Assembly (NCBI RefSeq): GCF_000328665.1
Contig: NC_019977.1
Location: forward strand, 2,162,011 to 2,226,010
Source of the DNA: Methanomethylovorans hollandica DSM 15978
GTDB taxonomy: Archaea; Halobacteriota; Methanosarcinia; Methanosarcinales; Methanosarcinaceae
Direction: 5' to 3'
DNA: 64,000 nucleotides
A model generated the notes under the pieces. That model was not told the origin of the DNA. It saw nothing but the letters and a program-made list of their open reading frames with translations, and searched no databases. Position numbers and translations under genes: made by a program. How positions within the stretch are numbered: position 1 is the stretch's first letter; each line of letters starts with the position of its first letter. Shown here one piece after another: positions 1 to 64,000 of this stretch.

Positions 1-142
1 GGAACCCATCTGGAAAAGTTGTGATGCGATCTCTGAAAACCGTTATGTCCTCATGCACATTCTCACAAAAAGATTCGTGTTCTATGTCCATAATATGCGC
101 GATATCGTTTACTGTAGCACTCCGGACCAGTATATCTTGCAA
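1..142 (-). CDS. GNAT family N-acetyltransferase, N-terminal part (runs off the window)
   Basis: The frame opens with TTG at 142-140, preceded at four bases by GGTGG, an adequate Shine-Dalgarno (SD) sequence, and stays open to the window edge (about 47 residues). An in-frame stop lies directly before the TTG. The visible N-terminus has the pattern of the first strand and helix of GNAT acetyltransferases (LVRSATVNDI, then a helix, then VFRDRI and FPDGF). The acetyl-CoA motif lies outside the window, so the substrate cannot be inferred. It is the last visible gene of the leftward sufS direction. Confidence 0.62.
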   Translation of the reverse strand, partial: MQDILVRSATVNDIAHIMDIEHESFCENVHEDITVFRDRITTFPDGF

Positions 143-190
143 CTAACCACCCATCCAACACTATGTGATAGTATTCTTGTTAATATACTT

Positions 191-1372
191 TTACGCAACA
201 AGTGTAGCTATATCTGAAACAGTTTCTACAAGTGCCTCTACTTCTTCCATAGTGTTATAGAGGGCAAAGGATGCACGTACTGTGCCTTTAAGACCAACAC
301 TCTGTATTGCGGGCATGGCACAATGGTAACCACTGCGCACGCATATCTTACGTGTCTGGTCAAGTATAATGGCCACATCATGCGGATTCATTCCCCGCAC
401 ATTGAAAGATACAACTCCTGCCCTGTTCTGAGGACCATATACCTGGACCTGAGGTATCTCGGCAAGCAGGGAAGCAGCTTTCTTTGCCAGTATTGTTTCA
501 TGCTTTTCTATATCCTCAATGCCTGTATCCCGTACATATTCCACAGCTCTGCCAAGACCAATGACTCCGGGAATATTGGGTGTACCTGCCTCAAAGCGTG
601 CAGGGCTTGCCTCTATCTGGTAACTGTCTATTGATACAGAACTAACCATGCCTCCACCTAAGTACATTGGTTCAATTGAATCAGGATCCCTGAGACAGAG
701 AACACCAGTTCCCTGCGGGCCCAGTAATCCTTTGTGCCCCGGAGTTACCAGAAAATCCATACCTAATTCTTTTATGTTCAGCGGCATGTGTCCCGCGGAC
801 TGGGAGGCGTCTATGAGCACCTGCGCACCATTTTTATGTCCGATTCTGGTAATCTTCCTGACATCCTGAATGGAGCCGAAAACATTGGTCACATGGTTGA
901 CAGCCACCAGACGCGTGTTATCTTTTAGTGCTAGATCGATCTGCTCAGGTGCTACAACTCCTTCTTCATTGGCCTGTACAACTGTTACCTCTACTCCATG
1001 GTCACGTAACCTCAACCAGGGCAACAGATTGGAGTGGTGTTCCACAATGGATACGATCACATGGTCGCCAGGATGCCACTGCAGGCCGTACGCCACCATA
1101 TTTATACTTTCTGTGGCATTGCGGGTAAAAACAGTTCCAGTAACATCAGTATTAAGGAATGATGCAATTGTTTCTCTGGCATCTTCGTACTTATCGGTAG
1201 TCATCCGTGCAAGCCTGTGGGCTCCTCTGCCATGATTGGCGGCATATTTGTAAAAATATTCCTCCATGGCTTTTACTGCCGGCACAGGGGTCTGTGTTGT
1301 GGCAGCATTGTCCAGATATATAAATTCCTCAAGAAGAGGAAAATCCTTTCTTATTGCTGGGAGATCGTACAT
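191..1372 (-). CDS. sufS: Cysteine desulfurase, SufS-type class V aminotransferase
   Basis: A PLP enzyme that should release sulfur from L-cysteine as a persulfide for Fe-S clusters, thiolation or thioamidation. The 393-residue protein has the class V fold landmarks: YLDNAATTQ near the N-terminus, the Schiff-base lysine in TPGHKG, and the persulfide cysteine in RSGYHC near the C-terminus, as in SufS/CsdA rather than IscS. The frame opens further upstream, but those 33 residues are unlike the family, so the ATG at 1372 is chosen. A 51-residue peptide gene lies 40 bases upstream on the same strand, and ycaO-tfuA is divergent. A role as sulfur donor for YcaO chemistry is possible but inferred from position only. 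Confidence 0.9.
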   Translation of the reverse strand: MYDLPAIRKDFPLLEEFIYLDNAATTQTPVPAVKAMEEYFYKYAANHGRGAHRLARMTTDKYEDARETIASFLNTDVTGTVFTRNATESINMVAYGLQWHPGDHVIVSIVEHHSNLLPWLRLRDHGVEVTVVQANEEGVVAPEQIDLALKDNTRLVAVNHVTNVFGSIQDVRKITRIGHKNGAQVLIDASQSAGHMPLNIKELGMDFLVTPGHKGLLGPQGTGVLCLRDPDSIEPMYLGGGMVSSVSIDSYQIEASPARFEAGTPNIPGVIGLGRAVEYVRDTGIEDIEKHETILAKKAASLLAEIPQVQVYGPQNRAGVVSFNVRGMNPHDVAIILDQTRKICVRSGYHCAMPAIQSVGLKGTVRASFALYNTMEEVEALVETVSDIATLVA

Positions 1373-1412
1373 GCGACCTAATACGCCAGCCTGTAAAAAA
1401 TAGTTTTGCAGG

Positions 1413-1568
1413 CTATTTTGCCTGAAGACCACCGACCATGAAACGGTACAGGTCCATATCTTCTGGATCAAGCCTGCCTTTTATGACCCCACCGACCACT
1501 GTATAGCAATCAGTGGATGAACGGCAGGAATCGTTTTTCCTACTTTTCTCTTGTGTTTTTGTATTCAT
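1413..1568 (-). CDS. Small 51-residue protein with two cysteines, unknown function
   Basis: Not recognised. The ATG at 1568 has a good SD (GAGGTG, five bases upstream), which selects it over an earlier in-frame ATG. The protein is basic and Ser/Lys-rich at its N-terminus, has two cysteines five residues apart (SCRSSTDCY), then VVGGVIKGRL and an acidic stretch DPEDMDLYRF. No signal peptide or membrane segment is visible. It precedes the cysteine desulfurase gene by 40 bases, probably in one transcript, and shares the upstream region with ycaO-tfuA. It could be a small partner of sulfur transfer or a peptide substrate. Neither is shown. Confidence 0.6.
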   Translation of the reverse strand: MNTKTQEKSRKNDSCRSSTDCYTVVGGVIKGRLDPEDMDLYRFMVGGLQAK

Positions 1569-1764
1569 ATTACACCTCATCTCTCTTTTTAGACAGGACA
1601 AGCCTTCTGGCATTATTATACACATAATAAACATATTTATTTTTGTGGGGCTTGCTGAGCCTCACATTTGTTTTTTAATATATAAATATTTAACGCTTAT
1701 TAAATATAAGAGATAAAATTGACGTCGAAAAACATATAATACATGCAGGAGAGTTTCGATACTA

Positions 1765-3042
1765 ATGCCTGAGATTATCATAGACGAATCACTTACCTAC
1801 ATAGAGGGAACCCAGCGTGTGTTCACGGAAGAGGAAACCCTTCAAAGGGTGCAGCCCCTGCTCAAGGATATTGGAGTGACCCGTATTGCCAACATCACCG
1901 ACCTCGACAAGATAGGCATACCCGTATTCTCCAGCATCAGGCCCAGCGCCGCTGAGGGTGCCATCTCAGTATACTCCGGAAAGGGAGCTAATGAGGTGCA
2001 AGCGCGTATATCTGCTATCATGGAAAGCTTTGAGAGGTGTCTTGCAGAACGCAGTGGTGTTAATAAAGATGTGCAGGAGAGCATAGCTTCCAAAGAGTTT
2101 ATAGAAACACCGGAAATTGCCGGTAGTAGTTACACTCTTATAGAACCCCGCTCACTCCTGCTTTCCGAGAAACCGGCGTCTTCTTCCCGTGTTGAATGGA
2201 CTACCGGATGGGACCTGCTGAAAAAAGAAGAGGTTCTCCTACCCTCTAATGCCGTATATCATCCGTACGATCCCCCTGGACTTTCTTTAAAACTTTTCCG
2301 TACCAATACAAATGGTCTGGCTGCAGGTAACACTATTGAAGAGGCTATTTTTCATGGACTGCTGGAAGTCTTGGAAAGGGATGCTCTAAGCATTGCAGAG
2401 TTCAATCGTTTTCCCGGAAAGGAAATTGTGCTCAGTGAAGATGACGGGGAGAACTACAGGCTTGCTCAGATGTGTAAAGAGAATGGTATAGATATCAAAC
2501 TCTGGTTGCTCTTCCATGATACTGATGTTCCTACAGTGGTAGCTGCCTTGGATGATGTGCAGCTCAAGGACCCAGCATTGCTTGTAATGGGTGCGGGCTC
2601 GCATCTCGACCCTTCCATAGCTGTGAGGAGGGCCATTACTGAAGCCGCACAGTCAAGAGTGGTACAGATACATGGTGCCAGAGAGGATACCGAAAGGGAG
2701 AAGTTTGTAAGGGATATCGGCTATGAGCGCATCAAACGCATGAACAGCTACTGGTATGAGGAAGGAGAAAAAGTGAAGCTTGCCGACATCAAGGACCTGT
2801 CCAATGACCGTCCTTCTGCTAATATTGATCTGCTACTTCAAAAGATAGGCAATGTAGCACAACGTGCGGTGGTTGTCGACCTTTCCAGAAAGAGTATAGG
2901 TGTACCGGTAGTGCGGGTCACAGTGCCCACATTCGAGGTGTACACTATTGATCACGAACGCATGGGTAGCAGGATCAAGAAAGCTCCCCGCAGAAAACTG
3001 TCTGCAGATGAAAGGCCATGGAAGCGGAGAATGCACCATTGA
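1765..3042 (+). CDS. ycaO: YcaO-type cyclodehydratase/thioamidation ATPase
   Basis: The 425-residue protein has the YcaO core: the ATP/Mg-binding helix ISAIMESFERCLAER around residue 90, the GNTIEEAIFHGLLEVLERDA segment with its acidic ligands, and the ITEAAQSR helix. In methanogens the YcaO-TfuA pair installs the thioglycine in the active site of methyl-coenzyme M reductase (McrA). The adjoining tfuA, coupled through a TGATG stop/start overlap, supports that role. The C-terminus is basic and lacks the proline-rich tail of azoline-forming RiPP YcaO enzymes, again fitting thioamidation. GGAG lies about 13 bases before the ATG, a long spacing. Confidence 0.9.
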   Translation: MPEIIIDESLTYIEGTQRVFTEEETLQRVQPLLKDIGVTRIANITDLDKIGIPVFSSIRPSAAEGAISVYSGKGANEVQARISAIMESFERCLAERSGVNKDVQESIASKEFIETPEIAGSSYTLIEPRSLLLSEKPASSSRVEWTTGWDLLKKEEVLLPSNAVYHPYDPPGLSLKLFRTNTNGLAAGNTIEEAIFHGLLEVLERDALSIAEFNRFPGKEIVLSEDDGENYRLAQMCKENGIDIKLWLLFHDTDVPTVVAALDDVQLKDPALLVMGAGSHLDPSIAVRRAITEAAQSRVVQIHGAREDTEREKFVRDIGYERIKRMNSYWYEEGEKVKLADIKDLSNDRPSANIDLLLQKIGNVAQRAVVVDLSRKSIGVPVVRVTVPTFEVYTIDHERMGSRIKKAPRRKLSADERPWKRRMHH

Positions 3043-3701
3043 TGAACGACAGAAAGATCGTAGTGTTCACAGGCACCAGCATAAGTCACCAAGAAGCAAA
3101 GAGACTCTTGGATGCCACATACAAGCCCCCTATCTTCCGGGGGAATATAGATGAAGTTCTCCGCGAGGGTTATGGGACCATAGGCATTATTGATGGCACT
3201 TTCTTTAACAGGGCTGCTGTAGCACACAAGGAGATCATTAAAGCTCTTGAGTCCGGTGTAACGGTTATCGGAGGCAGCAGTATGGGGGCTTTGAGGGCCT
3301 CTGAACTTGATGTTCATGGCATGATCGGTGTTGGGAGGATATACGAATGGTACAGAGATGGTGTTATTGAGGACGATGATGAAGTCGCAGTGGCCACAAA
3401 CCCCGATACTTTTGAACCGGTATCTTCTCCCATGGTAAACATACGTGAAACATTAAAAGCTGCATCAGAGAAAGGTATTATTGTCCCGTCTTTGTGTTCG
3501 GAACTGATTGACATAGCCAAGAAGACACAGTACGGGCAGAGAAGCTATTTCGGAGTGGTGCAGAAGGGAATAAAGGCCGGGTTATTTTCCGAAGAAATGG
3601 GAAAAAAACTTTTGGACTATTGCCGCAATCAGGAGACGGATGTTAAAAAACAGGATGCTATCATGGTACTGAATAAGATAAGAGAGATATCAAATGCTTA
3701 A
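3042..3701 (+). CDS. tfuA: TfuA-like protein, partner of YcaO in thioamidation
   Basis: This 219-residue protein has the TfuA core: KIVVFTGTSIS at the N-terminus, YGTIGIIDGTFF, and the conserved GGSSMGALRASEL segment. TfuA works with YcaO to form the McrA thioglycine, probably by supplying or handling sulfur. The ATG at 3042 overlaps the ycaO stop by one base. An ATG eight codons earlier (3018) is possible, but the extra residues do not look like family sequence. The gene ends before a convergent CPBP protease gene, with a stem-loop between them. Confidence 0.88.
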   Translation: MNDRKIVVFTGTSISHQEAKRLLDATYKPPIFRGNIDEVLREGYGTIGIIDGTFFNRAAVAHKEIIKALESGVTVIGGSSMGALRASELDVHGMIGVGRIYEWYRDGVIEDDDEVAVATNPDTFEPVSSPMVNIRETLKAASEKGIIVPSLCSELIDIAKKTQYGQRSYFGVVQKGIKAGLFSEEMGKKLLDYCRNQETDVKKQDAIMVLNKIREISNA

Positions 3702-3758
3702 GAGAGATTTTCGATAAGCCTCTTTTGTAATCTACCTACACAATTTTTTCTCGATGCT

Positions 3759-3794
3759 AAGGCGCAAAGAAGCAAGTAACAAGCTTTGCACCTT
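3759..3794. terminator. Stem-loop between convergent genes, probable terminator
   Basis: AAGGCGCAAAG at 3759-3769 pairs with CTTTGCACCTT at 3784-3794 with one mismatch in eleven, around a 14-base loop. It lies between the ends of tfuA and the converging protease gene. A T-run (TTTTTT) precedes it on the plus strand, and AT-rich sequence follows. Confidence 0.45.
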
Positions 3795-3858
3795 GCGACT
3801 TTGTGCTAAAAATAATTTGCAGTAAAAAAGTTATCCCATAGGTGCAAAAGCTGATACT

Positions 3859-4629
3859 TCAGATCACTGCTATCAATGGTAACATCACATGCAACACTAG
3901 ATCCGCAGAGAAATGTGATATCATGGACGCTTCTAAACCTTTTTTCCAATAAAGCCATCCAAATATAATTCCGCCAACAGCATTCAGAACAATGGTACGG
4001 GCAATTACCAGCGGTGTGAGCGTTGTTATAGCCATTACTGCCGGTAAATGGCCAATGCCAAAAATAACAGCTGCTATAATGATAGCTAACCACATACCTG
4101 CATTTGTTGGCTTTCCTTCTTCTATTGATTTGATTTTGAAGATTATCCATGCAATGAGAGTCATTACGAATAATCTTAACAGTACCTCTTCATTTATCCC
4201 GCCATAAAACGATGCAAGAAGGCCCTGCCATGCAGGAGGAGTTATTGAAGCCTGAGTTAAACTGATCGGTACGCCGGCAAAGGAAAACAAAATATCAAGT
4301 CCGATTATAAGGATACCGCCCAGAATTCCAAGCCCTATCGATATTCCAAGTATGGATCTTAAATAACTTTTAACTTCCCTGCCTTCAAGCCATCCTTCAA
4401 GGATCGGAAGGCCAAGTCCAACTTTTTTGGCAAGATGAAGGCCAACAAAGATCGCAATACCAAACAATACTATAGATTGGATAAGCTGAGCAGCCAGGAG
4501 GACGTATAAAGGTACAGGTAAATTCTGAAGTAATTCTCCCTGAAGAGTAAGAGTATAAGGCAGTACAGCTATTGTCCCAAAGATACATGCAATTAGTAAA
4601 ATCAGGAATAATTTTCTGTCTGCTCTCAT
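3859..4629 (-). CDS. CPBP family intramembrane metalloprotease
   Basis: A 256-residue protein with about seven or eight hydrophobic segments. The CPBP (CAAX prenyl protease/bacteriocin-processing) signature is complete: the paired glutamates in GGINEEVLLR, the histidine motif FGIGHLPAV, and the C-terminal HFSADL motif. Such proteins are membrane glutamic or zinc-dependent endopeptidases. The substrate here is unknown. The ATG is preceded by AAGGAGATC at good spacing. It is monocistronic by layout, convergent with tfuA. Confidence 0.87.
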   Translation of the reverse strand: MRADRKLFLILLIACIFGTIAVLPYTLTLQGELLQNLPVPLYVLLAAQLIQSIVLFGIAIFVGLHLAKKVGLGLPILEGWLEGREVKSYLRSILGISIGLGILGGILIIGLDILFSFAGVPISLTQASITPPAWQGLLASFYGGINEEVLLRLFVMTLIAWIIFKIKSIEEGKPTNAGMWLAIIIAAVIFGIGHLPAVMAITTLTPLVIARTIVLNAVGGIIFGWLYWKKGLEASMISHFSADLVLHVMLPLIAVI

Positions 4630-4751
4630 ATTAGATCTCCTTATTGCCTGTAAATCCTCTAATGATCAAAGTCAATTGCCCAAAGTAGATTGTTTACATC
4701 AACATCCGACAGTAGATCCAGAATAATTATCCACCTAGACCCTCACCCCGA

Positions 4752-4779
4752 AATTGAGGAGTTATACATACCCTCAATT
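4752..4779 (-). terminator. Perfect 8-bp stem-loop after the flavin reductase gene
   Basis: AATTGAGG at 4752-4759 and CCTCAATT at 4772-4779 form a perfect 8-bp stem with a 12-base loop. It begins 18 bases past the stop of the leftward flavin reductase gene and lies ahead of the CPBP promoter. Terminator is the simplest reading. No long T-run follows on the minus strand. Confidence 0.4.
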
Positions 4780-4796
4780 CCATCGCTTTTTATCAT

Positions 4797-5363
4797 TCAG
4801 CGTTCTTTCCCTATAGAGAAAGCTTTTCCAAGATCAGGTCCAATGCCGTAGTAGGTTCTGTTCCCTGGCCCATATATAATCGGTCGGATCTTTTCTATAT
4901 CGGGATTTCCGTTTTCGTCAAGTACGGACTCTTCTGCCTTGATATCGACTATCTCTCCGACAAACATGGTGTGAAGCCCTATTTCAAATGAGTGGAGCAG
5001 TTTGCATTCGAGAACGAAAGGAAACTCTCCGACATAGGGAGCAGCTACAAGCTCACTCCTTACAGGGGTCAGACCGGTTGTCTTGAATTTATCTTCATCC
5101 CGGCCACTTGCAAGGCCAAAGTAATCGGCTTCTTTTACATGATCTTCGGAAGGAATGCTTACGGTAAATGCCTTATTTTCTATGATGCCGCCGTAGCTGT
5201 AGGTAGCCTTTCGTAAAGACACGCTGATACAGGGAGGGGCAGAACAGCAGATCCCGGCCCAGGCTACGGTCATGGCGTTTGGCTTTCCGTTCATATCATA
5301 TGTACCGACAACCCATGTTGGTGTCGGGAACGCGAGTGTCTTTGCTCCAATTGATCGTTTCAT
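4797..5363 (-). CDS. Flavin reductase family protein (flavoredoxin-like)
   Basis: A 188-residue FMN-binding split-barrel protein of the flavoredoxin/flavin reductase family. It starts with the typical [22 protein letters not shown] strand-turn, followed by the [19 protein letters not shown] flavin-binding region and the [12 protein letters not shown] strand. In anaerobes these proteins transfer electrons between NAD(P)H or ferredoxin and flavins. The actual partner cannot be told from the sequence. The gene stands alone between a Cys-cluster protein and the CPBP protease, all on the minus strand. Confidence 0.85.
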
Positions 5364-5442
5364 GGTTTAATGTTCTTTCAGATGATATAAAATGGTTTTC
5401 GAGCCTAATCTAAATGTTCTTCTGCTAACCGAGGTATAAATG

Positions 5443-6060
5443 CTATCCTAAATCCACACCAGAATTAATTCTCGGCAGATCCTTTGAAGCCATATACATG
5501 GCAAACATTTCCAGTTCATCGAAAGGTATTTGAATCTCTTTTAAAGTATTCTTCATGTGAAATCCGGAAAGTTCTTCGGCATAAGACTCGATGGTGTTTT
5601 CCCATTGTGCTATAACCCTGGTCTTTTCTTCATCGGATATGCCTGCTTTTGAGATATTGGAGATCATCCACAATGCGAACTCCCTGATGATCAGAAAACC
5701 TACTGGACAGGGTTGTAAGCCTATGGAATTGCCTGAAGTGTTTACCTTAAACGGATACAGACCACACACAATGGGGCGCTCGTAATAAACACCGCATCTG
5801 TTATGTGGTTTTAAAAAAGAGCACGGCGTCTCTATTCTGTAAAGAGGACTTGCAGGCATCTCGCTCTGTATCCTCTTTGCCTTTTGTGGATCAATGAGAG
5901 AGAAAATTCTGTACTCTTCCTCGAATATGTGGATCTGGCCATGCTTGCAGCAATGAGCTTCACATTCCTCCGGGCATATGTAATATTGCAGTATGCCCTG
6001 TATGGCACCATAGTGAATGGCCTTTTTGACAGCTTCTCTCATATCCATAAATAATCGCAC
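5443..6060 (-). CDS. YkgJ-family zinc/iron-chelating cysteine-cluster protein
   Basis: A 205-residue protein with the CxxCx(n)CC-type cluster of the YkgJ/UPF0153 family: CPEECEAHCC at about residues 28-37, then CSFL-(N)RCGVYYERPIVC-YPF at about residues 80-102. These cysteines bind zinc or iron. The biochemical role is unknown. Three closely spaced ATG codons (6060, 6048, 6042) are possible starts and none has a convincing SD. Confidence 0.72.
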   Translation of the reverse strand: MRLFMDMREAVKKAIHYGAIQGILQYYICPEECEAHCCKHGQIHIFEEEYRIFSLIDPQKAKRIQSEMPASPLYRIETPCSFLKPHNRCGVYYERPIVCGLYPFKVNTSGNSIGLQPCPVGFLIIREFALWMISNISKAGISDEEKTRVIAQWENTIESYAEELSGFHMKNTLKEIQIPFDELEMFAMYMASKDLPRINSGVDLG

Positions 6061-6210
6061 CGAATTTGAACTTTTTATGCTGTGACATCTGTAAAGTGTC
6101 TGATAAAATCAATAAATTGAATATATAGGTTTCCCAGAAAGAAATATTATTTTAGAGCTACTGCCTTCAATTAAGATGTTCCCGGATATTTTTTAAATGT
6201 TGTTTTGTTT

Positions 6211-6981
6211 TCATTTAATTGAGATCAATTGTTTCCTGTTATTGAAAAAGTTCCTGTAAGACAGGTAGCAAGCCACATAGGAAGAAATAGAAGTGGTCGA
6301 GAGCAGCATGAAAGTGACCATGATCTGATATTTTATTGCCTCAATGGGAGATATTCCGGCAAGTATCAATCCCGTCATCATTCCCGGAAGAGATACGATC
6401 CCTAATGTTCTTGCAGAGTCAATCGTTGGGATAACACCTGTTTTGATCGCATCCCTTATAATTGCGACAGAAGAAGGCAGGATATCTGCCCCTAACGATA
6501 GTTTAGTTTCTACTTCTTCACGCTTGATCTTAAAATCAGACAGCATCTGCCTATAACATAGTCCAAGTGCGATCATGGAATTGCTGATGATCATACCGGC
6601 CACAGGAATTATCTGGTAGGGCTCATATGCTATTGTCCCCGAGAATACAAGTACAGAAAGGGTCAGCACTGTGCCTGTTGCAATGGAGCAGAAAGATATG
6701 ACCAGTATTTTATTAATGCCCTTCCCTCTTTTGGAAGCATTGTATGCAGCGCTGAAGGTCATAAAAAGAAGCAGAAGAGTTGTAAACAGAGGGCTTTCAA
6801 GACCGAATATGTATTCAAGGATGTATCCTACAATAACGAGTTGGATAATAGCTCTTACCACACTGACAAGTGTTTCCTTCTCAAGGCCCAGCTTTTGTGA
6901 GTATGACAGATATAGCGACACCAACACAAGGGATGAAGCAATGAGCAACGACGTATTATCGATAGCTACTGAACCATTCAT
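6211..6981 (-). CDS. fetB: FetB-like ABC transporter permease (UPF0014), probable iron exporter
   Basis: A 256-residue polytopic membrane protein of the UPF0014/FetB family, with about seven hydrophobic segments and the conserved central region around LGLCYRQMLSDFKIKREEVETKLSLGA and GMMTGLILAGISPIEAIKYQ. In E. coli FetAB exports iron and protects against peroxide. Here the ATP-binding subunit gene overlaps the start by four bases (ATGA), so the two are translationally coupled. A marR gene heads the operon. Confidence 0.85.
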   Translation of the reverse strand: MNGSVAIDNTSLLIASSLVLVSLYLSYSQKLGLEKETLVSVVRAIIQLVIVGYILEYIFGLESPLFTTLLLLFMTFSAAYNASKRGKGINKILVISFCSIATGTVLTLSVLVFSGTIAYEPYQIIPVAGMIISNSMIALGLCYRQMLSDFKIKREEVETKLSLGADILPSSVAIIRDAIKTGVIPTIDSARTLGIVSLPGMMTGLILAGISPIEAIKYQIMVTFMLLSTTSISSYVACYLSYRNFFNNRKQLISIK

Positions 6982-7634
6982 TTTAAAGCCTCCAGTGACC
7001 TGATCTCACCAGCTTCCAGAGTAATGATCTTATTTGCATACTTCTGGCTTTGTTCAGGATCATGTGTGATCCACAGGACAGTAATACCACCCCTGTTCAG
7101 GGAAGAAATAGCATCCTCAACCATGCGTGTATTTTCCACATCAAGGGCAGATGTGACCTCGTCCAGCAGCAGAACTTCAGGAAGGAACAATAAAGCTCTT
7201 ACCAGCGATATCCTTTGCTTCTCGCCCCCTGAAAGGTTTTGGACATCTGCATTGCGAAAAGTGAGGGATATATTGAACAATGAAAATAGTTCCTTTACCC
7301 TGCCTTCGTTAAAGTGCATATTTCTGACGGAGAAGGGAAAATCCAGGTTCTCCTTCACATTATTGCCAAAAAGGCAAGGTGATTGAGAGCAATAAGCAAT
7401 GTTTTTTCTTAACTCCGTTGAAATGTGCTCGGTCATATTTATGCCTTTATAGAATATGTTTCCAGCTGTCGGACTTATCAAATGACTGCAAAGTTTTAGC
7501 AATGTGCTTTTACCACTGCCTGAAGGACCAACTATAGAGATAAAATCTCCAGCCTCAACAACAAAGGATACATTTCTGAGAATTGTCTTACCATCATTGA
7601 CAAAAGATACGTCCTGAAGATCAAGCAATGGCAA
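6978..7634 (-). CDS. fetA: FetA-like ABC transporter ATP-binding protein
   Basis: A complete ABC ATPase: Walker A GPSGSGKST, Q-loop, signature NLSGGEKQR, Walker B LLLDEVTSALD and the H-loop WITHD. The frame opens at 7709, inside marR, but the start is most likely TTG at 7634, because AGGAGG sits eight bases before it and overlaps the marR stop. The resulting 218-residue protein starts MPLLDLQDVSF, normal for the family. It pairs with FetB and, by analogy, should drive export of iron or another metal. Confidence 0.85.
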   Translation of the reverse strand: MPLLDLQDVSFVNDGKTILRNVSFVVEAGDFISIVGPSGSGKSTLLKLCSHLISPTAGNIFYKGINMTEHISTELRKNIAYCSQSPCLFGNNVKENLDFPFSVRNMHFNEGRVKELFSLFNISLTFRNADVQNLSGGEKQRISLVRALLFLPEVLLLDEVTSALDVENTRMVEDAISSLNRGGITVLWITHDPEQSQKYANKIITLEAGEIRSLEALK

Positions 7635-7650
7635 ATCCAATACCTCCTTC

Positions 7651-8088
7651 CTATCGGTGCTTTGGAAAGAACATGGACACCAACTCGATATTATCAAGCA
7701 GTTCCTCAAGAAGTGCTTTGAACTGCTCTCTTTTTAGAGGTTCCAGACCATCGAACAGGTTCCTGGCAAAGATATGGTCCTCTGTAATATGCTTTTCAAC
7801 AGCCGACTTCCCATTTTCCGTGGCTACCAGCTCTATAGACCTTCGATCTTTGTTTGTTTTCAACCTTGCAATGAGTTTTTTATTTTCCAGCCTGTCAAGG
7901 ATCCCCGTGAGCGTGGATGGAGGAATATTGTATTTTTGAGAAATGTCCTTTGAAAGTATGTTGTTGTGCAAGTATATCCTCTCAAGCACATACATCTCCT
8001 GAGGAGGGATCCTGGATGTCTGAAGCTGATATTCATTTTTGTACTGAATGATGTCGATGATCTTATGAAGTAAGACATTCTCATCCAA
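7651..8088 (-). CDS. MarR-family transcriptional regulator
   Basis: A 145-residue winged-helix protein: the recognition region NILSKDISQKYNIPPSTLTGILDRLENKKLIAR, then the wing KTNKDRRSIELVAT, flanked by helical dimerisation segments. It is the first gene of marR-fetA-fetB, 16 bases ahead of the fetA start, and should autoregulate the operon from the palindrome at 8111-8139. The ligand is unknown. Iron, oxidant or a phenolic compound are all possible for this family. Confidence 0.88.
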   Translation of the reverse strand: MDENVLLHKIIDIIQYKNEYQLQTSRIPPQEMYVLERIYLHNNILSKDISQKYNIPPSTLTGILDRLENKKLIARLKTNKDRRSIELVATENGKSAVEKHITEDHIFARNLFDGLEPLKREQFKALLEELLDNIELVSMFFPKHR

Positions 8089-8110
8089 ATCTCATTTCCC
8101 CCAAAAATAA

Positions 8111-8139
8111 TTCGTCTATCGAATATTACGATATACGAA
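8111..8139. promoter_or_regulatory. 29-bp imperfect palindrome, probable MarR operator
   Basis: The left arm TTCGTCTATCG (8111-8121) and right arm CGATATACGAA (8129-8139) are inverted repeats matching at 10 of 11 positions, around a 7-base AT-rich centre. The site begins 23 bases upstream of the marR start, where an archaeal promoter or its start site would lie. Such half-sites, about one helical turn and a half apart, are typical of MarR dimers. Binding by this MarR is inferred. Confidence 0.62.
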
Positions 8140-8231
8140 AGATATATCTCTTTTGGTTTCAATCCCTATTATTTTTTCATCAAGACGCATTTTATAAGAT
8201 CAGGGTGTTTTCGATAACTGCTTCAAAGGAA

Positions 8232-8792
8232 CTATGCAAAAAAATCCTCACTCCAGTCCACAGAACCAGGTTTGTATTTTGCCGCTACTTGTTCATCCCG
8301 GCCTTTGAGCAGTGCATCGAGGATCTCTTCAATATCTGCAATGGTCTCCCCAATGGTCTGGTCAGTGGTGTCTATTTCAAAGACCTTGTCGCACCACTCC
8401 ACTGATTCGAACAGGATAACATCCAGAGCCTCAGCTTCCAGGTTTTCCTGGACCTTATTTTCAAAATAGTTCCTTTGCTGTAACCTTTCCCTCAGTTTGT
8501 CAGGAGATACCCTAAGCACGATGACAATATCAGCAATATGATGGGAAAGATGGCTGTCAAGTATAGTAACTGGGCTGAAAATGTCGACTTTTTCCATGAC
8601 CCGCTGTTCCACAAGGTCCATGTCAGCCACAATACAGTCCCTTTCGGAATCCACCTCAGAGTAAAGCTTCTCTTCCCTGATCAGTTCATTGAGGTGGATC
8701 ACCTGGTATCCGGGCTTTTCTTCCAGCCGGACTGTGACCGATGTTTTACCCGTTCCGGGTGTTCCTGTGATCCCTATAAGCATGATCCTCAA
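8232..8792 (-). CDS. Adenylate kinase-like NTPase of the AK6/Fap7 family
   Basis: A 186-residue P-loop kinase with Walker A GTPGTGKTS at the N-terminus and the short lid of the archaeal AK6 (Fap7) group. The region VIVLRVSPDKLRERLQQRNY is the family's arginine-rich helix. Fap7 acts in maturation of the small ribosomal subunit as well as phosphotransfer between adenine nucleotides. The gene follows trpG by 15 bases in the trp operon. That is likely transcriptional convenience, not a tryptophan role. A second Met (codon 4) is an equally good start. Confidence 0.83.
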   Translation of the reverse strand: MRIMLIGITGTPGTGKTSVTVRLEEKPGYQVIHLNELIREEKLYSEVDSERDCIVADMDLVEQRVMEKVDIFSPVTILDSHLSHHIADIVIVLRVSPDKLRERLQQRNYFENKVQENLEAEALDVILFESVEWCDKVFEIDTTDQTIGETIADIEEILDALLKGRDEQVAAKYKPGSVDWSEDFFA

Positions 8793-8807
8793 TAAACCTG
8801 CAAAGGC

Positions 8808-9395
8808 TTAATCCTTATGCATGCCAGCTATTATTAGAAAGTTTTCGACGATTTTCATCCCGCTTTCAGTAAGCACGGATTCCGGATGGAACTGCACACC
8901 GTATATAGGATACTTCGTGTGTTCCACTGCCATGATAATGCCATCAGGTGTCCTTGCAGTCACCTCAAGTTCATCCGCCAGCTTTTCAATGGCAAGGGAA
9001 TGGTATCTTCCTCCTTTGAAGGTGAGTGGTATACCAGCAAATAGACGTGAGCCATCATGGCTGATGTCAGATGTCTTGCCGTGGATCGGACCGCCTTTTG
9101 CATGTCCGACACTGCCTCCGAAAGCTGCATTGATGGCCTGGTGACCAAAACACACACCTAGCACAGGGATATGGGGACCAAGATCCCTTATGATACCAAG
9201 ACAGTTGCCCACATCTCCAGCCTTGTGAGCTGTGCCCGGCCCAGGCGATATCACGATGGCATCCGGCTTTATCTTCCGTACTTCTTCTGAAGAGACGGTA
9301 TTTGGAACGACCACTGTGTCCGGCTCGAATATGGATACATAGTCCACAAGGTTCCAGACAAAAGAATCCTTGTTATTGATGAACAATACCCTCAT
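8808..9395 (-). CDS. trpG: Anthranilate synthase component II (glutamine amidotransferase)
   Basis: A class I glutamine amidotransferase of 195 residues supplying ammonia to TrpE. The oxyanion segment SPGPGTAHKAG, the nucleophile Cys82 in GVCFGHQ and the catalytic His-Glu in GVQFHPESVLTE are all present. Its ATG overlaps the trpE stop by one base (TAATG), which implies coupling. It could also serve 4-amino-4-deoxychorismate synthesis (PabA), but the operon argues for tryptophan. Confidence 0.94.
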   Translation of the reverse strand: MRVLFINNKDSFVWNLVDYVSIFEPDTVVVPNTVSSEEVRKIKPDAIVISPGPGTAHKAGDVGNCLGIIRDLGPHIPVLGVCFGHQAINAAFGGSVGHAKGGPIHGKTSDISHDGSRLFAGIPLTFKGGRYHSLAIEKLADELEVTARTPDGIIMAVEHTKYPIYGVQFHPESVLTESGMKIVENFLIIAGMHKD

Positions 9396-10972
9396 TATTT
9401 TCCCCCGATGGCTTTTATCATTGCGGCCATTTTCCGTTCGGTTTCCAGGTATTCGTATGTCGGATCTGAATCTGCCACAATACCTGCTCCGGCCTGCACA
9501 TAGGCAGTATTGTTCCTGATCAGGACCGTCCTGATGACTATGGCAAAGTCGGCATCACCATTCCAGGAATAATAACCCACGCCACCACCGTATATGCCTC
9601 TTGCATTGGGCTCCAGGTCATCGATGATCTCCATTGCGCGTATCTTGGGTGCACCGGATAGCGTACCTGCCGGGAAGATGGCGCGTGTGGCATCGAACTG
9701 ATCACATTCATCCCTCAGTTCTCCACTTACAGTACTCTCTATATGCTGAAGATGAGAATATTTTACCACGCTCATGAGGTCATCTACCTTGACTGTTCCG
9801 CCTTTTGAGACCATCCTCACATCATTGCGTCCTAAGTCTACGAGCATGATATGTTCTGCCCTTTCCTTCTCATCTTTAAGCATGTGAGAGGCAAGTTCTT
9901 TGTCCTCGCCCTCATCCTTGCCCCGGGGGCATGTCCCTGCAATAGGATTGGTGATGACCTTCCTGTCGTAGACCGTCATGAGGGTCTCAGGGCTTGCACC
10001 CACGATACCGATATCCTTGAAATTGAAAATATACATGTAAGGGCTTGGGTTTATGTCCCTGAGCCTTATGTACAGTTGCAGGGGGGTCTGGCTAATTTTG
10101 ACAGTGTACCTGCGTGAAAGCACTACCTGGAAGATATCGCCGTCAATGATGTGCTGCTTTGCAGCCAGCACTGCTTTTTCAAAGGTTTCCTGATCAGTGC
10201 CTGGAACCGGTTCTTCTGACTTTACCTTTGCCAGGATATCGGAACTGATGCCTATCACTGAAGACATGTGCAGTGAGCGCTCCATGAGCTGCGCATCTGC
10301 TAAAGCGTGTTCGTATACTGCTTCAAGATCACTTTCCTTTGTAACGAACGGAGTGATGACCAGATATGTTTCATTGGTTATATGATCAAAGACAAAAGTC
10401 TTGGTCATTATGGCAAAATGCATCTCAGGTGTGTCAGCATCCGGCTTTTTCTCCCTGTCGATCCAGGAATCATAAACCAGTTCATAACCGTTGTAACCGA
10501 TAGCCCCCCCAAGGAACGTTTGCCTGTCAAAACGTTTCTGATTAAGCATCTCAACATTGTTGCTTGTAGGGAACACCTCACGGAAGGCAGTAAAATCATC
10601 ATCCTGTTCCTTTAACTGTACCCGGAACCTGCCTCCTATAAGCGATTCAGTAGTCCCCATTGCTTTTACTTTATCATAGATGAACTTTGAAAGCTCGGAA
10701 TTCTTCTGGCAATCGATGGTAAGGTACCTGTCCTTTATACCTACCACGATCTCTGGTTCAGAACCCACAAAAGAGTATCTTGCATGCCTTTTTTCCTTTT
10801 CCACTGATTCAAGAAGATATGAATAATTTGCGTTCTGCAAGGTCGCATACAGTTGCAGGGGAGTGCATATGCTGTCCACCTTAGCCATTAGCTGTACGAT
10901 GGCGGGTGTCTTTGAGCGTTCAACAAGAGCAATAAAATTATCTTTATTAAGATCGAACTCAACCATTTGCAC
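9395..10972 (-). CDS. trpE: Anthranilate synthase component I
   Basis: A 525-residue chorismate-using enzyme that makes anthranilate from chorismate and ammonia. The N-terminal tryptophan feedback motif LLES (in NYSYLLESVEKEKR) is kept, so product inhibition is expected. The C-terminal catalytic core has the family blocks AGTCPRGKDEGED, DLGRNDVRMV, STVSGELRD, PAGTLSGAPKIRAMEIID and QAGAGIVADSDP. It overlaps trpF by 14 bases. An alternative ATG lies two codons in. Confidence 0.95.
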   Translation of the reverse strand: MQMVEFDLNKDNFIALVERSKTPAIVQLMAKVDSICTPLQLYATLQNANYSYLLESVEKEKRHARYSFVGSEPEIVVGIKDRYLTIDCQKNSELSKFIYDKVKAMGTTESLIGGRFRVQLKEQDDDFTAFREVFPTSNNVEMLNQKRFDRQTFLGGAIGYNGYELVYDSWIDREKKPDADTPEMHFAIMTKTFVFDHITNETYLVITPFVTKESDLEAVYEHALADAQLMERSLHMSSVIGISSDILAKVKSEEPVPGTDQETFEKAVLAAKQHIIDGDIFQVVLSRRYTVKISQTPLQLYIRLRDINPSPYMYIFNFKDIGIVGASPETLMTVYDRKVITNPIAGTCPRGKDEGEDKELASHMLKDEKERAEHIMLVDLGRNDVRMVSKGGTVKVDDLMSVVKYSHLQHIESTVSGELRDECDQFDATRAIFPAGTLSGAPKIRAMEIIDDLEPNARGIYGGGVGYYSWNGDADFAIVIRTVLIRNNTAYVQAGAGIVADSDPTYEYLETERKMAAMIKAIGGK

Positions 10973-11645
10973 ACCTTATCTGTGAAATGAACCTGCGCAC
11001 TTTATCAGGGTCCTTCTTTCCATTTTTCTCAACTCCGGATGCAACATCCACTGCATAGGGCCTTACTTCTTCCACTGCCTGGCGTACATTTTCTGGATCC
11101 AGGCCGCCTGCCAGCATCACTGGAGCTTCAAGCATTTCCACGATCTGCCTGCTTACGGACCAGTCATGCACAGCGCCGGTCCCACCCACGATACCGGCTT
11201 TGCTGGAGTCAAGCAGTACGCCATCTATAAGATCATTCTCGAATCTCTCTTCTATTGTAGCTATTGCAGGACCCATCTCTTCCAGAATGTTATGTGTGTC
11301 AACAGGTATGGCAAATGTTTTGATGATCTTCTGCCGGACATTATCTCTTACATATTCAAGATCTGAAAGTAAGAGGTCGCTATGCAGCTGGACGATGTCT
11401 GGCTTGCATATGTCAATAAGTTCCACAGCTTCCTCCCCGTTCTCCGGCATGATCACAAGCACAGAATCCACGAACAACGGCACCTGTTCTATAAGGGCAG
11501 ATGCGGATGCAGCGTCGAGCCTTCTGGGACTAGGTACTGGCACTTCCGTTACAAACCCCACAGCATCAGCTCCAAACTTCACGGCCATTGCTATGTCTTC
11601 AGCACACCGCATACCGCAGATCTTCGCCCTTATAGGAAATTGCAT
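10959..11645 (-). CDS. trpF: Phosphoribosylanthranilate isomerase
   Basis: A (beta/alpha)8-barrel enzyme of 228 residues for the third step of tryptophan synthesis. The catalytic cysteine is in KICGMRC at the N-terminus and the general acid aspartate in LLDSSKAG. The phosphate-binding loops are at APVMLAGGLDPENV and VDVASGVEKNGKKD. The start lies 47 bases inside the 3' end of trpD. The overlap is unusually long, but the next internal Met would remove the catalytic KIC segment. Confidence 0.93.
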   Translation of the reverse strand: MQFPIRAKICGMRCAEDIAMAVKFGADAVGFVTEVPVPSPRRLDAASASALIEQVPLFVDSVLVIMPENGEEAVELIDICKPDIVQLHSDLLLSDLEYVRDNVRQKIIKTFAIPVDTHNILEEMGPAIATIEERFENDLIDGVLLDSSKAGIVGGTGAVHDWSVSRQIVEMLEAPVMLAGGLDPENVRQAVEEVRPYAVDVASGVEKNGKKDPDKVRRFISQIRCANG

Positions 11646-12657
11646 ATTCTATGCCCTCAAAGGTCTTGTCGCTGAACTGTCTGAGCTTTCCCATGGCCCT
11701 GCCTGAATCAATGACTTCCTCGACCATGGGTATAGCTTCCTTCAAAGAGTCCGCAGCACCTGCAACATAGAGTGTGGCTGCAGCATTTATGACAATAAGA
11801 TCTCTTTTAGGTCCCTTTTCCCCTTTGAAAATGTAGATTATATCCTTTGCGTTCTCTGCAGGCGTGCCGCCTACGATATCTGTAGCCTTTGCTCTCTTGA
11901 TGCCCAGGTCTTCAGGAGAGATCGTATATGTCCTGATCTTGCCATCTTTAAGCTCTGCAACCTTGGTCTCTGAGATATTGGAGATCTCGTCCATGCCGTC
12001 CCCATGTACGATCATAGCCCGCTTTGCACCCATTTTCTTAAGCACCTGTGCAAAGACCTCACAGAGGCCGGGGTCGTATACGCCTATGAGCTGTGCATCA
12101 GCACTTGCCGGATTTGTAAGAGGACCCAGGATATTGAAAATCGTCCTTACACCCATTTCCTTCCTTATGCCTGTAACTCTTTTCATTGCAGGATAGAATA
12201 CAGGCGCAAGCATGAATCCGATGCCTATATTTTCAATCGATTCTTTCACATGTTCAGGATCTTTATCGATCTTTATCCCCAACTGCTCCAGTACATCCGC
12301 ACTGCCGGAAAGAGAAGTGATAGCACGGTTGCCGTGCTTTGCCACATTCACTCCTGCAGCAGAAGCAATGATGGCAGCAGCAGTTGAAACGTTGATGGTC
12401 TTATGTCTGTCAGCGCCTGTTCCCACGACATCCACAAGTGTGCCTTTTACATCAGGGTGTATGCTCCTGGCAGCTTTTTTCATGCCGCATGCGAACCCTG
12501 CGATCTCATCAGCAGTCTCACCTTTCATTTTCAAAGCCATGAGCAATCCGGCTATCTGGGCATCTGTGGCCTGAGTGAATATCTCTGTGATTGCCTTCTC
12601 AGCCTCTTGCAATGTCAGGTTCTCACCTGCACTTACTTTTTGTATGTACGACTGCAT
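11599..12657 (-). CDS. trpD: Anthranilate phosphoribosyltransferase
   Basis: First gene of the trp operon. The 352-residue enzyme couples anthranilate to PRPP. It has the PRPP motif DVVGTGADRHKTINVSTA, the KHGNRAITSLSGSADVLE anthranilate-binding loop, and the hinge region ERNG-like FNILGPLTNPA. The ATG at 12657 is preferred over an in-frame start at 12675: GGTG lies five bases upstream, and the earlier one would fall at or before the expected transcription start. Only trpD, F, E and G are here. trpC, trpB and trpA must lie elsewhere. Confidence 0.93.
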   Translation of the reverse strand: MQSYIQKVSAGENLTLQEAEKAITEIFTQATDAQIAGLLMALKMKGETADEIAGFACGMKKAARSIHPDVKGTLVDVVGTGADRHKTINVSTAAAIIASAAGVNVAKHGNRAITSLSGSADVLEQLGIKIDKDPEHVKESIENIGIGFMLAPVFYPAMKRVTGIRKEMGVRTIFNILGPLTNPASADAQLIGVYDPGLCEVFAQVLKKMGAKRAMIVHGDGMDEISNISETKVAELKDGKIRTYTISPEDLGIKRAKATDIVGGTPAENAKDIIYIFKGEKGPKRDLIVINAAATLYVAGAADSLKEAIPMVEEVIDSGRAMGKLRQFSDKTFEGIEYAISYKGEDLRYAVC

Positions 12658-12670
12658 GATAACACCATTA

Positions 12671-12706
12671 TACACATCAATGTTTTAAATTGTACATTGA
12701 TGTATA
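12671..12706 (-). promoter_or_regulatory. trp operon operator/promoter: 13-bp inverted repeat over a TATA-like box
   Basis: TACACATCAATGT (12671-12683) and ACATTGATGTATA (12694-12706) are inverted repeats matching at 12 of 13 positions. The 10 bases between them read ACAATTTAAA on the minus strand, a good TATA-like element about 30 bases before the trpD ATG. A repressor on this repeat would cover the TATA box. The right arm contains TGTACA, the box used by the TrpY repressor of Methanothermobacter. Regulation by a TrpY-like protein is inferred. Confidence 0.6.
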
Positions 12707-12848
12707 ATTAGGTGATGACATATATACATTGCTGTTGAACAAGAGATGTCTAAAAATATTGAAGATCAAGTGAAATAACATGAATGAGATAGTCCTGAAG
12801 AATACATTATATCTATTGAAACCGAATATATTAATGAGGGAGTTCAAT

Positions 12849-13286
12849 ATGATATACATAGCCATAGATGGGGACGATATTCATCAAAAATTCGAGAAAT
12901 GCTTGCTTGAAAGTGATGAAAAGAACATCGTCAGGACAAGTAAAGAGATAACAAATACTATTGACAGGATCATTGACCATTTGCAGCATGAAAGCCTGAG
13001 AATAGTATTCTCTGCAGGCGATTGCATCTTATGTAAATGCGATGCAGTTGATCTGATAGACCTGTCCAATTACTTGGATAAAATAGGTAATACAAATACT
13101 GTTTCTGTTGGGATCGGAGATACTTTGGAAAAGACGTATATCGCTTTCAAGTATGCCAGATCCATTGGAAAAAACAGTATCGTCAAATACACTTTGAATA
13201 ATAAATTAGAGGTCTTTGATCTGAATACCGTAGTTCCGCATTCATCCTGCTTTGCAGAAGGCCTTACTCCGTGTCTGGTAGAATAA
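12849..13286 (+). CDS. Stand-alone mCpol-like protein (minimal CRISPR polymerase / GGDEF-related)
   Basis: A 145-residue single-domain protein. The N-terminal motif YIAIDGDDI (Asp7, Asp9, Asp10), the second motif IVFSAGDCIL (Gly57-Asp58), and the C-terminal stretch SVGIGDTLEKTYIAFKYARSIGKNSIV match the mCpol family. That family is related to the cyclic-nucleotide-making GGDEF/CRISPR polymerase palm and to GTP cyclohydrolase III. ATG 12849 is chosen over the upstream frame because GGGAG lies six bases before it. mCpol genes normally sit with CARF, 2TM-beta or CRISPR genes. Here the neighbours are trpD and cobQ, and no effector is visible. Nucleotide signalling is inferred. Cys59 stands where many relatives have a second acidic residue. 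Confidence 0.72.
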   Translation: MIYIAIDGDDIHQKFEKCLLESDEKNIVRTSKEITNTIDRIIDHLQHESLRIVFSAGDCILCKCDAVDLIDLSNYLDKIGNTNTVSVGIGDTLEKTYIAFKYARSIGKNSIVKYTLNNKLEVFDLNTVVPHSSCFAEGLTPCLVE

Positions 13287-13327
13287 GGCTTTCTACTTTA
13301 ATTTAACTTTCTGCTTTAATTTTAAGA

Positions 13328-14806
13328 TCAACTTTCCTCGATCATCGCATAGATCTTGTCCATGTCCAGACAGCTGCGTACGATGTCGGCAAGTTCCTTA
13401 TATGCTTCTTCTTCGGTGGTAGCCACCTCGGGGTGGAATTCCACACCCTTCTTTTCTGTTAGATAGATCATCAGCGCAGTTCTTACATTGCTGTTCTCAA
13501 ACAGGCCATGGAGGTATGTACCTACGACAGTTCCACTCTGATCGATGCTGCCATCATCACCAAAGGCAGTCCTTGGAGTGTCTGTCTTACCCATGTGGAT
13601 CTCATATCCCCACACTTCCTCACCCTTGATATGACGGAATATAGGTCCCTCGGCAACTACTTTCTTTTTCACCTGGGTAGTGGTCTTCTTATACTCACCG
13701 AAGGCTGTCTCCACCTCAAGCAGCCCCATCCCCTCATAATCCGCTTCAAGGCCGTTCTCTATGCCGGAGTCATGCAAGGTCTTACCAAGCATCTGATAAC
13801 CGCCGCATATTCCAAAAATGGGCACCTTGCCATACATTTTCTGGATCTGCTTGTCCATACCTGTTGCTTTGAGGTCCAACAGATCGCTGATAGTGTTCTT
13901 GGTACCCGGAATGATTATACAATCCGGAGTGCCAAGGTCCTCATGCGGTTCCACATATCTGACTTTTGCCAGGCGCTCTAGAGGTTCAAAATCCGTAAAA
14001 TTGGATATGCGTGGCAATCTTATTACTGCAATGTCCACATCGTTTAAGCATTCCGATGAAGTATTCCTGCTTTTTGAATAGATGGCCATGGAATCCTCGG
14101 ATGGGATATTGAGTTTGTAATAGGGCAATACGCCCAACACGGGAATGCCTGTCATCTCCTCCAGTTGCCTTAACCCAGGCTCCAGGATGGCAGGATCACC
14201 TCTGAACTTATTGATAACGAAGCCCTTTATGTTGCCGCGTATGTCCTCGGGCAACAGTGCAACTGTGCCATACAGGCTTGCGAACACACCCCCGGATTCG
14301 ATGTTGCCCACCAGAATAATGGGGGCCTGCGTAAGCCTTGCTGTGCCCACATTCACGATATCCCGATCATAGAGATTAATTTCCGCAGCTCCTCCGGCTC
14401 CTTCCATGACGATGAGCTCGTATTTCTCGCCAAGTCGGTCAAGAGCTCCCTTTACAACTTCCATTGTCTCTGATATGGAATCATAGTAGTTGCCTGCGGA
14501 TTTATCAGCGTAAGGTTCACCCAGGATGATAACCTGTGAAGTCCTGTCACCTTTAGGTTTCAGGAGCACCGGATTCATATCCTCTGTAGGGTCAACTCCT
14601 GCCGCTTTGGCCTGCACAGCCTGTGCTATGCCTATTTCCTTGCCGTCCTTAGTGATCCAGGAGTTGAGGCTCATGTTCTGGGCCTTGAAAGGAGCTACTC
14701 TGTATTTCTCAGAAAGGATCTTACAAAGGCCTGTGACCATGATACTTTTGCCTACATCAGAAGCAGTCCCCAGTACCAGTAACATTTTAGTACTTTTATC
14801 AGTCAT
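13328..14806 (-). CDS. cobQ: Cobyric acid synthase (adenosylcobyrate amidation)
   Basis: A 492-residue CobQ/CbiP enzyme that amidates side chains of the corrin ring with glutamine and ATP. The N-terminal synthetase part has the P-loop variant GTASDVGKSI and the VEGAGGAAEINL-type block (here VMEGAGGAAEINL). The C-terminal type I amidotransferase part has the nucleophile in PIFGICGGYQMLG and the catalytic His in GTYLHGLFE. The ATG at 14806 is chosen over an upstream TTG (14860) because family members begin at about this point. It is divergent from the cbi cluster. Confidence 0.93.
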   Translation of the reverse strand: MTDKSTKMLLVLGTASDVGKSIMVTGLCKILSEKYRVAPFKAQNMSLNSWITKDGKEIGIAQAVQAKAAGVDPTEDMNPVLLKPKGDRTSQVIILGEPYADKSAGNYYDSISETMEVVKGALDRLGEKYELIVMEGAGGAAEINLYDRDIVNVGTARLTQAPIILVGNIESGGVFASLYGTVALLPEDIRGNIKGFVINKFRGDPAILEPGLRQLEEMTGIPVLGVLPYYKLNIPSEDSMAIYSKSRNTSSECLNDVDIAVIRLPRISNFTDFEPLERLAKVRYVEPHEDLGTPDCIIIPGTKNTISDLLDLKATGMDKQIQKMYGKVPIFGICGGYQMLGKTLHDSGIENGLEADYEGMGLLEVETAFGEYKKTTTQVKKKVVAEGPIFRHIKGEEVWGYEIHMGKTDTPRTAFGDDGSIDQSGTVVGTYLHGLFENSNVRTALMIYLTEKKGVEFHPEVATTEEEAYKELADIVRSCLDMDKIYAMIEES

Positions 14807-14926
14807 ATCCAACAACCTTTTAATATGGAAAGCTTTTGTGTTAACGAATATTTCGCACAAGTTTTATGAGGAACAAGTTATATCTACTTAACTCCAGAAC
14901 TCCAGTTTACTTAAATTAGGTGGAAC

Positions 14927-15478
14927 ATGTTTGATCTTTTACGTGTAAGCGGCGGACCAACAAAACCAGAAATAATCGCTATCGCCCTATCGAAGATGGG
15001 ATTGAGGGACAGCGATCGGTTCTTTGATGTGGGATGTGGTACAGGTGCTGTATCAATTGAAGCAAGTTCACTTGTTAAGGACCTTCACATCACTGCTATA
15101 GATGCAAGGAAGGAAGCTATGGAAGTAGCAGAGAAAAATTTCGAAGCCTTTAAGATACCGAACGTGAATCTGGTTTTCGGTGAATCCTCTGAGGTCATTG
15201 CACAGGCGGAAAAGGTGGATTGTGCTTTTGTAGGCGGATCTAAGAACATTCTGGAGGTGCTGGATGCTCTTGCAGCAAAGAATGCCCGTAGTATAGTCGT
15301 GGACGCTGTGCGTATAGAGACCGTAGTAAGGGTTATACGGAGGATGCAGGAACTTGGCATATTCCGGGAGGTACTCCACGTAATGGTATCCCGTGGGGTC
15401 GATCTTATGGGTGAAACAATGTTCAAGCCTGAAAATCCGGTGTATATCGTTGTCGGAGGAACAGACAAAACGAATTAG
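14927..15478 (+). CDS. cbiT: Cobalt-precorrin C15-methyltransferase (decarboxylating), CbiT
   Basis: A SAM-dependent class I methyltransferase of 183 residues. It shows the CbiT start RVSGGPTKPEIIAI and the SAM motif FFDVGCGTGAVSIEAS. In the anaerobic cobalamin pathway it methylates C15 and decarboxylates the acetate on C12. First gene of the rightward cbi run. GGTGG lies just before the ATG, and 14 bases separate it from cbiL. Confidence 0.92.
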   Translation: MFDLLRVSGGPTKPEIIAIALSKMGLRDSDRFFDVGCGTGAVSIEASSLVKDLHITAIDARKEAMEVAEKNFEAFKIPNVNLVFGESSEVIAQAEKVDCAFVGGSKNILEVLDALAAKNARSIVVDAVRIETVVRVIRRMQELGIFREVLHVMVSRGVDLMGETMFKPENPVYIVVGGTDKTN

Positions 15479-15492
15479 AGGAGAATTATATA

Positions 15493-16104
15493 ATGCTGAT
15501 TGGAGTTGGACTTGGACCGGGATCCCCGGAACTTCTTACGTTGAAGGCTGTAGAGACCCTTAAGAAAAGCCACAAGGTGTACGTGCCTGGCAGAATGGCT
15601 GCAGAGCTTGTTGCTCCGTACGCTGAAGCGGAGATCCTTGATTTCCCTATGCTTACCGATTATACTGTCCTCAACGAGATATGGACAAAGAATGCAGAGC
15701 TTATAGCAGAAGAGTCCAGGCATAACCTCATATCTTTCGGACTTATAGGCGATCCAAATTTCTTTTCTACCTTCACGCATCTTAAAAGAGTGATGAACAG
15801 GCTGTACCCGGATATTGAAACTGCCACAATACCCGGTATAAGTTCCATTACATCCTTCGCCTCCAGAGCTGATGCGGAGGTCGATGCTTCATTTGAAGTA
15901 AGTGATGGGTCAGAGAAGACATACAAAATAGTTCTTAAAGCAACAAGACCTCTTGAGATCATTGACTCCATGAAAAAGGAGGGCTATAACAAATTCACTT
16001 TTGTACAGCGCCTGTTCATGGAAGATGAAATAATCATCAAGGAAGTGCAAAAGATCCCCGAAAAAGGTAATTACTTCAGCATAGTGTTCGGGCAAAAAGA
16101 ATAA
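15493..16104 (+). CDS. cbiL: Cobalt-factor II C20-methyltransferase
   Basis: A 203-residue tetrapyrrole methylase. GVGLGPGSPELLTLKAVE is the family N-terminal signature, and LIGDPNFFSTF and TIPGISSITSFAS are the next two SAM-binding blocks. The length and the C20-type spacing fit CbiL. Start supported by GAGGAGA upstream. It transfers a methyl group from SAM to C20 of cobalt-factor II in the cytosol. Confidence 0.9.
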   Translation: MLIGVGLGPGSPELLTLKAVETLKKSHKVYVPGRMAAELVAPYAEAEILDFPMLTDYTVLNEIWTKNAELIAEESRHNLISFGLIGDPNFFSTFTHLKRVMNRLYPDIETATIPGISSITSFASRADAEVDASFEVSDGSEKTYKIVLKATRPLEIIDSMKKEGYNKFTFVQRLFMEDEIIIKEVQKIPEKGNYFSIVFGQKE

Positions 16105-16120
16105 CTGAGGAATAGATACA

Positions 16121-16852
16121 ATGGCTCATAAGGTATTTTTTGTGGGTTCTGGCCCGGGTAACGCTAAATATATAACCGTCATGGGCAAGGAACTTCTGGA
16201 ACAAGCGGACCTGGTGATATATGCCGGTTCTCTTGTGAACCCCGAGGTCCTTAACTATTCAAAGGGAGAAAAAGTAGATAGCTACGGACTCACCCTGGAC
16301 GAGACAAACAAACTGATGGTGGATGCTCTGAACGCCGGCAAAAAGGTAGTGCGTCTACACAGTGGGGATCCGTCGCTCTATGGCTCTATAGTCGAACAGA
16401 TAGAGGAATTGAAGAAGTTCGATGTTGAGGTGGAGATAGTTCCGGGAGTGTCCTCAGTGTTTGCAACCGCAGCAGCTCTCAAAACGCAGCTCACCCTGAA
16501 CAACGTTACAGAAACCCTCATCATAACAAGACCCGCGGGAAAGACCTTGGAAGAAGACCAGATAAAGGAACTTTCCCGGCATAATGCCACAATGGCAGTC
16601 TTCCTGGGTACGCAGAAGATAGAAGAGATCATGAAAAAGGTGGAGTATAGTCCCGATACTCCGGTAGCTGTGGTGTACCATGCATCCTGGCCTGACCAGA
16701 AGATAGTAATCGGCACTGTGGCAGATATAGCTCAGAAGGTTAAAGATGAAGGCATAAAACGTTCAGCCATGATCCTCATTGGAGGAGTGGTGGACCCAAA
16801 GAACTATGGGAGGTCTTACCTATACGGAGTAGCACAAGAACCGCTGTCATAA
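16121..16852 (+). CDS. cbiF: Cobalt-precorrin-4 C11-methyltransferase
   Basis: A 243-residue tetrapyrrole methylase: [18 protein letters not shown] at the N-terminus, [15 protein letters not shown], and the [21 protein letters not shown] block typical of CbiF/CobM. It methylates C11 of cobalt-precorrin-4. Its 3' end overlaps the frame of cbiG(N), whose true start is not an ordinary codon. Confidence 0.92.
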
Positions 16853-17361
16853 CCTTTGAAAGGAATCTGGAGATCGCTGAGCGTATAGCCAGCCATGTCG
16901 ATGCAGATGTACTGCTATACGAAAAGGGGATATTCAGAAAGGCCTTTGAGGAATACGATGCAATAGTGGCGGTGTTCGCAACTGGTATAGTGGTGAGGGA
17001 CATAGCACCACTTATTCAGGATAAATGGAAGGATCCGGCTGTAGTTGTGGTGGATTCTAACCTCAACTTTGCGATCTCCCTGCTAGGGGGGCATCATGGT
17101 GCCAACGAGCTGGTCCGCAGGATTTCAGAAATAGGAGCCATACCGGTCATCACCACAGCCACAGAAGTGCATAACCGCAACTCTGTGGAGGGTATTGCCA
17201 AGGCATTGGGATGCTACATCGTTAACAAGGACTCCACTCGGCAGGTCAACTGTTCCCTGCTGGAACAGGATGTGGAAGTGCTTGAGATAAAAGGTCCCAA
17301 GATAGTTGTAGTGGGCGATGATGTGTCTGTGCTTAAAAAGCAAAAGGCGGAAAACAGATGA
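16822..17361 (+). CDS. cbiG: CbiG N-terminal/central part, start codon uncertain
   Basis: CbiG opens the lactone ring of cobalt-precorrin-5A. The frame encodes [19 protein letters not shown], the start of the CbiG N-domain, then [19 protein letters not shown] and [15 protein letters not shown]. The family-like sequence begins near 16840, inside the cbiF end. Reading the frame back to its stop at 16747-16749 finds no ATG, GTG or TTG. The first canonical start is GTG at 16966, which would remove about 45 conserved residues. ATA at 16822 is eight bases after a GGGAGG and is taken as a provisional start. The C-domain is a separate gene, joined by an ATGA overlap. Confidence 0.75.
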
Positions 17362-17711
17362 TCATAGGTATCGGGGCCAGGCGGGGAGTCAACAAAGAAG
17401 AGGTCATATCTGCCATTGAGGCTGCACTTGCAGAAGCGGGAATGAAGAGCGATGATATAGATATGTTCGCATCCTCAACGTTAAAGGAGAATGAAACTGG
17501 CCTGCTTGAAGCTGTTAATGTCCTGGGAAAGGAAATAAAGTTCCTTTCTGAGGAAGAAATCAATCTTTATGAAGCGCCATCGGGATCCCAGGCAAATCGG
17601 TTCGGTTTGACAGGAGTGGCAGAACCATCTGCATTGGCGCTTTCTAAAAAAAAGGAATTGATCTTAAGGAAGAAAGTATATGGAAGGATCACAATCGCAA
17701 TCGCAGAATAA
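17358..17711 (+). CDS. cbiG: CbiG C-terminal domain as a separate gene
   Basis: A 117-residue protein corresponding to the CbiG/CobE C-domain: GIGARRGVNKEEVISAI, FASSTLKENETGLLEA and the VAEPSALALS motif. In most organisms it is the last third of a single CbiG. Here its ATG overlaps the stop of the N-part by four bases (ATGA), so the two halves are separate, coupled polypeptides and not the result of a sequencing frameshift inside conserved sequence. It should act with the N-part in opening the delta-lactone ring. Confidence 0.87.
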   Translation: MIIGIGARRGVNKEEVISAIEAALAEAGMKSDDIDMFASSTLKENETGLLEAVNVLGKEIKFLSEEEINLYEAPSGSQANRFGLTGVAEPSALALSKKKELILRKKVYGRITIAIAE

Positions 17712-18486
17712 CACCTCTGCTGGAAAAGGGAAGCTGTACATAATAGGCATAGGACCTGGTTCAGTGCCACAGATGACCATTGCTGCCAGAGATGTATTGA
17801 TGAACTCTGACTATATAGTCGGGAACGGCACATATCTTGACCAGATCACAGAGCTGATCGATAAACAGGAGATCATCCGCAGTGCTATGGGCAAGGAAGT
17901 GGACAGGGCTGTAAAGGCAGTACAATTGGCCAAGGACAAGATAGTATCCATGATCAGCGGAGGAGATGCCAATATTTATGGGATGGCAGGACTTGTTTTA
18001 GAAGTAGCGGAACACGAGGGTCTTGATGTAGATATAGAAGTGCTTCCGGGAGTTACGGCTATCACTGCCGCAGCAAGCGTGCTGGGTGCTCCCATAGTAA
18101 ATGATTTTGCAGTTATAAGTTTGAGCGACCTGCTCACACCTTGGGAAGTCATTGAAAAAAGACTGCATGCAGCAGCTTCTGCAGATTTTGTGATCTCACT
18201 CTACAATCCAAAAAGCCGGCAGCGCAAGTCTAATTTCTCACAGGCCATAGACATAATCAAAAAATATAAGAATGGTTCAGTACCTGTCGGCCTTGTAAAG
18301 AATGCATTAAGGACCGCAGATCAGGATTATGTTGTCACCACCCTGGATGAAGTTATGAACTACAACGACTGGGTAGATATGAGCACCACCATCCTGATAG
18401 CTAACAATGAGTCCAGGATCTGGAAGAGCAATAATAGAGAAAGAATCATTACTCCAAGGGGGTATCAGAGAAAGTATGACTACTAA
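17680..18486 (+). CDS. cbiH: Cobalt-precorrin-3B C17-methyltransferase
   Basis: A 268-residue tetrapyrrole methylase with the CbiH blocks LYIIGIGPGSVPQMTIAA, YIVGNGTYLDQI, SMISGGDANIYGMAGL and PGVTAITAAASVLGAP, and the end region VTTLDEV...DMSTTILIAN. It methylates C17 and contracts the ring. The first 14 residues are Ser/Gln-rich and overlap cbiG(C) by 32 bases. Confidence 0.92.
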   Translation: MEGSQSQSQNNTSAGKGKLYIIGIGPGSVPQMTIAARDVLMNSDYIVGNGTYLDQITELIDKQEIIRSAMGKEVDRAVKAVQLAKDKIVSMISGGDANIYGMAGLVLEVAEHEGLDVDIEVLPGVTAITAAASVLGAPIVNDFAVISLSDLLTPWEVIEKRLHAAASADFVISLYNPKSRQRKSNFSQAIDIIKKYKNGSVPVGLVKNALRTADQDYVVTTLDEVMNYNDWVDMSTTILIANNESRIWKSNNRERIITPRGYQRKYDY

Positions 18487-19201
18487 GAGCAAAGAAAAGT
18501 CCGGTTCAATGGCAATTGAAGAACTTGTTGAGTTTACTACAAAAATAGACCCTGCACTTATTGACATCTGTACTGACCTCGGCGCCCAGACCGATGAGGC
18601 CAAGGCCATTTACATGACAAGCCGCAATCTTGCTAAACAGATAGTGGGAGACAAAACAATAGAAGATAGAATCAGACAGCGCTGTATGGTTGCTGTAGGC
18701 GATATCTCCATGGCCTACCTCATGCACTTTAATAAAGATCCTATCCAGGCAGGCGTAGACGCTCTGAAAAAAGGTGCCCCAATATTTGTAGATATCAACA
18801 TGGTGAAATATGGGATCACAAAGATGGGACATAAGTCCGATGTCATCTGCGTGATGGACGAGGATAAGGACTCCGCCATCGCTAAAAAGTTTGGAATCAC
18901 AAGGACAGCAGCTGGTTTTCTTGCGTGCCGGGACAGGCTGGAAGGCTCTATAGTTGCCATAGGCAATGCCCCTTCAGCAGCACTTGCAGTGTGCCGTATG
19001 GTGGAACATGGTATAAGGCCCGCTCTTGTCATAGCAACCCCTGTAGGCTTTGTGAATGCTGCAGAGTCCAAGGAAGTCGTTAGGGATACAGACATACCTT
19101 CAATTACATGTGTCGGTACCAGGGGAGGAACTCCTATAGCTGTTGCATGTGTCAACGAACTTGTGGCGATAGCCAATGAAAAAGACGAATGCGAGGACTA
19201 G
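18476..19201 (+). CDS. cbiC: Cobalt-precorrin-8 methylmutase
   Basis: A 241-residue CbiC/CobH that moves the methyl group from C11 to C12 to give cobyrinate. The core GAPIFVDINMVKYGI, the NAPSAALAVCRM helix and the ATPVGFVNAAESKE and CVGTRGGTPIAVA motifs are all present. The ATG at 18476 lies inside the end of cbiH. An upstream in-frame ATG (18407) would add residues translated from cbiH sequence. It ends the cbi run. No cbiD, cbiE or cbiJ gene is in the window. Confidence 0.92.
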   Translation: MTTKSKEKSGSMAIEELVEFTTKIDPALIDICTDLGAQTDEAKAIYMTSRNLAKQIVGDKTIEDRIRQRCMVAVGDISMAYLMHFNKDPIQAGVDALKKGAPIFVDINMVKYGITKMGHKSDVICVMDEDKDSAIAKKFGITRTAAGFLACRDRLEGSIVAIGNAPSAALAVCRMVEHGIRPALVIATPVGFVNAAESKEVVRDTDIPSITCVGTRGGTPIAVACVNELVAIANEKDECED

Positions 19202-19234
19202 TTTTCCACGCATCCACTTTATTTATCTTGTTTT

Positions 19235-19891
19235 TTAGAACTGGAAAAGCGTAGTTATTTGACTGGTGTATGCCATCCATAACCCTGCAACAATCAGTAA
19301 AAAGCCTGCTATTTTTTTCATAAAAACATCATAGAGGGCTATGCTGCTCAATCTCTTGGAAGACACATTTGCAGAATATGCTATAATCAGCATGGGCACT
19401 GCAAAACCTATTGAATATATTAGCAGCAATGATGCTCCGTAGACCAGATTGCCCTGCACAGCCACCAGCAAAAGCACGCTTCCCAGTAAAGGACCAACGC
19501 ATGGAATCCAGATGATCCCCAGGGATGAACCGAGAAGAATACCTCCTAGAAAACCCTGTTTTTCAACATGTACCTTACCAGTGAATGATAATATCCTGTT
19601 GAGAAACTGGAGATCAAATAACATGACAATGCCAAAAAGAATAATCATAATGGAAGCTGCGAGATGCAAATAAGGTATATAGTCTAGCAGAAAAGCTCCA
19701 AAGGCAGATGTGAGAACACCCATTGCAGTAAAGGAAAGGGCTAATCCGATAACCACTGCAACAGGCCTGTATTTCCCTTCCTTTGTAGAAAAGGCCAATA
19801 TTGCAGGCAGTAATGGAAGTGTGCAGGGCGAAAGTACACTCACAATGCCAGCAAACAGCACAGCCAGAGGGTCAAGATCTGTAATGACCAT
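19235..19891 (-). CDS. ccdA: CcdA/DsbD-type transmembrane thiol-disulfide carrier
   Basis: A 218-residue protein with about six membrane helices. GIVSVLSPCTLPLLPAIL and GIIWIPCVGPLLGSVLL carry the paired redox cysteines of CcdA/DsbD. It passes electrons from cytosolic thioredoxin across the membrane. The thioredoxin-like lipoprotein gene ends 29 bases away on the same strand and is the likely outer partner. Exported c-type cytochromes such as the one at 59 kb need reduced cysteines, so a cytochrome c maturation role is plausible but inferred. Confidence 0.88.
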   Translation of the reverse strand: MVITDLDPLAVLFAGIVSVLSPCTLPLLPAILAFSTKEGKYRPVAVVIGLALSFTAMGVLTSAFGAFLLDYIPYLHLAASIMIILFGIVMLFDLQFLNRILSFTGKVHVEKQGFLGGILLGSSLGIIWIPCVGPLLGSVLLLVAVQGNLVYGASLLLIYSIGFAVPMLIIAYSANVSSKRLSSIALYDVFMKKIAGFLLIVAGLWMAYTSQITTLFQF

Positions 19892-19920
19892 ATATTCTTT
19901 TGCCTGTCCTTTTTTACTTT

Positions 19921-20391
19921 TTACTGATTGTTCCTTGATGCAATAGCCATATCCAAAGTTTTGAGAAGGGTTTCTTTGTCAGTTACCCCGATAAACCTGG
20001 CAATGTCCCTGTTCCTGGTAATATTACCATCAGAGGCCATATAGAGATACCCTTCCGAATCATTGTTCAATATAACGAACATGTCAGGAACAGAATAGAC
20101 ATTGAAGCCTCTAGCCACCTGAGGACTCTCCCGCGTATCAATATACATAATTGTTGCTTTCCCTGTATACTCCTGTGAGATCTCTTCAATTGTGGGTTTC
20201 ATGATCTTGCATGCAGGACACGAGGCAAAGCCCATAGATACAAATACAGGCCCTGAAACCAGAGCCTGGTCTATTTGCTGCATATCTTGAACATTCACTA
20301 CGGTGCCGTTCTCTGAAGAAGGATCTGCATCAAGACAACCGGAAGCGCCTATCAATAAGGCTACAATACAAAGGAAAAGATATTTTTTCAT
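19921..20391 (-). CDS. Thioredoxin-fold lipoprotein
   Basis: 156 residues. MKKYLFLCIVALLIGASGC is a lipoprotein-type signal with the lipobox GASGC, giving membrane anchoring outside the cell. A thioredoxin domain follows with active site SCPACK and the cis-proline region YSVPDMF. The ATG at 20391 is used, since an earlier start adds five residues before the signal. Upstream of ccdA on the same strand, it should receive electrons from CcdA and reduce extracytoplasmic disulfides. Confidence 0.85.
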   Translation of the reverse strand: MKKYLFLCIVALLIGASGCLDADPSSENGTVVNVQDMQQIDQALVSGPVFVSMGFASCPACKIMKPTIEEISQEYTGKATIMYIDTRESPQVARGFNVYSVPDMFVILNNDSEGYLYMASDGNITRNRDIARFIGVTDKETLLKTLDMAIASRNNQ

Positions 20392-20486
20392 AAACTCACC
20401 TGGCAACTACAGATCAGTATACTGTCTTGCCTGAATATAGGTTTTGTGCAGTTGATACACCGCGGTACAAAACCGTCTTGCATCCG

Positions 20487-21170
20487 TTATTGGAAATTGA
20501 GGACCTTCCATTTCAAAAGAATACCTTGCTCTATTTTCTCTGCTGAAATAAGTTCAAGAGGCAGAGTACTTGTATCCTTAAATCCTTCACCATCCACCAG
20601 AGTGGGCGCTACTTGACCTCCAATTATAACATTTCCCACAAAAGTGTATATCTCATCCACAAGCCCGCTTGAGAGCATGGCCCAGTTAAGTGTTGCTCCA
20701 CCCTCAACCATTAAACGATTGATACCCAGCAGATACAACTGCTCCATAGCATCAGGAAGATCGACTCGGCTTTCACCGGCGATGATGACCATGGCTTTCC
20801 TCCTCAATGCTTTTACATTTTCAGAAGGAGCGGATGAACTAACTACAACTATTCTCCGGCCTTCACCCTTTTTGAAAATATCAGCATCAATAGGGGTTCT
20901 TGCTTGACTATCAATTATAACGCGGACAGGATTTTCATCAAATCCTTTCTCCTTACGTTCAATTTTTCTTTGCACAGATTTCACTGTGAGACTTGGATCA
21001 TCCGCAAGTACAGTACCTATACCAACCATGATCGCATCCGATCCACAACGCAACCTGTCCACACGATCAAAATCTATAGCCCCTGAGATCCGCACCTGTT
21101 TTCTCTGCCATGTAGAGATCTTCCCATCAGCAGACATGGCAGAATTGATGAATATAAAAGGCCTATCCAT
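20487..21170 (-). CDS. 2,5-diamino-6-ribosylamino-pyrimidinone 5'-phosphate reductase (RibD C-domain type)
   Basis: A 227-residue member of the archaeal riboflavin reductase family (RibD_C/Rib7 fold, dihydrofolate-reductase-like). It starts MDRPFIFINSAMSADGKIST and has RLRCGSDAIMVGIGTVLADDPSL and the GGATLNWAMLSSGLVDE block. It reduces the ribosylamino-pyrimidine intermediate with NADPH in riboflavin/F420 precursor synthesis. The frame opens 16 codons earlier (21218), but that part is unlike the family. Confidence 0.88.
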   Translation of the reverse strand: MDRPFIFINSAMSADGKISTWQRKQVRISGAIDFDRVDRLRCGSDAIMVGIGTVLADDPSLTVKSVQRKIERKEKGFDENPVRVIIDSQARTPIDADIFKKGEGRRIVVVSSSAPSENVKALRRKAMVIIAGESRVDLPDAMEQLYLLGINRLMVEGGATLNWAMLSSGLVDEIYTFVGNVIIGGQVAPTLVDGEGFKDTSTLPLELISAEKIEQGILLKWKVLNFQ

Positions 21171-21224
21171 TCTGAGCCACCATTGGTGTAGTGACCGGAT
21201 GATAAAAGCATCCGGCAAAAAGGA

Positions 21225-22076
21225 TCAAAGATCGACAATTGACTTCAGTAGATCACGATCCCTTAATAGTCCGAGGAACTTCTGGTTTGCATTGACTATT
21301 GGGACCTGGTCGATACGGTTACGTTTCATCTTAAGTGCACATTCACTTACACCAGATATATATGAGGCTTTTACAAGGCTAGTGACCATAATATCCTTGG
21401 CAAACACGTTTGGAACCTTGATCCTTGAAACACTGTAGTAGATGCTCATGGTATCACGCATGGATTCCCATGTCCAATGATCATCATCCGCACCATTTGA
21501 CATGTTTGACATCTCTACTGAGTCTTCGATTATACTGGCACTGATAACATCCCGGTCCGAGATGATACCCACAAGCTCGAGTTCTGAGCTCAGGACGGGA
21601 ACTGCTTTCACGTTCGCAAGTTCCATGACCCTTGCAACAACGTTAAGAGGGCATTCACTCCATACAGGTACTGATTTATTACTGCTGTACTGACCTACAT
21701 GATCAGTGAGATTCAGATCTGCAAGAGCGCCAACAAGATCAGCGACCGTAAGTAACCCTTGCAGTTTCCCATCTTCGACTACAGGAAGCCTGCGAATATT
21801 ATGTTGCAGTATCAGCCTGGCAGCATCTGTGATATCCTTATCCGCGCTTATACTGACAGGATCCCTGGTCATAAGCAATGCAAGTTGTTCTTCTTCCGGG
21901 TTCTGTAATAGATTTGACCTGCTGACAATACCAACAAGCTTTCCATCCTTTAATACAGGGACCCCGGATACTTTTTTTGCCTTCAGTATCTCAAGGACTT
22001 CATCTCTTGAGCCTGGGAGTGTTGCACAAGCAACATCTTTTACCATTATGTCTGAAACTTTAATGTTTTTAGGCAT
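21225..22076 (-). CDS. Protein with four CBS domains
   Basis: 283 residues made almost wholly of CBS motifs at roughly residues 1-57, 62-118, 125-185 and 218-283, each with the pattern VPVLKDGKLVGIVSRSNLL or similar. Tandem CBS pairs bind adenine nucleotides or SAM and sense energy or metabolite state. No catalytic or DNA-binding domain is attached. Gene order next to a universal stress protein is common in archaea. Target unknown. Confidence 0.9.
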   Translation of the reverse strand: MPKNIKVSDIMVKDVACATLPGSRDEVLEILKAKKVSGVPVLKDGKLVGIVSRSNLLQNPEEEQLALLMTRDPVSISADKDITDAARLILQHNIRRLPVVEDGKLQGLLTVADLVGALADLNLTDHVGQYSSNKSVPVWSECPLNVVARVMELANVKAVPVLSSELELVGIISDRDVISASIIEDSVEMSNMSNGADDDHWTWESMRDTMSIYYSVSRIKVPNVFAKDIMVTSLVKASYISGVSECALKMKRNRIDQVPIVNANQKFLGLLRDRDLLKSIVDL

Positions 22077-22094
22077 GTGGATCCTCTTCCGTGA

Positions 22095-22550
22095 TCACTC
22101 TTTCTTGGAGGAGACACCCTTTACTACCAGGACAGGAACTGGGGAGTTGCGAGTCACTTTCTCTGCAACGCTTCCCAGAAGGAATCTGTCAAGACCACTC
22201 TTTCCAAGGGTGCCCATAACTATAACATCTATCCCGTTTTTCTGTGCGAAATCAATTATCTCATTGCTTGGATGACCTTCCAGTACAATTGTTTCTGCAT
22301 CCACACCTGCTTGCTTCGCCAGCTGTTCAACATTTTTTACAGCATTGTTTGCTTCTGTTTCCAGAAGTTCATACATCATTTCCCATCCTGCATCCATAGG
22401 AATAGAGGCAAAAGCAGCAGTGTCCACAACGTAGCCGACAAATATTTTACCCCCGGCTATTTTTGCCAGTTCTATGCTATACTCTATAGCTCTTCTGTTC
22501 TGTTCAGAGCCGTCTGTCGCAATGAATATTTTCTTAAACTCGGCTGTCAT
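22095..22550 (-). CDS. Universal stress protein, UspA family
   Basis: 151 residues. IFIATDGSEQNRRAIEYSIELA at the N-terminus and the ATP-binding motif G-2X-G-9X-G-S (MGTLGKSGL, then LLGSVAEKV) identify an ATP-binding type Usp. It ends 18 bases before the CBS gene and is probably co-transcribed with it. Specific role unknown. Confidence 0.92.
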   Translation of the reverse strand: MTAEFKKIFIATDGSEQNRRAIEYSIELAKIAGGKIFVGYVVDTAAFASIPMDAGWEMMYELLETEANNAVKNVEQLAKQAGVDAETIVLEGHPSNEIIDFAQKNGIDVIVMGTLGKSGLDRFLLGSVAEKVTRNSPVPVLVVKGVSSKKE

Positions 22551-22570
22551 TATCCAATCTCCACAACATA

Positions 22571-23674
22571 TTAATTGATAATTGTAAGGATATCATCGGG
22601 TCTTGCCCTGCGAACAATACCTCTTAGAGGATCGGCAATACCTGCAAGGTTGTCAGAGTTTCCATTCATGAGCATGATCTTTGGACTCAGACCTTTTGCA
22701 ATATATCCAGATTCATTGACATTCAGTATTGATGCACCGTTAAGCGTACACATCTTAAATACTTGTCTATCATCTACCCCGAATATTTTCACAAGTAGCT
22801 CCATCTCAGTGAACATATTGGGAGAATCAAGCATCACATTGTCAGTACCTACAGCTACATTGATACCAAGGTCTAGCATTTGCTCCACAGGTGGCATGCC
22901 TACGCCTGTAATGAAATTTGACCTTGGGCATACAACTATTGGTTTCTGCTGATCTGCAACTTGTCTGAGATCAGACATCTCTGCATGGGTCATATGTACT
23001 AGTACATCCGGTTCCAGGGAAAGTGCCGAACCAATATCGCTCCTGTCCCTCTCCCCGGAGTGAATGAAAAAGGGTTTCTTGCGCGAAGCTGCAACTTCCC
23101 TTAAAGTTTCCAGTACATTCCTGTCCAGATCTCTGGCACCACTTACACCCAAACCATGGGATTCCTGTAATAAGAGCTCAGCTTCATATTCAATGTCGGA
23201 CTTATCACCTTCTGTCTGACTTATTCGGCCAAGGATCATACCTTCTATATCTTTACCTTCAAGCGCTTCCTTTAAAGCAAGTGTACCTGGCACTCCACCT
23301 TCTCTGAAATCTGCAAAAGCAGATGTTCCTGTAATTATCATATCAGAAATGGTTCTTTTCATTGCTTCGATAAGTTCGGACTGCGGAGTGGCCATTAATA
23401 TACGATGTTTAAGGCCATCCGGAGGCTTGACAAGGGCATCCAGATCACGCTCTATCCGATTATCAACTGTCTTCCCAAGTACAGGATCTTTAAGTACAGA
23501 ATCACCTACGTGAGTATGCGAATTGACCAGGCACGGGGAAATAATTACCTCGCTTGTGGTATTTTCCTCTCCGATATCAGTTATGACACCGTCTCTCAGA
23601 CAGATATATCCTTTGATGATTTCTGGTTCCGGCCCCAGGATGATTTTCCCATAGATTACCTGTTCGCTGGACAT
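22571..23674 (-). CDS. Amidohydrolase, cytosine deaminase/chlorohydrolase-like
   Basis: A 367-residue metal-dependent hydrolase of the TrzF/SsnA/MtaD superfamily. Metal ligands are in CLVNSHTHVGDS, FFIHSGE, VHMTHAEMS and the aspartate in VAVGTDNVMLDSPN. It has the N- and C-terminal beta-sandwich parts, including ADPLRGIVRRARPDDI at the end. The substrate is not evident; deamination of a purine, pyrimidine or S-adenosylhomocysteine-like compound is possible. It heads a leftward run with usp and the CBS gene. Confidence 0.83.
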   Translation of the reverse strand: MSSEQVIYGKIILGPEPEIIKGYICLRDGVITDIGEENTTSEVIISPCLVNSHTHVGDSVLKDPVLGKTVDNRIERDLDALVKPPDGLKHRILMATPQSELIEAMKRTISDMIITGTSAFADFREGGVPGTLALKEALEGKDIEGMILGRISQTEGDKSDIEYEAELLLQESHGLGVSGARDLDRNVLETLREVAASRKKPFFIHSGERDRSDIGSALSLEPDVLVHMTHAEMSDLRQVADQQKPIVVCPRSNFITGVGMPPVEQMLDLGINVAVGTDNVMLDSPNMFTEMELLVKIFGVDDRQVFKMCTLNGASILNVNESGYIAKGLSPKIMLMNGNSDNLAGIADPLRGIVRRARPDDILTIIN

Positions 23675-23944
23675 TTGAAACTCGTTGCTGTGTAGTTAGT
23701 ATTAATATATCCACAAAAACTGTGCTATTAACCGGGTAAATAGGTATAATCCTTAATAAGATTATGTGTATTGAAATCCGCTTGCAACATCAAAAGATAG
23801 ATTTCTTGCGGATCGATGCGTAATGTTGATATAGATGCATTATAAACAATTGACTGCGCATTTATAGGTCCTTGCACAAGAATATGGCAGAGCCATTCAG
23901 TGAGTGTACAGTCAACCAAAATGCGCTACAAAAGATAATGCGAA
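23675..23944. other. Intergenic stretch without a convincing gene
   Basis: About 270 bases between the amidohydrolase start and a doubtful small ORF. It should hold the leftward promoter of the amidohydrolase gene. A 63-codon minus-strand frame here lacks an SD and looks non-coding. Confidence 0.4.
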
Positions 23945-24124
23945 ATGTGCCTGTCACGAGGGAAACTGGGAGGGACTGCGGACATTCCAGAGGATGAACT
24001 CCCGGAGTTAGTGCGTCAGGCCACAGCATTATCGGCGACAAGCTTGCATTCTCATCACTTCTATATACGATTTGGAGATTTCTACATCCATGCCTTTCAA
24101 AGATGCATTAAGAGAGGTCAGTGA
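23945..24124 (+). other. Doubtful 59-codon ORF, possible gene remnant
   Basis: ATG at 23945 opens 59 codons. The middle reads GGTADIPEDELPELVRQATAL, which looks like real acidic-helical protein sequence, while the ends do not. No SD precedes it, and the frame runs into the start of the DUF167 gene. It could be the tail of a decayed gene. I could not assign a family. Confidence 0.25.
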
Positions 24125-24407
24125 TGGAATAGTGATAGACCTTGAAGTCACTCCGGGTTCTAAACGTGCATGTGTCCCGAGTGGCTATAATCCCTGGAGA
24201 AAGCGCATTGAAGTAAAGCTTTCCCAAGCTGCACAGAAAGGAAAGGCTAATGAACAACTGATAGAACATGTGGCAGCTTTATTCGGCGTGGCCGGCTCCT
24301 CTGTCAGCATCATCAGCGGGGCTAAGAACAGCCAGAAATCCATCCTTGTAAAAAAGGTGGATATGGACCTTGCAGTAGCTGTTCTTGGCAGGAATATAAA
24401 AGAGTGA
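24090..24407 (+). CDS. DUF167 (UPF0235, YggU-like) protein
   Basis: A small alpha/beta protein. The family core is visible: IVIDLEVTPGSKRACV, IEVKLSQAAQKGKANEQLIEHVA, and the end SIISGAKNSQKSILV. Function in archaea is unknown. ATG at 24090 gives 105 residues. A TTG six codons earlier is possible. GGAG lies 12 bases before the ATG. Confidence 0.87.
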   Translation: MPFKDALREVSDGIVIDLEVTPGSKRACVPSGYNPWRKRIEVKLSQAAQKGKANEQLIEHVAALFGVAGSSVSIISGAKNSQKSILVKKVDMDLAVAVLGRNIKE

Positions 24408-24486
24408 CCTGCTCCTGTGAATACTTTCACCTAGCTTGGGACCGGTTAATATATGCTCCTTCCATAGTGCATATGAGGTGAAAAGC

Positions 24487-24612
24487 ATGGATATACTATT
24501 CGAAGGTTTGCTTGCACGGGCAAGGCATTATGAGCAGTTCGAACAATTCCAAAGGTCCGTACAAATGGTGGATTGTCGGGAAGCTGACACATGCCAAACC
24601 ACAGAAGCATGA
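24487..24612 (+). CDS. Small 41-residue protein, unknown
   Basis: Too short for ordinary gene calling but well supported. GAGGTGA sits five bases before the ATG, and a TATA-like TTAATATATG lies about 35 bases upstream. The peptide is acidic-aromatic in its first half (ARARHYEQFEQFQRS) and has two cysteines six residues apart near the end. No membrane segment is visible and no family was recognised. It precedes the Toprim gene on the same strand by 63 bases. Confidence 0.5.
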   Translation: MDILFEGLLARARHYEQFEQFQRSVQMVDCREADTCQTTEA

Positions 24613-24675
24613 AATAATTATGAAAATACTTATCAAGGCAGGAACTAATAATTAAACAAAAAAATATGTCTCCAT

Positions 24676-25176
24676 ATGTCTAAGAACTTTAATACCCATA
24701 GGATCTCAGGCCAGGATATAATCCTCAAGGCACCAATGTTCGTATATAGAAAACGTCTTGAGCTTATGGAAGAGTTGCTTGAGGAACTCCTTTGTTTTTC
24801 TAGTGAAGGGAACATGATCCTTGTAGAGGGAAAAAGAGACAGGGCATCACTTGAAAAGCTTGGTATAAAGGGAAAAATAGAACTTGTTACCTACTACCCC
24901 TTAACAGATATCTGCGAAAAAATTGCTGCTACTGGAAAAGAAGTAGTAATATTGACAGACTGGGACCGAAGAGGTGCCATTCTTGAAAAGAAGATAGCGG
25001 GGCACTTGGAGCATTATGGAGTTAAAATAAAGCATCAACTAAGGGAAAGAGTACTGTCGCTTGTACAAAAGGATATAAAGGATGTGGAAAGCCTGTATAC
25101 CCATATTCAAAGATTAAAACAAATAGCTGATCCTGGGTACAACTATAACAACACTGATGATAACGTTTTCATTTAG
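24676..25176 (+). CDS. Small Toprim-domain protein (archaeal RNase M5/primase-like family)
   Basis: 166 residues. The Toprim core has the catalytic glutamate in NMILVEGKRDRASL and the acidic motif in VVILTDWDRRGAIL, with a charged helix before and after. Such stand-alone Toprim proteins (UPF0292-like) are conserved in euryarchaea and are expected to bind or cut nucleic acid with Mg2+. The precise substrate is not known. Its stop overlaps the end of the convergent DUF356 gene. Confidence 0.83.
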   Translation: MSKNFNTHRISGQDIILKAPMFVYRKRLELMEELLEELLCFSSEGNMILVEGKRDRASLEKLGIKGKIELVTYYPLTDICEKIAATGKEVVILTDWDRRGAILEKKIAGHLEHYGVKIKHQLRERVLSLVQKDIKDVESLYTHIQRLKQIADPGYNYNNTDDNVFI

Positions 25177-25565
25177 CCATAAGCCGATTGAGTACTGTCC
25201 TGAGACACAAACTTACGTTCAAATTCAGGATATAGCTCGGCTTTATCCACTAATTCTTCGTAGACTTTATGCCGTGGGCTCACAATTACAATGTGAGCAG
25301 GCGGGTGGATCTTACGAAGTTTACTGATAGCTGCTCCCGCATTATTGTCGAGTTCCACCAGCGCTGCAGAGTTGCATTTGGATTTTAGAGGTACTCCGAC
25401 CACACTAACAAGCACATTATCAGCATACTGGGGTTCGATGCGCTTAGGCTTTGATAGAAAACGTAGATGACCATAGTGTTCGAGATCATGCAATGCTACA
25501 TTAACCTTATCGGCATTGTCTGCCCTTATGACAGCAAACGACTTAATGTCAATCCCTCTGGTCAA
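25173..25565 (-). CDS. DUF356 family protein of methanogens
   Basis: 130 residues with the DUF356 pattern: FAVIRADNADKVNVALHDLEHYG, then VVGVPLKSKCNSAALVELDNNA and the IHPPAHIVIVSPRH segment. The family is essentially confined to methanogens and has no assigned function. No signal or membrane segments. Convergent with the Toprim gene. Confidence 0.82.
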   Translation of the reverse strand: MTRGIDIKSFAVIRADNADKVNVALHDLEHYGHLRFLSKPKRIEPQYADNVLVSVVGVPLKSKCNSAALVELDNNAGAAISKLRKIHPPAHIVIVSPRHKVYEELVDKAELYPEFERKFVSQDSTQSAYG

Positions 25566-25690
25566 ACTACAATCCCCCTTTTTGATCTAAACATAGTTTA
25601 TGATTCACGATATAAGAGTTTTGTTATTTTAAATTTCAAATGCTCAACATTTAATAAATTCTGTTTAAATATATAGTTTTCCATGAGATT

Positions 25691-26506
25691 TTATTCCCCA
25701 AGTTCCCGGGACCTTTTTGCAGAAGCAATGACCGCATTCATAAAGGCAGCACGTACACCCCTTTCCTCAAGTTCCTTTATGCCCCTGATAGTGGTTCCTG
25801 CAGGAGAAGTAACCATATCCTTGAGCTCACCCGGATGAGCATGGAACTCAAGCGCCATCTTTGCTGCACCAAGCACCGTCTGAGCTGCCAGCACAAGCGC
25901 ACTATCCCGATCAAGACCTTCATATACTCCACCATCAGCCATAGCTTCGATAACAGGGAATATATATGCAGGTCCGCTTCCTGAAAGTCCTGTCACCGCA
26001 TCCATCAGTTTTTCCTGGACTATTATAGCACTGCCTACAGAACTGAAAATCTCAAGTGCAAGTTCGGCATCTTCCATGGAAGCGGCTGCTCCCGGACAGA
26101 CTGCAGAAGCAGCTGCTGAAACTGTTGCAGCGATGTTTGGCATCACACGTATGATCCTTGTTTCAGGAACAAGCTCTTTTGCTATCTCCTGCAGAGGAAC
26201 ACCTGCAGCTATCGATATCACAAGTTTCTCAGAAGTAACCTTGTCCCTTATCGATTTGAGCACACTCTTCAGGATCTGAGGTTTGACCGCAAGCAGGATT
26301 ACATCGGAATTCACAACAGTAAAATTATTATCATTAGACACATTTATACCGATATCGGTACGCATTTTTTCCAGTCCTGGATCATACACATCACTTGCAT
26401 ACACATTGGAAGGGGCTATAATCCCTGAATCGCATATTCCTTTTATGAGGGCAGAACCCATCTTCCCAGTCCCGATAATCCCCAGCTTCTTATCCTTAAG
26501 GCTCAT
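25691..26506 (-). CDS. proC: Pyrroline-5-carboxylate reductase
   Basis: 271 residues, the usual length. N-terminal Rossmann motif LGIIGTGKMGSALIKGI, then AVKPQILKSVLKSI, ISIAAGVPL, RVMPNIAA, and the C-terminal SGSGPAYIFPVIEAMADGGV and VTSPAGTTIRGI. It reduces pyrroline-5-carboxylate to proline with NADPH. The aMBF1 gene lies 21 bases upstream on the same strand. Confidence 0.95.
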   Translation of the reverse strand: MSLKDKKLGIIGTGKMGSALIKGICDSGIIAPSNVYASDVYDPGLEKMRTDIGINVSNDNNFTVVNSDVILLAVKPQILKSVLKSIRDKVTSEKLVISIAAGVPLQEIAKELVPETRIIRVMPNIAATVSAAASAVCPGAAASMEDAELALEIFSSVGSAIIVQEKLMDAVTGLSGSGPAYIFPVIEAMADGGVYEGLDRDSALVLAAQTVLGAAKMALEFHAHPGELKDMVTSPAGTTIRGIKELEERGVRAAFMNAVIASAKRSRELGE

Positions 26507-26527
26507 TGACTTACAACTCCTGTATAC

Positions 26528-27010
26528 TTACTTACGCTTGATATTGACTATATCTCCAAGGGTCGTTCCTCTATGGAGCTTATCACCTTTCCAGTCATCA
26601 TCACTAATCTTTTCAATTAGTTTGACCTCAAGGATACGTTCAAGCTTTTCCCTTACGCTGTCCTCAGGGACCAGCTCCCTGCGTTCAAATTTCCGGATGA
26701 GGGTTGCCTTTTCCTTTATTTGGGCAGCAAGTTGTTCAGGCGTCCAGCCACGCTTTTCCCTTGCTTCCCGAATAATCTGATCATAATTATCCATGATCTC
26801 TTCAGCAAGCTTTTCAAATCCAGTCCTCTGAGTTCTCCTAGGCCTGACAGATGTTGGTTGCACCGGAGAGACCTTTCTGGAGACGGGCACACGTTTGCTG
26901 GCAGGAGCACCATAGTGGGAGCATTTGGTACATACAGTCAGTTCACTACCATCGATAATGACCTTAAAAGGACTTTCACGAATATCTTCACCGCATATTT
27001 CGCATTGCAT
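26528..27010 (-). CDS. Archaeal multiprotein bridging factor aMBF1
   Basis: 160 residues: an N-terminal zinc ribbon (CEICGEDI and CTKCSHYG), a basic linker, and a Cro/C1-type helix-turn-helix (KRGWTPEQLAAQIKEKATLIRKFERRELVP). This is the aMBF1 architecture. In archaea it associates with ribosomes and may link to transcription. ATG at 27010 is chosen; a TTG lies two codons earlier. It is divergent from pan. Confidence 0.9.
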   Translation of the reverse strand: MQCEICGEDIRESPFKVIIDGSELTVCTKCSHYGAPASKRVPVSRKVSPVQPTSVRPRRTQRTGFEKLAEEIMDNYDQIIREAREKRGWTPEQLAAQIKEKATLIRKFERRELVPEDSVREKLERILEVKLIEKISDDDWKGDKLHRGTTLGDIVNIKRK

Positions 27011-27093
27011 ACACAAATCACTCTTAAAAGTCTACATAGCGTTTTTACGAAAGGGCTATATATCGTATGCACTTAAATAATGTTCGGAGCTGT

Positions 27094-28386
27094 ATGAACG
27101 AGACCAGTGAAACAGATACCAAGAGGTTCGCACCTGCGGGGGCGGACAGGAACAACTATGAATATTCTGGTTCAGAAACTGACGAAGATTTTTCCAAATA
27201 CCTGCTGGACCGCATGAAACAATTAGAATCCCGTAACACTCTTCTGAAAGAACAATGCGACCAGATGGAATCGGAAAAAAGATATGTAGAAAGCCAGAAG
27301 CTCAGATTTGAGCGAGAAGTCCGCAGGATGCAGGCTGAGATAGATAGATTAAAAACTGCACCTCTTGTAGTTGCAACAGTAATAGACCTTATAGGTACTG
27401 ACAAAGTCCTTGTGAAAAGTAGTACTGGCCCCCAATTCCTGGTGGGCATTTCCCAGTTCATTGATGACGAGAGCCTGATGCCTGGTGCTACAGTGGCTTT
27501 AAATCAGCAGACGCTTGCTGTAGTGGATGTTATACCTTTCACTGAGGAGCCCATGGTTAATGCTATGGAAGTTGTCGATCCCCAGGATGTGGACTATGAC
27601 CAGATAGGCGGTCTTGATGAGCAGGTACAGGAGATAGTAGAATCTGTGGAATTACCTCTTACTAAACCCGAGGCATTTGCCAGAATAGGTATATCACCCC
27701 CAAAAGGAGTATTGCTCTATGGAGAGCCGGGCACAGGAAAGACCCTGCTTGCAAAGGCAGTGGCTAACAGAACAGAAGCTACTTTTATCAGAGTAGTGGG
27801 TTCCGAACTGATACAAAAATATATAGGTGATGGCGCAAAGCTTGTGAGGGAGATCTTTGCCATGGCAAGGAAGAAGGCACCATCCATTATATTCATCGAT
27901 GAGCTTGATGCCATTGCCTCAAGGCGCCTTAATGATACGAATGGTGCCGACCGTGAGGTCCAGCGAACGCTTATGCAGCTTCTTGCCGAGATGGATGGCT
28001 TTGACAACCGCGGAGAAGTGCGTATAATAGCCGCAACCAACCGCCTGGATGTACTTGACCCGGCCATACTGCGCCCCGGCAGATTTGACAGAATAGTTTA
28101 TGTGCCCATGCCTGATGCCAATGCAAGAGAGATGATCCTTAGGATCCATACCCGGAATATGAAGATAGCAAAGGACATTGATTTCAAGAAACTTGCCTCT
28201 CTTGCTGAAGGAGTAAGCGGTGCAGACCTTAGTGCTATTGCCATGGAGGCTGGCATGCTTGCTGTCAGAGAGGATAAACAACAGGTAGAAATGGAACACT
28301 TCCTTGGATCAGTAAAGAAAGTAATGTCACCTATAAAGTATTCCGTTCAGGTCACTACCGATCAACCACAAACAATGTTTGGCTGA
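27094..28386 (+). CDS. pan: Proteasome-activating nucleotidase (PAN)
   Basis: A 430-residue AAA+ ATPase that unfolds substrates for the 20S proteasome. Order of parts: N-terminal coiled coil ([18 protein letters not shown]), OB domain, AAA module with Walker A GEPGTGKT, Walker B FIDELDA and the arginine-finger region [22 protein letters not shown] four bases before ATG 27094 selects that start over the ATG at 27067. The C-terminus ends MFG, so the usual HbYX tail for docking on the proteasome has Phe instead of Tyr. Confidence 0.94.
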
Positions 28387-28436
28387 TGTTCGTGGTTGAC
28401 AATTGATTTTTTTGGGTAAGAGGACAATCTATTCTT

Positions 28437-29027
28437 GTGTACAGATCATTCCATGTAAAAAATGAGATAAGAGTACTTGCCATAGACGATTCTGCACTGA
28501 TAAGTGACCAGATAATGATAGTTGGAGCCTTCTTCAGAGGAGGAGACTGGCTGGACGGGGTCATGAGATCCTATGTCAAAAAAGATGGTATGGATAGTAC
28601 GGATGTTATTACAAATATGATAATGTCCAGTAAACATCGTGAGCAGATACGCATAATAATGCTGGATGGAGTGACTTATGCCGGTTTCAACCCAGTGGAC
28701 ATTAATTTGATATGGGAAAGAACAGGTCTTCCCATAATTGCGGTCATGCGATGCTACCCTGATCTCAGAAAGATAGAAGATGCCTTGATGCACCTGCCTG
28801 AACCAGAAAAAAGAATGGATACCATACTTCGGGCTGGCAGTATCACAGAAGTACGACCAAACCCAGGGTCAAATCCGATCTATATACAATGTGCAGGAAT
28901 AGAAGCACAACATGCAGCAAAGATAGTAAAGCTGACAGCTACAAGGAGTAACATCCCTGAACCTCTGAGAGTCGCCCACCTCATTGCAACAGGAATAGTA
29001 CTTGGAGAGTCAAGGGGAAAAGCATAA
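28437..29027 (+). CDS. DUF99 (UPF0215) family protein
   Basis: 196 residues. The family features are FHVKNEIRVLAIDDSAL near the start and IRIIMLDGVTYAGFNPVDI in the middle, with an RVAHLIATGIVLGESRGKA end. DUF99 has an endonuclease V-like fold and occurs across euryarchaea. Catalytic activity is not established. Start GTG; 50 bases after pan, possibly co-transcribed. Confidence 0.86.
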   Translation: MYRSFHVKNEIRVLAIDDSALISDQIMIVGAFFRGGDWLDGVMRSYVKKDGMDSTDVITNMIMSSKHREQIRIIMLDGVTYAGFNPVDINLIWERTGLPIIAVMRCYPDLRKIEDALMHLPEPEKRMDTILRAGSITEVRPNPGSNPIYIQCAGIEAQHAAKIVKLTATRSNIPEPLRVAHLIATGIVLGESRGKA

Positions 29028-29034
29028 GGAAACC

Positions 29035-30375
29035 TTATGCATATTTTTCCACTATTTGAACCCCATTGTTCATAAGTTCCACAGCACGCTCATTTGTCCT
29101 TGACTCTGCAAATACGCGTACGATAGGTTCTGTACCTGAAGGCCTTATCAGCACCCACCCATCCGGATACCAGATCTTCACTCCATCAGTGGCATCAACT
29201 TCCATACCCCCGGTAGTTACCTCCAATTTCACTTTTTCCATGATGACTTTTGGATCGTGACACTCAACCTTTGTTTTAGAATTGAAATACACAGGTACAC
29301 TCTTTGTCATTTCTGAAAGCTTCTTTCCGTCAGCCATGATCTCCAGCAGTTTTGCACAGGACATGGCACCATCCCTACAATACTGATGCTCCGGGAAAAT
29401 AAGTCCTCCATTACCTTCGCCACCGAACACGGCTCCTACTTCCATCATCTTACGTGCAACGTTAATAGAACCTACGGCAGTCCATATAAGTTCCACACCA
29501 GCTTCTTTTGCAACATCCAGCATCCTCTGGGAAGAACTTACAGGCGTCACAATGACTCCTTTCTTCTGCTGCAGTACGTATTTTGCCATCATTGCGAGCA
29601 GAACCTCTTCATCGATGAACTCTCCATTCTCATCGAAGAACACAGCACGATCTGCATCACCATCATGTGCCACTCCCATCTGTGCCTTTTCCTTGATCAC
29701 AAGTTCTGAGAGCGATGTAAGCACATCAGGAGTGGGTTCCGGATTACGCGATGGGAATGTACCGTCAGCCTGTGCATTGATAGTAATCACCTCACACCCC
29801 AGACGGCGCAGCAGGAAAGGCAAAGTAAGGGAACCTGCCCCACACCCTGTATCAGCCACTACTTTGAACCTCCTCTGCCTGACAACATCTGCATTTATAG
29901 CGTTGATGATACCTTTTATGTAAACATCGTTGGCATTTCCATCATGCCTGAGGTCTCCCGTGTATTCCCAGGCGGCTGGCTGGAACTCCCTCGAGAAATA
30001 GATCTTTTCGATCTTTTCTTCGTCTTGCCTGGACATCTCGGTGCCATCACCGGCTATTAACTTAATACCATTGTATTCCCTGGGATTGTGGGAAGCAGTG
30101 ATGACTATTCCTGCATCGGCATGATCCCGGACATAGTATTGTACAGAAGGGGTCGGTCCAATGCCTATATCTGTTACCGTTAGCCCAGATGACAAAGCAC
30201 CCGCAATTGCAGCGGATTTCAACATTTCACCGGATATACGGGTATCTCTGCCTATGGCAACGGTGCCTTTATTACCCATGAAAGTACCCAGGCTTCTCAC
30301 AATATCCATTACCATTTGGGGCGTCATATAAGCATTAGCTATGCCCCTCACTCCATTAGTTCCGAAAAGTTTCAT
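29035..30375 (-). CDS. glmM: Phosphoglucosamine mutase / phosphomannomutase
   Basis: 446 residues with the alpha-D-phosphohexomutase blocks: FGTNGVRGIAN, the phosphoserine loop VITASHNPREYNGIK, the metal loop AHDGDADRAVFFDENG, the sugar loop GGEGNGGLIFPEH, and the phosphate loop RPSGTEPIVRVF. It interconverts hexose 1- and 6-phosphates for sugar-nucleotide synthesis. The second of two adjacent ATGs is better spaced from GGTGAT. Confidence 0.92.
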   Translation of the reverse strand: MKLFGTNGVRGIANAYMTPQMVMDIVRSLGTFMGNKGTVAIGRDTRISGEMLKSAAIAGALSSGLTVTDIGIGPTPSVQYYVRDHADAGIVITASHNPREYNGIKLIAGDGTEMSRQDEEKIEKIYFSREFQPAAWEYTGDLRHDGNANDVYIKGIINAINADVVRQRRFKVVADTGCGAGSLTLPFLLRRLGCEVITINAQADGTFPSRNPEPTPDVLTSLSELVIKEKAQMGVAHDGDADRAVFFDENGEFIDEEVLLAMMAKYVLQQKKGVIVTPVSSSQRMLDVAKEAGVELIWTAVGSINVARKMMEVGAVFGGEGNGGLIFPEHQYCRDGAMSCAKLLEIMADGKKLSEMTKSVPVYFNSKTKVECHDPKVIMEKVKLEVTTGGMEVDATDGVKIWYPDGWVLIRPSGTEPIVRVFAESRTNERAVELMNNGVQIVEKYA

Positions 30376-30475
30376 CATTTATCACCAGTAGCTGGAATTA
30401 TTATGACACCGCAGTATATATTATCTTGTGGTCTGCGAGGTATAGATATACATCTTCCGAGATAGACATTACCAG

Positions 30476-31282
30476 ATGTTCCTTGGCAAAATACAACAGA
30501 TAAAGGAAGCACTTGCTTCAAAGAGAAGAGTATTGGTGGCATTTTCAGGTGGAGTGGACAGTTCCGTCCTTGCAGCCCTTGCCTTGGAAGCACTGGGAGA
30601 TAATGCACTGGCAGTGACTATCAATATGCACTCTTTGCCGGCAGGGGAACTGCAAAGGGCAAAAGATGTTGCCAGAGAGATTGGAATAAAACACAAAGTA
30701 GTAGATTTTGATGAGTTCAATGTACCCGGTTTTGTAGAGAACTCACCTGACAGGTGTTACCACTGCAAGCAGTCCGTTCTTGAAACCCTTTTTAGGGTTG
30801 CCGACGAGGGAGGATATGAAGTTGTGATAGAAGGCACGAACATCACGGAAACACGAGGTCATCGTCCTGGCATGCAGGCCGTTGAAGAAATGGCTGATAG
30901 GATCATGTCACCTTTCCTGCAGTTCGCGGTGACCAAAGACGAGATCAGGCAAATGGCAGAATATAGGGGAATGTCTATTGCCTTCAAACCTTCTTCACCA
31001 TGCCTTGCATCACGCATCCCCTATGGAAAGAAGATCACAGTTGAGATCATTGCAAGAGTAAGGTCTGCAGAAGAATACTTATCATCCATGGGTTTTACTC
31101 AATTCAGAGTCCGGTATCACGGAGATGTTGCAAGGATAGAAGTAAAGCCTTCTGATCTTCCTGCTGTGCTGCAAAGGAAAGATGATATTGTAAATGAGCT
31201 TAAAAGACTCGGGTTTCATTACGTAGCCCTTGATCTCGAAGGTTTCAGGAGTGGAAGCCTTGATGAAGTTATCAGCAGGTGA
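30476..31282 (+). CDS. larE: LarE-like ATP-dependent sulfur transferase
   Basis: 268 residues of the PP-loop family: VLVAFSGGVDSSVLAALALEA is the ATP pyrophosphatase loop, and PDRCYHCKQSV carries the cysteines placed as in LarE, where one is the sacrificial sulfur donor. LarE makes the pincer nickel cofactor of lactate racemase. Methanogens often have LarE homologues whose substrate is unknown. Divergent from glmM; the next gene starts inside its end. Confidence 0.86.
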   Translation: MFLGKIQQIKEALASKRRVLVAFSGGVDSSVLAALALEALGDNALAVTINMHSLPAGELQRAKDVAREIGIKHKVVDFDEFNVPGFVENSPDRCYHCKQSVLETLFRVADEGGYEVVIEGTNITETRGHRPGMQAVEEMADRIMSPFLQFAVTKDEIRQMAEYRGMSIAFKPSSPCLASRIPYGKKITVEIIARVRSAEEYLSSMGFTQFRVRYHGDVARIEVKPSDLPAVLQRKDDIVNELKRLGFHYVALDLEGFRSGSLDEVISR

Positions 31283-31739
31283 TGTTGGCTTCCGGCCTGC
31301 CACAGAGCAGGATATGCAGGATATCAAATGCATTGCTTCCACATATTTTCTGGATACGGATGGACTGGAATACAGCGATTGTATTGTGGCAACGCTACAA
31401 AACAGGATAATTGGTATTGCCTGCTTCAAGTATACGGAGTGTCCTGAGCTGCATACCATTGCAGTCCACCCTAATTACAAAGGGAAAGGCATAGGTGCAT
31501 TGCTTGCCAGGGAACTTGGGCTTACCCTATGCAAAGGTCAAAAGTGCATATATGTGCGGACCACCGTCCCGGGCTTTTTTGAAAAGGTGGGATTCGTAGC
31601 TCTGGAAAACAATATGAAAAAGGAATTGTGGGCCGATTGTGCAGGTTGCGATAGGTTTAACAACTGCAAACAAGCTGTTATGCGTCTGGAACTGCGGAGA
31701 GAAGAATATGCTGACAATGGGAATAATCAATACCTATGA
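31263..31739 (+). CDS. GNAT N-acetyltransferase with a C-terminal cysteine cluster
   Basis: 158 residues. The GNAT acetyl-CoA motif is ELHTIAVHPNYKGKGIGALL, and VPGFFEKVGFVAL is the usual C-terminal block. After it comes an unusual tail with CAGCDRFNNC, three closely spaced cysteines that could bind a metal. The start overlaps the larE end by 20 bases. The later DUF531 gene starts inside this one, so larE-GNAT-DUF531 should be one transcript. Substrate unknown. Confidence 0.82.
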   Translation: MKLSAGDVGFRPATEQDMQDIKCIASTYFLDTDGLEYSDCIVATLQNRIIGIACFKYTECPELHTIAVHPNYKGKGIGALLARELGLTLCKGQKCIYVRTTVPGFFEKVGFVALENNMKKELWADCAGCDRFNNCKQAVMRLELRREEYADNGNNQYL

Positions 31740-32253
31740 CAAAATCAAAGTACTTGATGCTCACTACCGTGCCATCGCCAGGGCAGCTCCCATTTGCCAT
31801 GCGTTTGGATTTCGACTTGCACTGTATGATTTTCCTTTCAGTATGACTGCTGAAGAACTTGTGGAATATGTTACTGATAAGACCACCATAGGTGAATCGG
31901 GTAAATATCTCCGCCTGCTGCATGAGAAAGGCCATTTCTTTGTGTTCGATCTGCCTAAAAAGGGCTTTCAACCCCAGTTCGGGACAGCGGTCGTAACCAC
32001 CTCTAAACCTGAAAAGAAACGTGCCATAAATCCAGAAGAAATAGCAAGCGGAATACTCAGGAAAAGCTCATACCTGCTGCTTGTCGGCCTTGGCAGGAAA
32101 GGCCTTCCAAAAGAGATGTTCGAACAGGCACCACTGCACCTTGATATCACCTCAGCCGGAATATCCCTGGAAACCTGCACAGCCATTGGGTGCATTCCTG
32201 CGTATATAATGGGCATGGTGCATACTAAGCAAGAGCCGAAATCTCAGTTTTGA
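31708..32253 (+). CDS. DUF531 family protein of methanogens
   Basis: 181 residues. The N-terminus MGIINTYDKIKVLDAHYRAIARAAPICHAFGF and the C-terminal ISLETCTAIGCIPAYIMG segment fit DUF531, a family nearly limited to methanogens. The glycine-rich C-terminal part is reminiscent of SPOUT-type folds, which would suggest RNA methylation, but this is weak. GGAGAG lies before the chosen ATG. The frame is also open upstream inside the GNAT gene. Confidence 0.82.
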   Translation: MLTMGIINTYDKIKVLDAHYRAIARAAPICHAFGFRLALYDFPFSMTAEELVEYVTDKTTIGESGKYLRLLHEKGHFFVFDLPKKGFQPQFGTAVVTTSKPEKKRAINPEEIASGILRKSSYLLLVGLGRKGLPKEMFEQAPLHLDITSAGISLETCTAIGCIPAYIMGMVHTKQEPKSQF

Positions 32254-32261
32254 GGGCGGAT

Positions 32262-32288
32262 AAAAAAAAAACAAGGCTCTCAGAGCCT
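32262..32288 (-). terminator. Hairpin plus T10 terminator of pheS
   Basis: AGGCTCT (32274-32280) and AGAGCCT (32282-32288) form a perfect 7-bp stem. The minus strand continues with ten T residues (A-run at 32262-32271), so this looks like a bacterial-type intrinsic terminator. The pheS stop codon lies inside the hairpin. Confidence 0.65.
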
Positions 32289-33758
32289 CGGAGAAGGTGT
32301 CTTGCGCAGCCAGTCGATATCGGACTGATATAGCTCACGCAGGTCCTTAAGTTCCAGCTTGAGCATTGCCAAGCGGCTTACTCCCAAACCCCAGGCAAGC
32401 ACGGGGTAATTAATACCAAGAGGATGTGTAACTTCCTTCCTGAACACGCCTGCACCTCCAAGCTCTACCCAGCCAAGTCCTTCAACGTAGACCTCGGGTT
32501 CCACACTGGGTTCAGTATATGGGAAATAACCCGGCCTGAAGCGCACATCCTTGAAACCCATTCTGTGATAGAACTCCGAAAGCAAGCCTAGGAGATGGGC
32601 AAAGGTCATATCCTTGTCCATCACCACACCTTCCAGTTGCTCGAATTCCGGTGTGTGGGTAGGATCAATGGTTTCACGCCTGTATGCCCTGTCAATGGAG
32701 AATGCCTTGATAGGTGGCTTGGGATTATCTGCAAGGTATTTGATAGTCACAGCAGTGGTATGAGTTCTCAGAACATTCTTGCAGGCGATATCCTCGCTCC
32801 ACTTGCCACCCCATCCCTTTGATGCAAGATCTCCTCCATGCTCATGCATGGCACATACCTTGTCTTTGTACTCCTCAGGAAGTTCTGAGGTTTCTTTAAG
32901 GTGGAAGGTATCCTGCATCTCCCTTGCAGGATGGTCCTGGGGCTGGAACAAAGCGTCAAAGTTCCAGAAAGAGCTCTGCACAATATCTCCTTTTATTTCA
33001 GTGAAGCCCATTTCCAGGAAGATCTGGCGCATCTGATCGATAAGGCGCTGGTAAGGATGTACCTTGGCAGCATAAACAGCACGAGGAGGCGTATGAATAT
33101 TATAAGATCTGAAGTTTTTCTCTTTCCATTCTCCACTTTTGAGCATCTCGGAAGTGATCTGGGTGACCTCTTCCTCGATAGTTATGCCCTCAAGCACTAG
33201 TTCCTTACCTGCAGAAGTCAGAACGATGGACCTTAACTTCTCTTCATTTCTGACAACAAGTTTACGTTTAATGAGATCCTGAATAATAGTGTTGTCCACT
33301 CCCAACTGGTCAAGTGCAACTTTTCCACTTCTTAAACTGGCAAGAGCCTTTTCATCATTTCCCACCTCTGCCTTACCTGAAGGGATGACACTTCCCTGTT
33401 CTATATTTGCCCATCCTTTACGGCGGACCCAGCCAGTAGCAATGCCCACGATTTTAGGTGATACTTTCTCCTTGAGCTCTTCCAGAGAAGTAGGACCAGA
33501 CATTGCTGAGATCATTTGTCTCTCAGGAAGACCACACCTCGCATACTCGTCACCCTCCGAGGTAAGGTTATAAGACTCTATGATCTGCTCGGAGACATCA
33601 GCAAGCCCTTTCTCCTGTAGCATAAAAGCAGACTGGGCAACAGTCTCTACCTTAAGTCCGGACATCTGCGCAAGTTCTGTAGGACTCAAATTACCTTGCT
33701 TCCCAAGATCGATCAGAACAATTTTCTCATTAGTAGTAAGATTATACTGGCGGTTCAT
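32280..33758 (-). CDS. pheS: Phenylalanine-tRNA ligase alpha subunit
   Basis: 492 residues. An N-terminal winged-helix region ([25 protein letters not shown]) is followed by the class II synthetase core: motif 2 [12 protein letters not shown]...[22 protein letters not shown], and motif 3 GVEL-like [13 protein letters not shown]...[11 protein letters not shown]. This is the archaeal/eukaryotic form. The beta subunit gene pheT is not in the window. ATG at 33758 is well spaced from AAGGTG. Confidence 0.95.
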
Positions 33759-33788
33759 TGTCACACCTTATGTAAATGATAGTTGAAT

Positions 33789-35087
33789 TCATAAACAGTA
33801 CTCATCAAGCCTTTCCCTTGCAAGTTCTCTTTTCTCCTGGTGTTCCTTCAGGAACTTCTCCATCCTTTCTGCAGCAAGGTTCTTACAACTGCCACAGGTC
33901 CTCTGGCCTGTGACACATGCTTCATGTATCTGTAAAAGTTCCTGGTCATCTTCTAGGAGGTGGAAAAGCAAAAGATCATATACAGAACATTTATCTGGCT
34001 CACCACCCAGTTTTTTTTGCTCTTCAAGGCTAATGCGCCCTCCTGTCTTTGCACGCTTTACTTTTTTTGCACCTTCTCTGGGATCGTCAAGAAGAGCTAT
34101 ATGGCTTTCAGGAATACTGCTTGACATCTTTCCGCCCTGTAGGCCGGACATGAAGCGATGGTAGGTGGATGCAGGCGGTACGAAAGCATATCCCCCATAA
34201 CGCAGTTCAACATCCCTGACAGTCCTTAGCAATTCCTCAAAGTTATCAGCACCAAGAACATCCAGATGACCTTCGAAGAGCTTTGTGTTTCCGGGAATAG
34301 TATCATGCAGTTCCTCCAGTGCCCCCTGGGGAGCTGCTTTACTGCGTATACTAAAATAATGTTGCCCGTCTTTATTTTCTCTGCCCTCTATTTTGAACAT
34401 GTTCATTTTATGGGCAAGTCCCCGGGTAAGACGCATATGAGGGTCCTGGTCAGCGCCTACAGGGATAACAGTTGGCTTTGGACCCCCATGATCCTCAAGT
34501 TGGGGATGAAGAATATCAGCACTTTGAGTTATTGCACTGACCATATGGGAAACGCTTGTTTCCCCTGTGAACCCATAGATGGCACTTAGTTCTGAAAAGT
34601 TTGCCTTTGAGCCAAGCTCAAAAGAAAGGTCTTTCACATTATCCGAAGACGACTGGAAATAAATGTGCCCATGAGGTTCAAAACCAAGAGCTATTAAGCT
34701 TACAATATACTCATTGATGCCCGTATCCCTGCATTTCTCCCACGATATACCCCTTACCGAATGAGCTTCACGATCAGCTATCCCTACAAAAGCGTCTGCA
34801 CCTTTCTGCTGATGCCATATAATTTCCTCCATAACCATCTTATGACCAAGATGTATATGCCCGGAGGGCATGAATCCGCTCATTACAGCAAATGGTTCCT
34901 TATTCTGCATTGCATCAAGCACATACTCATAACTGCGATGGCCGAAGATCACTTTTCTGCGCATTAACCTGTGAGGATTGTCTATGCGAGGATATAGATC
35001 ATCGAACGGCATTATACCAAATTCCTCAAATAATTTGGAATAATCTACGATGTTAGTTGAACTCCATGGATCTATTTTTACATTCAT
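33789..35087 (-). CDS. trpS: Tryptophan-tRNA ligase
   Basis: 432 residues of the archaeal TrpRS type. The HIGH-like motif is [14 protein letters not shown], and the KMSKS-like motif is [13 protein letters not shown]. The C-terminal tail [15 protein letters not shown] has cysteines seen in archaeal relatives. Its upstream region carries an 18-base element nearly the same as in the trp operon promoter. pheS follows 30 bases downstream, so they may be co-transcribed. Confidence 0.94.
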
Positions 35088-35104
35088 GAGGGATCTAGGT
35101 CCTG

Positions 35105-35122
35105 TGTATATTGATATATCAT
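35105..35122. promoter_or_regulatory. trp-operon-like element upstream of trpS
   Basis: TGTATATTGATATATCAT matches the trp operon arm TGTACATTGATGTATAAT (12691-12708) at 15 of 18 positions. It begins 18 bases upstream of the trpS start, where promoter elements would lie. A common regulator of the trp operon and trpS is suggested, not shown. Confidence 0.45.
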
Positions 35123-35193
35123 GTATGCCGCTGGCTACCTGGCAATAGTAGAAACACGTAGTTATATGTAAATGTTCTTATTGCAGATGGAGA

Positions 35194-36411
35194 TCATCTG
35201 GGTTCTTTTTCCAGCAACCTGAAATCATATGGTGCAGACTCATCCTGCGGGATACCTCTCACCAGTTCAAGAAATGCAGGCTCATGCATTTTGCAGGTAT
35301 AACGCTCTCCCCTGTAATATGGGCTTTTGCGTATCCTTTTCCATATAGTCTTCAGAGACTCTTCACTGACATTACCATAACTGAAAGGAATATAAGGACA
35401 TGCTTTTACAGAACCTTCGACACATACATGTAGCCAGCGCTGTCCAGCCATGCATCCCAGCATACGTCCTTCAAAGTACGTATTTGCGAATATGCGCGGT
35501 CCACCCTTTGAGGAATTGATACGCCGATACATGTCTAGGATCTCTTTACGCTGCAGATCGGAAAGTATGGGATCTTCCGGTTTCTTGGGAATGCTTTCCC
35601 ACAGAGAAAATTCATGTACGCCCAAAGATGTTGCCATTTCATACATCGCAGGCAGCTCATCAATATTCCCGGGAGAAACGTGTGTACACATTGTAACCAG
35701 CAATCCGGCCTCAAGTCCTATTTTCATAGCAGAGGTTGCCTTTTCAAATGCACCTTCAAGCCTGCGGACCTCATCATGTTTCCGTGGCTCAGTGGAATAT
35801 ATACTAATCAGAAGATTATACAGTCCTGCTTCTTTGAGCCTCCTTGCGGCCTCCGGAGTCATTTCAGTACCTGGAGTGTACATATTGACGATGGCACGCT
35901 CCTTATCAACATATTCTATAAGCTCGAATATGTCCTCGCGAAGCATGGGGTCTCCCTCCGTAAAAGTGATTATGAAAGCTCCCATGTCCAATGCTTCATC
36001 AATGACTTTTTTCACAGAGGAAGTGTCAAGTTCGCCCTCTCCACCACTTATCACACAATGCGCACACTGGCACTTACATTTGCGTGTGATCTCAAAGGAT
36101 ACAGTCTCTGGTACATACCTGCCAAGTGCGGTCTGGACCTCTGCAAGCAACAACCTGTTAAAAACTTTACCCGGAATAGGAGGAAGCCACGTGGAAGCCA
36201 CGATATAGTCTTCCGTTACAAGAGCAGGCTTTTCGTCCTTAAGACGGGAGTTGATCATATTCAGAAAAGGAGTACATGCCCTTTTGAGGGGACCTTTTGC
36301 TTCAAGTTTGAGAAACACATCATTCTTATGTAATTTAATGGTGAGCCCGGATATAGATACAAGAGTGATATCATTTTCAGGACTGTTTATGGAATATTCA
36401 GCAGAATTCAT
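35194..36411 (-). CDS. Radical SAM/SPASM-type protein, unknown substrate
   Basis: 405 residues. About 105 residues of uncharacterised N-terminal sequence precede the radical SAM cluster CKCQCAHC (CX3CX2C). The motif FTEGDPML replaces the typical GGEPL block. The C-terminal half has cysteines in [23 protein letters not shown] and RYTCKM, as in SPASM-like auxiliary cluster domains. AGGAG eight bases before the ATG supports the start. SPASM enzymes modify peptides or help make cofactors. The start lies inside a truncated KaiC remnant, and no peptide substrate gene is evident. Confidence 0.85.
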
Positions 36412-36592
36412 CTATATGCTCCTTTTTTTGAGGAGTGCTGCGGAAAACATCTCCTTTCTGACCCCGGAGAGAGCCGCGAGGATCAATAACTATCCCTGCA
36501 CCCGGCCCCCCGGCGAGCAGAATCACATCATCTTCGATAAAACCGCCTTTGATCAGTTCATCAAAACCAGGTATCCCTGTAGGCACTCTCAT
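36398..36592 (-). pseudogene. Truncated KaiC/RecA-superfamily ATPase remnant
   Basis: The 64-codon frame starts [18 protein letters not shown] and [11 protein letters not shown], the perfect N-terminus of a KaiC-type ATPase up to the Walker A loop. The lysine and threonine are then missing: the frame goes on [15 protein letters not shown] and stops after 30 more residues. Intact KaiC-like proteins have over 200 residues. A deletion within the P-loop is the likely cause. It overlaps the start of the radical SAM gene. The upstream promoter and SD may now serve that gene. Confidence 0.65.
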
Positions 36593-36674
36593 AAAAGAAC
36601 CTTCAAGTAATATTGGATAGGGGATTATATATGATATATACAATCCAATATCCTTTATGCCTGTCTATTGCCTT

Positions 36675-37283
36675 TCAAACCCTTTCTGCAAAGGCAAGAT
36701 TACCGCTGATTCTCTTGATCCTGGCTTTAACGGTTTGCCCTTTTGAGGTGTTAGGAACGAATATAGTGTACTTGGATAATTTAGCTATCCCATCACCTTT
36801 CGAACCGACGGAATCTATCATCAGTTCATATTCCTTTCCTTCTTCGAGCTCATTTTTCGGAGCCTGAGCTACTGCACGTCTCTTTTTAACTGGCCTGTGA
36901 CCACCACATGCCGAACACCTGAGCATAAGTACCCTGTCGACTTTGACAAGCTGCGTATCCGGACGACCACATTCAGAACAGATGACATATTCTTCAACAT
37001 AAGCATCTATGTTGGATTTTATCATCTCTTTAGTGAAACGGCCCTGAAATACAGCTCTATTTCCCTCTATTTTGCCTGCCGTACCGAGTTCCCGGGTCAT
37101 GTACTTCATCAAGTGGTCCGGGTCCCTGTTGAATACATCCGCTATGTTGCCAAAATTATCCAGGAGGGTAGTTTTTCCTTCAACCATTAACCTGGGTTCG
37201 GGGACCACAAAACGTTCACCAGTGGTTTCCATGTCAGGCAGATCGGCCAACGCGCGGTCAAGCAACTTCTCATAGCTATCCAT
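36675..37283 (-). CDS. Translation initiation factor aIF2 beta with C-terminal TRAM domain
   Basis: 202 residues. Residues 1-135 are aIF2 beta: the [26 protein letters not shown] core, and the zinc ribbon [11 protein letters not shown] with [10 protein letters not shown]. After a basic linker, residues about 145-202 form a TRAM domain ([23 protein letters not shown]), an RNA-binding beta-barrel. The fusion is known from Methanosarcinales-type methanogens. GAGGT lies six bases before the ATG. It follows the L10e gene by 32 bases. Confidence 0.93.
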
Positions 37284-37315
37284 ATTAATACCTCAGGAAC
37301 ACCGGGTATAAAGAT

Positions 37316-37834
37316 TTACTGTACAAGTTCAAGTCCCTGGTCAATTACTATCCTCACCGGAGTGGGAAGTTTATGACCGGCACGTCTCAGTGCATCCTTA
37401 GCGATAGCATAATTCTCTTTGTTCACGGATATCGTAAAGATCTTCTGCCCGGCAGACATCCTGGCAGCAGTTCCTACATTTTTCCCGTAGGCACCCCTCA
37501 TACCGCTTGATACACGGTCTGCACCTGCACCAGTTGCCTGCTTATTCTCTCTTAGAACTTCATGGGGATACACTCTGAGCTTCAAATGGAAACCTGTACG
37601 ACCGGCTGCAGTCGTTATAGCCCTGTTGGCAGTGATACGTGCAGCTTCAAGAGCAGTATGCCTGATCTGGCATCTCTCTTTCACAATGAGAGAGATTTTT
37701 ACGGGGAAATCTTCAGTTTTGCTACCCATATCGTAGTGAATGACCTGGCTTCCCGGAACACCACCCATGTATTTCCTGCGGGTGAATGAACGTTGTCTGA
37801 CGTTCCTGTACATACTTGCTGGCTTTCTTACCAT
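37316..37834 (-). CDS. rpl10e: 50S ribosomal protein L10e (uL16)
   Basis: 172 residues, standard length. The N-terminus [25 protein letters not shown], with the basic tract, and the region [23 protein letters not shown] are characteristic of archaeal L10e at the tRNA-binding corridor. AAAGGAGAT lies before the ATG. It leads the L10e-aIF2 beta pair. Confidence 0.96.
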
Positions 37835-38053
37835 GAATAAAATCTCCTTTAATTTATGACTAAGTCCTCAGAATAGAATCTGGGTCCTTATAGATAATGT
37901 AGGTATTTGAATCTGTTGAGCCCTCTGGCAAATTACTTAGAGTAGAGGCTTTTCCTTTACTACCTTGTAGTTTATAAGCCTTATTGCCCAGTATCCATTG
38001 ATCCTGCCGCGCATCGAGTGATTCATATAGATTATTCTTCAATAAACACTATT

Positions 38054-38599
38054 ATGCAATCCTCAACACCACGATCCCACAAAATATCTATAAAAGAAAA
38101 TATACGATTTGCGCTCATAACCGTTTCAACATCGAGGTTCGAAAAATATGGTCGTGCAAGATCGCCACAGGAGGCTGAAGACCTGTCCGGAGATCGGATG
38201 TACACCAAAGTCAAGGATAACGGGCATGAGGTTATATCGTATTCATTGGTTCCCGACGATACAGTATTTATCCGGGATCTGATCTCCCGTATGATAGACG
38301 AGGATGTAGACGTTATAGTGACCAGCGGTGGCACCGGATTAAGTCCTGACGATGTGACCATAGAAGCTATATCTCCTCTGTTCCACAAGGAAATACATGG
38401 TTTTGGAGAATACTTCAGATACCTCAGTATAGGACAGATCGGCAGTTCTGTGGTCCTCACAAGAGCTTGTGCTGGCATAGTGGGAAACAAAGTGATATTT
38501 TGTCTTCCGGGTTCACCAAACGCAGTGGATCTCGCGTTTTCTGAAGTAATCCTGCCTGAAGCAGGTCATATTTTGAAGCATGTTGGAAAGGTAGCGTGA
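38054..38599 (+). CDS. moaB: MoaB-like molybdopterin biosynthesis protein
   Basis: 181 residues. The MogA/MoaB fold motifs are FALITVSTSRF at the N-terminus, VIVTSGGTGLSPDDVTIEAI and IFCLPGSPNAVDLAF. It is expected to adenylylate molybdopterin before metal insertion into tungsten or molybdenum enzymes such as formylmethanofuran dehydrogenase. A start at 38018 is possible, but ATG 38054 fits the family better. Confidence 0.9.
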   Translation: MQSSTPRSHKISIKENIRFALITVSTSRFEKYGRARSPQEAEDLSGDRMYTKVKDNGHEVISYSLVPDDTVFIRDLISRMIDEDVDVIVTSGGTGLSPDDVTIEAISPLFHKEIHGFGEYFRYLSIGQIGSSVVLTRACAGIVGNKVIFCLPGSPNAVDLAFSEVILPEAGHILKHVGKVA

Positions 38600-38716
38600 A
38601 AGGAAGTTTTTATAATACCTGTTATATACCAGTAAAGATATTATTTATGACAACAATTTGACAGTTAGATAGATAATAAGGACAAATAATAAATAGGATC
38701 TTTCAGAAGGTTGTGC

Positions 38717-39418
38717 ATGGCAGGATATTCATTAGGCATCAAAGAGCTAGATGAGATCCTTGGTGAAATCAGGGAGGGAACCAATATCATGATGATAGGT
38801 CCTCCTATGAGTTCTAAAGATGAGCTCCTTAACTTGATCGTTTATAGCGGCTTTATCAATGGTAATTCATCCATAATCGTATCCACCAGAGAAACAGGTG
38901 AGAGGTTCTTCGAGTGGTTCGATCGTAATGAAATAAATATATCAGAAGCTAATATAGGCATAGTTGATTGCGTTACCAAGACACTTGGAATGGGGGCTTC
39001 TGAAACAGAGAGGATAAAACGTGCTTCAAGCCCGGTGGATCTGACAGGCATTGGAGTTAAGATCAGCCAGTTCTTTGAGGACTTTGTGCTGAAAAAAAAA
39101 GTACCTCAGAACAGACTTTGTATAAACTCCCTTTCAACGATCCTCATGTATTCCAACCTGCAGACTGTGTTCAAATTTCTTCATGTGTTCACCGGAAGAA
39201 TGAAAGCAGCAAATGGATTAGGAATATACGTAGTAGAGGATGGAATGCATGATCTTCAAGCCATAACTACCCTCCAGCAGCTTTTTGATGGCATGATAGA
39301 GATCCATGCAAGTGGCGAACATCACTGCTTGCGTGTAGTGGGATTGACACCAAAGCCAACTCCCTGGTTTGAGTATGAGATCGAAGGCAGCCACCTGAAA
39401 CTAAAAGAATGCAAATAA
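38717..39418 (+). CDS. RecA/KaiC-superfamily protein with altered P-loop
   Basis: 233 residues with the RecA/Rad55 fold: GYSLGIKELDEILGEIREGTNIMMIG at the start, and RLCINSLSTILMYSN for the Walker B strand. The Walker A segment reads GPPMSSKDE in place of GxxGxGKT/S, so nucleotide binding may be weakened or lost. Similar proteins with this loop occur in halophilic and methanogenic archaea and are thought to be regulatory. ATG at 38717; the frame also has a TTG two codons earlier. Confidence 0.78.
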   Translation: MAGYSLGIKELDEILGEIREGTNIMMIGPPMSSKDELLNLIVYSGFINGNSSIIVSTRETGERFFEWFDRNEINISEANIGIVDCVTKTLGMGASETERIKRASSPVDLTGIGVKISQFFEDFVLKKKVPQNRLCINSLSTILMYSNLQTVFKFLHVFTGRMKAANGLGIYVVEDGMHDLQAITTLQQLFDGMIEIHASGEHHCLRVVGLTPKPTPWFEYEIEGSHLKLKECK

Positions 39419-39473
39419 AGGAAGGCTACCCACAAAAATATATTTCAATCTATTACTCATTTCTATCAATTGA

Positions 39474-39502
39474 TATACAATTCACATTGTACCAATTGTA
39501 TA
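39474..39502. promoter_or_regulatory. Perfect 9-bp inverted repeat upstream of the CRM protein gene
   Basis: TATACAATT (39474-39482) and AATTGTATA (39494-39502) are exact inverted repeats separated by 11 bases. They lie 56-84 bases before the ATG of the YhbY-like gene. Repeat symmetry and position suggest an operator or promoter element. No regulator is known. Confidence 0.4.
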
Positions 39503-39557
39503 GTACTACTCTTTTATATCACAGGATATTTGAACATTAAGATAATTGAGGATACCC

Positions 39558-39818
39558 ATGGACAAAGACAAATTATACAAACTAAAAGTAGAAGCTTCAC
39601 AACTGAAACCCATAATGAACATTGGTAAGAACGGAATTACTGATGCAGTGGTGGAAGAAATAAGGAAGCATCTTAAAGCCAACCGCCTGATCAAAATAAA
39701 AATGCTAAAAAGCTCCAGAGAAGAAAAAGATACAACAACAATAGCCGGAGAACTTGCACAGGTCACAGCCTCTCAAATAATAGAAATAAGAGGTAATAAC
39801 GTAGTACTGTACAGGTGA
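39558..39818 (+). CDS. CRM/YhbY-type RNA-binding protein
   Basis: 86 residues. The CRM domain fold (YhbY/CRS1) is seen in LKVEASQLKPIMNIGKNGITDAVVEEI, with the conserved loop GKNG, and in LIKIKML. YhbY in bacteria binds the pre-50S ribosome. The archaeal homologue is likewise expected to act on rRNA. GAGG seven bases before ATG 39558 fixes the start against an earlier TTG. Confidence 0.9.
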   Translation: MDKDKLYKLKVEASQLKPIMNIGKNGITDAVVEEIRKHLKANRLIKIKMLKSSREEKDTTTIAGELAQVTASQIIEIRGNNVVLYR

Positions 39819-39824
39819 ATAAGG

Positions 39825-40151
39825 TTATTTATGAACCACTGAAGGAGGTATTACCTCCACTTCCTGCAGTATCATTAGCTCACGCGGAAGCATCTGGCGC
39901 AGTTTTGGGATTATTGACCGGATCTTATCCTCCGCATCAACTGCCTGCACTATTATGGGCAGGTCTGCACCAAGCCTTAGCACATTTGCCGTATGGATCA
40001 CATGATCCACACCATAACCTGCTATACAATGATGTACAGTTACTCCCGCTATGCCTGCTTTTTTAAAGAATTCGATCACAGCATGATATGCAGCCTTTCC
40101 ACGATACGAATCCTTTTCGCTCAGGTATATCCTAAGGATAACATGCTTCAT
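39825..40151 (-). CDS. DUF190 family protein linked to fluoride export
   Basis: 108 residues with the DUF190 pattern (LRIYLSEKDSYRGKAAYHAVIEFFKKAGIAGVTV) and a PII/CutA-like ferredoxin fold. DUF190 genes commonly lie next to crcB, as here (24 bases), so a role in fluoride response is inferred. Convergent with the CRM protein gene. Confidence 0.85.
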   Translation of the reverse strand: MKHVILRIYLSEKDSYRGKAAYHAVIEFFKKAGIAGVTVHHCIAGYGVDHVIHTANVLRLGADLPIIVQAVDAEDKIRSIIPKLRQMLPRELMILQEVEVIPPSVVHK

Positions 40152-40174
40152 TATATTTTATTATCTGACACTTA

Positions 40175-40534
40175 TTAGATTAAGTTTACCAGCAACTGGC
40201 CTGCCTTCACGGATGCCAGGCATATGACCAGGTTGAGTCCTATATTGAGAACAAAATAACTTAGTTCGTTCTCCTCCAGCAGACGAAAACTCTCATACGA
40301 GAAAGTGGAGAATGTGGTGAAGGAGCCCAGTATGCCGATGTTCACTAAGTATAAGATCCCGCCATTGGCTCCTGAGAAGGTCAGACAGGAGAGTATGAAG
40401 CTCCCAACAACGTTCACCGTCAGAGTGCCTGCAGGGATCACAGATAGCCTCGGCATTGCTCCGGCTACAAGGTAGCGCAAAATTGCACCTATAGTGCCGC
40501 CGATGCCAACAAGCAATAAGGCGGAGTATGACGT
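40175..40534 (-). CDS. crcB: CrcB fluoride channel subunit (second copy)
   Basis: A membrane protein of the Fluc/CrcB family with four helices: LLVGIGGTIGAILRYLVAG, TLTVNVVGSFILSCL, the central GSFTTFSTFSYE and the end helix FVLNIGLNLVICLASV. No ATG, GTG or TTG occurs at the expected N-terminus. ACG at 40534 is seven bases past an AGGAGG and gives a normal length of 119 residues. TTG at 40516 is the first canonical choice and gives 113. It pairs with the other CrcB just upstream, probably as a dual-topology or hetero-pair. Confidence 0.85.
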   Translation of the reverse strand, partial: TSYSALLLVGIGGTIGAILRYLVAGAMPRLSVIPAGTLTVNVVGSFILSCLTFSGANGGILYLVNIGILGSFTTFSTFSYESFRLLEENELSYFVLNIGLNLVICLASVKAGQLLVNLI

Positions 40535-40535
40535 G

Positions 40536-40910
40536 CTATCGCCTCCTTCCCAGATAGATAATACAGGCTCGCCCCAGGAGAACACCCAACAGGCCTGGCA
40601 GTATATTGGCACACATGAATATCAGAGAAGTTATAAAGCTCATCTGGAAAGCATACACTGCAAAACTTGAAAATGTCGTGAACGAGCCCAAAAAACCGAT
40701 GCCAAGGAACAGGCGGGTGCGGGGAGGAACATAACCCAGATAATCACTGTGATACATAAGCAAGCCCAGGCAAAAGCTCCCCAGGACATTAACAGCCAGA
40801 GTTCCTTTAACAGATGTCAGGCTCTGATAGAACGCGAACCTGGCCACTGCACCCAGAAATCCACCGCAGCCAATTACAAGCAGATCCTTGAGATCCCAGT
40901 CTCTGGACAT
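40536..40910 (-). CDS. crcB: CrcB fluoride channel subunit (first copy)
   Basis: 124 residues, four hydrophobic helices, with the family pattern GCGGFLGAVARF, TLAVNVLGSFCLG and GFLGSFTTFSSFAVYA. CrcB removes fluoride from the cell. Many genomes have a tandem pair like this one. No fluoride riboswitch sequence was found upstream, where a short repeat region lies between it and moeA. Confidence 0.9.
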   Translation of the reverse strand: MSRDWDLKDLLVIGCGGFLGAVARFAFYQSLTSVKGTLAVNVLGSFCLGLLMYHSDYLGYVPPRTRLFLGIGFLGSFTTFSSFAVYAFQMSFITSLIFMCANILPGLLGVLLGRACIIYLGRRR

Positions 40911-40970
40911 TCTTACTACTCAGTTACTATTCAGTTACTGCCCAACTACGAGTCTGTTACTACCCGGTCA
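40911..40970. repeat. Short imperfect direct repeats between moeA and crcB
   Basis: Sixty bases hold four repeats of about ten bases: TCAGTTACTA, TCAGTTACTG, TCTGTTACTA and CGGTCACTAT. They lie between the stop of moeA and the first crcB start, so they may contribute to its translation or regulation. Function unknown. Confidence 0.35.
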
Positions 40971-42161
40971 CTATTCGATCAGCACGACATCGACTTCGCT
41001 GTCTTTTTCATATCCTTCGACATGTTCCGTTATGATAACGAATCCCTGGGATTTGGCAATGGAACTAAGAATACCGGCGCCTGCAGTCATCAGAGGATGT
41101 GCAGTCCTGCCATCGAGTATCACTCTCGCGTAACTGAGATAACCTTCCCTCGAAGTGACCTTGGAGCTCAGCTGTGCCTTTACAATAACATCGGGCACAT
41201 CCGGGGCATTTGCCACCTTTCTGAGTGCGGGTCTGCCAAAAACGAACAATGCCACAAGACCCGCAGCAGGATACCCTGGCATACACACAACAGGCTTACC
41301 ATTGACCAGACCAAGAGCAGTGGGTTTCCCCGGACTCAGACCCACACCATGCACCAGCAGTTCTCCCCGGGAAGCTACAACTCCGGGCACGAAGTCCTTC
41401 TCTCCTACGGATGTGCCACCGGAAATTATCAGCATATCTGCATCTATGTTCTCTTTAATAGCCTGTTCGATCTGAGCAGTATCCTCAGGCACTATATTAT
41501 GATACTTAGGTACTCCACCCCATTGTTCCACATACAGTCCTATCATGAGGCTGTTGCTTTCCAGGTTTTTGCCGGCAGAAGGCAGCTCGGTGTACGAGAG
41601 AGGTACAAGATCATCGCCAACCGGAATTATGGCAACCACTGGCTTACAGTACACTTTTACTTCCCGGATACCCAGGGAGGCCAGCACTCCGACATCACAT
41701 GCCCTAAGCAGATGACCTTTGTTGAAAAGGATCTCATTCTTGCGTATATCCTCGCCAATGTCGCCCACATTCTTGCCCGGATGTAACTGTGCCCGTATTT
41801 CGATCATATCCCCCATGGATATAGTGTCTTCTATCATCATCACCGCATCAGCGCCTTCAGGCATATGCTGACCTGTGCCTATCCTCGTGCATGTGCCTTC
41901 TTCCACAACATCAGAAAGCTGTAACATCACAGGATTAAGAGGAGATGCTCCCAGAGTGTCCGCAGCCCTCATGGCATAACCGTCCATTGCGGATCGTCTG
42001 AAATGAGGCACATTCCTGGGAGCTATGGTGTGTGTGGCCAGCACCCTGCCGGGACAATCCCGGATACTGATATCTTCGGTCCTTGTAAGAGGAACAATAG
42101 ATGCCAGGAATTTCTCTTTTGCCTGGCTGACGGGCATGCGCTCCTTGAATATCCTGTCCAT
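40971..42161 (-). CDS. moeA: Molybdopterin molybdenumtransferase
   Basis: 396 residues. Motifs of the MoeA/gephyrin E domain: DCPGRVLATHTIAPRNVPHFRRSAMDGYA at the N-terminus, GQHMPEGADAVMMIED, and ISGGTSVGEKDFV with LSPGKPTALG and the PGYPAAGLVALF helix. It inserts molybdenum or tungsten into molybdopterin. GGTGAT before ATG 42161 supports that start, with a GTG three codons earlier overlapping moaD. Confidence 0.94.
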   Translation of the reverse strand: MDRIFKERMPVSQAKEKFLASIVPLTRTEDISIRDCPGRVLATHTIAPRNVPHFRRSAMDGYAMRAADTLGASPLNPVMLQLSDVVEEGTCTRIGTGQHMPEGADAVMMIEDTISMGDMIEIRAQLHPGKNVGDIGEDIRKNEILFNKGHLLRACDVGVLASLGIREVKVYCKPVVAIIPVGDDLVPLSYTELPSAGKNLESNSLMIGLYVEQWGGVPKYHNIVPEDTAQIEQAIKENIDADMLIISGGTSVGEKDFVPGVVASRGELLVHGVGLSPGKPTALGLVNGKPVVCMPGYPAAGLVALFVFGRPALRKVANAPDVPDVIVKAQLSSKVTSREGYLSYARVILDGRTAHPLMTAGAGILSSIAKSQGFVIITEHVEGYEKDSEVDVVLIE

Positions 42162-42166
42162 CAAGA

Positions 42167-42451
42167 TCACCCGCCGGATACCGGAGGCAATACGCCCAGC
42201 TCATCGTAATCACTGACCTTGGTGTCAAGACCATCAAGATGAGTGATATTGTCACCGTTGAGAAAAACATTCACATATCCGCATAATATGGGATCAGAAG
42301 CAGTTGTTTCAAATATCCTGTCCTTAAGGCCGGGAAATTGCCGCACAAGGGCTTCCAGCACTTCAAGCACCGTATCGCCCCCGAGCTTCAACTCAGAAGT
42401 CCCTGCTATCTCTTTAAGGTTTGCAAAGAGCCTTACCTTAACCTCTGTCAT
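42167..42451 (-). CDS. moaD: MoaD-like sulfur-carrier protein
   Basis: 94 residues with a ubiquitin-like fold. MTEVKVRLFANLKEIAG is the MoaD start, and the protein ends in VLPPVSGG, the di-glycine tail that becomes the thiocarboxylate. It supplies sulfur for molybdopterin or, as in other archaeal SAMPs, may be attached to proteins. The 3' end abuts moeA. Confidence 0.92.
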   Translation of the reverse strand: MTEVKVRLFANLKEIAGTSELKLGGDTVLEVLEALVRQFPGLKDRIFETTASDPILCGYVNVFLNGDNITHLDGLDTKVSDYDELGVLPPVSGG

Positions 42452-42639
42452 GGGCCTCTATTTATAAAGATATTAGATAAACCTTGTGTCGAAGCGGGAG
42501 TTTAGGAGGTGAAGAGTAGAGGGATGGGAAATGATTTGGGAGGTTGGTTGAGATGGAGTAAGTTCTCTACTTGCAGGCAACCATCCCGCAGGGCACTATA
42601 AGCGATTTATCATTTAATGATCCCATAACACATAACCCC
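42452..42639. other. Purine-rich, G-run intergenic region
   Basis: 188 bases between moaD and a membrane protein gene. The part 42491-42560 is almost all purine on the plus strand, with several GGG or GG runs that could fold as a G-quadruplex. A 13-base palindrome ATCATTTAATGAT follows nearer the end of the membrane protein gene. A 25-codon ORF with GGAGGTG upstream is too weak to call. Confidence 0.35.
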
Positions 42640-43023
42640 TTATTTTTTATTTTTTAAGGCGATCCCAATAGTAATACTCATTACAGGAATCACTACGTAC
42701 CTCAATCCTATCTGCGAAAAATAATCTCTCAGAGGCATACCAGACATCTGGACCAATATCAGTAAATCGAGTAGCACATTTATAGCAAACCACGTAAACC
42801 CAACAACAATCCCTTCTTTGTAGTATTCTGCATTTATGTTCTTAAAGTAGGAAATCAAAAGAAATGCAGCTGAGATGGAACCCACTACAATCATAATTGA
42901 TTTGAACAAAAAGACATCAATTGTCAGTATCCCTTCTTTAGTGTAGAAAAACAATGATGCTACAAAAGGTATTAGCCATGCCAGAAAACCATAAACAATA
43001 ACCTTAAGGTATTTATATATCAT
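42640..43023 (-). CDS. Small four-helix membrane protein, unknown
   Basis: 127 residues with four hydrophobic spans at about 8-30, 40-60, 73-93 and 100-122 and a basic C-terminus. No known motif is visible. ATG at 43023 is chosen over a TTG at 43038; TTTAAATAG lies about 30 bases upstream and could be the TATA box. Likely integral to the cytoplasmic membrane. Confidence 0.7.
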   Translation of the reverse strand: MIYKYLKVIVYGFLAWLIPFVASLFFYTKEGILTIDVFLFKSIMIVVGSISAAFLLISYFKNINAEYYKEGIVVGFTWFAINVLLDLLILVQMSGMPLRDYFSQIGLRYVVIPVMSITIGIALKNKK

Positions 43024-43038
43024 ATTCTTAATTCCCAA

Positions 43039-43413
43039 AATTATGCTATTTAAAGACTTTTATCCATATATTCAAATAGATCCTATTTCGGAAAGCCCTG
43101 TAGAAAAACTATTTTGAATAACAAATAAGATCCTGAAACACCTGTTGCTTTCGTCCAGGCGAGCTGCTGGACCCATGTGAAGTGGAGATAAGTCATTTGC
43201 ACTCAATAAGCACCCAGTAGAGAAACGAAAAGCAAGAAGTGAAATATGATAACTAGTTCAGTTAAAATAAACAAGCGGGATTACATAATACTGAACCAGG
43301 CAAATATATCTTAAACGATTGCTCTGTATCAAATCCTTTTTGTAATACCCCTTGATCTTGGCTCACTTGATGGGCATGCAGATATCAAGGATATGATGGT
43401 TTTCCGGATGTTC
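43039..43413. other. Gene-poor stretch with one strong stem-loop
   Basis: About 375 bases with no credible gene. GTCCAG (43153-43158) and CTGGAC (43167-43172) form a perfect 6-bp stem with an 8-base loop. The region should hold the promoter of the membrane protein gene. Confidence 0.4.
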
Positions 43414-43860
43414 TCAGGGAGAGTTTAAATATATCTCATAACTTGCCCTGGACATATCAATTTCAAGGTTATTTTGTATCATCCACTCAACTACCTTTTC
43501 CCATGCAGGACCATATTCTTCTGCTCCTGTCAGTTCTGCACGCATTACTACATACTTTCCCCCGGGAAGCTTTTTCTTTTTTATTTCCCCTTCAACTTTA
43601 ATATCATCTTCAATGGTCATACACACATCCAGCTTAAGTTCTTCCGGAGGTGTAACGCTTGGATCATCATGATAGGCAGACATCAAAATAGTATCTGGTC
43701 CCATCAATTGTTTCGGACCTGCCCAACCAAGAAGTTTAGTGAACAAGTCATTAAAGACGTTGGTGTTTCCCAGATAGTTGCCGACAAATGAAACATATGC
43801 TACATTCCTTTCTTCTATCTCTTTTATCTCGGGCTCGTTTAAAATTTCCAAACCTATCAC
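43414..43860 (-). CDS. GyrI-like small-molecule-binding protein
   Basis: 148 residues matching the effector-binding domain of AraC-type regulators and GyrI (SOUL-related fold): EIKEIEERNVAYVSFVGNY at the start, the LDVCMTIEDDIK strand, and KKLPGGKYVVMRAELTG near residues 99-113. No DNA-binding domain is fused. Such proteins bind small or toxic molecules. The ligand is unknown. Confidence 0.82.
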   Translation of the reverse strand: MIGLEILNEPEIKEIEERNVAYVSFVGNYLGNTNVFNDLFTKLLGWAGPKQLMGPDTILMSAYHDDPSVTPPEELKLDVCMTIEDDIKVEGEIKKKKLPGGKYVVMRAELTGAEEYGPAWEKVVEWMIQNNLEIDMSRASYEIYLNSP

Positions 43861-44445
43861 CTGCTTTTATTGTCAAGAGATTTTCTGTAATATCTGCTAT
43901 AAAAGCCCATAGTAAATTGAGTGAAAGTGTTAAACTGTCCGTGAGATGGAATCTCAAAGATTTCTGCAGTGCCAGCTCATGAATTTTGATAAAAACGAAG
44001 TATCAGAAATTGATGTATAATGTTAAAGCTACAAAATAATTTTCAATGAGCCAGTTTCAAAAAACACAAGTTTTTGCTTCACCACTGAACTAAAAAAAGG
44101 AATTAAAAATTGTACAACTAACTGGATTCTTAACTTTCTCCTAAGCCATTCTTCCTCTTTTAGATCTATAGGAACAAAAAATATTCAGCATCTAAGTGCA
44201 GATAAGAGATATTTAATGAGACTAGTGCAGTAGAGTGCAGAGGGGTCAATAAAAGGGATATATCTGCTTTGTATTAGGATGTGCCTGCACATCATTCAGC
44301 AAAAAACGATATCATATCTCATCAGCTCTCTTTGAGCTTTTGGTGTGTAAAGGTAATACAAAATAACGTGTAATTTAATAGCAGCCCAAATGATCTATAA
44401 ATGCACAACAGAGTCTAACGATCAGAAAAGTTATTAAAAAAAGTT
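43861..44445. other. 585-bp gene-free stretch with repeated short motifs
   Basis: No gene is convincing here. It contains ATTGATGTATAAT (44009-44021), identical over 13 bases to the trp operator arm; three copies of AGTGCAG (44195, 44224, 44234); and the near-perfect palindrome GATGTGC-CT-GCACATC (44278-44293). It lies between a leftward GyrI-like gene and the 3' end of tRNA-Pro. An unannotated RNA is possible. Confidence 0.4.
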
Positions 44446-44523
44446 TGGTGGGATAGCGCGGATTTGAACCGCAGTCCAAGCGTCCCAAACGCTCGAGGAT
44501 GGACCAGGCTACCCTACTATCCC
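44446..44523 (-). tRNA. tRNA-Pro (TGG anticodon)
   Basis: On the minus strand the cloverleaf opens GGGATAG, pairing with CTATCCC, followed by discriminator A and an encoded CCA. The anticodon loop reads TTTGGGA, so the anticodon is TGG. The T-arm GGTTCAAATCC is normal. About 25-30 bases upstream is a TATA-like CTATAAAG. The span includes the encoded CCA. Confidence 0.93.
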
Positions 44524-44649
44524 AAAAGGGTAAGCACTGCAATAGACTTTATAGATTAAAAACCTTCCGTATGAAATCAGTCAAAGAATATAAACAGGGC
44601 AGAAAAAGATCAAAAAGTGAAGAAATGAAGGTCATAGAAAACAGAGACC

Positions 44650-45201
44650 TTATTTCCATCTTTTATATATGTCATTATCTATCCCTGCGAGGTCCAGGGC
44701 TCTTCCTGCAATGGAGTTTACAAGATCATCAATGTTCTTAGGCTTTGAGTAGAAGCCCGGGCATGCAGGCAGTATGATAGCTCCTGCCCTGGTGAGCTTT
44801 AACATGTTTTCAAGGTGTATCTCGTTCAATGGAGTTTCCCGCGGCACAATAACAAGCCTGCGTCTTTCCTTGAGGCATACATCAGCCGTTCTTTCTAGAA
44901 GGTTGTCAGACATGCCATTTGCAATGGAGCCAACTGTCTTCATACTGCATGGAGCAATGATCATACCGTGAAACCTGTGTGATCCACTGGCTATGGGTGC
45001 AGTGAACTCTTTTTCCTCATAGACATAGCTTGCTATATCCTCTACCTCGACAACTGAATAGTCAGTCTCTATCTCTATGATCTGCCTTGCAGATCTGGTT
45101 ATAACAAGATGTGTGACTATGCCCATCTTAGAAAGTATCTCAAGCAGCCTTATGCCGTAAAGAGACCCTGATGCTCCGCTGATCCCTACTACAATTTCCA
45201 T
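44650..45201 (-). CDS. ubiX: UbiX-type flavin prenyltransferase
   Basis: 183 residues of the flavoprotein UbiX/Pad1 family: VVGISGASGSLYGIRLLEIL at the start, APIASGSHRFHGMIIAPCSMKTVGSIANG in the middle, and CPGFYSKPKNIDDLV near the end. It makes prenylated FMN, the cofactor for UbiD-type decarboxylases. The gene downstream of an LpdD-like and an HD protein suggests one run. Confidence 0.92.
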   Translation of the reverse strand: MEIVVGISGASGSLYGIRLLEILSKMGIVTHLVITRSARQIIEIETDYSVVEVEDIASYVYEEKEFTAPIASGSHRFHGMIIAPCSMKTVGSIANGMSDNLLERTADVCLKERRRLVIVPRETPLNEIHLENMLKLTRAGAIILPACPGFYSKPKNIDDLVNSIAGRALDLAGIDNDIYKRWK

Positions 45202-45205
45202 TTTT

Positions 45206-45562
45206 TCACCTTAGATTCTCAATAAGCTCATCTATCATTGCCTCTGAAGCCTTCAATATCTCCCGGATCTCATCAACCGTTATATTATCTACATGGATGC
45301 CGACCATAAAGACTATTGTGCTCTGTGTTACAGCACTGACCTTCCTTGCTGCGCGCAGAGCGATCTCATCTTCTCTGTGCCCCGGGGAACTGATCACGGA
45401 AGCTGAGGCACGGTGACTTTCCCGATCATAGATGCCCATGGCAACAGCACCTATATGCTCTCTGCCACCCGATAACACAAAGAATAGATCAGTTCCTGCA
45501 GACTCCCCTTTTAAAAGGAGCTGTATCCTTCCAACATCTTTTTTGATCTCGATCACGATCAT
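45206..45562 (-). CDS. LpdD/YclD-like small protein beside ubiX
   Basis: 118 residues. VLSGGREHIGAVAMGIYDR and VISSPGHREDEIALRAARKVS resemble the small LpdD-type proteins thought to support prenylated-flavin decarboxylases. Position directly upstream of ubiX fits. A specific role is not proved. Confidence 0.7.
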   Translation of the reverse strand: MIVIEIKKDVGRIQLLLKGESAGTDLFFVLSGGREHIGAVAMGIYDRESHRASASVISSPGHREDEIALRAARKVSAVTQSTIVFMVGIHVDNITVDEIREILKASEAMIDELIENLR

Positions 45563-46755
45563 AACTCCGTGAGTCTGAACTGCTTGGTGGTCTTTTTTAC
45601 CTCAAAGAACTCCCTCGCAGCTTTTCCCACTTTTTCGCGGAACTCCTTTGGAGTGTAGACACCCATCTTCCAGTTATCCCAGTGAGCCTGCTCAAGCGTG
45701 GCAACAACATAAGAAGCTTCATCAAGTCTCACCATCCTGCCGTTGAGCTTCACAAGTGCTTTTAGCTCTGGAATCTCCGGAGAGCGAGGTATGTCTATGA
45801 GCACATCTGTGGGATCGATGCCAGCCATAGATGCGATCTCAGCTTCGATCCTGCGTATATTACCTCTGTGCCTCAAAACGCCCTCTGTGACCTCCTCAAA
45901 TCCTACGTACAAAGCCCTTTTATAAAGCTTGCGTTCTTCAAGACGTCGGGCCAGATCACCGCTATGACCATCATCGTAACGCATGATGTGCAACATGTCT
46001 GAATCATCCATCTGCCGCAGTTCCGTGGGCTTGATCGCATTTTTCTGTATAAGTTCCTCAATAGCACGGATACACATCGTTTCTGCTATACGGGATACAT
46101 GGTGATAATATACGGATGGGTGCATGAGAAACCTGGACACAAGCAAAGATTCTGCGGCCTTGACCCCTCCTGAACCTACTACCAGGTTGTTTTCATAGAA
46201 CTGCATCTCATGTATGAGCCTTACATGGTCCACCAACCCGAATGCAACACCCGTATAATGAGAATCTCGTACCAGATAATCCATACGATCCACATCAATC
46301 TCACTGCTCAGGATCTTGCCAAGGTCTGTTTCTCCTTTGATGTGTTTCTGGATGGTCGTGGAACTTAGACCGTGTGCATCCAATATTTCTGCGATCTCAC
46401 CTTTACGCAGCAAATGAAGCACATCCTCATGCTTCTGGCGTGTATATTGAGTTATAAAGCTCTCTGTTACATGTGAAAGAGGACCATGCCCTATATCATG
46501 GAGCAAAGCTGCAGCTCTCAGTTCATCCTTTTCCTGCTGGGACACTGAATCGATCTGCCTTGTCAATATGGTCGCAAGGTGCATGACACCCAGAGAATGC
46601 TCAAAACGTGTATGATTGGCACCGGGGTAGACCAGATTAGAAAGCCCGAGTTGCCTTATCCTGCGCAAACGCTGCATAGGAGGAGAATCTATAAGAGAAA
46701 GCATGAGCTCATCGAGTTCAATATAACCGTGAATGGGATCACGAACAACCTTCAT
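45559..46755 (-). CDS. HD-domain phosphohydrolase (dNTPase/SAMHD1-like)
   Basis: 398 residues. The HD superfamily ligands are NHTRFEHSLGV, ALLHDIGHGPLSHV and VDRMDYLVRDSHYTGV, as in SAMHD1/YdhJ-like hydrolases. It should act on nucleotides or phosphoesters. ATG 46755 is chosen: the sequence starts MKVVRDPIHGYIEL as in the family, and a TATA-like TATAGTATA is about 27 bases upstream, giving a very short leader. Its last bases overlap the next gene (ATGA). Confidence 0.9.
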   Translation of the reverse strand: MKVVRDPIHGYIELDELMLSLIDSPPMQRLRRIRQLGLSNLVYPGANHTRFEHSLGVMHLATILTRQIDSVSQQEKDELRAAALLHDIGHGPLSHVTESFITQYTRQKHEDVLHLLRKGEIAEILDAHGLSSTTIQKHIKGETDLGKILSSEIDVDRMDYLVRDSHYTGVAFGLVDHVRLIHEMQFYENNLVVGSGGVKAAESLLVSRFLMHPSVYYHHVSRIAETMCIRAIEELIQKNAIKPTELRQMDDSDMLHIMRYDDGHSGDLARRLEERKLYKRALYVGFEEVTEGVLRHRGNIRRIEAEIASMAGIDPTDVLIDIPRSPEIPELKALVKLNGRMVRLDEASYVVATLEQAHWDNWKMGVYTPKEFREKVGKAAREFFEVKKTTKQFRLTEL

Positions 46756-46835
46756 ATTGTTTAAATATCCCCTTATACTATAATGCTGTTCCTGTATCAT
46801 AAATAATTTCTATCAAAAACTAAACGAGGACATAC

Positions 46836-47750
46836 ATGCTCATATTTTCCGGTGGGACAGGAACTCCCAAACTTATTGAAGGCCTCAGGAACATACTTCC
46901 TGAAGAAGAGATAACTATAGTTGTGAATACAGCAGAGGACATGTGGGTATCCGGAAATCTAGTAACACCGGATCTCGATACCTTGCTTTATCTTTTTTCT
47001 GGTAAACTTGATACTGCTAAGTGGTGGGGAATTAAGAATGACACTTTCATGACCTCTGATGCCCTCAGATCCCTGGGACATGACGAAATAATGAGGCTGG
47101 GTGACCAGGATCGTGCCACAAATATAATGCGTTCCGATCTTTTAAGAGCGGGCTATTCCCTTACGAAAGCAACAAAAAAGCTTGCTGGAGCTTTAGGTAT
47201 CCGGTCAGCAATACTGCCCATGTCCGATGATCCGGTAAAGACGATGATAACAACATCCTCCGGAAAAGTGCATTTTCAGGAGTTCTGGGTGAAGGAACAT
47301 GGCAAACCCGAGGTGCTGGAAGTTGTGCAGGAAGATATCGAAAAAGCATCCATTGCACCGGATGTTCTTGAAGCGTTGGAAAAAGAGGATCATGTGCTGA
47401 TCGGACCCAGTAACCCTATCACGAGCATCGGACCCATACTGGCCTTGCAAGGGATGAAAGAACTGCTTAAGAAGAAAAAAGTTGTCGCGGTAAGTCCCAT
47501 AATTGGAAAGGAACCTGTGAGCGGACCAGCCGGAAAGCTGATGGCTGCAAGAGGTTTAGAAGTCTCTTCTGCCGGTGTAGTCGATTGCTATGGGGACATC
47601 CTGGACATAATGATACTGGATGAGAGGGATGAGTATGGTATCTCTGCTTTGAAGAATGCAGCATGTAAGATACTTATCACTGATACCCTCATGAAGAATG
47701 CGGATAAAAGTACAGCTCTGGCCAGGTTTGTAGTAGAGGCTTTTACTTGA
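46836..47750 (+). CDS. cofD: 2-phospho-L-lactate transferase
   Basis: 304 residues. The CofD signature is [15 protein letters not shown] at the N-terminus, [23 protein letters not shown], and the [12 protein letters not shown] block. It transfers the phospholactyl (or phosphoenolpyruvyl) group to Fo in coenzyme F420 synthesis, the hydride carrier used by Mer and Fpo. Divergent from the HD gene. Confidence 0.95.
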
Positions 47751-47817
47751 TCATAAGATAGACTCTCTTTTATATGTGTATACATATATGTGGCAATCTA
47801 AACAAGGAGTATTTCAG

Positions 47818-48375
47818 ATGCTAGAGATATTACGCGAGTCCTTTAAAGAGATCCCTATTGTGAAAAGGGGAGATTACTATTATTTTATCCATCCGGTCTC
47901 TGATGGGGTTCCTGCACTGGAACCGGAGCTTCTGGAAGAGATTGCAGAGTACATTGTGGAAAGAGCAGACCTGGATGTGGGCAGGATACTTACAATAGAG
48001 GCCATGGGCATCCCGCTGGCAACCACTGTTTCTTTGATGACCGATATACCTCTTGCCATTGTGCGCAAAAGGAAATATGAACTGGAAGGTGAAGTAACCC
48101 TTTCTCAGAGCACTGGCTATTCTAAAGGTGAATTATACATCAATGGCGTAAAAAAAGGTGACAGGGTGCTTATAATTGACGATGTGATCAGTACCGGTGG
48201 TACTTTGTTGGCACTGGTAAGGGCGCTGAAGAACATTGGAGCCACAATTGCAGGTATCTTTGTTGTCATAGAGCGCGGTGAAGGGGTTGCAAGCCTTAGA
48301 ACAGAAGGCATAGAAGTGACAACACTGGTGCGTATAGATGTAGATGAACATGGCGTGCATATACTGGAGGACTAG
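47818..48375 (+). CDS. hpt: Hypoxanthine/guanine phosphoribosyltransferase (archaeal Hpt)
   Basis: 185 residues of the archaeal PRTase family. [48 protein letters not shown] and the PRPP motif [17 protein letters not shown] are present. It salvages purine bases. ATG 47818 is chosen since GGAG precedes it by eight bases, over an ATG at 47776. First of the hpt-dph2-methylase-csl4-rpoL run. Confidence 0.92.
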
Positions 48376-48376
48376 G

Positions 48377-49369
48377 TTGGCAGACAGTGAAGCATTTGAT
48401 TTTCAGATATCAAAGATCATTGATGTAATAAGAGACACAACTGCAAAAAGAGTGGGGTTACAGTTCCCTGAAGGCTTCAAGCGCAGAGCTGCAGGCATAG
48501 CCCTAGAGATCGAAGAAGCCACCGGTGCGCATGTGCTTATATCCGGCAATCCATGTTTTGGGGCATGTGACATAGACGTTGATCTGGCACGCAGAGTGGA
48601 GATACTCTTCCATTTCGGGCATGCAGTGCTTGATGACAGTAGCTATGCACAAAATGTGTATTTTATTGAGGTAAGGTCCAATGCCGATATTGGACAAGTT
48701 GTGAGCAAGTCCCTGAAAGCGCTTGAAGGTGAGAGGATAGGGGTCATCACCACAGTACAGCACGTGCATAAGCTACAGACAGCATGTGAAATATTACAGG
48801 CCCATGGCAAAGTTTGCGTGATAGGGAAAGGCGATGCAAAAATAGCATATCCCGGACAGATATTGGGATGTAACTTTTCCTCGGCAAGGGCCGAGTTGTG
48901 CGATGAATACCTGTACATAGGAAGTGGCTACTTCCACCCCATGGGAGTGGCATTGTCTACAGGAAGAAGAGTGCTCATAGCAGATCCTTTTGTAAATGAA
49001 GTCAGAGAGCTGGATATCTCAAAGGTGCTCAAACAGCGCAGTGCAGTGATAGGAAGATCACTTGATGCTGCCCTATTTGGAATAATCGTATGTTCAAAGC
49101 CCGGACAGGAACGCATGGCACTTGCACTGAGGTTACAGGACATGGTGCGCAGGCATGGTAAAGATGCCAGGATCATAATGATGGACCTTGTTACACCTGA
49201 CCAGTTACTCCAGTTCAAAGTAGATGCCTTTGTGAATACAGCATGTCCGAGGCTTGCTATTGATGAGGTTGGCCGTTTCAATGCACCCATGCTTACTCCA
49301 CCGGAACTGGAGATCGTACTGGGTGAGAAGAAATGGGAAGATATGGCATTCGATGAGATCACTGCCTGA
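48377..49369 (+). CDS. dph2: Diphthamide synthase subunit Dph2 (4Fe-4S radical enzyme)
   Basis: About 330 residues. Three conserved cysteines for the [4Fe-4S] cluster are in [21 protein letters not shown] and [10 protein letters not shown]. It uses SAM non-canonically to start diphthamide on elongation factor 2. The start is TTG at 48377, seven bases after the GGAGG that overlaps the hpt end. An upstream ATG lies within hpt. Confidence 0.93.
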
Positions 49370-49386
49370 AATGTGCTGGTAATAAC

Positions 49387-49989
49387 ATGAAGCAGAGAAA
49401 ACTTGAAATCATGCTGGAAAAGGTAAAAGGGTTCGAAAGACCTGATGTAAACCTGGAACAATATGTCACACCTGCCCCAATAGCCGCTGAAGTGCTGCAC
49501 TTTGCGTTCATGCATGGAAACCTGCAAGGAACGGTATACGACCTTGGATGTGGCACCGGTGTCCTTGCTATTGGTGCAAAGCTCCTGGGTGCAGAGAGAG
49601 TAATAGGTTTTGATCTGGATCCCAGTGCTCTTCAGATAGCAAGACAGAACGCATCTATGATGGGAGTTGATGTGGAATTCGTGCAATGTGACATCTCAGG
49701 TGTACCTGAACATGCAGATACAGTAATAATGAACCCGCCGTTTGGAGCACAATGCAAGGGTAATGACAGGCCCTTCCTCTCAACTGCCCTGAGAGTTGCA
49801 GATGTGACATATTCCGTACATAATTGCGGAAGTCACAGATTCATTAAGAGTTTTATAGAACCTGCGATCATTAGTGACTGGTATGAAACTGGTTTTCCTA
49901 TAAAACGAACATTTAAATTTCATAAAAAGGATGTAGAACTGGTCAAGGTTGAGATCTACCGGATAGTCCGGCGAGATGGCAGCACGTAA
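49387..49989 (+). CDS. METTL5-like RNA adenine methyltransferase
   Basis: 200 residues. SAM motif VYDLGCGTGVLAIGAKLLG and catalytic motif VIMNPPFGAQ (NPPF) show an N6-adenine class I methyltransferase, METTL5/YhhF type. In archaea and eukaryotes the relatives methylate rRNA. The QYVTPAPIAAEVL start is typical. Position beside dph2 and csl4 is a common archaeal arrangement. Confidence 0.88.
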   Translation: MKQRKLEIMLEKVKGFERPDVNLEQYVTPAPIAAEVLHFAFMHGNLQGTVYDLGCGTGVLAIGAKLLGAERVIGFDLDPSALQIARQNASMMGVDVEFVQCDISGVPEHADTVIMNPPFGAQCKGNDRPFLSTALRVADVTYSVHNCGSHRFIKSFIEPAIISDWYETGFPIKRTFKFHKKDVELVKVEIYRIVRRDGST

Positions 49990-50122
49990 TCTGCTGATGT
50001 TTGCAACTGCTTTATATAGCGGGAAATATATGTCTTGCAAACCGGTGTTCAATCATATCGATCTAACTTCATTATGAGGGATTCTTATTCGGATAAGGAA
50101 CAGAAAAAAGGTTTCACGCAGG

Positions 50123-50851
50123 ATGATCAAAGGCTCTGGCGAGGGATCAGAAAGTGCACAGTCTTCTGAAGAAATAGAGCAGAAGATGACAAAGGGAACG
50201 AAAGTGGAGGCAGCTAAAGTGGCCAAAGTGCCTAAGAGAAGCATTACTAAGCCTCCAAAGAAAGTTATAGAGGAGGAGAACATGGATGAAGGGGAACTTG
50301 TCTTTGTGATGCCTGGAGACATCATTGGTACTACCGAAGAATTTATTCCCGGGATCGGAACTTTCCTAAATGTTGCTGATATCCATGCTGCTTCTACAGG
50401 TATTGTGAAAATAGACCGGAAAGCACGTATGATATCCGTTGTGCCCAGCACCAAGTATCCTCCATCTGTTAACGTAGGAGATATCGTAGTTGGCAGTATA
50501 ACCAGCCTCAGAGAGAGCGTTGTACTTGTTGAAATTGCCGCTATAAAGGATGAAGGCGAACGTGAGTTCCAGAAAGTTGGCATTGCTGCCATACACGTGT
50601 CAAATGTAAAAGATTCCTACTGTAAAAGACTCGATGAGGAATTCTCTGTAGGAGATATAATCAAAGCAAAGGTTTTGAATACTGAGAATATGAGGCTTAG
50701 TACTGCAGAGCAGGAACTTGGTGTAATGAAAGCTCAGTGTTTCAACTGCCGCACCGTTATGGTCAAAGATAATAACAAACTGTTGTGCCCTGAATGCGGA
50801 AGAACAGAAAAACGTAAGCTCTCCCAAGATTATGGAACTGGCATTGTATAA
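50123..50851 (+). CDS. csl4: Exosome RNA-binding subunit Csl4
   Basis: 242 residues. From residue 54 the family starts: FVMPGDIIGTTEEFIPGIGTFL, then the S1 domain (PSVNVGDIVVGSITSLRESVVLVEI) and the zinc ribbon CFNCRTVM with CPECGR. The first 53 residues are Lys/Glu/Pro-rich and may be a genuine disordered extension, but ATG 50282 has the much better SD (GGAGGAG) and may be the true start. Csl4 caps the archaeal exosome. Confidence 0.92.
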   Translation: MIKGSGEGSESAQSSEEIEQKMTKGTKVEAAKVAKVPKRSITKPPKKVIEEENMDEGELVFVMPGDIIGTTEEFIPGIGTFLNVADIHAASTGIVKIDRKARMISVVPSTKYPPSVNVGDIVVGSITSLRESVVLVEIAAIKDEGEREFQKVGIAAIHVSNVKDSYCKRLDEEFSVGDIIKAKVLNTENMRLSTAEQELGVMKAQCFNCRTVMVKDNNKLLCPECGRTEKRKLSQDYGTGIV

Positions 50852-50879
50852 ATAAATCTAGCTTATATGGGTGAATTCC

Positions 50880-51158
50880 ATGGAACTAAAGATCATAGAC
50901 AAGACAGAAGATGAAATGCACCTTGAGATAAAAGGTGAGACACATACTCTTCTTAATATGCTTAAATCTGTGCTACTTGAAGATATAAGGATACACACTG
51001 CTTCCTACGATATGAAGCACGTATCCATAAGCGAACCGATCCTGTACATAAAAACAGACGGTACAGATCCTATAATAGTAATAAAAGAAGCTGCTGAAAC
51101 TCTTGTTGCACAGTGTGAAGAGTTCATCAGCGTATTTGGAAAAGCTGTGGACGTATAA
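50880..51158 (+). CDS. rpoL: DNA-directed RNA polymerase subunit L
   Basis: 92 residues. MELKIIDKTEDEMHLEIKGETHTLLNMLKSVLL is the RpoL/Rpb11 dimerisation fold, pairing with RpoD. GGGTGA precedes ATG 50880, which is preferred over the GTG at 50871. Last of the run starting with hpt. Confidence 0.94.
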   Translation: MELKIIDKTEDEMHLEIKGETHTLLNMLKSVLLEDIRIHTASYDMKHVSISEPILYIKTDGTDPIIVIKEAAETLVAQCEEFISVFGKAVDV

Positions 51159-51172
51159 TAATTTCCACTGCA

Positions 51173-51180
51173 TTTTTTTT
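51173..51180 (+). terminator. T8 run after rpoL
   Basis: Eight T residues begin 15 bases after the rpoL stop. A T-rich run downstream of a coding region is the usual archaeal terminator. Confidence 0.5.
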
Positions 51181-51267
51181 AATGTTTGATATTGGCATTC
51201 ATTATTTATTATACAAAGTGGATACTTTGTAACCTGGAAGGAATTTATCAACTGGAGATGTAATACC

Positions 51268-53033
<1,766 letters not shown>

Positions 53034-53130
53034 GAGAAAAACTTTACTTCTACTTCTTTTACCGCCGGATATTAGTCCCATATTATTATAAACAAAAGAG
53101 TATAATATAAGACGTAACAAGTGTATACCA

Positions 53131-54021
53131 ATGGTTAGAGATTCAATTATCCGGCCTTCTAGGGAGAAGCTCAGTAAAATAAAGATGAGACTCACTCATG
53201 ACCAGCTCAACAAAACCATATTACTCTTTATGATAGTGATATTACCCATCATAGCTATAGATCTGGCAGGACGACAGGAGATCATACCCATCCCTGAAAC
53301 ATTGATGAAGGTAATTCAAGGTATCATAGTGATCTTGGTCTCTTTTGGTGTGGCCACACTGTTCATAAGACTGACCATTAGCTTCATTGCAGGTAAATTT
53401 GAAGGTATCGGACAACCTGAAGAAAAGATCCTGCTTAGCAAGTTGTATGTCCTGCTGGTGTATGTGCTGGCTACAGTGGTTGTATTCCTCCAAATGGGTA
53501 TTGGCATGCAGAATATAGCATTGTTTTTAGGTTTGACAGCCACCGGTTTTGCCTTTGCTATCCGTGATGTGGTACTTTCCTACATAATATGGTTCATGCT
53601 GCTGACAAAGAAACCATTCAAGATGGGTGATTACATAAATGTAGCTGGCGAGGAGGGACAGGTCAAGCACATCGGCATGTTCTATGTTTTAATAGATCCA
53701 TCACCTGAAACGTATGCAGACTATACCAAGGTACCCAATAAGGTCTTCCTCGAAAAGCCCATCCGCAACTATGGGAGTTATAAATTCGCGTCAACGTTCG
53801 ACCTCTACCTTAAAAATGTGCCAAAGGACATAATTGACAGACTTGAAAGGATAAGGGAAAAGGGCAGTACTCTCAAGGGTGCCGATGCTACTTTCTATCT
53901 TAACAGTGACAGCGATGGAGTTAAGATCACTGTGGAGTTCAAAACGGTCTATGGGGACAGGGATATCCTGAGAGACCGCCTTATGTCCATGATGCTGCAG
54001 GAATTGGACATCAGTGCCTGA
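53131..54021 (+). CDS. MscS-family mechanosensitive channel
   Basis: 296 residues. Three hydrophobic spans at about 30-45, 65-90 and 105-130 lead into the pore helix LFLGLTATGFAFAIRDVVLSYIIW, then the beta-domain MGDYINVAGEEGQVKHIGMFY. It should release osmolytes under hypo-osmotic stress. The C-terminal domain is short. Confidence 0.86.
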   Translation: MVRDSIIRPSREKLSKIKMRLTHDQLNKTILLFMIVILPIIAIDLAGRQEIIPIPETLMKVIQGIIVILVSFGVATLFIRLTISFIAGKFEGIGQPEEKILLSKLYVLLVYVLATVVVFLQMGIGMQNIALFLGLTATGFAFAIRDVVLSYIIWFMLLTKKPFKMGDYINVAGEEGQVKHIGMFYVLIDPSPETYADYTKVPNKVFLEKPIRNYGSYKFASTFDLYLKNVPKDIIDRLERIREKGSTLKGADATFYLNSDSDGVKITVEFKTVYGDRDILRDRLMSMMLQELDISA

Positions 54022-54090
54022 AACAATGCCAGCTGCCTTACCACAAACTCTATAATCAAAGAAGTAATATAAATTATGCTTTTTCAGAAT

Positions 54091-54162
54091 GCGGCTGTGG
54101 TTTAGTGGCTATGACCTGGGCTTCCCAAGCCTAGAACCCGGGTTCGAATCCCGGCAGTCGCA
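54091..54162 (+). tRNA. tRNA-Gly (CCC anticodon)
   Basis: Acceptor GCGGCTG pairs with CAGTCGC, the discriminator is A, and the loop TTCCCAA gives anticodon CCC. T-arm GGTTCGAATCC is standard. CCA is not encoded. A TATA-like AATATAAATT lies about 22 bases upstream. Confidence 0.93.
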
Positions 54163-54202
54163 TATCATATATCACCTGTGTATACTCTATAGATGAGAAC
54201 AT

Positions 54203-54745
54203 ATGAGCAAAACTTCCCTTTTCAGTTCTGAAAAAAAAGATAATGATCGCACAATTATCCCCCTTAAAATAGGTTCTTGCAATAAAGGAGAAAAGATTTT
54301 TTTTACTGAAAATGTGTTGTGCCCTTTGTGCAATAAAACCGGACAGCATGTTAAAAGCATTACAGTTAAACATCTTATTAAACAAGAACTAATGGATAGA
54401 CTAGGTGTTGAGGATTATTTTCTGTGCATGAACCCTGGATGTGATGCTGCATACTATAGCGCAACAGGAACGGTATTTGAAAAAAGTGATATCACAGTAC
54501 CATTGTGGTTCAAGGATGATGCGGAGCCCAAGTATGCATGTTACTGTAGTGAGATAACTGAAGAACAGGTCATTAGAGCAATGATCGAACAGGGCATGAC
54601 AGATATGGCTACGATCAAAAAGTTATATGATCCGGGAGCAAAATGCCAATGTCATCTCAAAAATCCTACTGGTAAGTGCTGTACTGAAGTATTTACTAAA
54701 GCTATCGACAAAGGGATAATATTGGAAACAACTAAAAAAATGTAA
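54203..54745 (+). CDS. CopZ-like (2Fe-2S)/zinc metallochaperone domain protein
   Basis: 180 residues. CPLCNKTGQHVKSITVKHLI starts a CopZ-N zinc-type domain, then the (2Fe-2S)-binding BFD-like part YACYCSEITEEQVIRAMIEQG, with KCQCHLKNPTGKCC after it. This is the N-terminal region of Archaeoglobus CopZ without its copper-binding HMA domain. Likely a metal or redox chaperone of unknown target. Confidence 0.78.
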   Translation: MSKTSLFSSEKKDNDRTIIPLKIGSCNKGEKIFFTENVLCPLCNKTGQHVKSITVKHLIKQELMDRLGVEDYFLCMNPGCDAAYYSATGTVFEKSDITVPLWFKDDAEPKYACYCSEITEEQVIRAMIEQGMTDMATIKKLYDPGAKCQCHLKNPTGKCCTEVFTKAIDKGIILETTKKM

Positions 54746-54772
54746 TAGGGGAAATATATCCAATTCAACAAC

Positions 54773-54982
54773 TCACTTTTTGCGGGAATTTCCCGGTATT
54801 TTTTTATCTGGCGTGACACCGTAGAATTTTGTCCTCGCTTTACCCCAGATACACCCGGTCTTGCCAAATATCTTAAGTTCCAGGTTCTGTATAGCCTTGC
54901 AGATACCGTTACCTGCTCTTGCCCCTTTACATACGATGCAATACTTTTCACAGAACACCGGTGGTTTTCCCTTATCTGCCAT
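54773..54982 (-). CDS. Small cysteine-rich protein, unknown
   Basis: 69 residues, basic, with cysteines in FCEKYCIVCKGARAGNGIC and one later (GCIWG). GGAGGT lies six bases before the ATG, so translation is well supported. The Cys pattern could bind zinc or an Fe-S cluster. Convergent with the CopZ-like gene and upstream of nothing recognised on its strand. Confidence 0.65.
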   Translation of the reverse strand: MADKGKPPVFCEKYCIVCKGARAGNGICKAIQNLELKIFGKTGCIWGKARTKFYGVTPDKKIPGNSRKK

Positions 54983-55108
54983 ATTGTTACCTCCAATAAA
55001 TAAGAATAAATATACATAGAAGTAGGAGAGATATGTTTATAAAAGATGTGTCTACATGAAAGATATGTTTATCCAGGAAATTATTGCCTGTAGAATTAAA
55101 ATAAGCAA

Positions 55109-55621
55109 TTATTCCATATCCTGCATGGAAACATTGCGAATCCTGGTGACGCCGCCGATCTCGTCTATAACCTCCGCCACAGCGGCCGGGACGAGCTGGC
55201 GCCAGTCTTCGCCTTCGATCATCTTTTTACGGACCTCTGTTCCAGAGTAGCCTTTCCTGTTGAACATAGGAGGCTGCCTTACATTCATATTCGCTTCCCT
55301 GAAAAGCTGGATCACAAGAGGATTATTAGAATAAACCACATCAAAGGGAGGGGACATGGAAATTATATGAGATACCCATACTGCGTTACGCTGCAGGTCT
55401 TCAATGGGTATTGCATAATGTTTCACATCTGCATCTTCCAAGGCATGGCGTATCATCATAACCCTTTCACCTGCAGTAAAGGGGTTCCAGGGATCATGAC
55501 TTTTCTGGGCACTGCCTATCCCTATTACCAGCTCATCTACTTCCTTTGCAATGGCGCAAATGGTGGAATAATGCCCAAGATGGAATGGTTGGAAGCGTCC
55601 TATATAGAACGCTCTTCTCAT
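55109..55621 (-). CDS. nadM: Nicotinamide-nucleotide adenylyltransferase, archaeal NadM
   Basis: 170 residues. RAFYIGRFQPFHLGHYSTI holds the HxGH motif, and YSGTEVRKKMIEGEDW the C-terminal SxTxxR-type motif. It makes NAD+ from NMN and ATP. Three close Met codons (55627, 55621 and a TTG at 55636) are possible starts. Last of the run mer-fpoF-nadM on the minus strand. Confidence 0.92.
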   Translation of the reverse strand: MRRAFYIGRFQPFHLGHYSTICAIAKEVDELVIGIGSAQKSHDPWNPFTAGERVMMIRHALEDADVKHYAIPIEDLQRNAVWVSHIISMSPPFDVVYSNNPLVIQLFREANMNVRQPPMFNRKGYSGTEVRKKMIEGEDWRQLVPAAVAEVIDEIGGVTRIRNVSMQDME

Positions 55622-55639
55622 GTGCATAAATGACAACCG

Positions 55640-56671
55640 TTAACGTATACCACATTCGTCAAATGAGAATTTCTCACAGACTTCAAGATAATGGCCTGAG
55701 TTGTTATCGTGTTTCATTTTTGCAAGTTTCTTTACAAGATCCAATCCAGGGGGTGCAGGATTCTCCATGATCTCCAGCGTATCCTTCACCATATCGAAGT
55801 ATCTCTGCCCTTCATCTGTGCGTATAAGCACACAGTTCCAGCCATCCGGAGTACCTACTGAACCTACGGATATGTCTGCGAATACAGATGTATAATCACA
55901 GCAATTATGACAGGGATGCCTTGCATAAGGTGCAACTTCAGCGATCTTGACACTGTGCTCCTGACCATCCTTCGTGTAGTTCCAGAACTTACCTTTTCCG
56001 AAATCCATCTTCACAACGTCGTCGACGTTAAGTTTCATGATCTCAGGAACTATCTTCTCCCTCATAGTTTCATGATAGAAACTTTCCATGCACAAAAGAC
56101 CCACTATAAGAACGATCTTATCATTAACGTTCTCTGATATAAGACGGGCTCCATGAGCTTGGCAGGGTACACCTACAACAGCTATGCGATTATATTTCTC
56201 GAAAGGCTCCTTAAGTGCCTCCAGGACCGAATCATAAGTATATTTGGTACCTGTGGTCTTATCCACGTCCTCAGGTTTTGTCATGAGAACAAGTTCTGTT
56301 TCCCACACATTATTCCGGGAAATACCAACAACACAGTCTATCTCGCCTTTCCTGAGAAGCTCTTTAAGTATATGGGAAGTCACACCTCCATCCTGACCGA
56401 CAATAGTGCTCTTTGCACCAAAGAAGGACTTCACGTTGGCAAATTCGTCATCGTAATATCCATCGATCACTGGACAAACTCTTCCACATGTGAAACAGCC
56501 TTCACACACATAAGGAGCTGCCCCTTGCTCATATAACTCAAGATTGTCGGGATCGCGTACTTCTGCCCGCTTATTTATAACAATGGCACCGGCAGGACAT
56601 GCAGATGCGCATGCCCCACAAGCAGTGCAGACGTCATGTTCAATGACCTCTAAGATCTTTGGATGAACCAT
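55640..56671 (-). CDS. fpoF: F420H2 dehydrogenase subunit FpoF-like (F420-oxidising FrhB family)
   Basis: 343 residues. Two ferredoxin-type [4Fe-4S] motifs (CTACGACASACP and CEGCFTCGRVCP), then the FrhB/FdhB F420-binding flavoprotein domain with VVGVPCQAHGARL. FpoF is the electron-input subunit of the F420H2:methanophenazine oxidoreductase. It can also act alone with ferredoxin. Its location next to mer matches the known Methanosarcina layout. The membrane subunits are not in the window. Confidence 0.9.
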   Translation of the reverse strand: MVHPKILEVIEHDVCTACGACASACPAGAIVINKRAEVRDPDNLELYEQGAAPYVCEGCFTCGRVCPVIDGYYDDEFANVKSFFGAKSTIVGQDGGVTSHILKELLRKGEIDCVVGISRNNVWETELVLMTKPEDVDKTTGTKYTYDSVLEALKEPFEKYNRIAVVGVPCQAHGARLISENVNDKIVLIVGLLCMESFYHETMREKIVPEIMKLNVDDVVKMDFGKGKFWNYTKDGQEHSVKIAEVAPYARHPCHNCCDYTSVFADISVGSVGTPDGWNCVLIRTDEGQRYFDMVKDTLEIMENPAPPGLDLVKKLAKMKHDNNSGHYLEVCEKFSFDECGIR

Positions 56672-56688
56672 CCTCCAGATCCTCCCAA

Positions 56689-57699
<1,011 letters not shown>

Positions 57700-57714
57700 T
57701 CAGGTAACTGTACC

Positions 57715-57723
57715 TATTTATAT
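57715..57723 (-). promoter_or_regulatory. TATA box of the mer-fpoF run
   Basis: ATATAAATA on the minus strand, about 48 bases before the mer ATG. It implies a leader of about 20-25 bases that contains the AGGAGG. Confidence 0.55.
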
Positions 57724-58057
57724 GTTTGTTGGTTTAGTCATTGGCCTTGGCACTTGCAGATAATACATTAACAGAAGATACATAACATCTGACATTATCA
57801 ATTAATCTTTTTGAAATATATCTGCAACTGCATTCGACCAGTCAACTGAAATAGGCAGTGTGCAGGATAATTGAATATTATGTTTTCCTGAAGATTAACC
57901 AACACAGATATATCAATTGACATAAAGAATATTGTTCAATTCACCAGGGGGTGAGATGGGGAAAATCACTTTTCTGGGGAAATAATGCGATGATCCCAAC
58001 AACTGGATGGATTAGCATACTTTTGTCTTTAACAAAAAAAAGAAAAGAAGGATACGC
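57724..58057. other. Divergent intergenic region between mer and the redox locus
   Basis: About 330 bases, AT-rich, holding both promoters. A 110-codon minus-strand frame across 57941-58273 overlaps the first DUF2180 gene and looks non-coding. No RNA gene is evident. Confidence 0.4.
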
Positions 58058-58297
58058 ATGAAATGCTACGAATGTGCTAAAACTGGAAAAGAAACGGACA
58101 CCGTTGCTGCTTGCATAATATGTGGAAGAGGGGTTTGCAAGGAACATCTTGTCCGGGAAGAGACACCTATATGGGAAGGAGAATACAGCATAAAACTGAG
58201 GTGCGGTATGGGGACTGAATGCAAACTTGATGATATAAACCGCTGGAAAAAAGTGCTCTGTATACCCTGCCACAAAGCTCTGAAGGAGAACTACTAG
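58058..58297 (+). CDS. DUF2180 zinc-finger-like protein (copy 1)
   Basis: 79 residues. CYECAKTGKETDTVAACIICGRGVCKEH is the DUF2180 cysteine pattern, followed by CGMGTEC and CIPCHKAL near the C-terminus. The family is found in methanogens and related archaea, with no assigned role. The cysteines probably bind zinc. First gene of the redox locus. Confidence 0.83.
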   Translation: MKCYECAKTGKETDTVAACIICGRGVCKEHLVREETPIWEGEYSIKLRCGMGTECKLDDINRWKKVLCIPCHKALKENY

Positions 58298-58305
58298 GTG
58301 ATATT

Positions 58306-58524
58306 ATGATGAAATGCTATGATTGCATGGAGAAAGGAAAGGATTCCAACGCAGTATGTATCTGCATCACTTGCGGCAAGGGTTTGTGTCTGGATCATAC
58401 AAAGGAGCTGGAACTCCCGGTGACTGTAGGAACACCCCCTGATCTTAAGAGATTGCCAAATAGCCTGCCAAGACTTGTATGTAACTATTGCATCAACCAG
58501 ATAATAGAAGATGGATTTGATTGA
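58306..58524 (+). CDS. DUF2180 zinc-finger-like protein (copy 2)
   Basis: 72 residues. The same family: CYDCMEKGKDSNAVCICITCGKGLCLDH at the start, and a single CNYC near the end. It lies eight bases after copy 1 and is probably a tandem duplicate that has diverged. Role unknown. Confidence 0.83.
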   Translation: MMKCYDCMEKGKDSNAVCICITCGKGLCLDHTKELELPVTVGTPPDLKRLPNSLPRLVCNYCINQIIEDGFD

Positions 58525-58551
58525 TCGAAATAATCAGAGGAGGAGAAAAAA

Positions 58552-58917
58552 ATGACCAGACATAACGATATGTTAGAGGATAAAGAACTTATAAGATCCA
58601 TGTCAGAGAAACTGGGATTTACCCCGCAGATACTTGAGACTCTGGGTGAGCTGGAACCTGAGTTCCTGACTAAATACAACAGATGTAACCGCAGATTATT
58701 GCAAGATGGAGCACTGCCTGCGAAAGTCAAGATACTTATGGCACTTGCCGTAGTAGCATCCAAACAATGCGAAAAGTGTGTGGTAGCCCAGATGAAGAGT
58801 GCACTGGAGAATGGTGCGACCAAGGAAGAGATAATGGAAACAATGGATGTGATATCCATCACTTCCGGTGCACCTGCCGTTGCAGCATGCAGGGATGCAT
58901 TGAGATTGCTGAAATGA
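58552..58917 (+). CDS. Carboxymuconolactone decarboxylase-like (AhpD-type) protein
   Basis: 121 residues. The CMD core is [33 protein letters not shown], with the redox pair CEKC and a His-lacking variant of the AhpD active site. Such proteins can act as peroxidase-linked reductases. Here, with a hairpin after it, it ends the first part of the redox locus. Confidence 0.85.
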
Positions 58918-58925
58918 ACCTCCCC

Positions 58926-58952
58926 GGAAGGCCATCCCACAGATGGCTTTCC
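58926..58952 (+). terminator. 11-bp stem-loop after the AhpD-like gene
   Basis: GGAAGGCCATC (58926-58936) pairs with GATGGCTTTCC (58942-58952), one G-T wobble, with loop CCACA. It begins eight bases past the AhpD-like stop and precedes the cytochrome. A terminator or an mRNA processing/stability element. Confidence 0.55.
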
Positions 58953-59022
58953 ATTGGGATAAATTGACAGATCACCTTTATTAGAATCATATAGTATTGA
59001 GGGGGTACCCCGCATTAGAACC

Positions 59023-60438
59023 TTGAGAACTATATATCTGACAATATTGGTAATGATCGCACTGTACGCAATAACTTTCAATGCACTTGCAGTCACACCC
59101 ACTGCATATGGTGAACTATCCTCTGACATGTTCGCTGATAGTGATAAATGTTCACAATGTCATGCAATTGCCCATGACCAGTGGAAAGGCACCATGCATT
59201 ACAACGCTTATGAGGATCCTTTCTACCAGAAGGAAGTTCTAGCTGCAAGCAATGATACACAGGGTATAGTGGATGAATTCTGTTCCCGTTGCCATACTCC
59301 CATTGGAGTCGTATCAGGCGAGATACCTCCGGTCGGCGGAGCAAATCTCAGTGCTATTGCAAGAGAGGGAGTACAGTGTGATTTCTGCCATGTCATATCC
59401 GTCAGCAACGGCACAGGGAATGCACCTTTTGTTGTCAGCCCGGGGAATATCAAGTGGGGACCCTTTGATGATTCAAAGTCCGCATACCATGAATCAGAAT
59501 ATCTGGAATTGTACACCACCTCGGAATACTGTGGCATGTGCCATGACGTGACACATCCCCTCAATGGCCTTGTTGTCGATGACACGTACACTGTGTGGAA
59601 AGAAGGACCCTATGCTGAAGAAGGGGTTGAGTGTCAGGATTGTCATATGACCTCTGGTATAACCAAATTTGAGGCAAATCCCGGAAGAGCAGGTTCCGGT
59701 GCACAAAAAAGAGAACATATATCCACCCATGCAATAGTAGGTGGCAATGCTTTTATAACAGAGATCCTTGGAGAAGATAAATATAAAGAAATGGCTGTTG
59801 AGAGGCTTAAAAAGACTGCAACTCTTTCCATTGATGCACCACAGATAGGCCAGAGAGGCGACAACTTAAGTCTTAACATATCCATTACCAATTCCGGAGC
59901 CGGACACAAGATACCCACAGGAGTTTCTGAGATCAGGCAGATGTGGCTGACTGTAAGCGTAAAGGACGGCAGCGGTAAACAGGTATACAATACCGGAGAT
60001 GTTTATGATAATGGAACTGTAGGGAATGCAAAGATATACAACACTGTTCTTGGTGATGCACAGGGACAGCCGACACTCAGTTTCTGGCTTGCCCAATCCA
60101 TACTTGAAGACAACAGAATACCTCCCAGAGGAACAGTTTCAGAAAAGCACAGTTTCAGAATACCTGAAGATGTGACTTATCCGCTTGCAATAGAAGTAAC
60201 TCTGCAGTACCGTTCAGCACCACAGGATATTATTGACCATCTCTTTGGAAAAGATGTGTATGAGGTACCTGTCATCAGCATGACGGAAATATCTACTAAC
60301 ATCTATGAGAATGAAGAGACAGCAGCTGCGGGTGCAGCAGATGCAGCAAAACCTTCAACCCCTGGAGTAGGCAGCCTGGGCTCTGTAACTATCCTGCTGT
60401 GTGCAGCATACTTTTACATGGGAAGAAGGGAAATATGA
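59023..60438 (+). CDS. Exported pentahaem cytochrome c with PGF-CTERM-like tail
   Basis: 471 residues. An N-terminal signal (IYLTILVMIALYAITFNALA) is followed by five CxxCH haem sites: CSQCH, CSRCH, CDFCH, CGMCH and CQDCH (all before residue 210). A C-terminal beta-rich part has GAGHKIPTG. The end STPGVGSLGSVTILLCAAYFYMG with arginines resembles the PGF-CTERM signal cut by archaeosortase A. The chosen start is TTG (59023); ATT at 59014 lies better after GAGGGGG. MmcA of Methanosarcina is a related but larger multihaem protein used in extracellular electron transfer. Confidence 0.88.
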   Translation: MRTIYLTILVMIALYAITFNALAVTPTAYGELSSDMFADSDKCSQCHAIAHDQWKGTMHYNAYEDPFYQKEVLAASNDTQGIVDEFCSRCHTPIGVVSGEIPPVGGANLSAIAREGVQCDFCHVISVSNGTGNAPFVVSPGNIKWGPFDDSKSAYHESEYLELYTTSEYCGMCHDVTHPLNGLVVDDTYTVWKEGPYAEEGVECQDCHMTSGITKFEANPGRAGSGAQKREHISTHAIVGGNAFITEILGEDKYKEMAVERLKKTATLSIDAPQIGQRGDNLSLNISITNSGAGHKIPTGVSEIRQMWLTVSVKDGSGKQVYNTGDVYDNGTVGNAKIYNTVLGDAQGQPTLSFWLAQSILEDNRIPPRGTVSEKHSFRIPEDVTYPLAIEVTLQYRSAPQDIIDHLFGKDVYEVPVISMTEISTNIYENEETAAAGAADAAKPSTPGVGSLGSVTILLCAAYFYMGRREI

Positions 60439-60450
60439 GTAGAATTCACA

Positions 60451-60475
60451 CCAGGCTGTAAAGATCACAGCCTGG
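60451..60475 (+). terminator. Perfect 9-bp stem-loop between cytochrome and ferredoxin
   Basis: CCAGGCTGT (60451-60459) and ACAGCCTGG (60467-60475) form a perfect 9-bp stem with a 7-base loop, followed by ATATATAAAAAGGAG, which holds the ferredoxin SD. It may be a terminator, a processing site or an expression control between membrane-exported and cytosolic parts. Confidence 0.6.
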
Positions 60476-60501
60476 CGATATATAAAAAGGAGATAAGAAA
60501 A

Positions 60502-60690
60502 ATGCCAGCAAAAGTAGATCCGAACATATGTGAAGGAATAGGAGCATGCAAGGAATCTTGCCCTGAGGATGTCTTTGAAATGAAAGATGACGGACAGGGA
60601 CTAAAATCTGTGGTCGTCCATCCGGACAACTGTATAGAATGTGGATTATGCGTAGATGCGTGTCCTATGGGCGCAATAACCATCGAGTAA
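60502..60690 (+). CDS. Ferredoxin, atypical: one [4Fe-4S] motif and one lacking the second Cys
   Basis: 62 residues. The second motif is complete: CIECGLCVDACP (Cys44, 47, 50, 54). The first reads CEGIGACKESCP: Cys10, Cys16 and Cys20 are there, but the position of the second cysteine is Ile13. This suggests a [3Fe-4S]/[4Fe-4S] ferredoxin or a labile cluster. GGAG nine bases before ATG. Likely the electron carrier for the downstream flavoproteins. Confidence 0.9.
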   Translation: MPAKVDPNICEGIGACKESCPEDVFEMKDDGQGLKSVVVHPDNCIECGLCVDACPMGAITIE

Positions 60691-60731
60691 ATCCCATATC
60701 TCATATCTAAAGAGAACAATGGAGTGTCTTG

Positions 60732-61370
60732 ATGACGGGTGATACAACGATCAGATTGCTTGGCATCTCAGGAAGTCCAAGAAAGAAATCTACAGATCAT
60801 GTAGTAAACGAGGCCCTGAAATATGCACAGGAGAAATTTGATGTTGAAATTGATTATTTCTCTGCGAGCGGAAAAGATCTTAAGTTCTGCATACACTGTG
60901 ACTATTGCGTGCGCAAGCAGCAGGGATGCATCCACAAAGACGATATTGTGGCCCTCTATGACAAAATGCTATGGGCTGATGCCTGGATAATAGGCACTCC
61001 TGTGTACCAAGGCACGTTAAGTGCACAGACGAAGACTATAATGGATAGATGCAGGGCAGTTGTGGCACGTGATCCAAAAGCCTTCAAATACAAAGTTGGT
61101 GCTGCCACTGCAGTTGGAGGAGACAGGATAGGAGGACAGGAACCGGCTATCCAGACCATACTGAACTTCTATGTGATCAGTGAGATGCTACCCATTGCCG
61201 GAGGGTCCTTTGGTTCAAATCTCGGAGGAACTTTCTGGTCTCAGGACAGAGGAGCAGAGGGGGTTGCAGAGGATACCGAGGGCATACGAAGCCTGCACCG
61301 CACTGTGAATAAACTTATCAGGGCCGCCCAATTCATCAAAAAGGCTCAGCGGGAAGGAGATAGCCTGTGA
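60732..61370 (+). CDS. Iron-sulfur flavoprotein (Isf family)
   Basis: 212 residues. LLGISGSPRKKSTDHVVNEAL is the FMN loop, and CIHCDYCVRKQQGC the compact cysteine motif that holds a [4Fe-4S] cluster in Isf. TPVYQGTLSAQTKTIMDR is the second flavin loop. Isf of Methanosarcina accepts electrons from ferredoxin and can reduce oxygen or peroxide. GGAGTG precedes ATG 60732. A TTG lies one codon earlier. Confidence 0.9.
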   Translation: MTGDTTIRLLGISGSPRKKSTDHVVNEALKYAQEKFDVEIDYFSASGKDLKFCIHCDYCVRKQQGCIHKDDIVALYDKMLWADAWIIGTPVYQGTLSAQTKTIMDRCRAVVARDPKAFKYKVGAATAVGGDRIGGQEPAIQTILNFYVISEMLPIAGGSFGSNLGGTFWSQDRGAEGVAEDTEGIRSLHRTVNKLIRAAQFIKKAQREGDSL

Positions 61371-62065
61371 AGTTTGAAGAAAAAACAACAGACATAATAA
61401 AAAGGATACATGATGTAAAAAGCTTCAGGTTCAGGCGGCCTGAAGGCTTTGAGTATAAACCCGGCCAATACATACTTGTAAGCCTCACTGTGGAAGGAAA
61501 AGTTGTCACAAAGGCATTTAGCCTTTCCAGCAGCCCCACCGAGAAAGGTCATATAGAGTTCACTAAAAAACTTACCGGTCATCCTTTCTCAAATGTGCTT
61601 GACAATATGAATATTGGAGATAGCGCTGTCATTAGCGGGCCATTCGGGAACATGACCTTCGAAGGCGAGTATGCAAAAGTGGCATTGCTGAGCGGCGGGA
61701 TAGGTATCACTCCCATGGTAAGTATATGCAGATATTGTACAGACATGCACCTTGATGCTGACATTATGCTGATATATAGCAATAAGACCGAGAACGACCT
61801 TGCCTTCAGGGAAGAACTTGACGAGATGATGCACAACAATAGCAATTTAAAAGTAGTGTACACCCTGACCCGTGCATCAGAAAGCTGGACAGGTTGCCGG
61901 GAACGTATATGCGAGAACATGGTGGCCCGGGAGATACCAGATTACAGGGAAAGACATTTCCTGATATGCGGCCCACCTGAAATGGTCAGGTCCATGGAAG
62001 AAATGCTGATAGCAATGAAGATCCCAAAGGATATGGTCAAAAAAGAAGCATTGGCAGGATACTGA
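61367..62065 (+). CDS. Ferredoxin-NADP reductase-like flavoprotein
   Basis: 232 residues. The FAD-binding barrel has KAFSLSSSPTEKG, where Lys takes the place of the usual Arg in RxYS, and the NAD(P) domain has LLSGGIGITPMVSI and LICGPPEMV. No Fe-S motif is fused. It starts with GTG overlapping the end of the Isf gene (GTGA). It may link NAD(P)H to the ferredoxin or to Isf. Confidence 0.88.
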   Translation: MKFEEKTTDIIKRIHDVKSFRFRRPEGFEYKPGQYILVSLTVEGKVVTKAFSLSSSPTEKGHIEFTKKLTGHPFSNVLDNMNIGDSAVISGPFGNMTFEGEYAKVALLSGGIGITPMVSICRYCTDMHLDADIMLIYSNKTENDLAFREELDEMMHNNSNLKVVYTLTRASESWTGCRERICENMVAREIPDYRERHFLICGPPEMVRSMEEMLIAMKIPKDMVKKEALAGY

Positions 62066-62081
62066 TTAGTGGAGAGATGAC

Positions 62082-62627
62082 ATGAAAAGAATAGCATGGG
62101 GAATAACAGGTTCAGGAGACCTTATAAGAGAAACGTGTGACATAATGTTGGACATCAAAAAAAGAGCAGATATAGAGCTAATGACCTTCTTGTCCAAAGA
62201 GGGAGAGGTTGTCCTGAAATGGTATAAGATGTGGGATGACTTTAAGACAAACTTCCCGGATCTGAAGACCGAAGGAGGACCTAATTCACCATTCATTGCA
62301 GGACCCTTGCAACTTGGACATTATGATATGCTGATAATAGCACCTGCAACTGCCAACACCGTGGCAAAGATAGTGCATGGCATTGCAGACACACTTGTAA
62401 CAAATGCTGTTTCTCAGACTGCAAAAGGTGATACCCCGATCTATATCCTGCCAGTGGACAGAAAGAAGGGAACTGTAACCACTTACTCGCCAAAGGGCAA
62501 GGAAATAATACTCAAAATGAGAGACATAGATATAGAGAACACAGAAAAGCTGTCCCGTATGGAAAATATCATAATACTTGACAGTCCTGAGGAACTATAT
62601 AGAATAATAGGTGTTTCCAAAGAATGA
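62082..62627 (+). CDS. afpA: Archaeoflavoprotein AfpA-like FMN protein
   Basis: 181 residues. IAWGITGSGDLIRETCDIM at the start, and IIAPATANTVAKIVHGIADTLVTNAV, the flavin-binding motif of the AfpA/Dfp-like fold. In Archaeoglobus AfpA takes electrons from ferredoxin. Last gene of the redox locus, 17 bases after the reductase. Confidence 0.87.
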   Translation: MKRIAWGITGSGDLIRETCDIMLDIKKRADIELMTFLSKEGEVVLKWYKMWDDFKTNFPDLKTEGGPNSPFIAGPLQLGHYDMLIIAPATANTVAKIVHGIADTLVTNAVSQTAKGDTPIYILPVDRKKGTVTTYSPKGKEIILKMRDIDIENTEKLSRMENIIILDSPEELYRIIGVSKE

Positions 62628-62631
62628 GGTT

Positions 62632-63450
62632 TCACATAAAAGTGAAACCTTCATTTATATAAGGTTCATCAATCACTTTTCCCGGAACCAGCATGTGCAG
62701 AACACTGAATACAGAATACGCTGCTATGATGCTGTCCAGAGCATCACCGTCGGCGTTCTGCAAAGCCTTGTCCCGTATATCTTCGGGCAGATCCAATGCC
62801 TTTCTTTCAAGGTGGTCCAGAATATGTTCTCTAACTGCCTGCTTCTTTGCTCCTTTTCCTTTATAGGGAATATACAATCCTTCCTTTTTCAGAGCAGAGG
62901 CTGGGCATATTTCTATAATCCATGGGACATCGGCCCTAAGAGACTGCATAGGCAATATACTGGCAGCATCTGAGATCACAAGTGGTCTTATGATGTCCCG
63001 TATACCAAAATAGGTCTGCCTGTACAATCTGAGGTTATAAACACAAAAGGGAGCTTTTACATCTTTGTCCGTTGCTCTTTTGAGCTCTACATTCCCTGAA
63101 GTTCTGCGGTTTATATCTCTAAACTCATCTTCACTGGCATAAAGTTCTGGAAAATGCCTTATGAACTCATTCCAGCTGAGTCCCTGCATGAGCGGAAGCG
63201 GAATTCCAAAAGGAAAATCCATACCAAAAATAGAACTTTTACTGGAACATATAAGACCAAGCAGAGCACGAAGGCCATGGTCCCTGCCCAGTTTAGCTGG
63301 ACTGACCTCACTGAGAGGATAACATTCCACAAGAACTAATCTTTCCCCGATCACTTGCCCGTGGCTGATCCATATCTTATTACAAGCAGCCTTTGCGCCG
63401 CTAAAATCCACACCGAAGATATCGTGCTGGCCGGATGAAGCCAGGGACAT
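62632..63450 (-). CDS. DUF429 family protein
   Basis: 272 residues. GVDFSGAKAACNKIWIS at the start, GMDFPFGIPLPL, and QNADGDALDSIIAAYS near the C-terminus fit DUF429, an RNase H-like fold predicted to be a nuclease. The frame opens at 63486, inside the next gene, but MSLASSGQ at 63450 is a better start. Convergent with afpA. Confidence 0.78.
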   Translation of the reverse strand: MSLASSGQHDIFGVDFSGAKAACNKIWISHGQVIGERLVLVECYPLSEVSPAKLGRDHGLRALLGLICSSKSSIFGMDFPFGIPLPLMQGLSWNEFIRHFPELYASEDEFRDINRRTSGNVELKRATDKDVKAPFCVYNLRLYRQTYFGIRDIIRPLVISDAASILPMQSLRADVPWIIEICPASALKKEGLYIPYKGKGAKKQAVREHILDHLERKALDLPEDIRDKALQNADGDALDSIIAAYSVFSVLHMLVPGKVIDEPYINEGFTFM

Positions 63451-63454
63451 ATGT

Positions 63455-64000
63455 TTAATAATCCCTGGTACCCTCAATGAATTCAAGGGTCATGTTGTAG
63501 GCCTCATCGTCAGTGAACTGTTTAGGAGGATGTTTCATGAAATATGCAGACGGAGAATAAAGTATACCGCCAATACCTCTGTCCAGGGCAAGCCTGCAGC
63601 ACCTTATGGCATCAATGACTACACCGGCAGAATTGGGTGAGTCTTCCACTGACAGGCGCAACTCGATGTTCATAGGTACATCACCGAAAAGCTTGCCTTC
63701 CATCCTGAGGAAACATACTTTATTGTCATTCTGCCAGGGCACATAATCGCTTGGACCCACATGTATATTGTCATCATCCAGACGCTCTCCTACAACAGAC
63801 TGCACAGCTTCGGTCTTGGACTCTTTCTTAGAAGCAAGCCTGCTTCGATTTAGCATGTTAAGGAAATCAGTGTTACCCCCGGTGTTCAGCTGATATGTTC
63901 TTTCAAGTTTGACACCCCTCTTGCGGAAAAGATCAACAAGGGTACGGTGTGTGATGGTAGCGCCAAGCTGGGCTTTGATATCATCCCCGATTATAGGAAG
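63455..64000 (-). CDS. myo-Inositol-1-phosphate synthase, C-terminal part (runs off the window)
   Basis: The frame is open to the window edge, giving about 181 residues. Key segments: [20 protein letters not shown], then [20 protein letters not shown], and the central [10 protein letters not shown]. These are the archaeal Ino1 signatures. It converts glucose 6-phosphate to inositol 1-phosphate for archaeal phospholipids. The N-terminus lies beyond 64,000. DUF429 follows five bases after the stop. Confidence 0.9.

Follow-up and report, generated by a model that had tools for sequence, protein, structure and literature searches.

Does a methanogen control the synthesis of tryptophan and its charging onto tRNA through one common element? 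The question arises from the window, the whole 64,000-nucleotide stretch of the Methanomethylovorans hollandica DSM 15978 genome analysed here, in which a first-pass annotation had noted similar 18-mers upstream of trpS and of the trpD operon and proposed a regulon joining the two processes. The best explanation of the data is probably a TrpY/TRP-box regulon that comprises trpD-trpF-trpE, trpC-trpB and trpB2, leaves out trpS, and is read by TrpY. The features that bear on this are collected in Table 1.

Table 1. Features of the trpD and trpS loci in the window (position 1 is its first letter).
Feature	Position	Strand	Basis and remarks
TRP-box array of trpD operon	12671..12706	-	Four TGTACA-like boxes; holds the trpD-side 18-mer (12691-12708)
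TATA-like sequence ATGTATATAT of trpD operon	12720..12729	-	Putative, picked out by eye
trpD, anthranilate phosphoribosyltransferase	11599..12657	-	NCBIfam TIGR01245; first gene after the array
trpF, phosphoribosylanthranilate isomerase	10959..11645	-	NCBIfam matches below cut-offs, best NF002298 (E 2.2e-47)
trpE, anthranilate synthase component I	9395..10972	-	NCBIfam TIGR01820, above cut-off
trpS look-alike	35105..35122	.	Judged a chance resemblance; best overlapping matrix score -7.3; unconserved in the genus
trpS, tryptophan--tRNA ligase	33789..35087	-	NCBIfam NF008926 and TIGR00233, above cut-off
pheS, phenylalanine--tRNA ligase alpha subunit	32280..33764	-	NCBIfam NF003210 and TIGR00468, above cut-off
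Conserved trpS(-pheS) promoter block GAACATTTACATA-N5-ACGTGTTTYTAC	35148..35177	-	0 mismatches here

Two similar 18-mers upstream of trpS and trpD

The trpS-side 18-mer, TGTATATTGATATATCAT, is found at 35105-35122 (+), with its first base 18 bp away from the ATG of trpS (35085-35087, minus strand). Its counterpart, TGTACATTGATGTATAAT, is found at 12691-12708 (+), upstream of trpD (ATG 12655-12657, minus strand). The annotation had both positions right, and the two sequences do agree at 15 of 18 positions and differ at three. They are the only two places in the window that match the 18-mer with up to three mismatches (shuffle expectation 0.08-0.15), and for this pair of regions taken on its own 15/18 was reached in 4 of 500 shuffles, which is uncommon. 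The 43 upstream regions in the window, compared with one another, nonetheless yielded six distinct region pairs holding 18-mers that match at 15 or more of 18 positions (13 counted, less six from the same region or overlapping and one counted twice); 40 shuffles gave 6.7 such pairs on average (sd 2.5). Allowing for so many comparisons, the likeness between the trpS and trpD 18-mers is not above chance.

Across the whole genome (2.71 Mb) the trpS 18-mer has 12 matches at up to three mismatches, and its reversed control has four. These 12 are the trpS and trpD sites, six places within ORFs, three away from ORF starts (neither in nor up to 200 bp upstream of an ORF of at least 80 aa) and one (L009) upstream of other genes. 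The annotation had suggested looking for the 18-mer at other trp genes; none of the matches lies at trpC or trpB2, so that the 18-mer itself was ruled out as the signature of a regulon. The half-site pattern ACATTGATGTNTA at up to two mismatches was rejected as unspecific (243/196 matches against 197/170 in the control); TGTACATNNNTGTACA at up to two mismatches, likewise set aside, showed little overall excess (60/56 against 57/48). With one mismatch, TGTACATNNNTGTACA occurs at seven places, trpC, trpB2 and trpD among them.

Phased arrays precede trpD, trpC and trpB2 across the family

The minus strand of the trpD leader carries four boxes in exact 10-bp steps, TATACA-TCAA-TGTACA-ATTT-AAAACA-TTGA-TGTGTA; their first bases lie at 12671, 12681, 12691 and 12701 (plus-strand numbering). 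To follow this arrangement through the family we trained a 26-bp matrix on 30 trpD leaders, all taken from other genera (consensus TATACAttATTGTACA.AatTATACA). The trpD array scores 24.8 with this held-out matrix, the top score in the window; elsewhere in the genome the array of trpC, which is followed downstream by trpB, scores 19.4 and that of trpB2 scores 27.6.

Leaders were drawn from 60 genomes of the family: 50 for trpS, 48 of 55 for trpC, 47 of 58 for trpB2 and 35 of 48 matched for trpD, where two at contig ends, one partial and ten with trpD after trpC in one cluster were left out. The matrix scored above all 40 dinucleotide shuffles in 34/35 trpD, 46/48 trpC and 39/47 trpB2 leaders, and in 0/50 trpS leaders. 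With the cut-off fixed at 14 and 300 bp scored, the counts were 34/35, 41/47, 16/47 and 0/50, respectively; one short trpC leader was left out of this and of the spacing analysis, and the one trpD miss at the cut-offs is G025, a genome with trpD after trpC that was kept in the set. The trpB2 leaders are the weakest at fixed cut-offs, with 30/47 at a score of 10, 16/47 at 14 and 10/47 at 18. Six of the 11 trpB2 leaders that had been left out, from genera g10 and g11, were also scored: five reach at least 12 and one scores -7.5. In genus g11 (six genomes sampled; L377-L382 cover g10 and g11) there is no trpD match and trpC matches are weak or absent, while TrpY is kept and trpB2 has a match in five of the six genomes.

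The phase of the boxes is conserved as well. For box cores paired within 45 bp of each other, the spacing is 10 or 20 bp in 53/75 pairs at trpD and 37/63 at trpC, and spacings of 9 or 11 bp never occur there; at trpB2, 5/9 pairs within the same distance are 10 or 20 bp apart and two are 9 bp apart. The array starts 18-21 bp past a TATA-type hexamer in 16/21 trpD, 31/37 trpC and 4/7 trpB2 cases scored, with no such hexamer in range in 13/34, 4/41 and 9/16 arrays, respectively. On this conservation of sequence, phase and position, we take the trpD element to be a conserved control element.

A gene at 12780-13286 (+), divergent from trpD across the array, encodes a protein with an mCpol (minimal CRISPR polymerase) domain (PF18182, E 7.9e-40). 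The mCpol-domain gene and trpD may have a common intergenic control region.

Searches with an array model

A sequence model, R1, was built from 40 of 81 distinct arrays (set A1), sites of the M. hollandica genome included. Its match at the trpD array spans 12679-12707 with E 1.1e-5 for the window, a value to be read with R1 including the trpD site itself. The top matches in the genome are, in order, trpB2, trpD, C2:1122312 and trpC; since this search scored 150 of 1532 first-look candidates, the lack of a place there is weak evidence, and the search of the window is the better test. The strong match at C2:1122312-1122334 (L266; E 0.005) has no convincing target gene close by and was not retained as a regulon site. 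Within the window, a two-box TRP-like sequence, TGTACATCATTGTATA, occurs at 40023-40038 (-) inside ORF 39825-40151, which adjoins two crcB-like ORFs; as a half-array within an ORF, it was rejected as an operator.

A strict three-box pattern was matched in 15 of 294 genomes of the phylum and in none of the control. These sites precede trpE (four), trpD (three), trpB2 (two) and trpC (one), the genes having been named by eye from their proteins. ADTH synthase opens the pathway to aromatic amino acids in archaea, and a gene resembling it, also named by eye, is preceded by a three-box array in two genomes of genus g9 (G008 and G022; L294 and L295). The remaining sites are found ahead of a lactate-permease-like gene, next to an ABC-type gene and within a tandem repeat.

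TrpY as the candidate regulator

According to the accessible text of PMC6737238, TrpY controls the trp operon (trpEGCFBAD) of Methanothermobacter thermautotrophicus through TRP boxes. The M. hollandica genome encodes a single TrpY_fam protein (G000:C2:1928818-1929306; 235.9 bits against a cut-off of 180), with an HTH-like part and an ACT-like part. Members of TrpY_fam are present in 57/60 genomes of the family, including 44/44 near-complete ones, and in 3/14 control genomes, M. acetivorans among the three. A DRR motif in the HTH-like region is common to all 30 family TrpY proteins read and invariant in eight TrpY proteins of Methanobacteriales.

A further connection between protein and boxes comes from Methanobacteriales, whose genomes were reached via a Methanobrevibacter locus and the trpE leaders of 18 of which were read. 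A divergent TrpY-type gene lies beside trpE in 16 of the 18, and both proteins scanned (n=2) match NCBIfam TrpY_fam. R1 matches the trpE leaders of all 18, with E from 9.2e-6 to 0.02. In one of these genomes (G339; L330), the TrpY encoded divergently from trpE shares 44% identity with the M. hollandica protein.

In the proposed mechanism, TGTACA-like boxes on one helical face, in 10-bp steps, start about 20 bp downstream of the TATA box. Because they begin there, the arrays should cover the transcription start. Arrays of the same kind stand before trpC(-trpB) and trpB2. TrpY, the most likely reader, would together with tryptophan occupy the arrays and block initiation when tryptophan is plentiful, so that tryptophan would be the signal and repression the effect.

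It is unlikely, we think, that the arrays form a real regulon read by a protein other than TrpY. In Thermococcus kodakarensis, TkTrpY is 42% identical to the M. thermautotrophicus TrpY and yet does not control its trp operon, as the accessible part of PMC6737238 has it. The M. hollandica trpY lies apart from those trp genes that were read, and autoregulation was looked for as well: no array was found in 30 trpY leaders (best score -4.2), and the M. hollandica trpY itself is preceded by a degenerate box pair (TCTACATGTGTGTTCA, two mismatches). Together, the behaviour of TkTrpY and the lack of an array before trpY count against a simple transfer of function. Several findings stand against another reader: in Methanobacteriales, boxes of this type and with this 10-bp step lie next to trpY, TrpY is present in every near-complete genome of the family, and its HTH-like region is conserved. 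We regard linkage of trpY to trp genes and boxes of its own as a feature of the M. thermautotrophicus locus, and do not count them as required for the regulon. TrpY is retained as the probable reader.

The trpS leader

The annotation held that one regulator jointly controls synthesis and charging through the common 18-mer, in which case the trpS site would be a weak TRP box, or one that this species gained recently. The 15/18 identity, the sole such match in the window, and the rarity of this pair in shuffles speak for this reading, and under the trpD matrix the trpS site ranks 38th among the minus-strand positions of the window. Its score is -7.3, as against 19 to 28 at the trpC, trpD and trpB2 arrays of the same genome, and shuffled versions of that leader attain it (p 0.15). 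Over 300 bp of the trpS leaders, the array matrix exceeds none of three cut-offs in any of the 50, and R1 has no match at the look-alike in the window up to E 10. The look-alike is altered by indels and substitutions in the nearest species, and this part of the leader varies in both length and sequence within the genus. The gene order also speaks against joint control: since pheS follows trpS by 24 bp on the same strand, a tryptophan-specific switch at trpS could also set PheRS alpha. We consider joint control of this kind highly improbable. It is barely credible that both motifs are chance products of AT-rich upstream sequence. Upstream pairs at 15/18 are indeed as numerous in the window as in the average shuffle, but throughout the family the array seen at trpD returns, with its 10-bp phase, at trpD, trpC and trpB2; chance is contradicted for trpD and preferred for trpS.

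The regulon proposed in the annotation is thus borne out in part: a conserved element is found at trpD, at trpC and at trpB2, a trpB homologue, and in none of the 50 trpS leaders. As far as sequence comparison can tell, the idea holds for tryptophan biosynthesis and fails for trpS, which appears to lie outside the TrpY regulon, its match being a chance resemblance in an AT-rich leader.

The trpS leader contains a different conserved stretch, the 30-bp block GAACATTTACATA-N5-ACGTGTTTYTAC, which has no second match in the window at up to three mismatches. A relaxed form is exact in 15/50 trpS leaders from three genera, and the block is kept across genera while the remaining leader drifts. Variants were seen by eye in further genera. 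It seems doubtful that this trpS-pheS block is more than a core promoter, namely an undescribed control element of its own where a regulator of the charging enzymes would act separately from the TrpY regulon. In genera g12 and g8, the trpS leaders (L193, L200, L202, L203, L207) show GC-rich stretches resembling inverted repeats a short way ahead of the start codon, as judged by eye.

Relation to known systems and implications

The TRP box of M. thermautotrophicus has the sequence TGTACA, and trpB2 is also under TrpY control in that organism. The arrangement described here resembles that system in its TrpY_fam regulator, its TGTACA-like boxes at 10-bp steps and its trp gene targets, and searching with the family's array model recovers the Methanobacteriales trpY-trpE region. 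It differs in that M. thermautotrophicus has a common trpY-trpE region, whereas here trpY is unlinked and without an array of its own, and in that the trp genes are distributed over several units, all of which have an array. The system would thus work like TrpY/TRP-box control as regards regulator and boxes, to which TrpY is predicted to bind, and unlike it as regards linkage and autoregulation of trpY.

In bacteria, tryptophan regulons with trpS among their members operate through RNA, by T-box and attenuation; the idea of joint control over synthesis and charging is alike, but no common element is present at trpS here. Within the euryarchaea, the accessible text of PMC6737238 also describes Tar (TK0271) of T. 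kodakarensis, an activator of aromatic amino acid operons. Tar is comparable in that trp and other aromatic genes are controlled in a euryarchaeon, and unlike TrpY in being a different protein and an activator (PMC6737238, accessible part). The literature searched, with thin coverage of subscription journals, contained no paper on TRP boxes in Methanosarcinales.

Synthesis and charging are apparently not under joint control via the TRP-box element. From the 10-bp phase one would expect several TrpY units to bind next to each other along a single face of the DNA. The operators can be named exactly, as can their targets: trpD, trpC, trpB2 and, in one genus, perhaps an enzyme at the entry of the aromatic pathway. 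Genetic tools exist for Methanosarcina. If the proposal is true, archaeal tryptophan control would reach beyond one model methanogen into the family to which Methanosarcina belongs.
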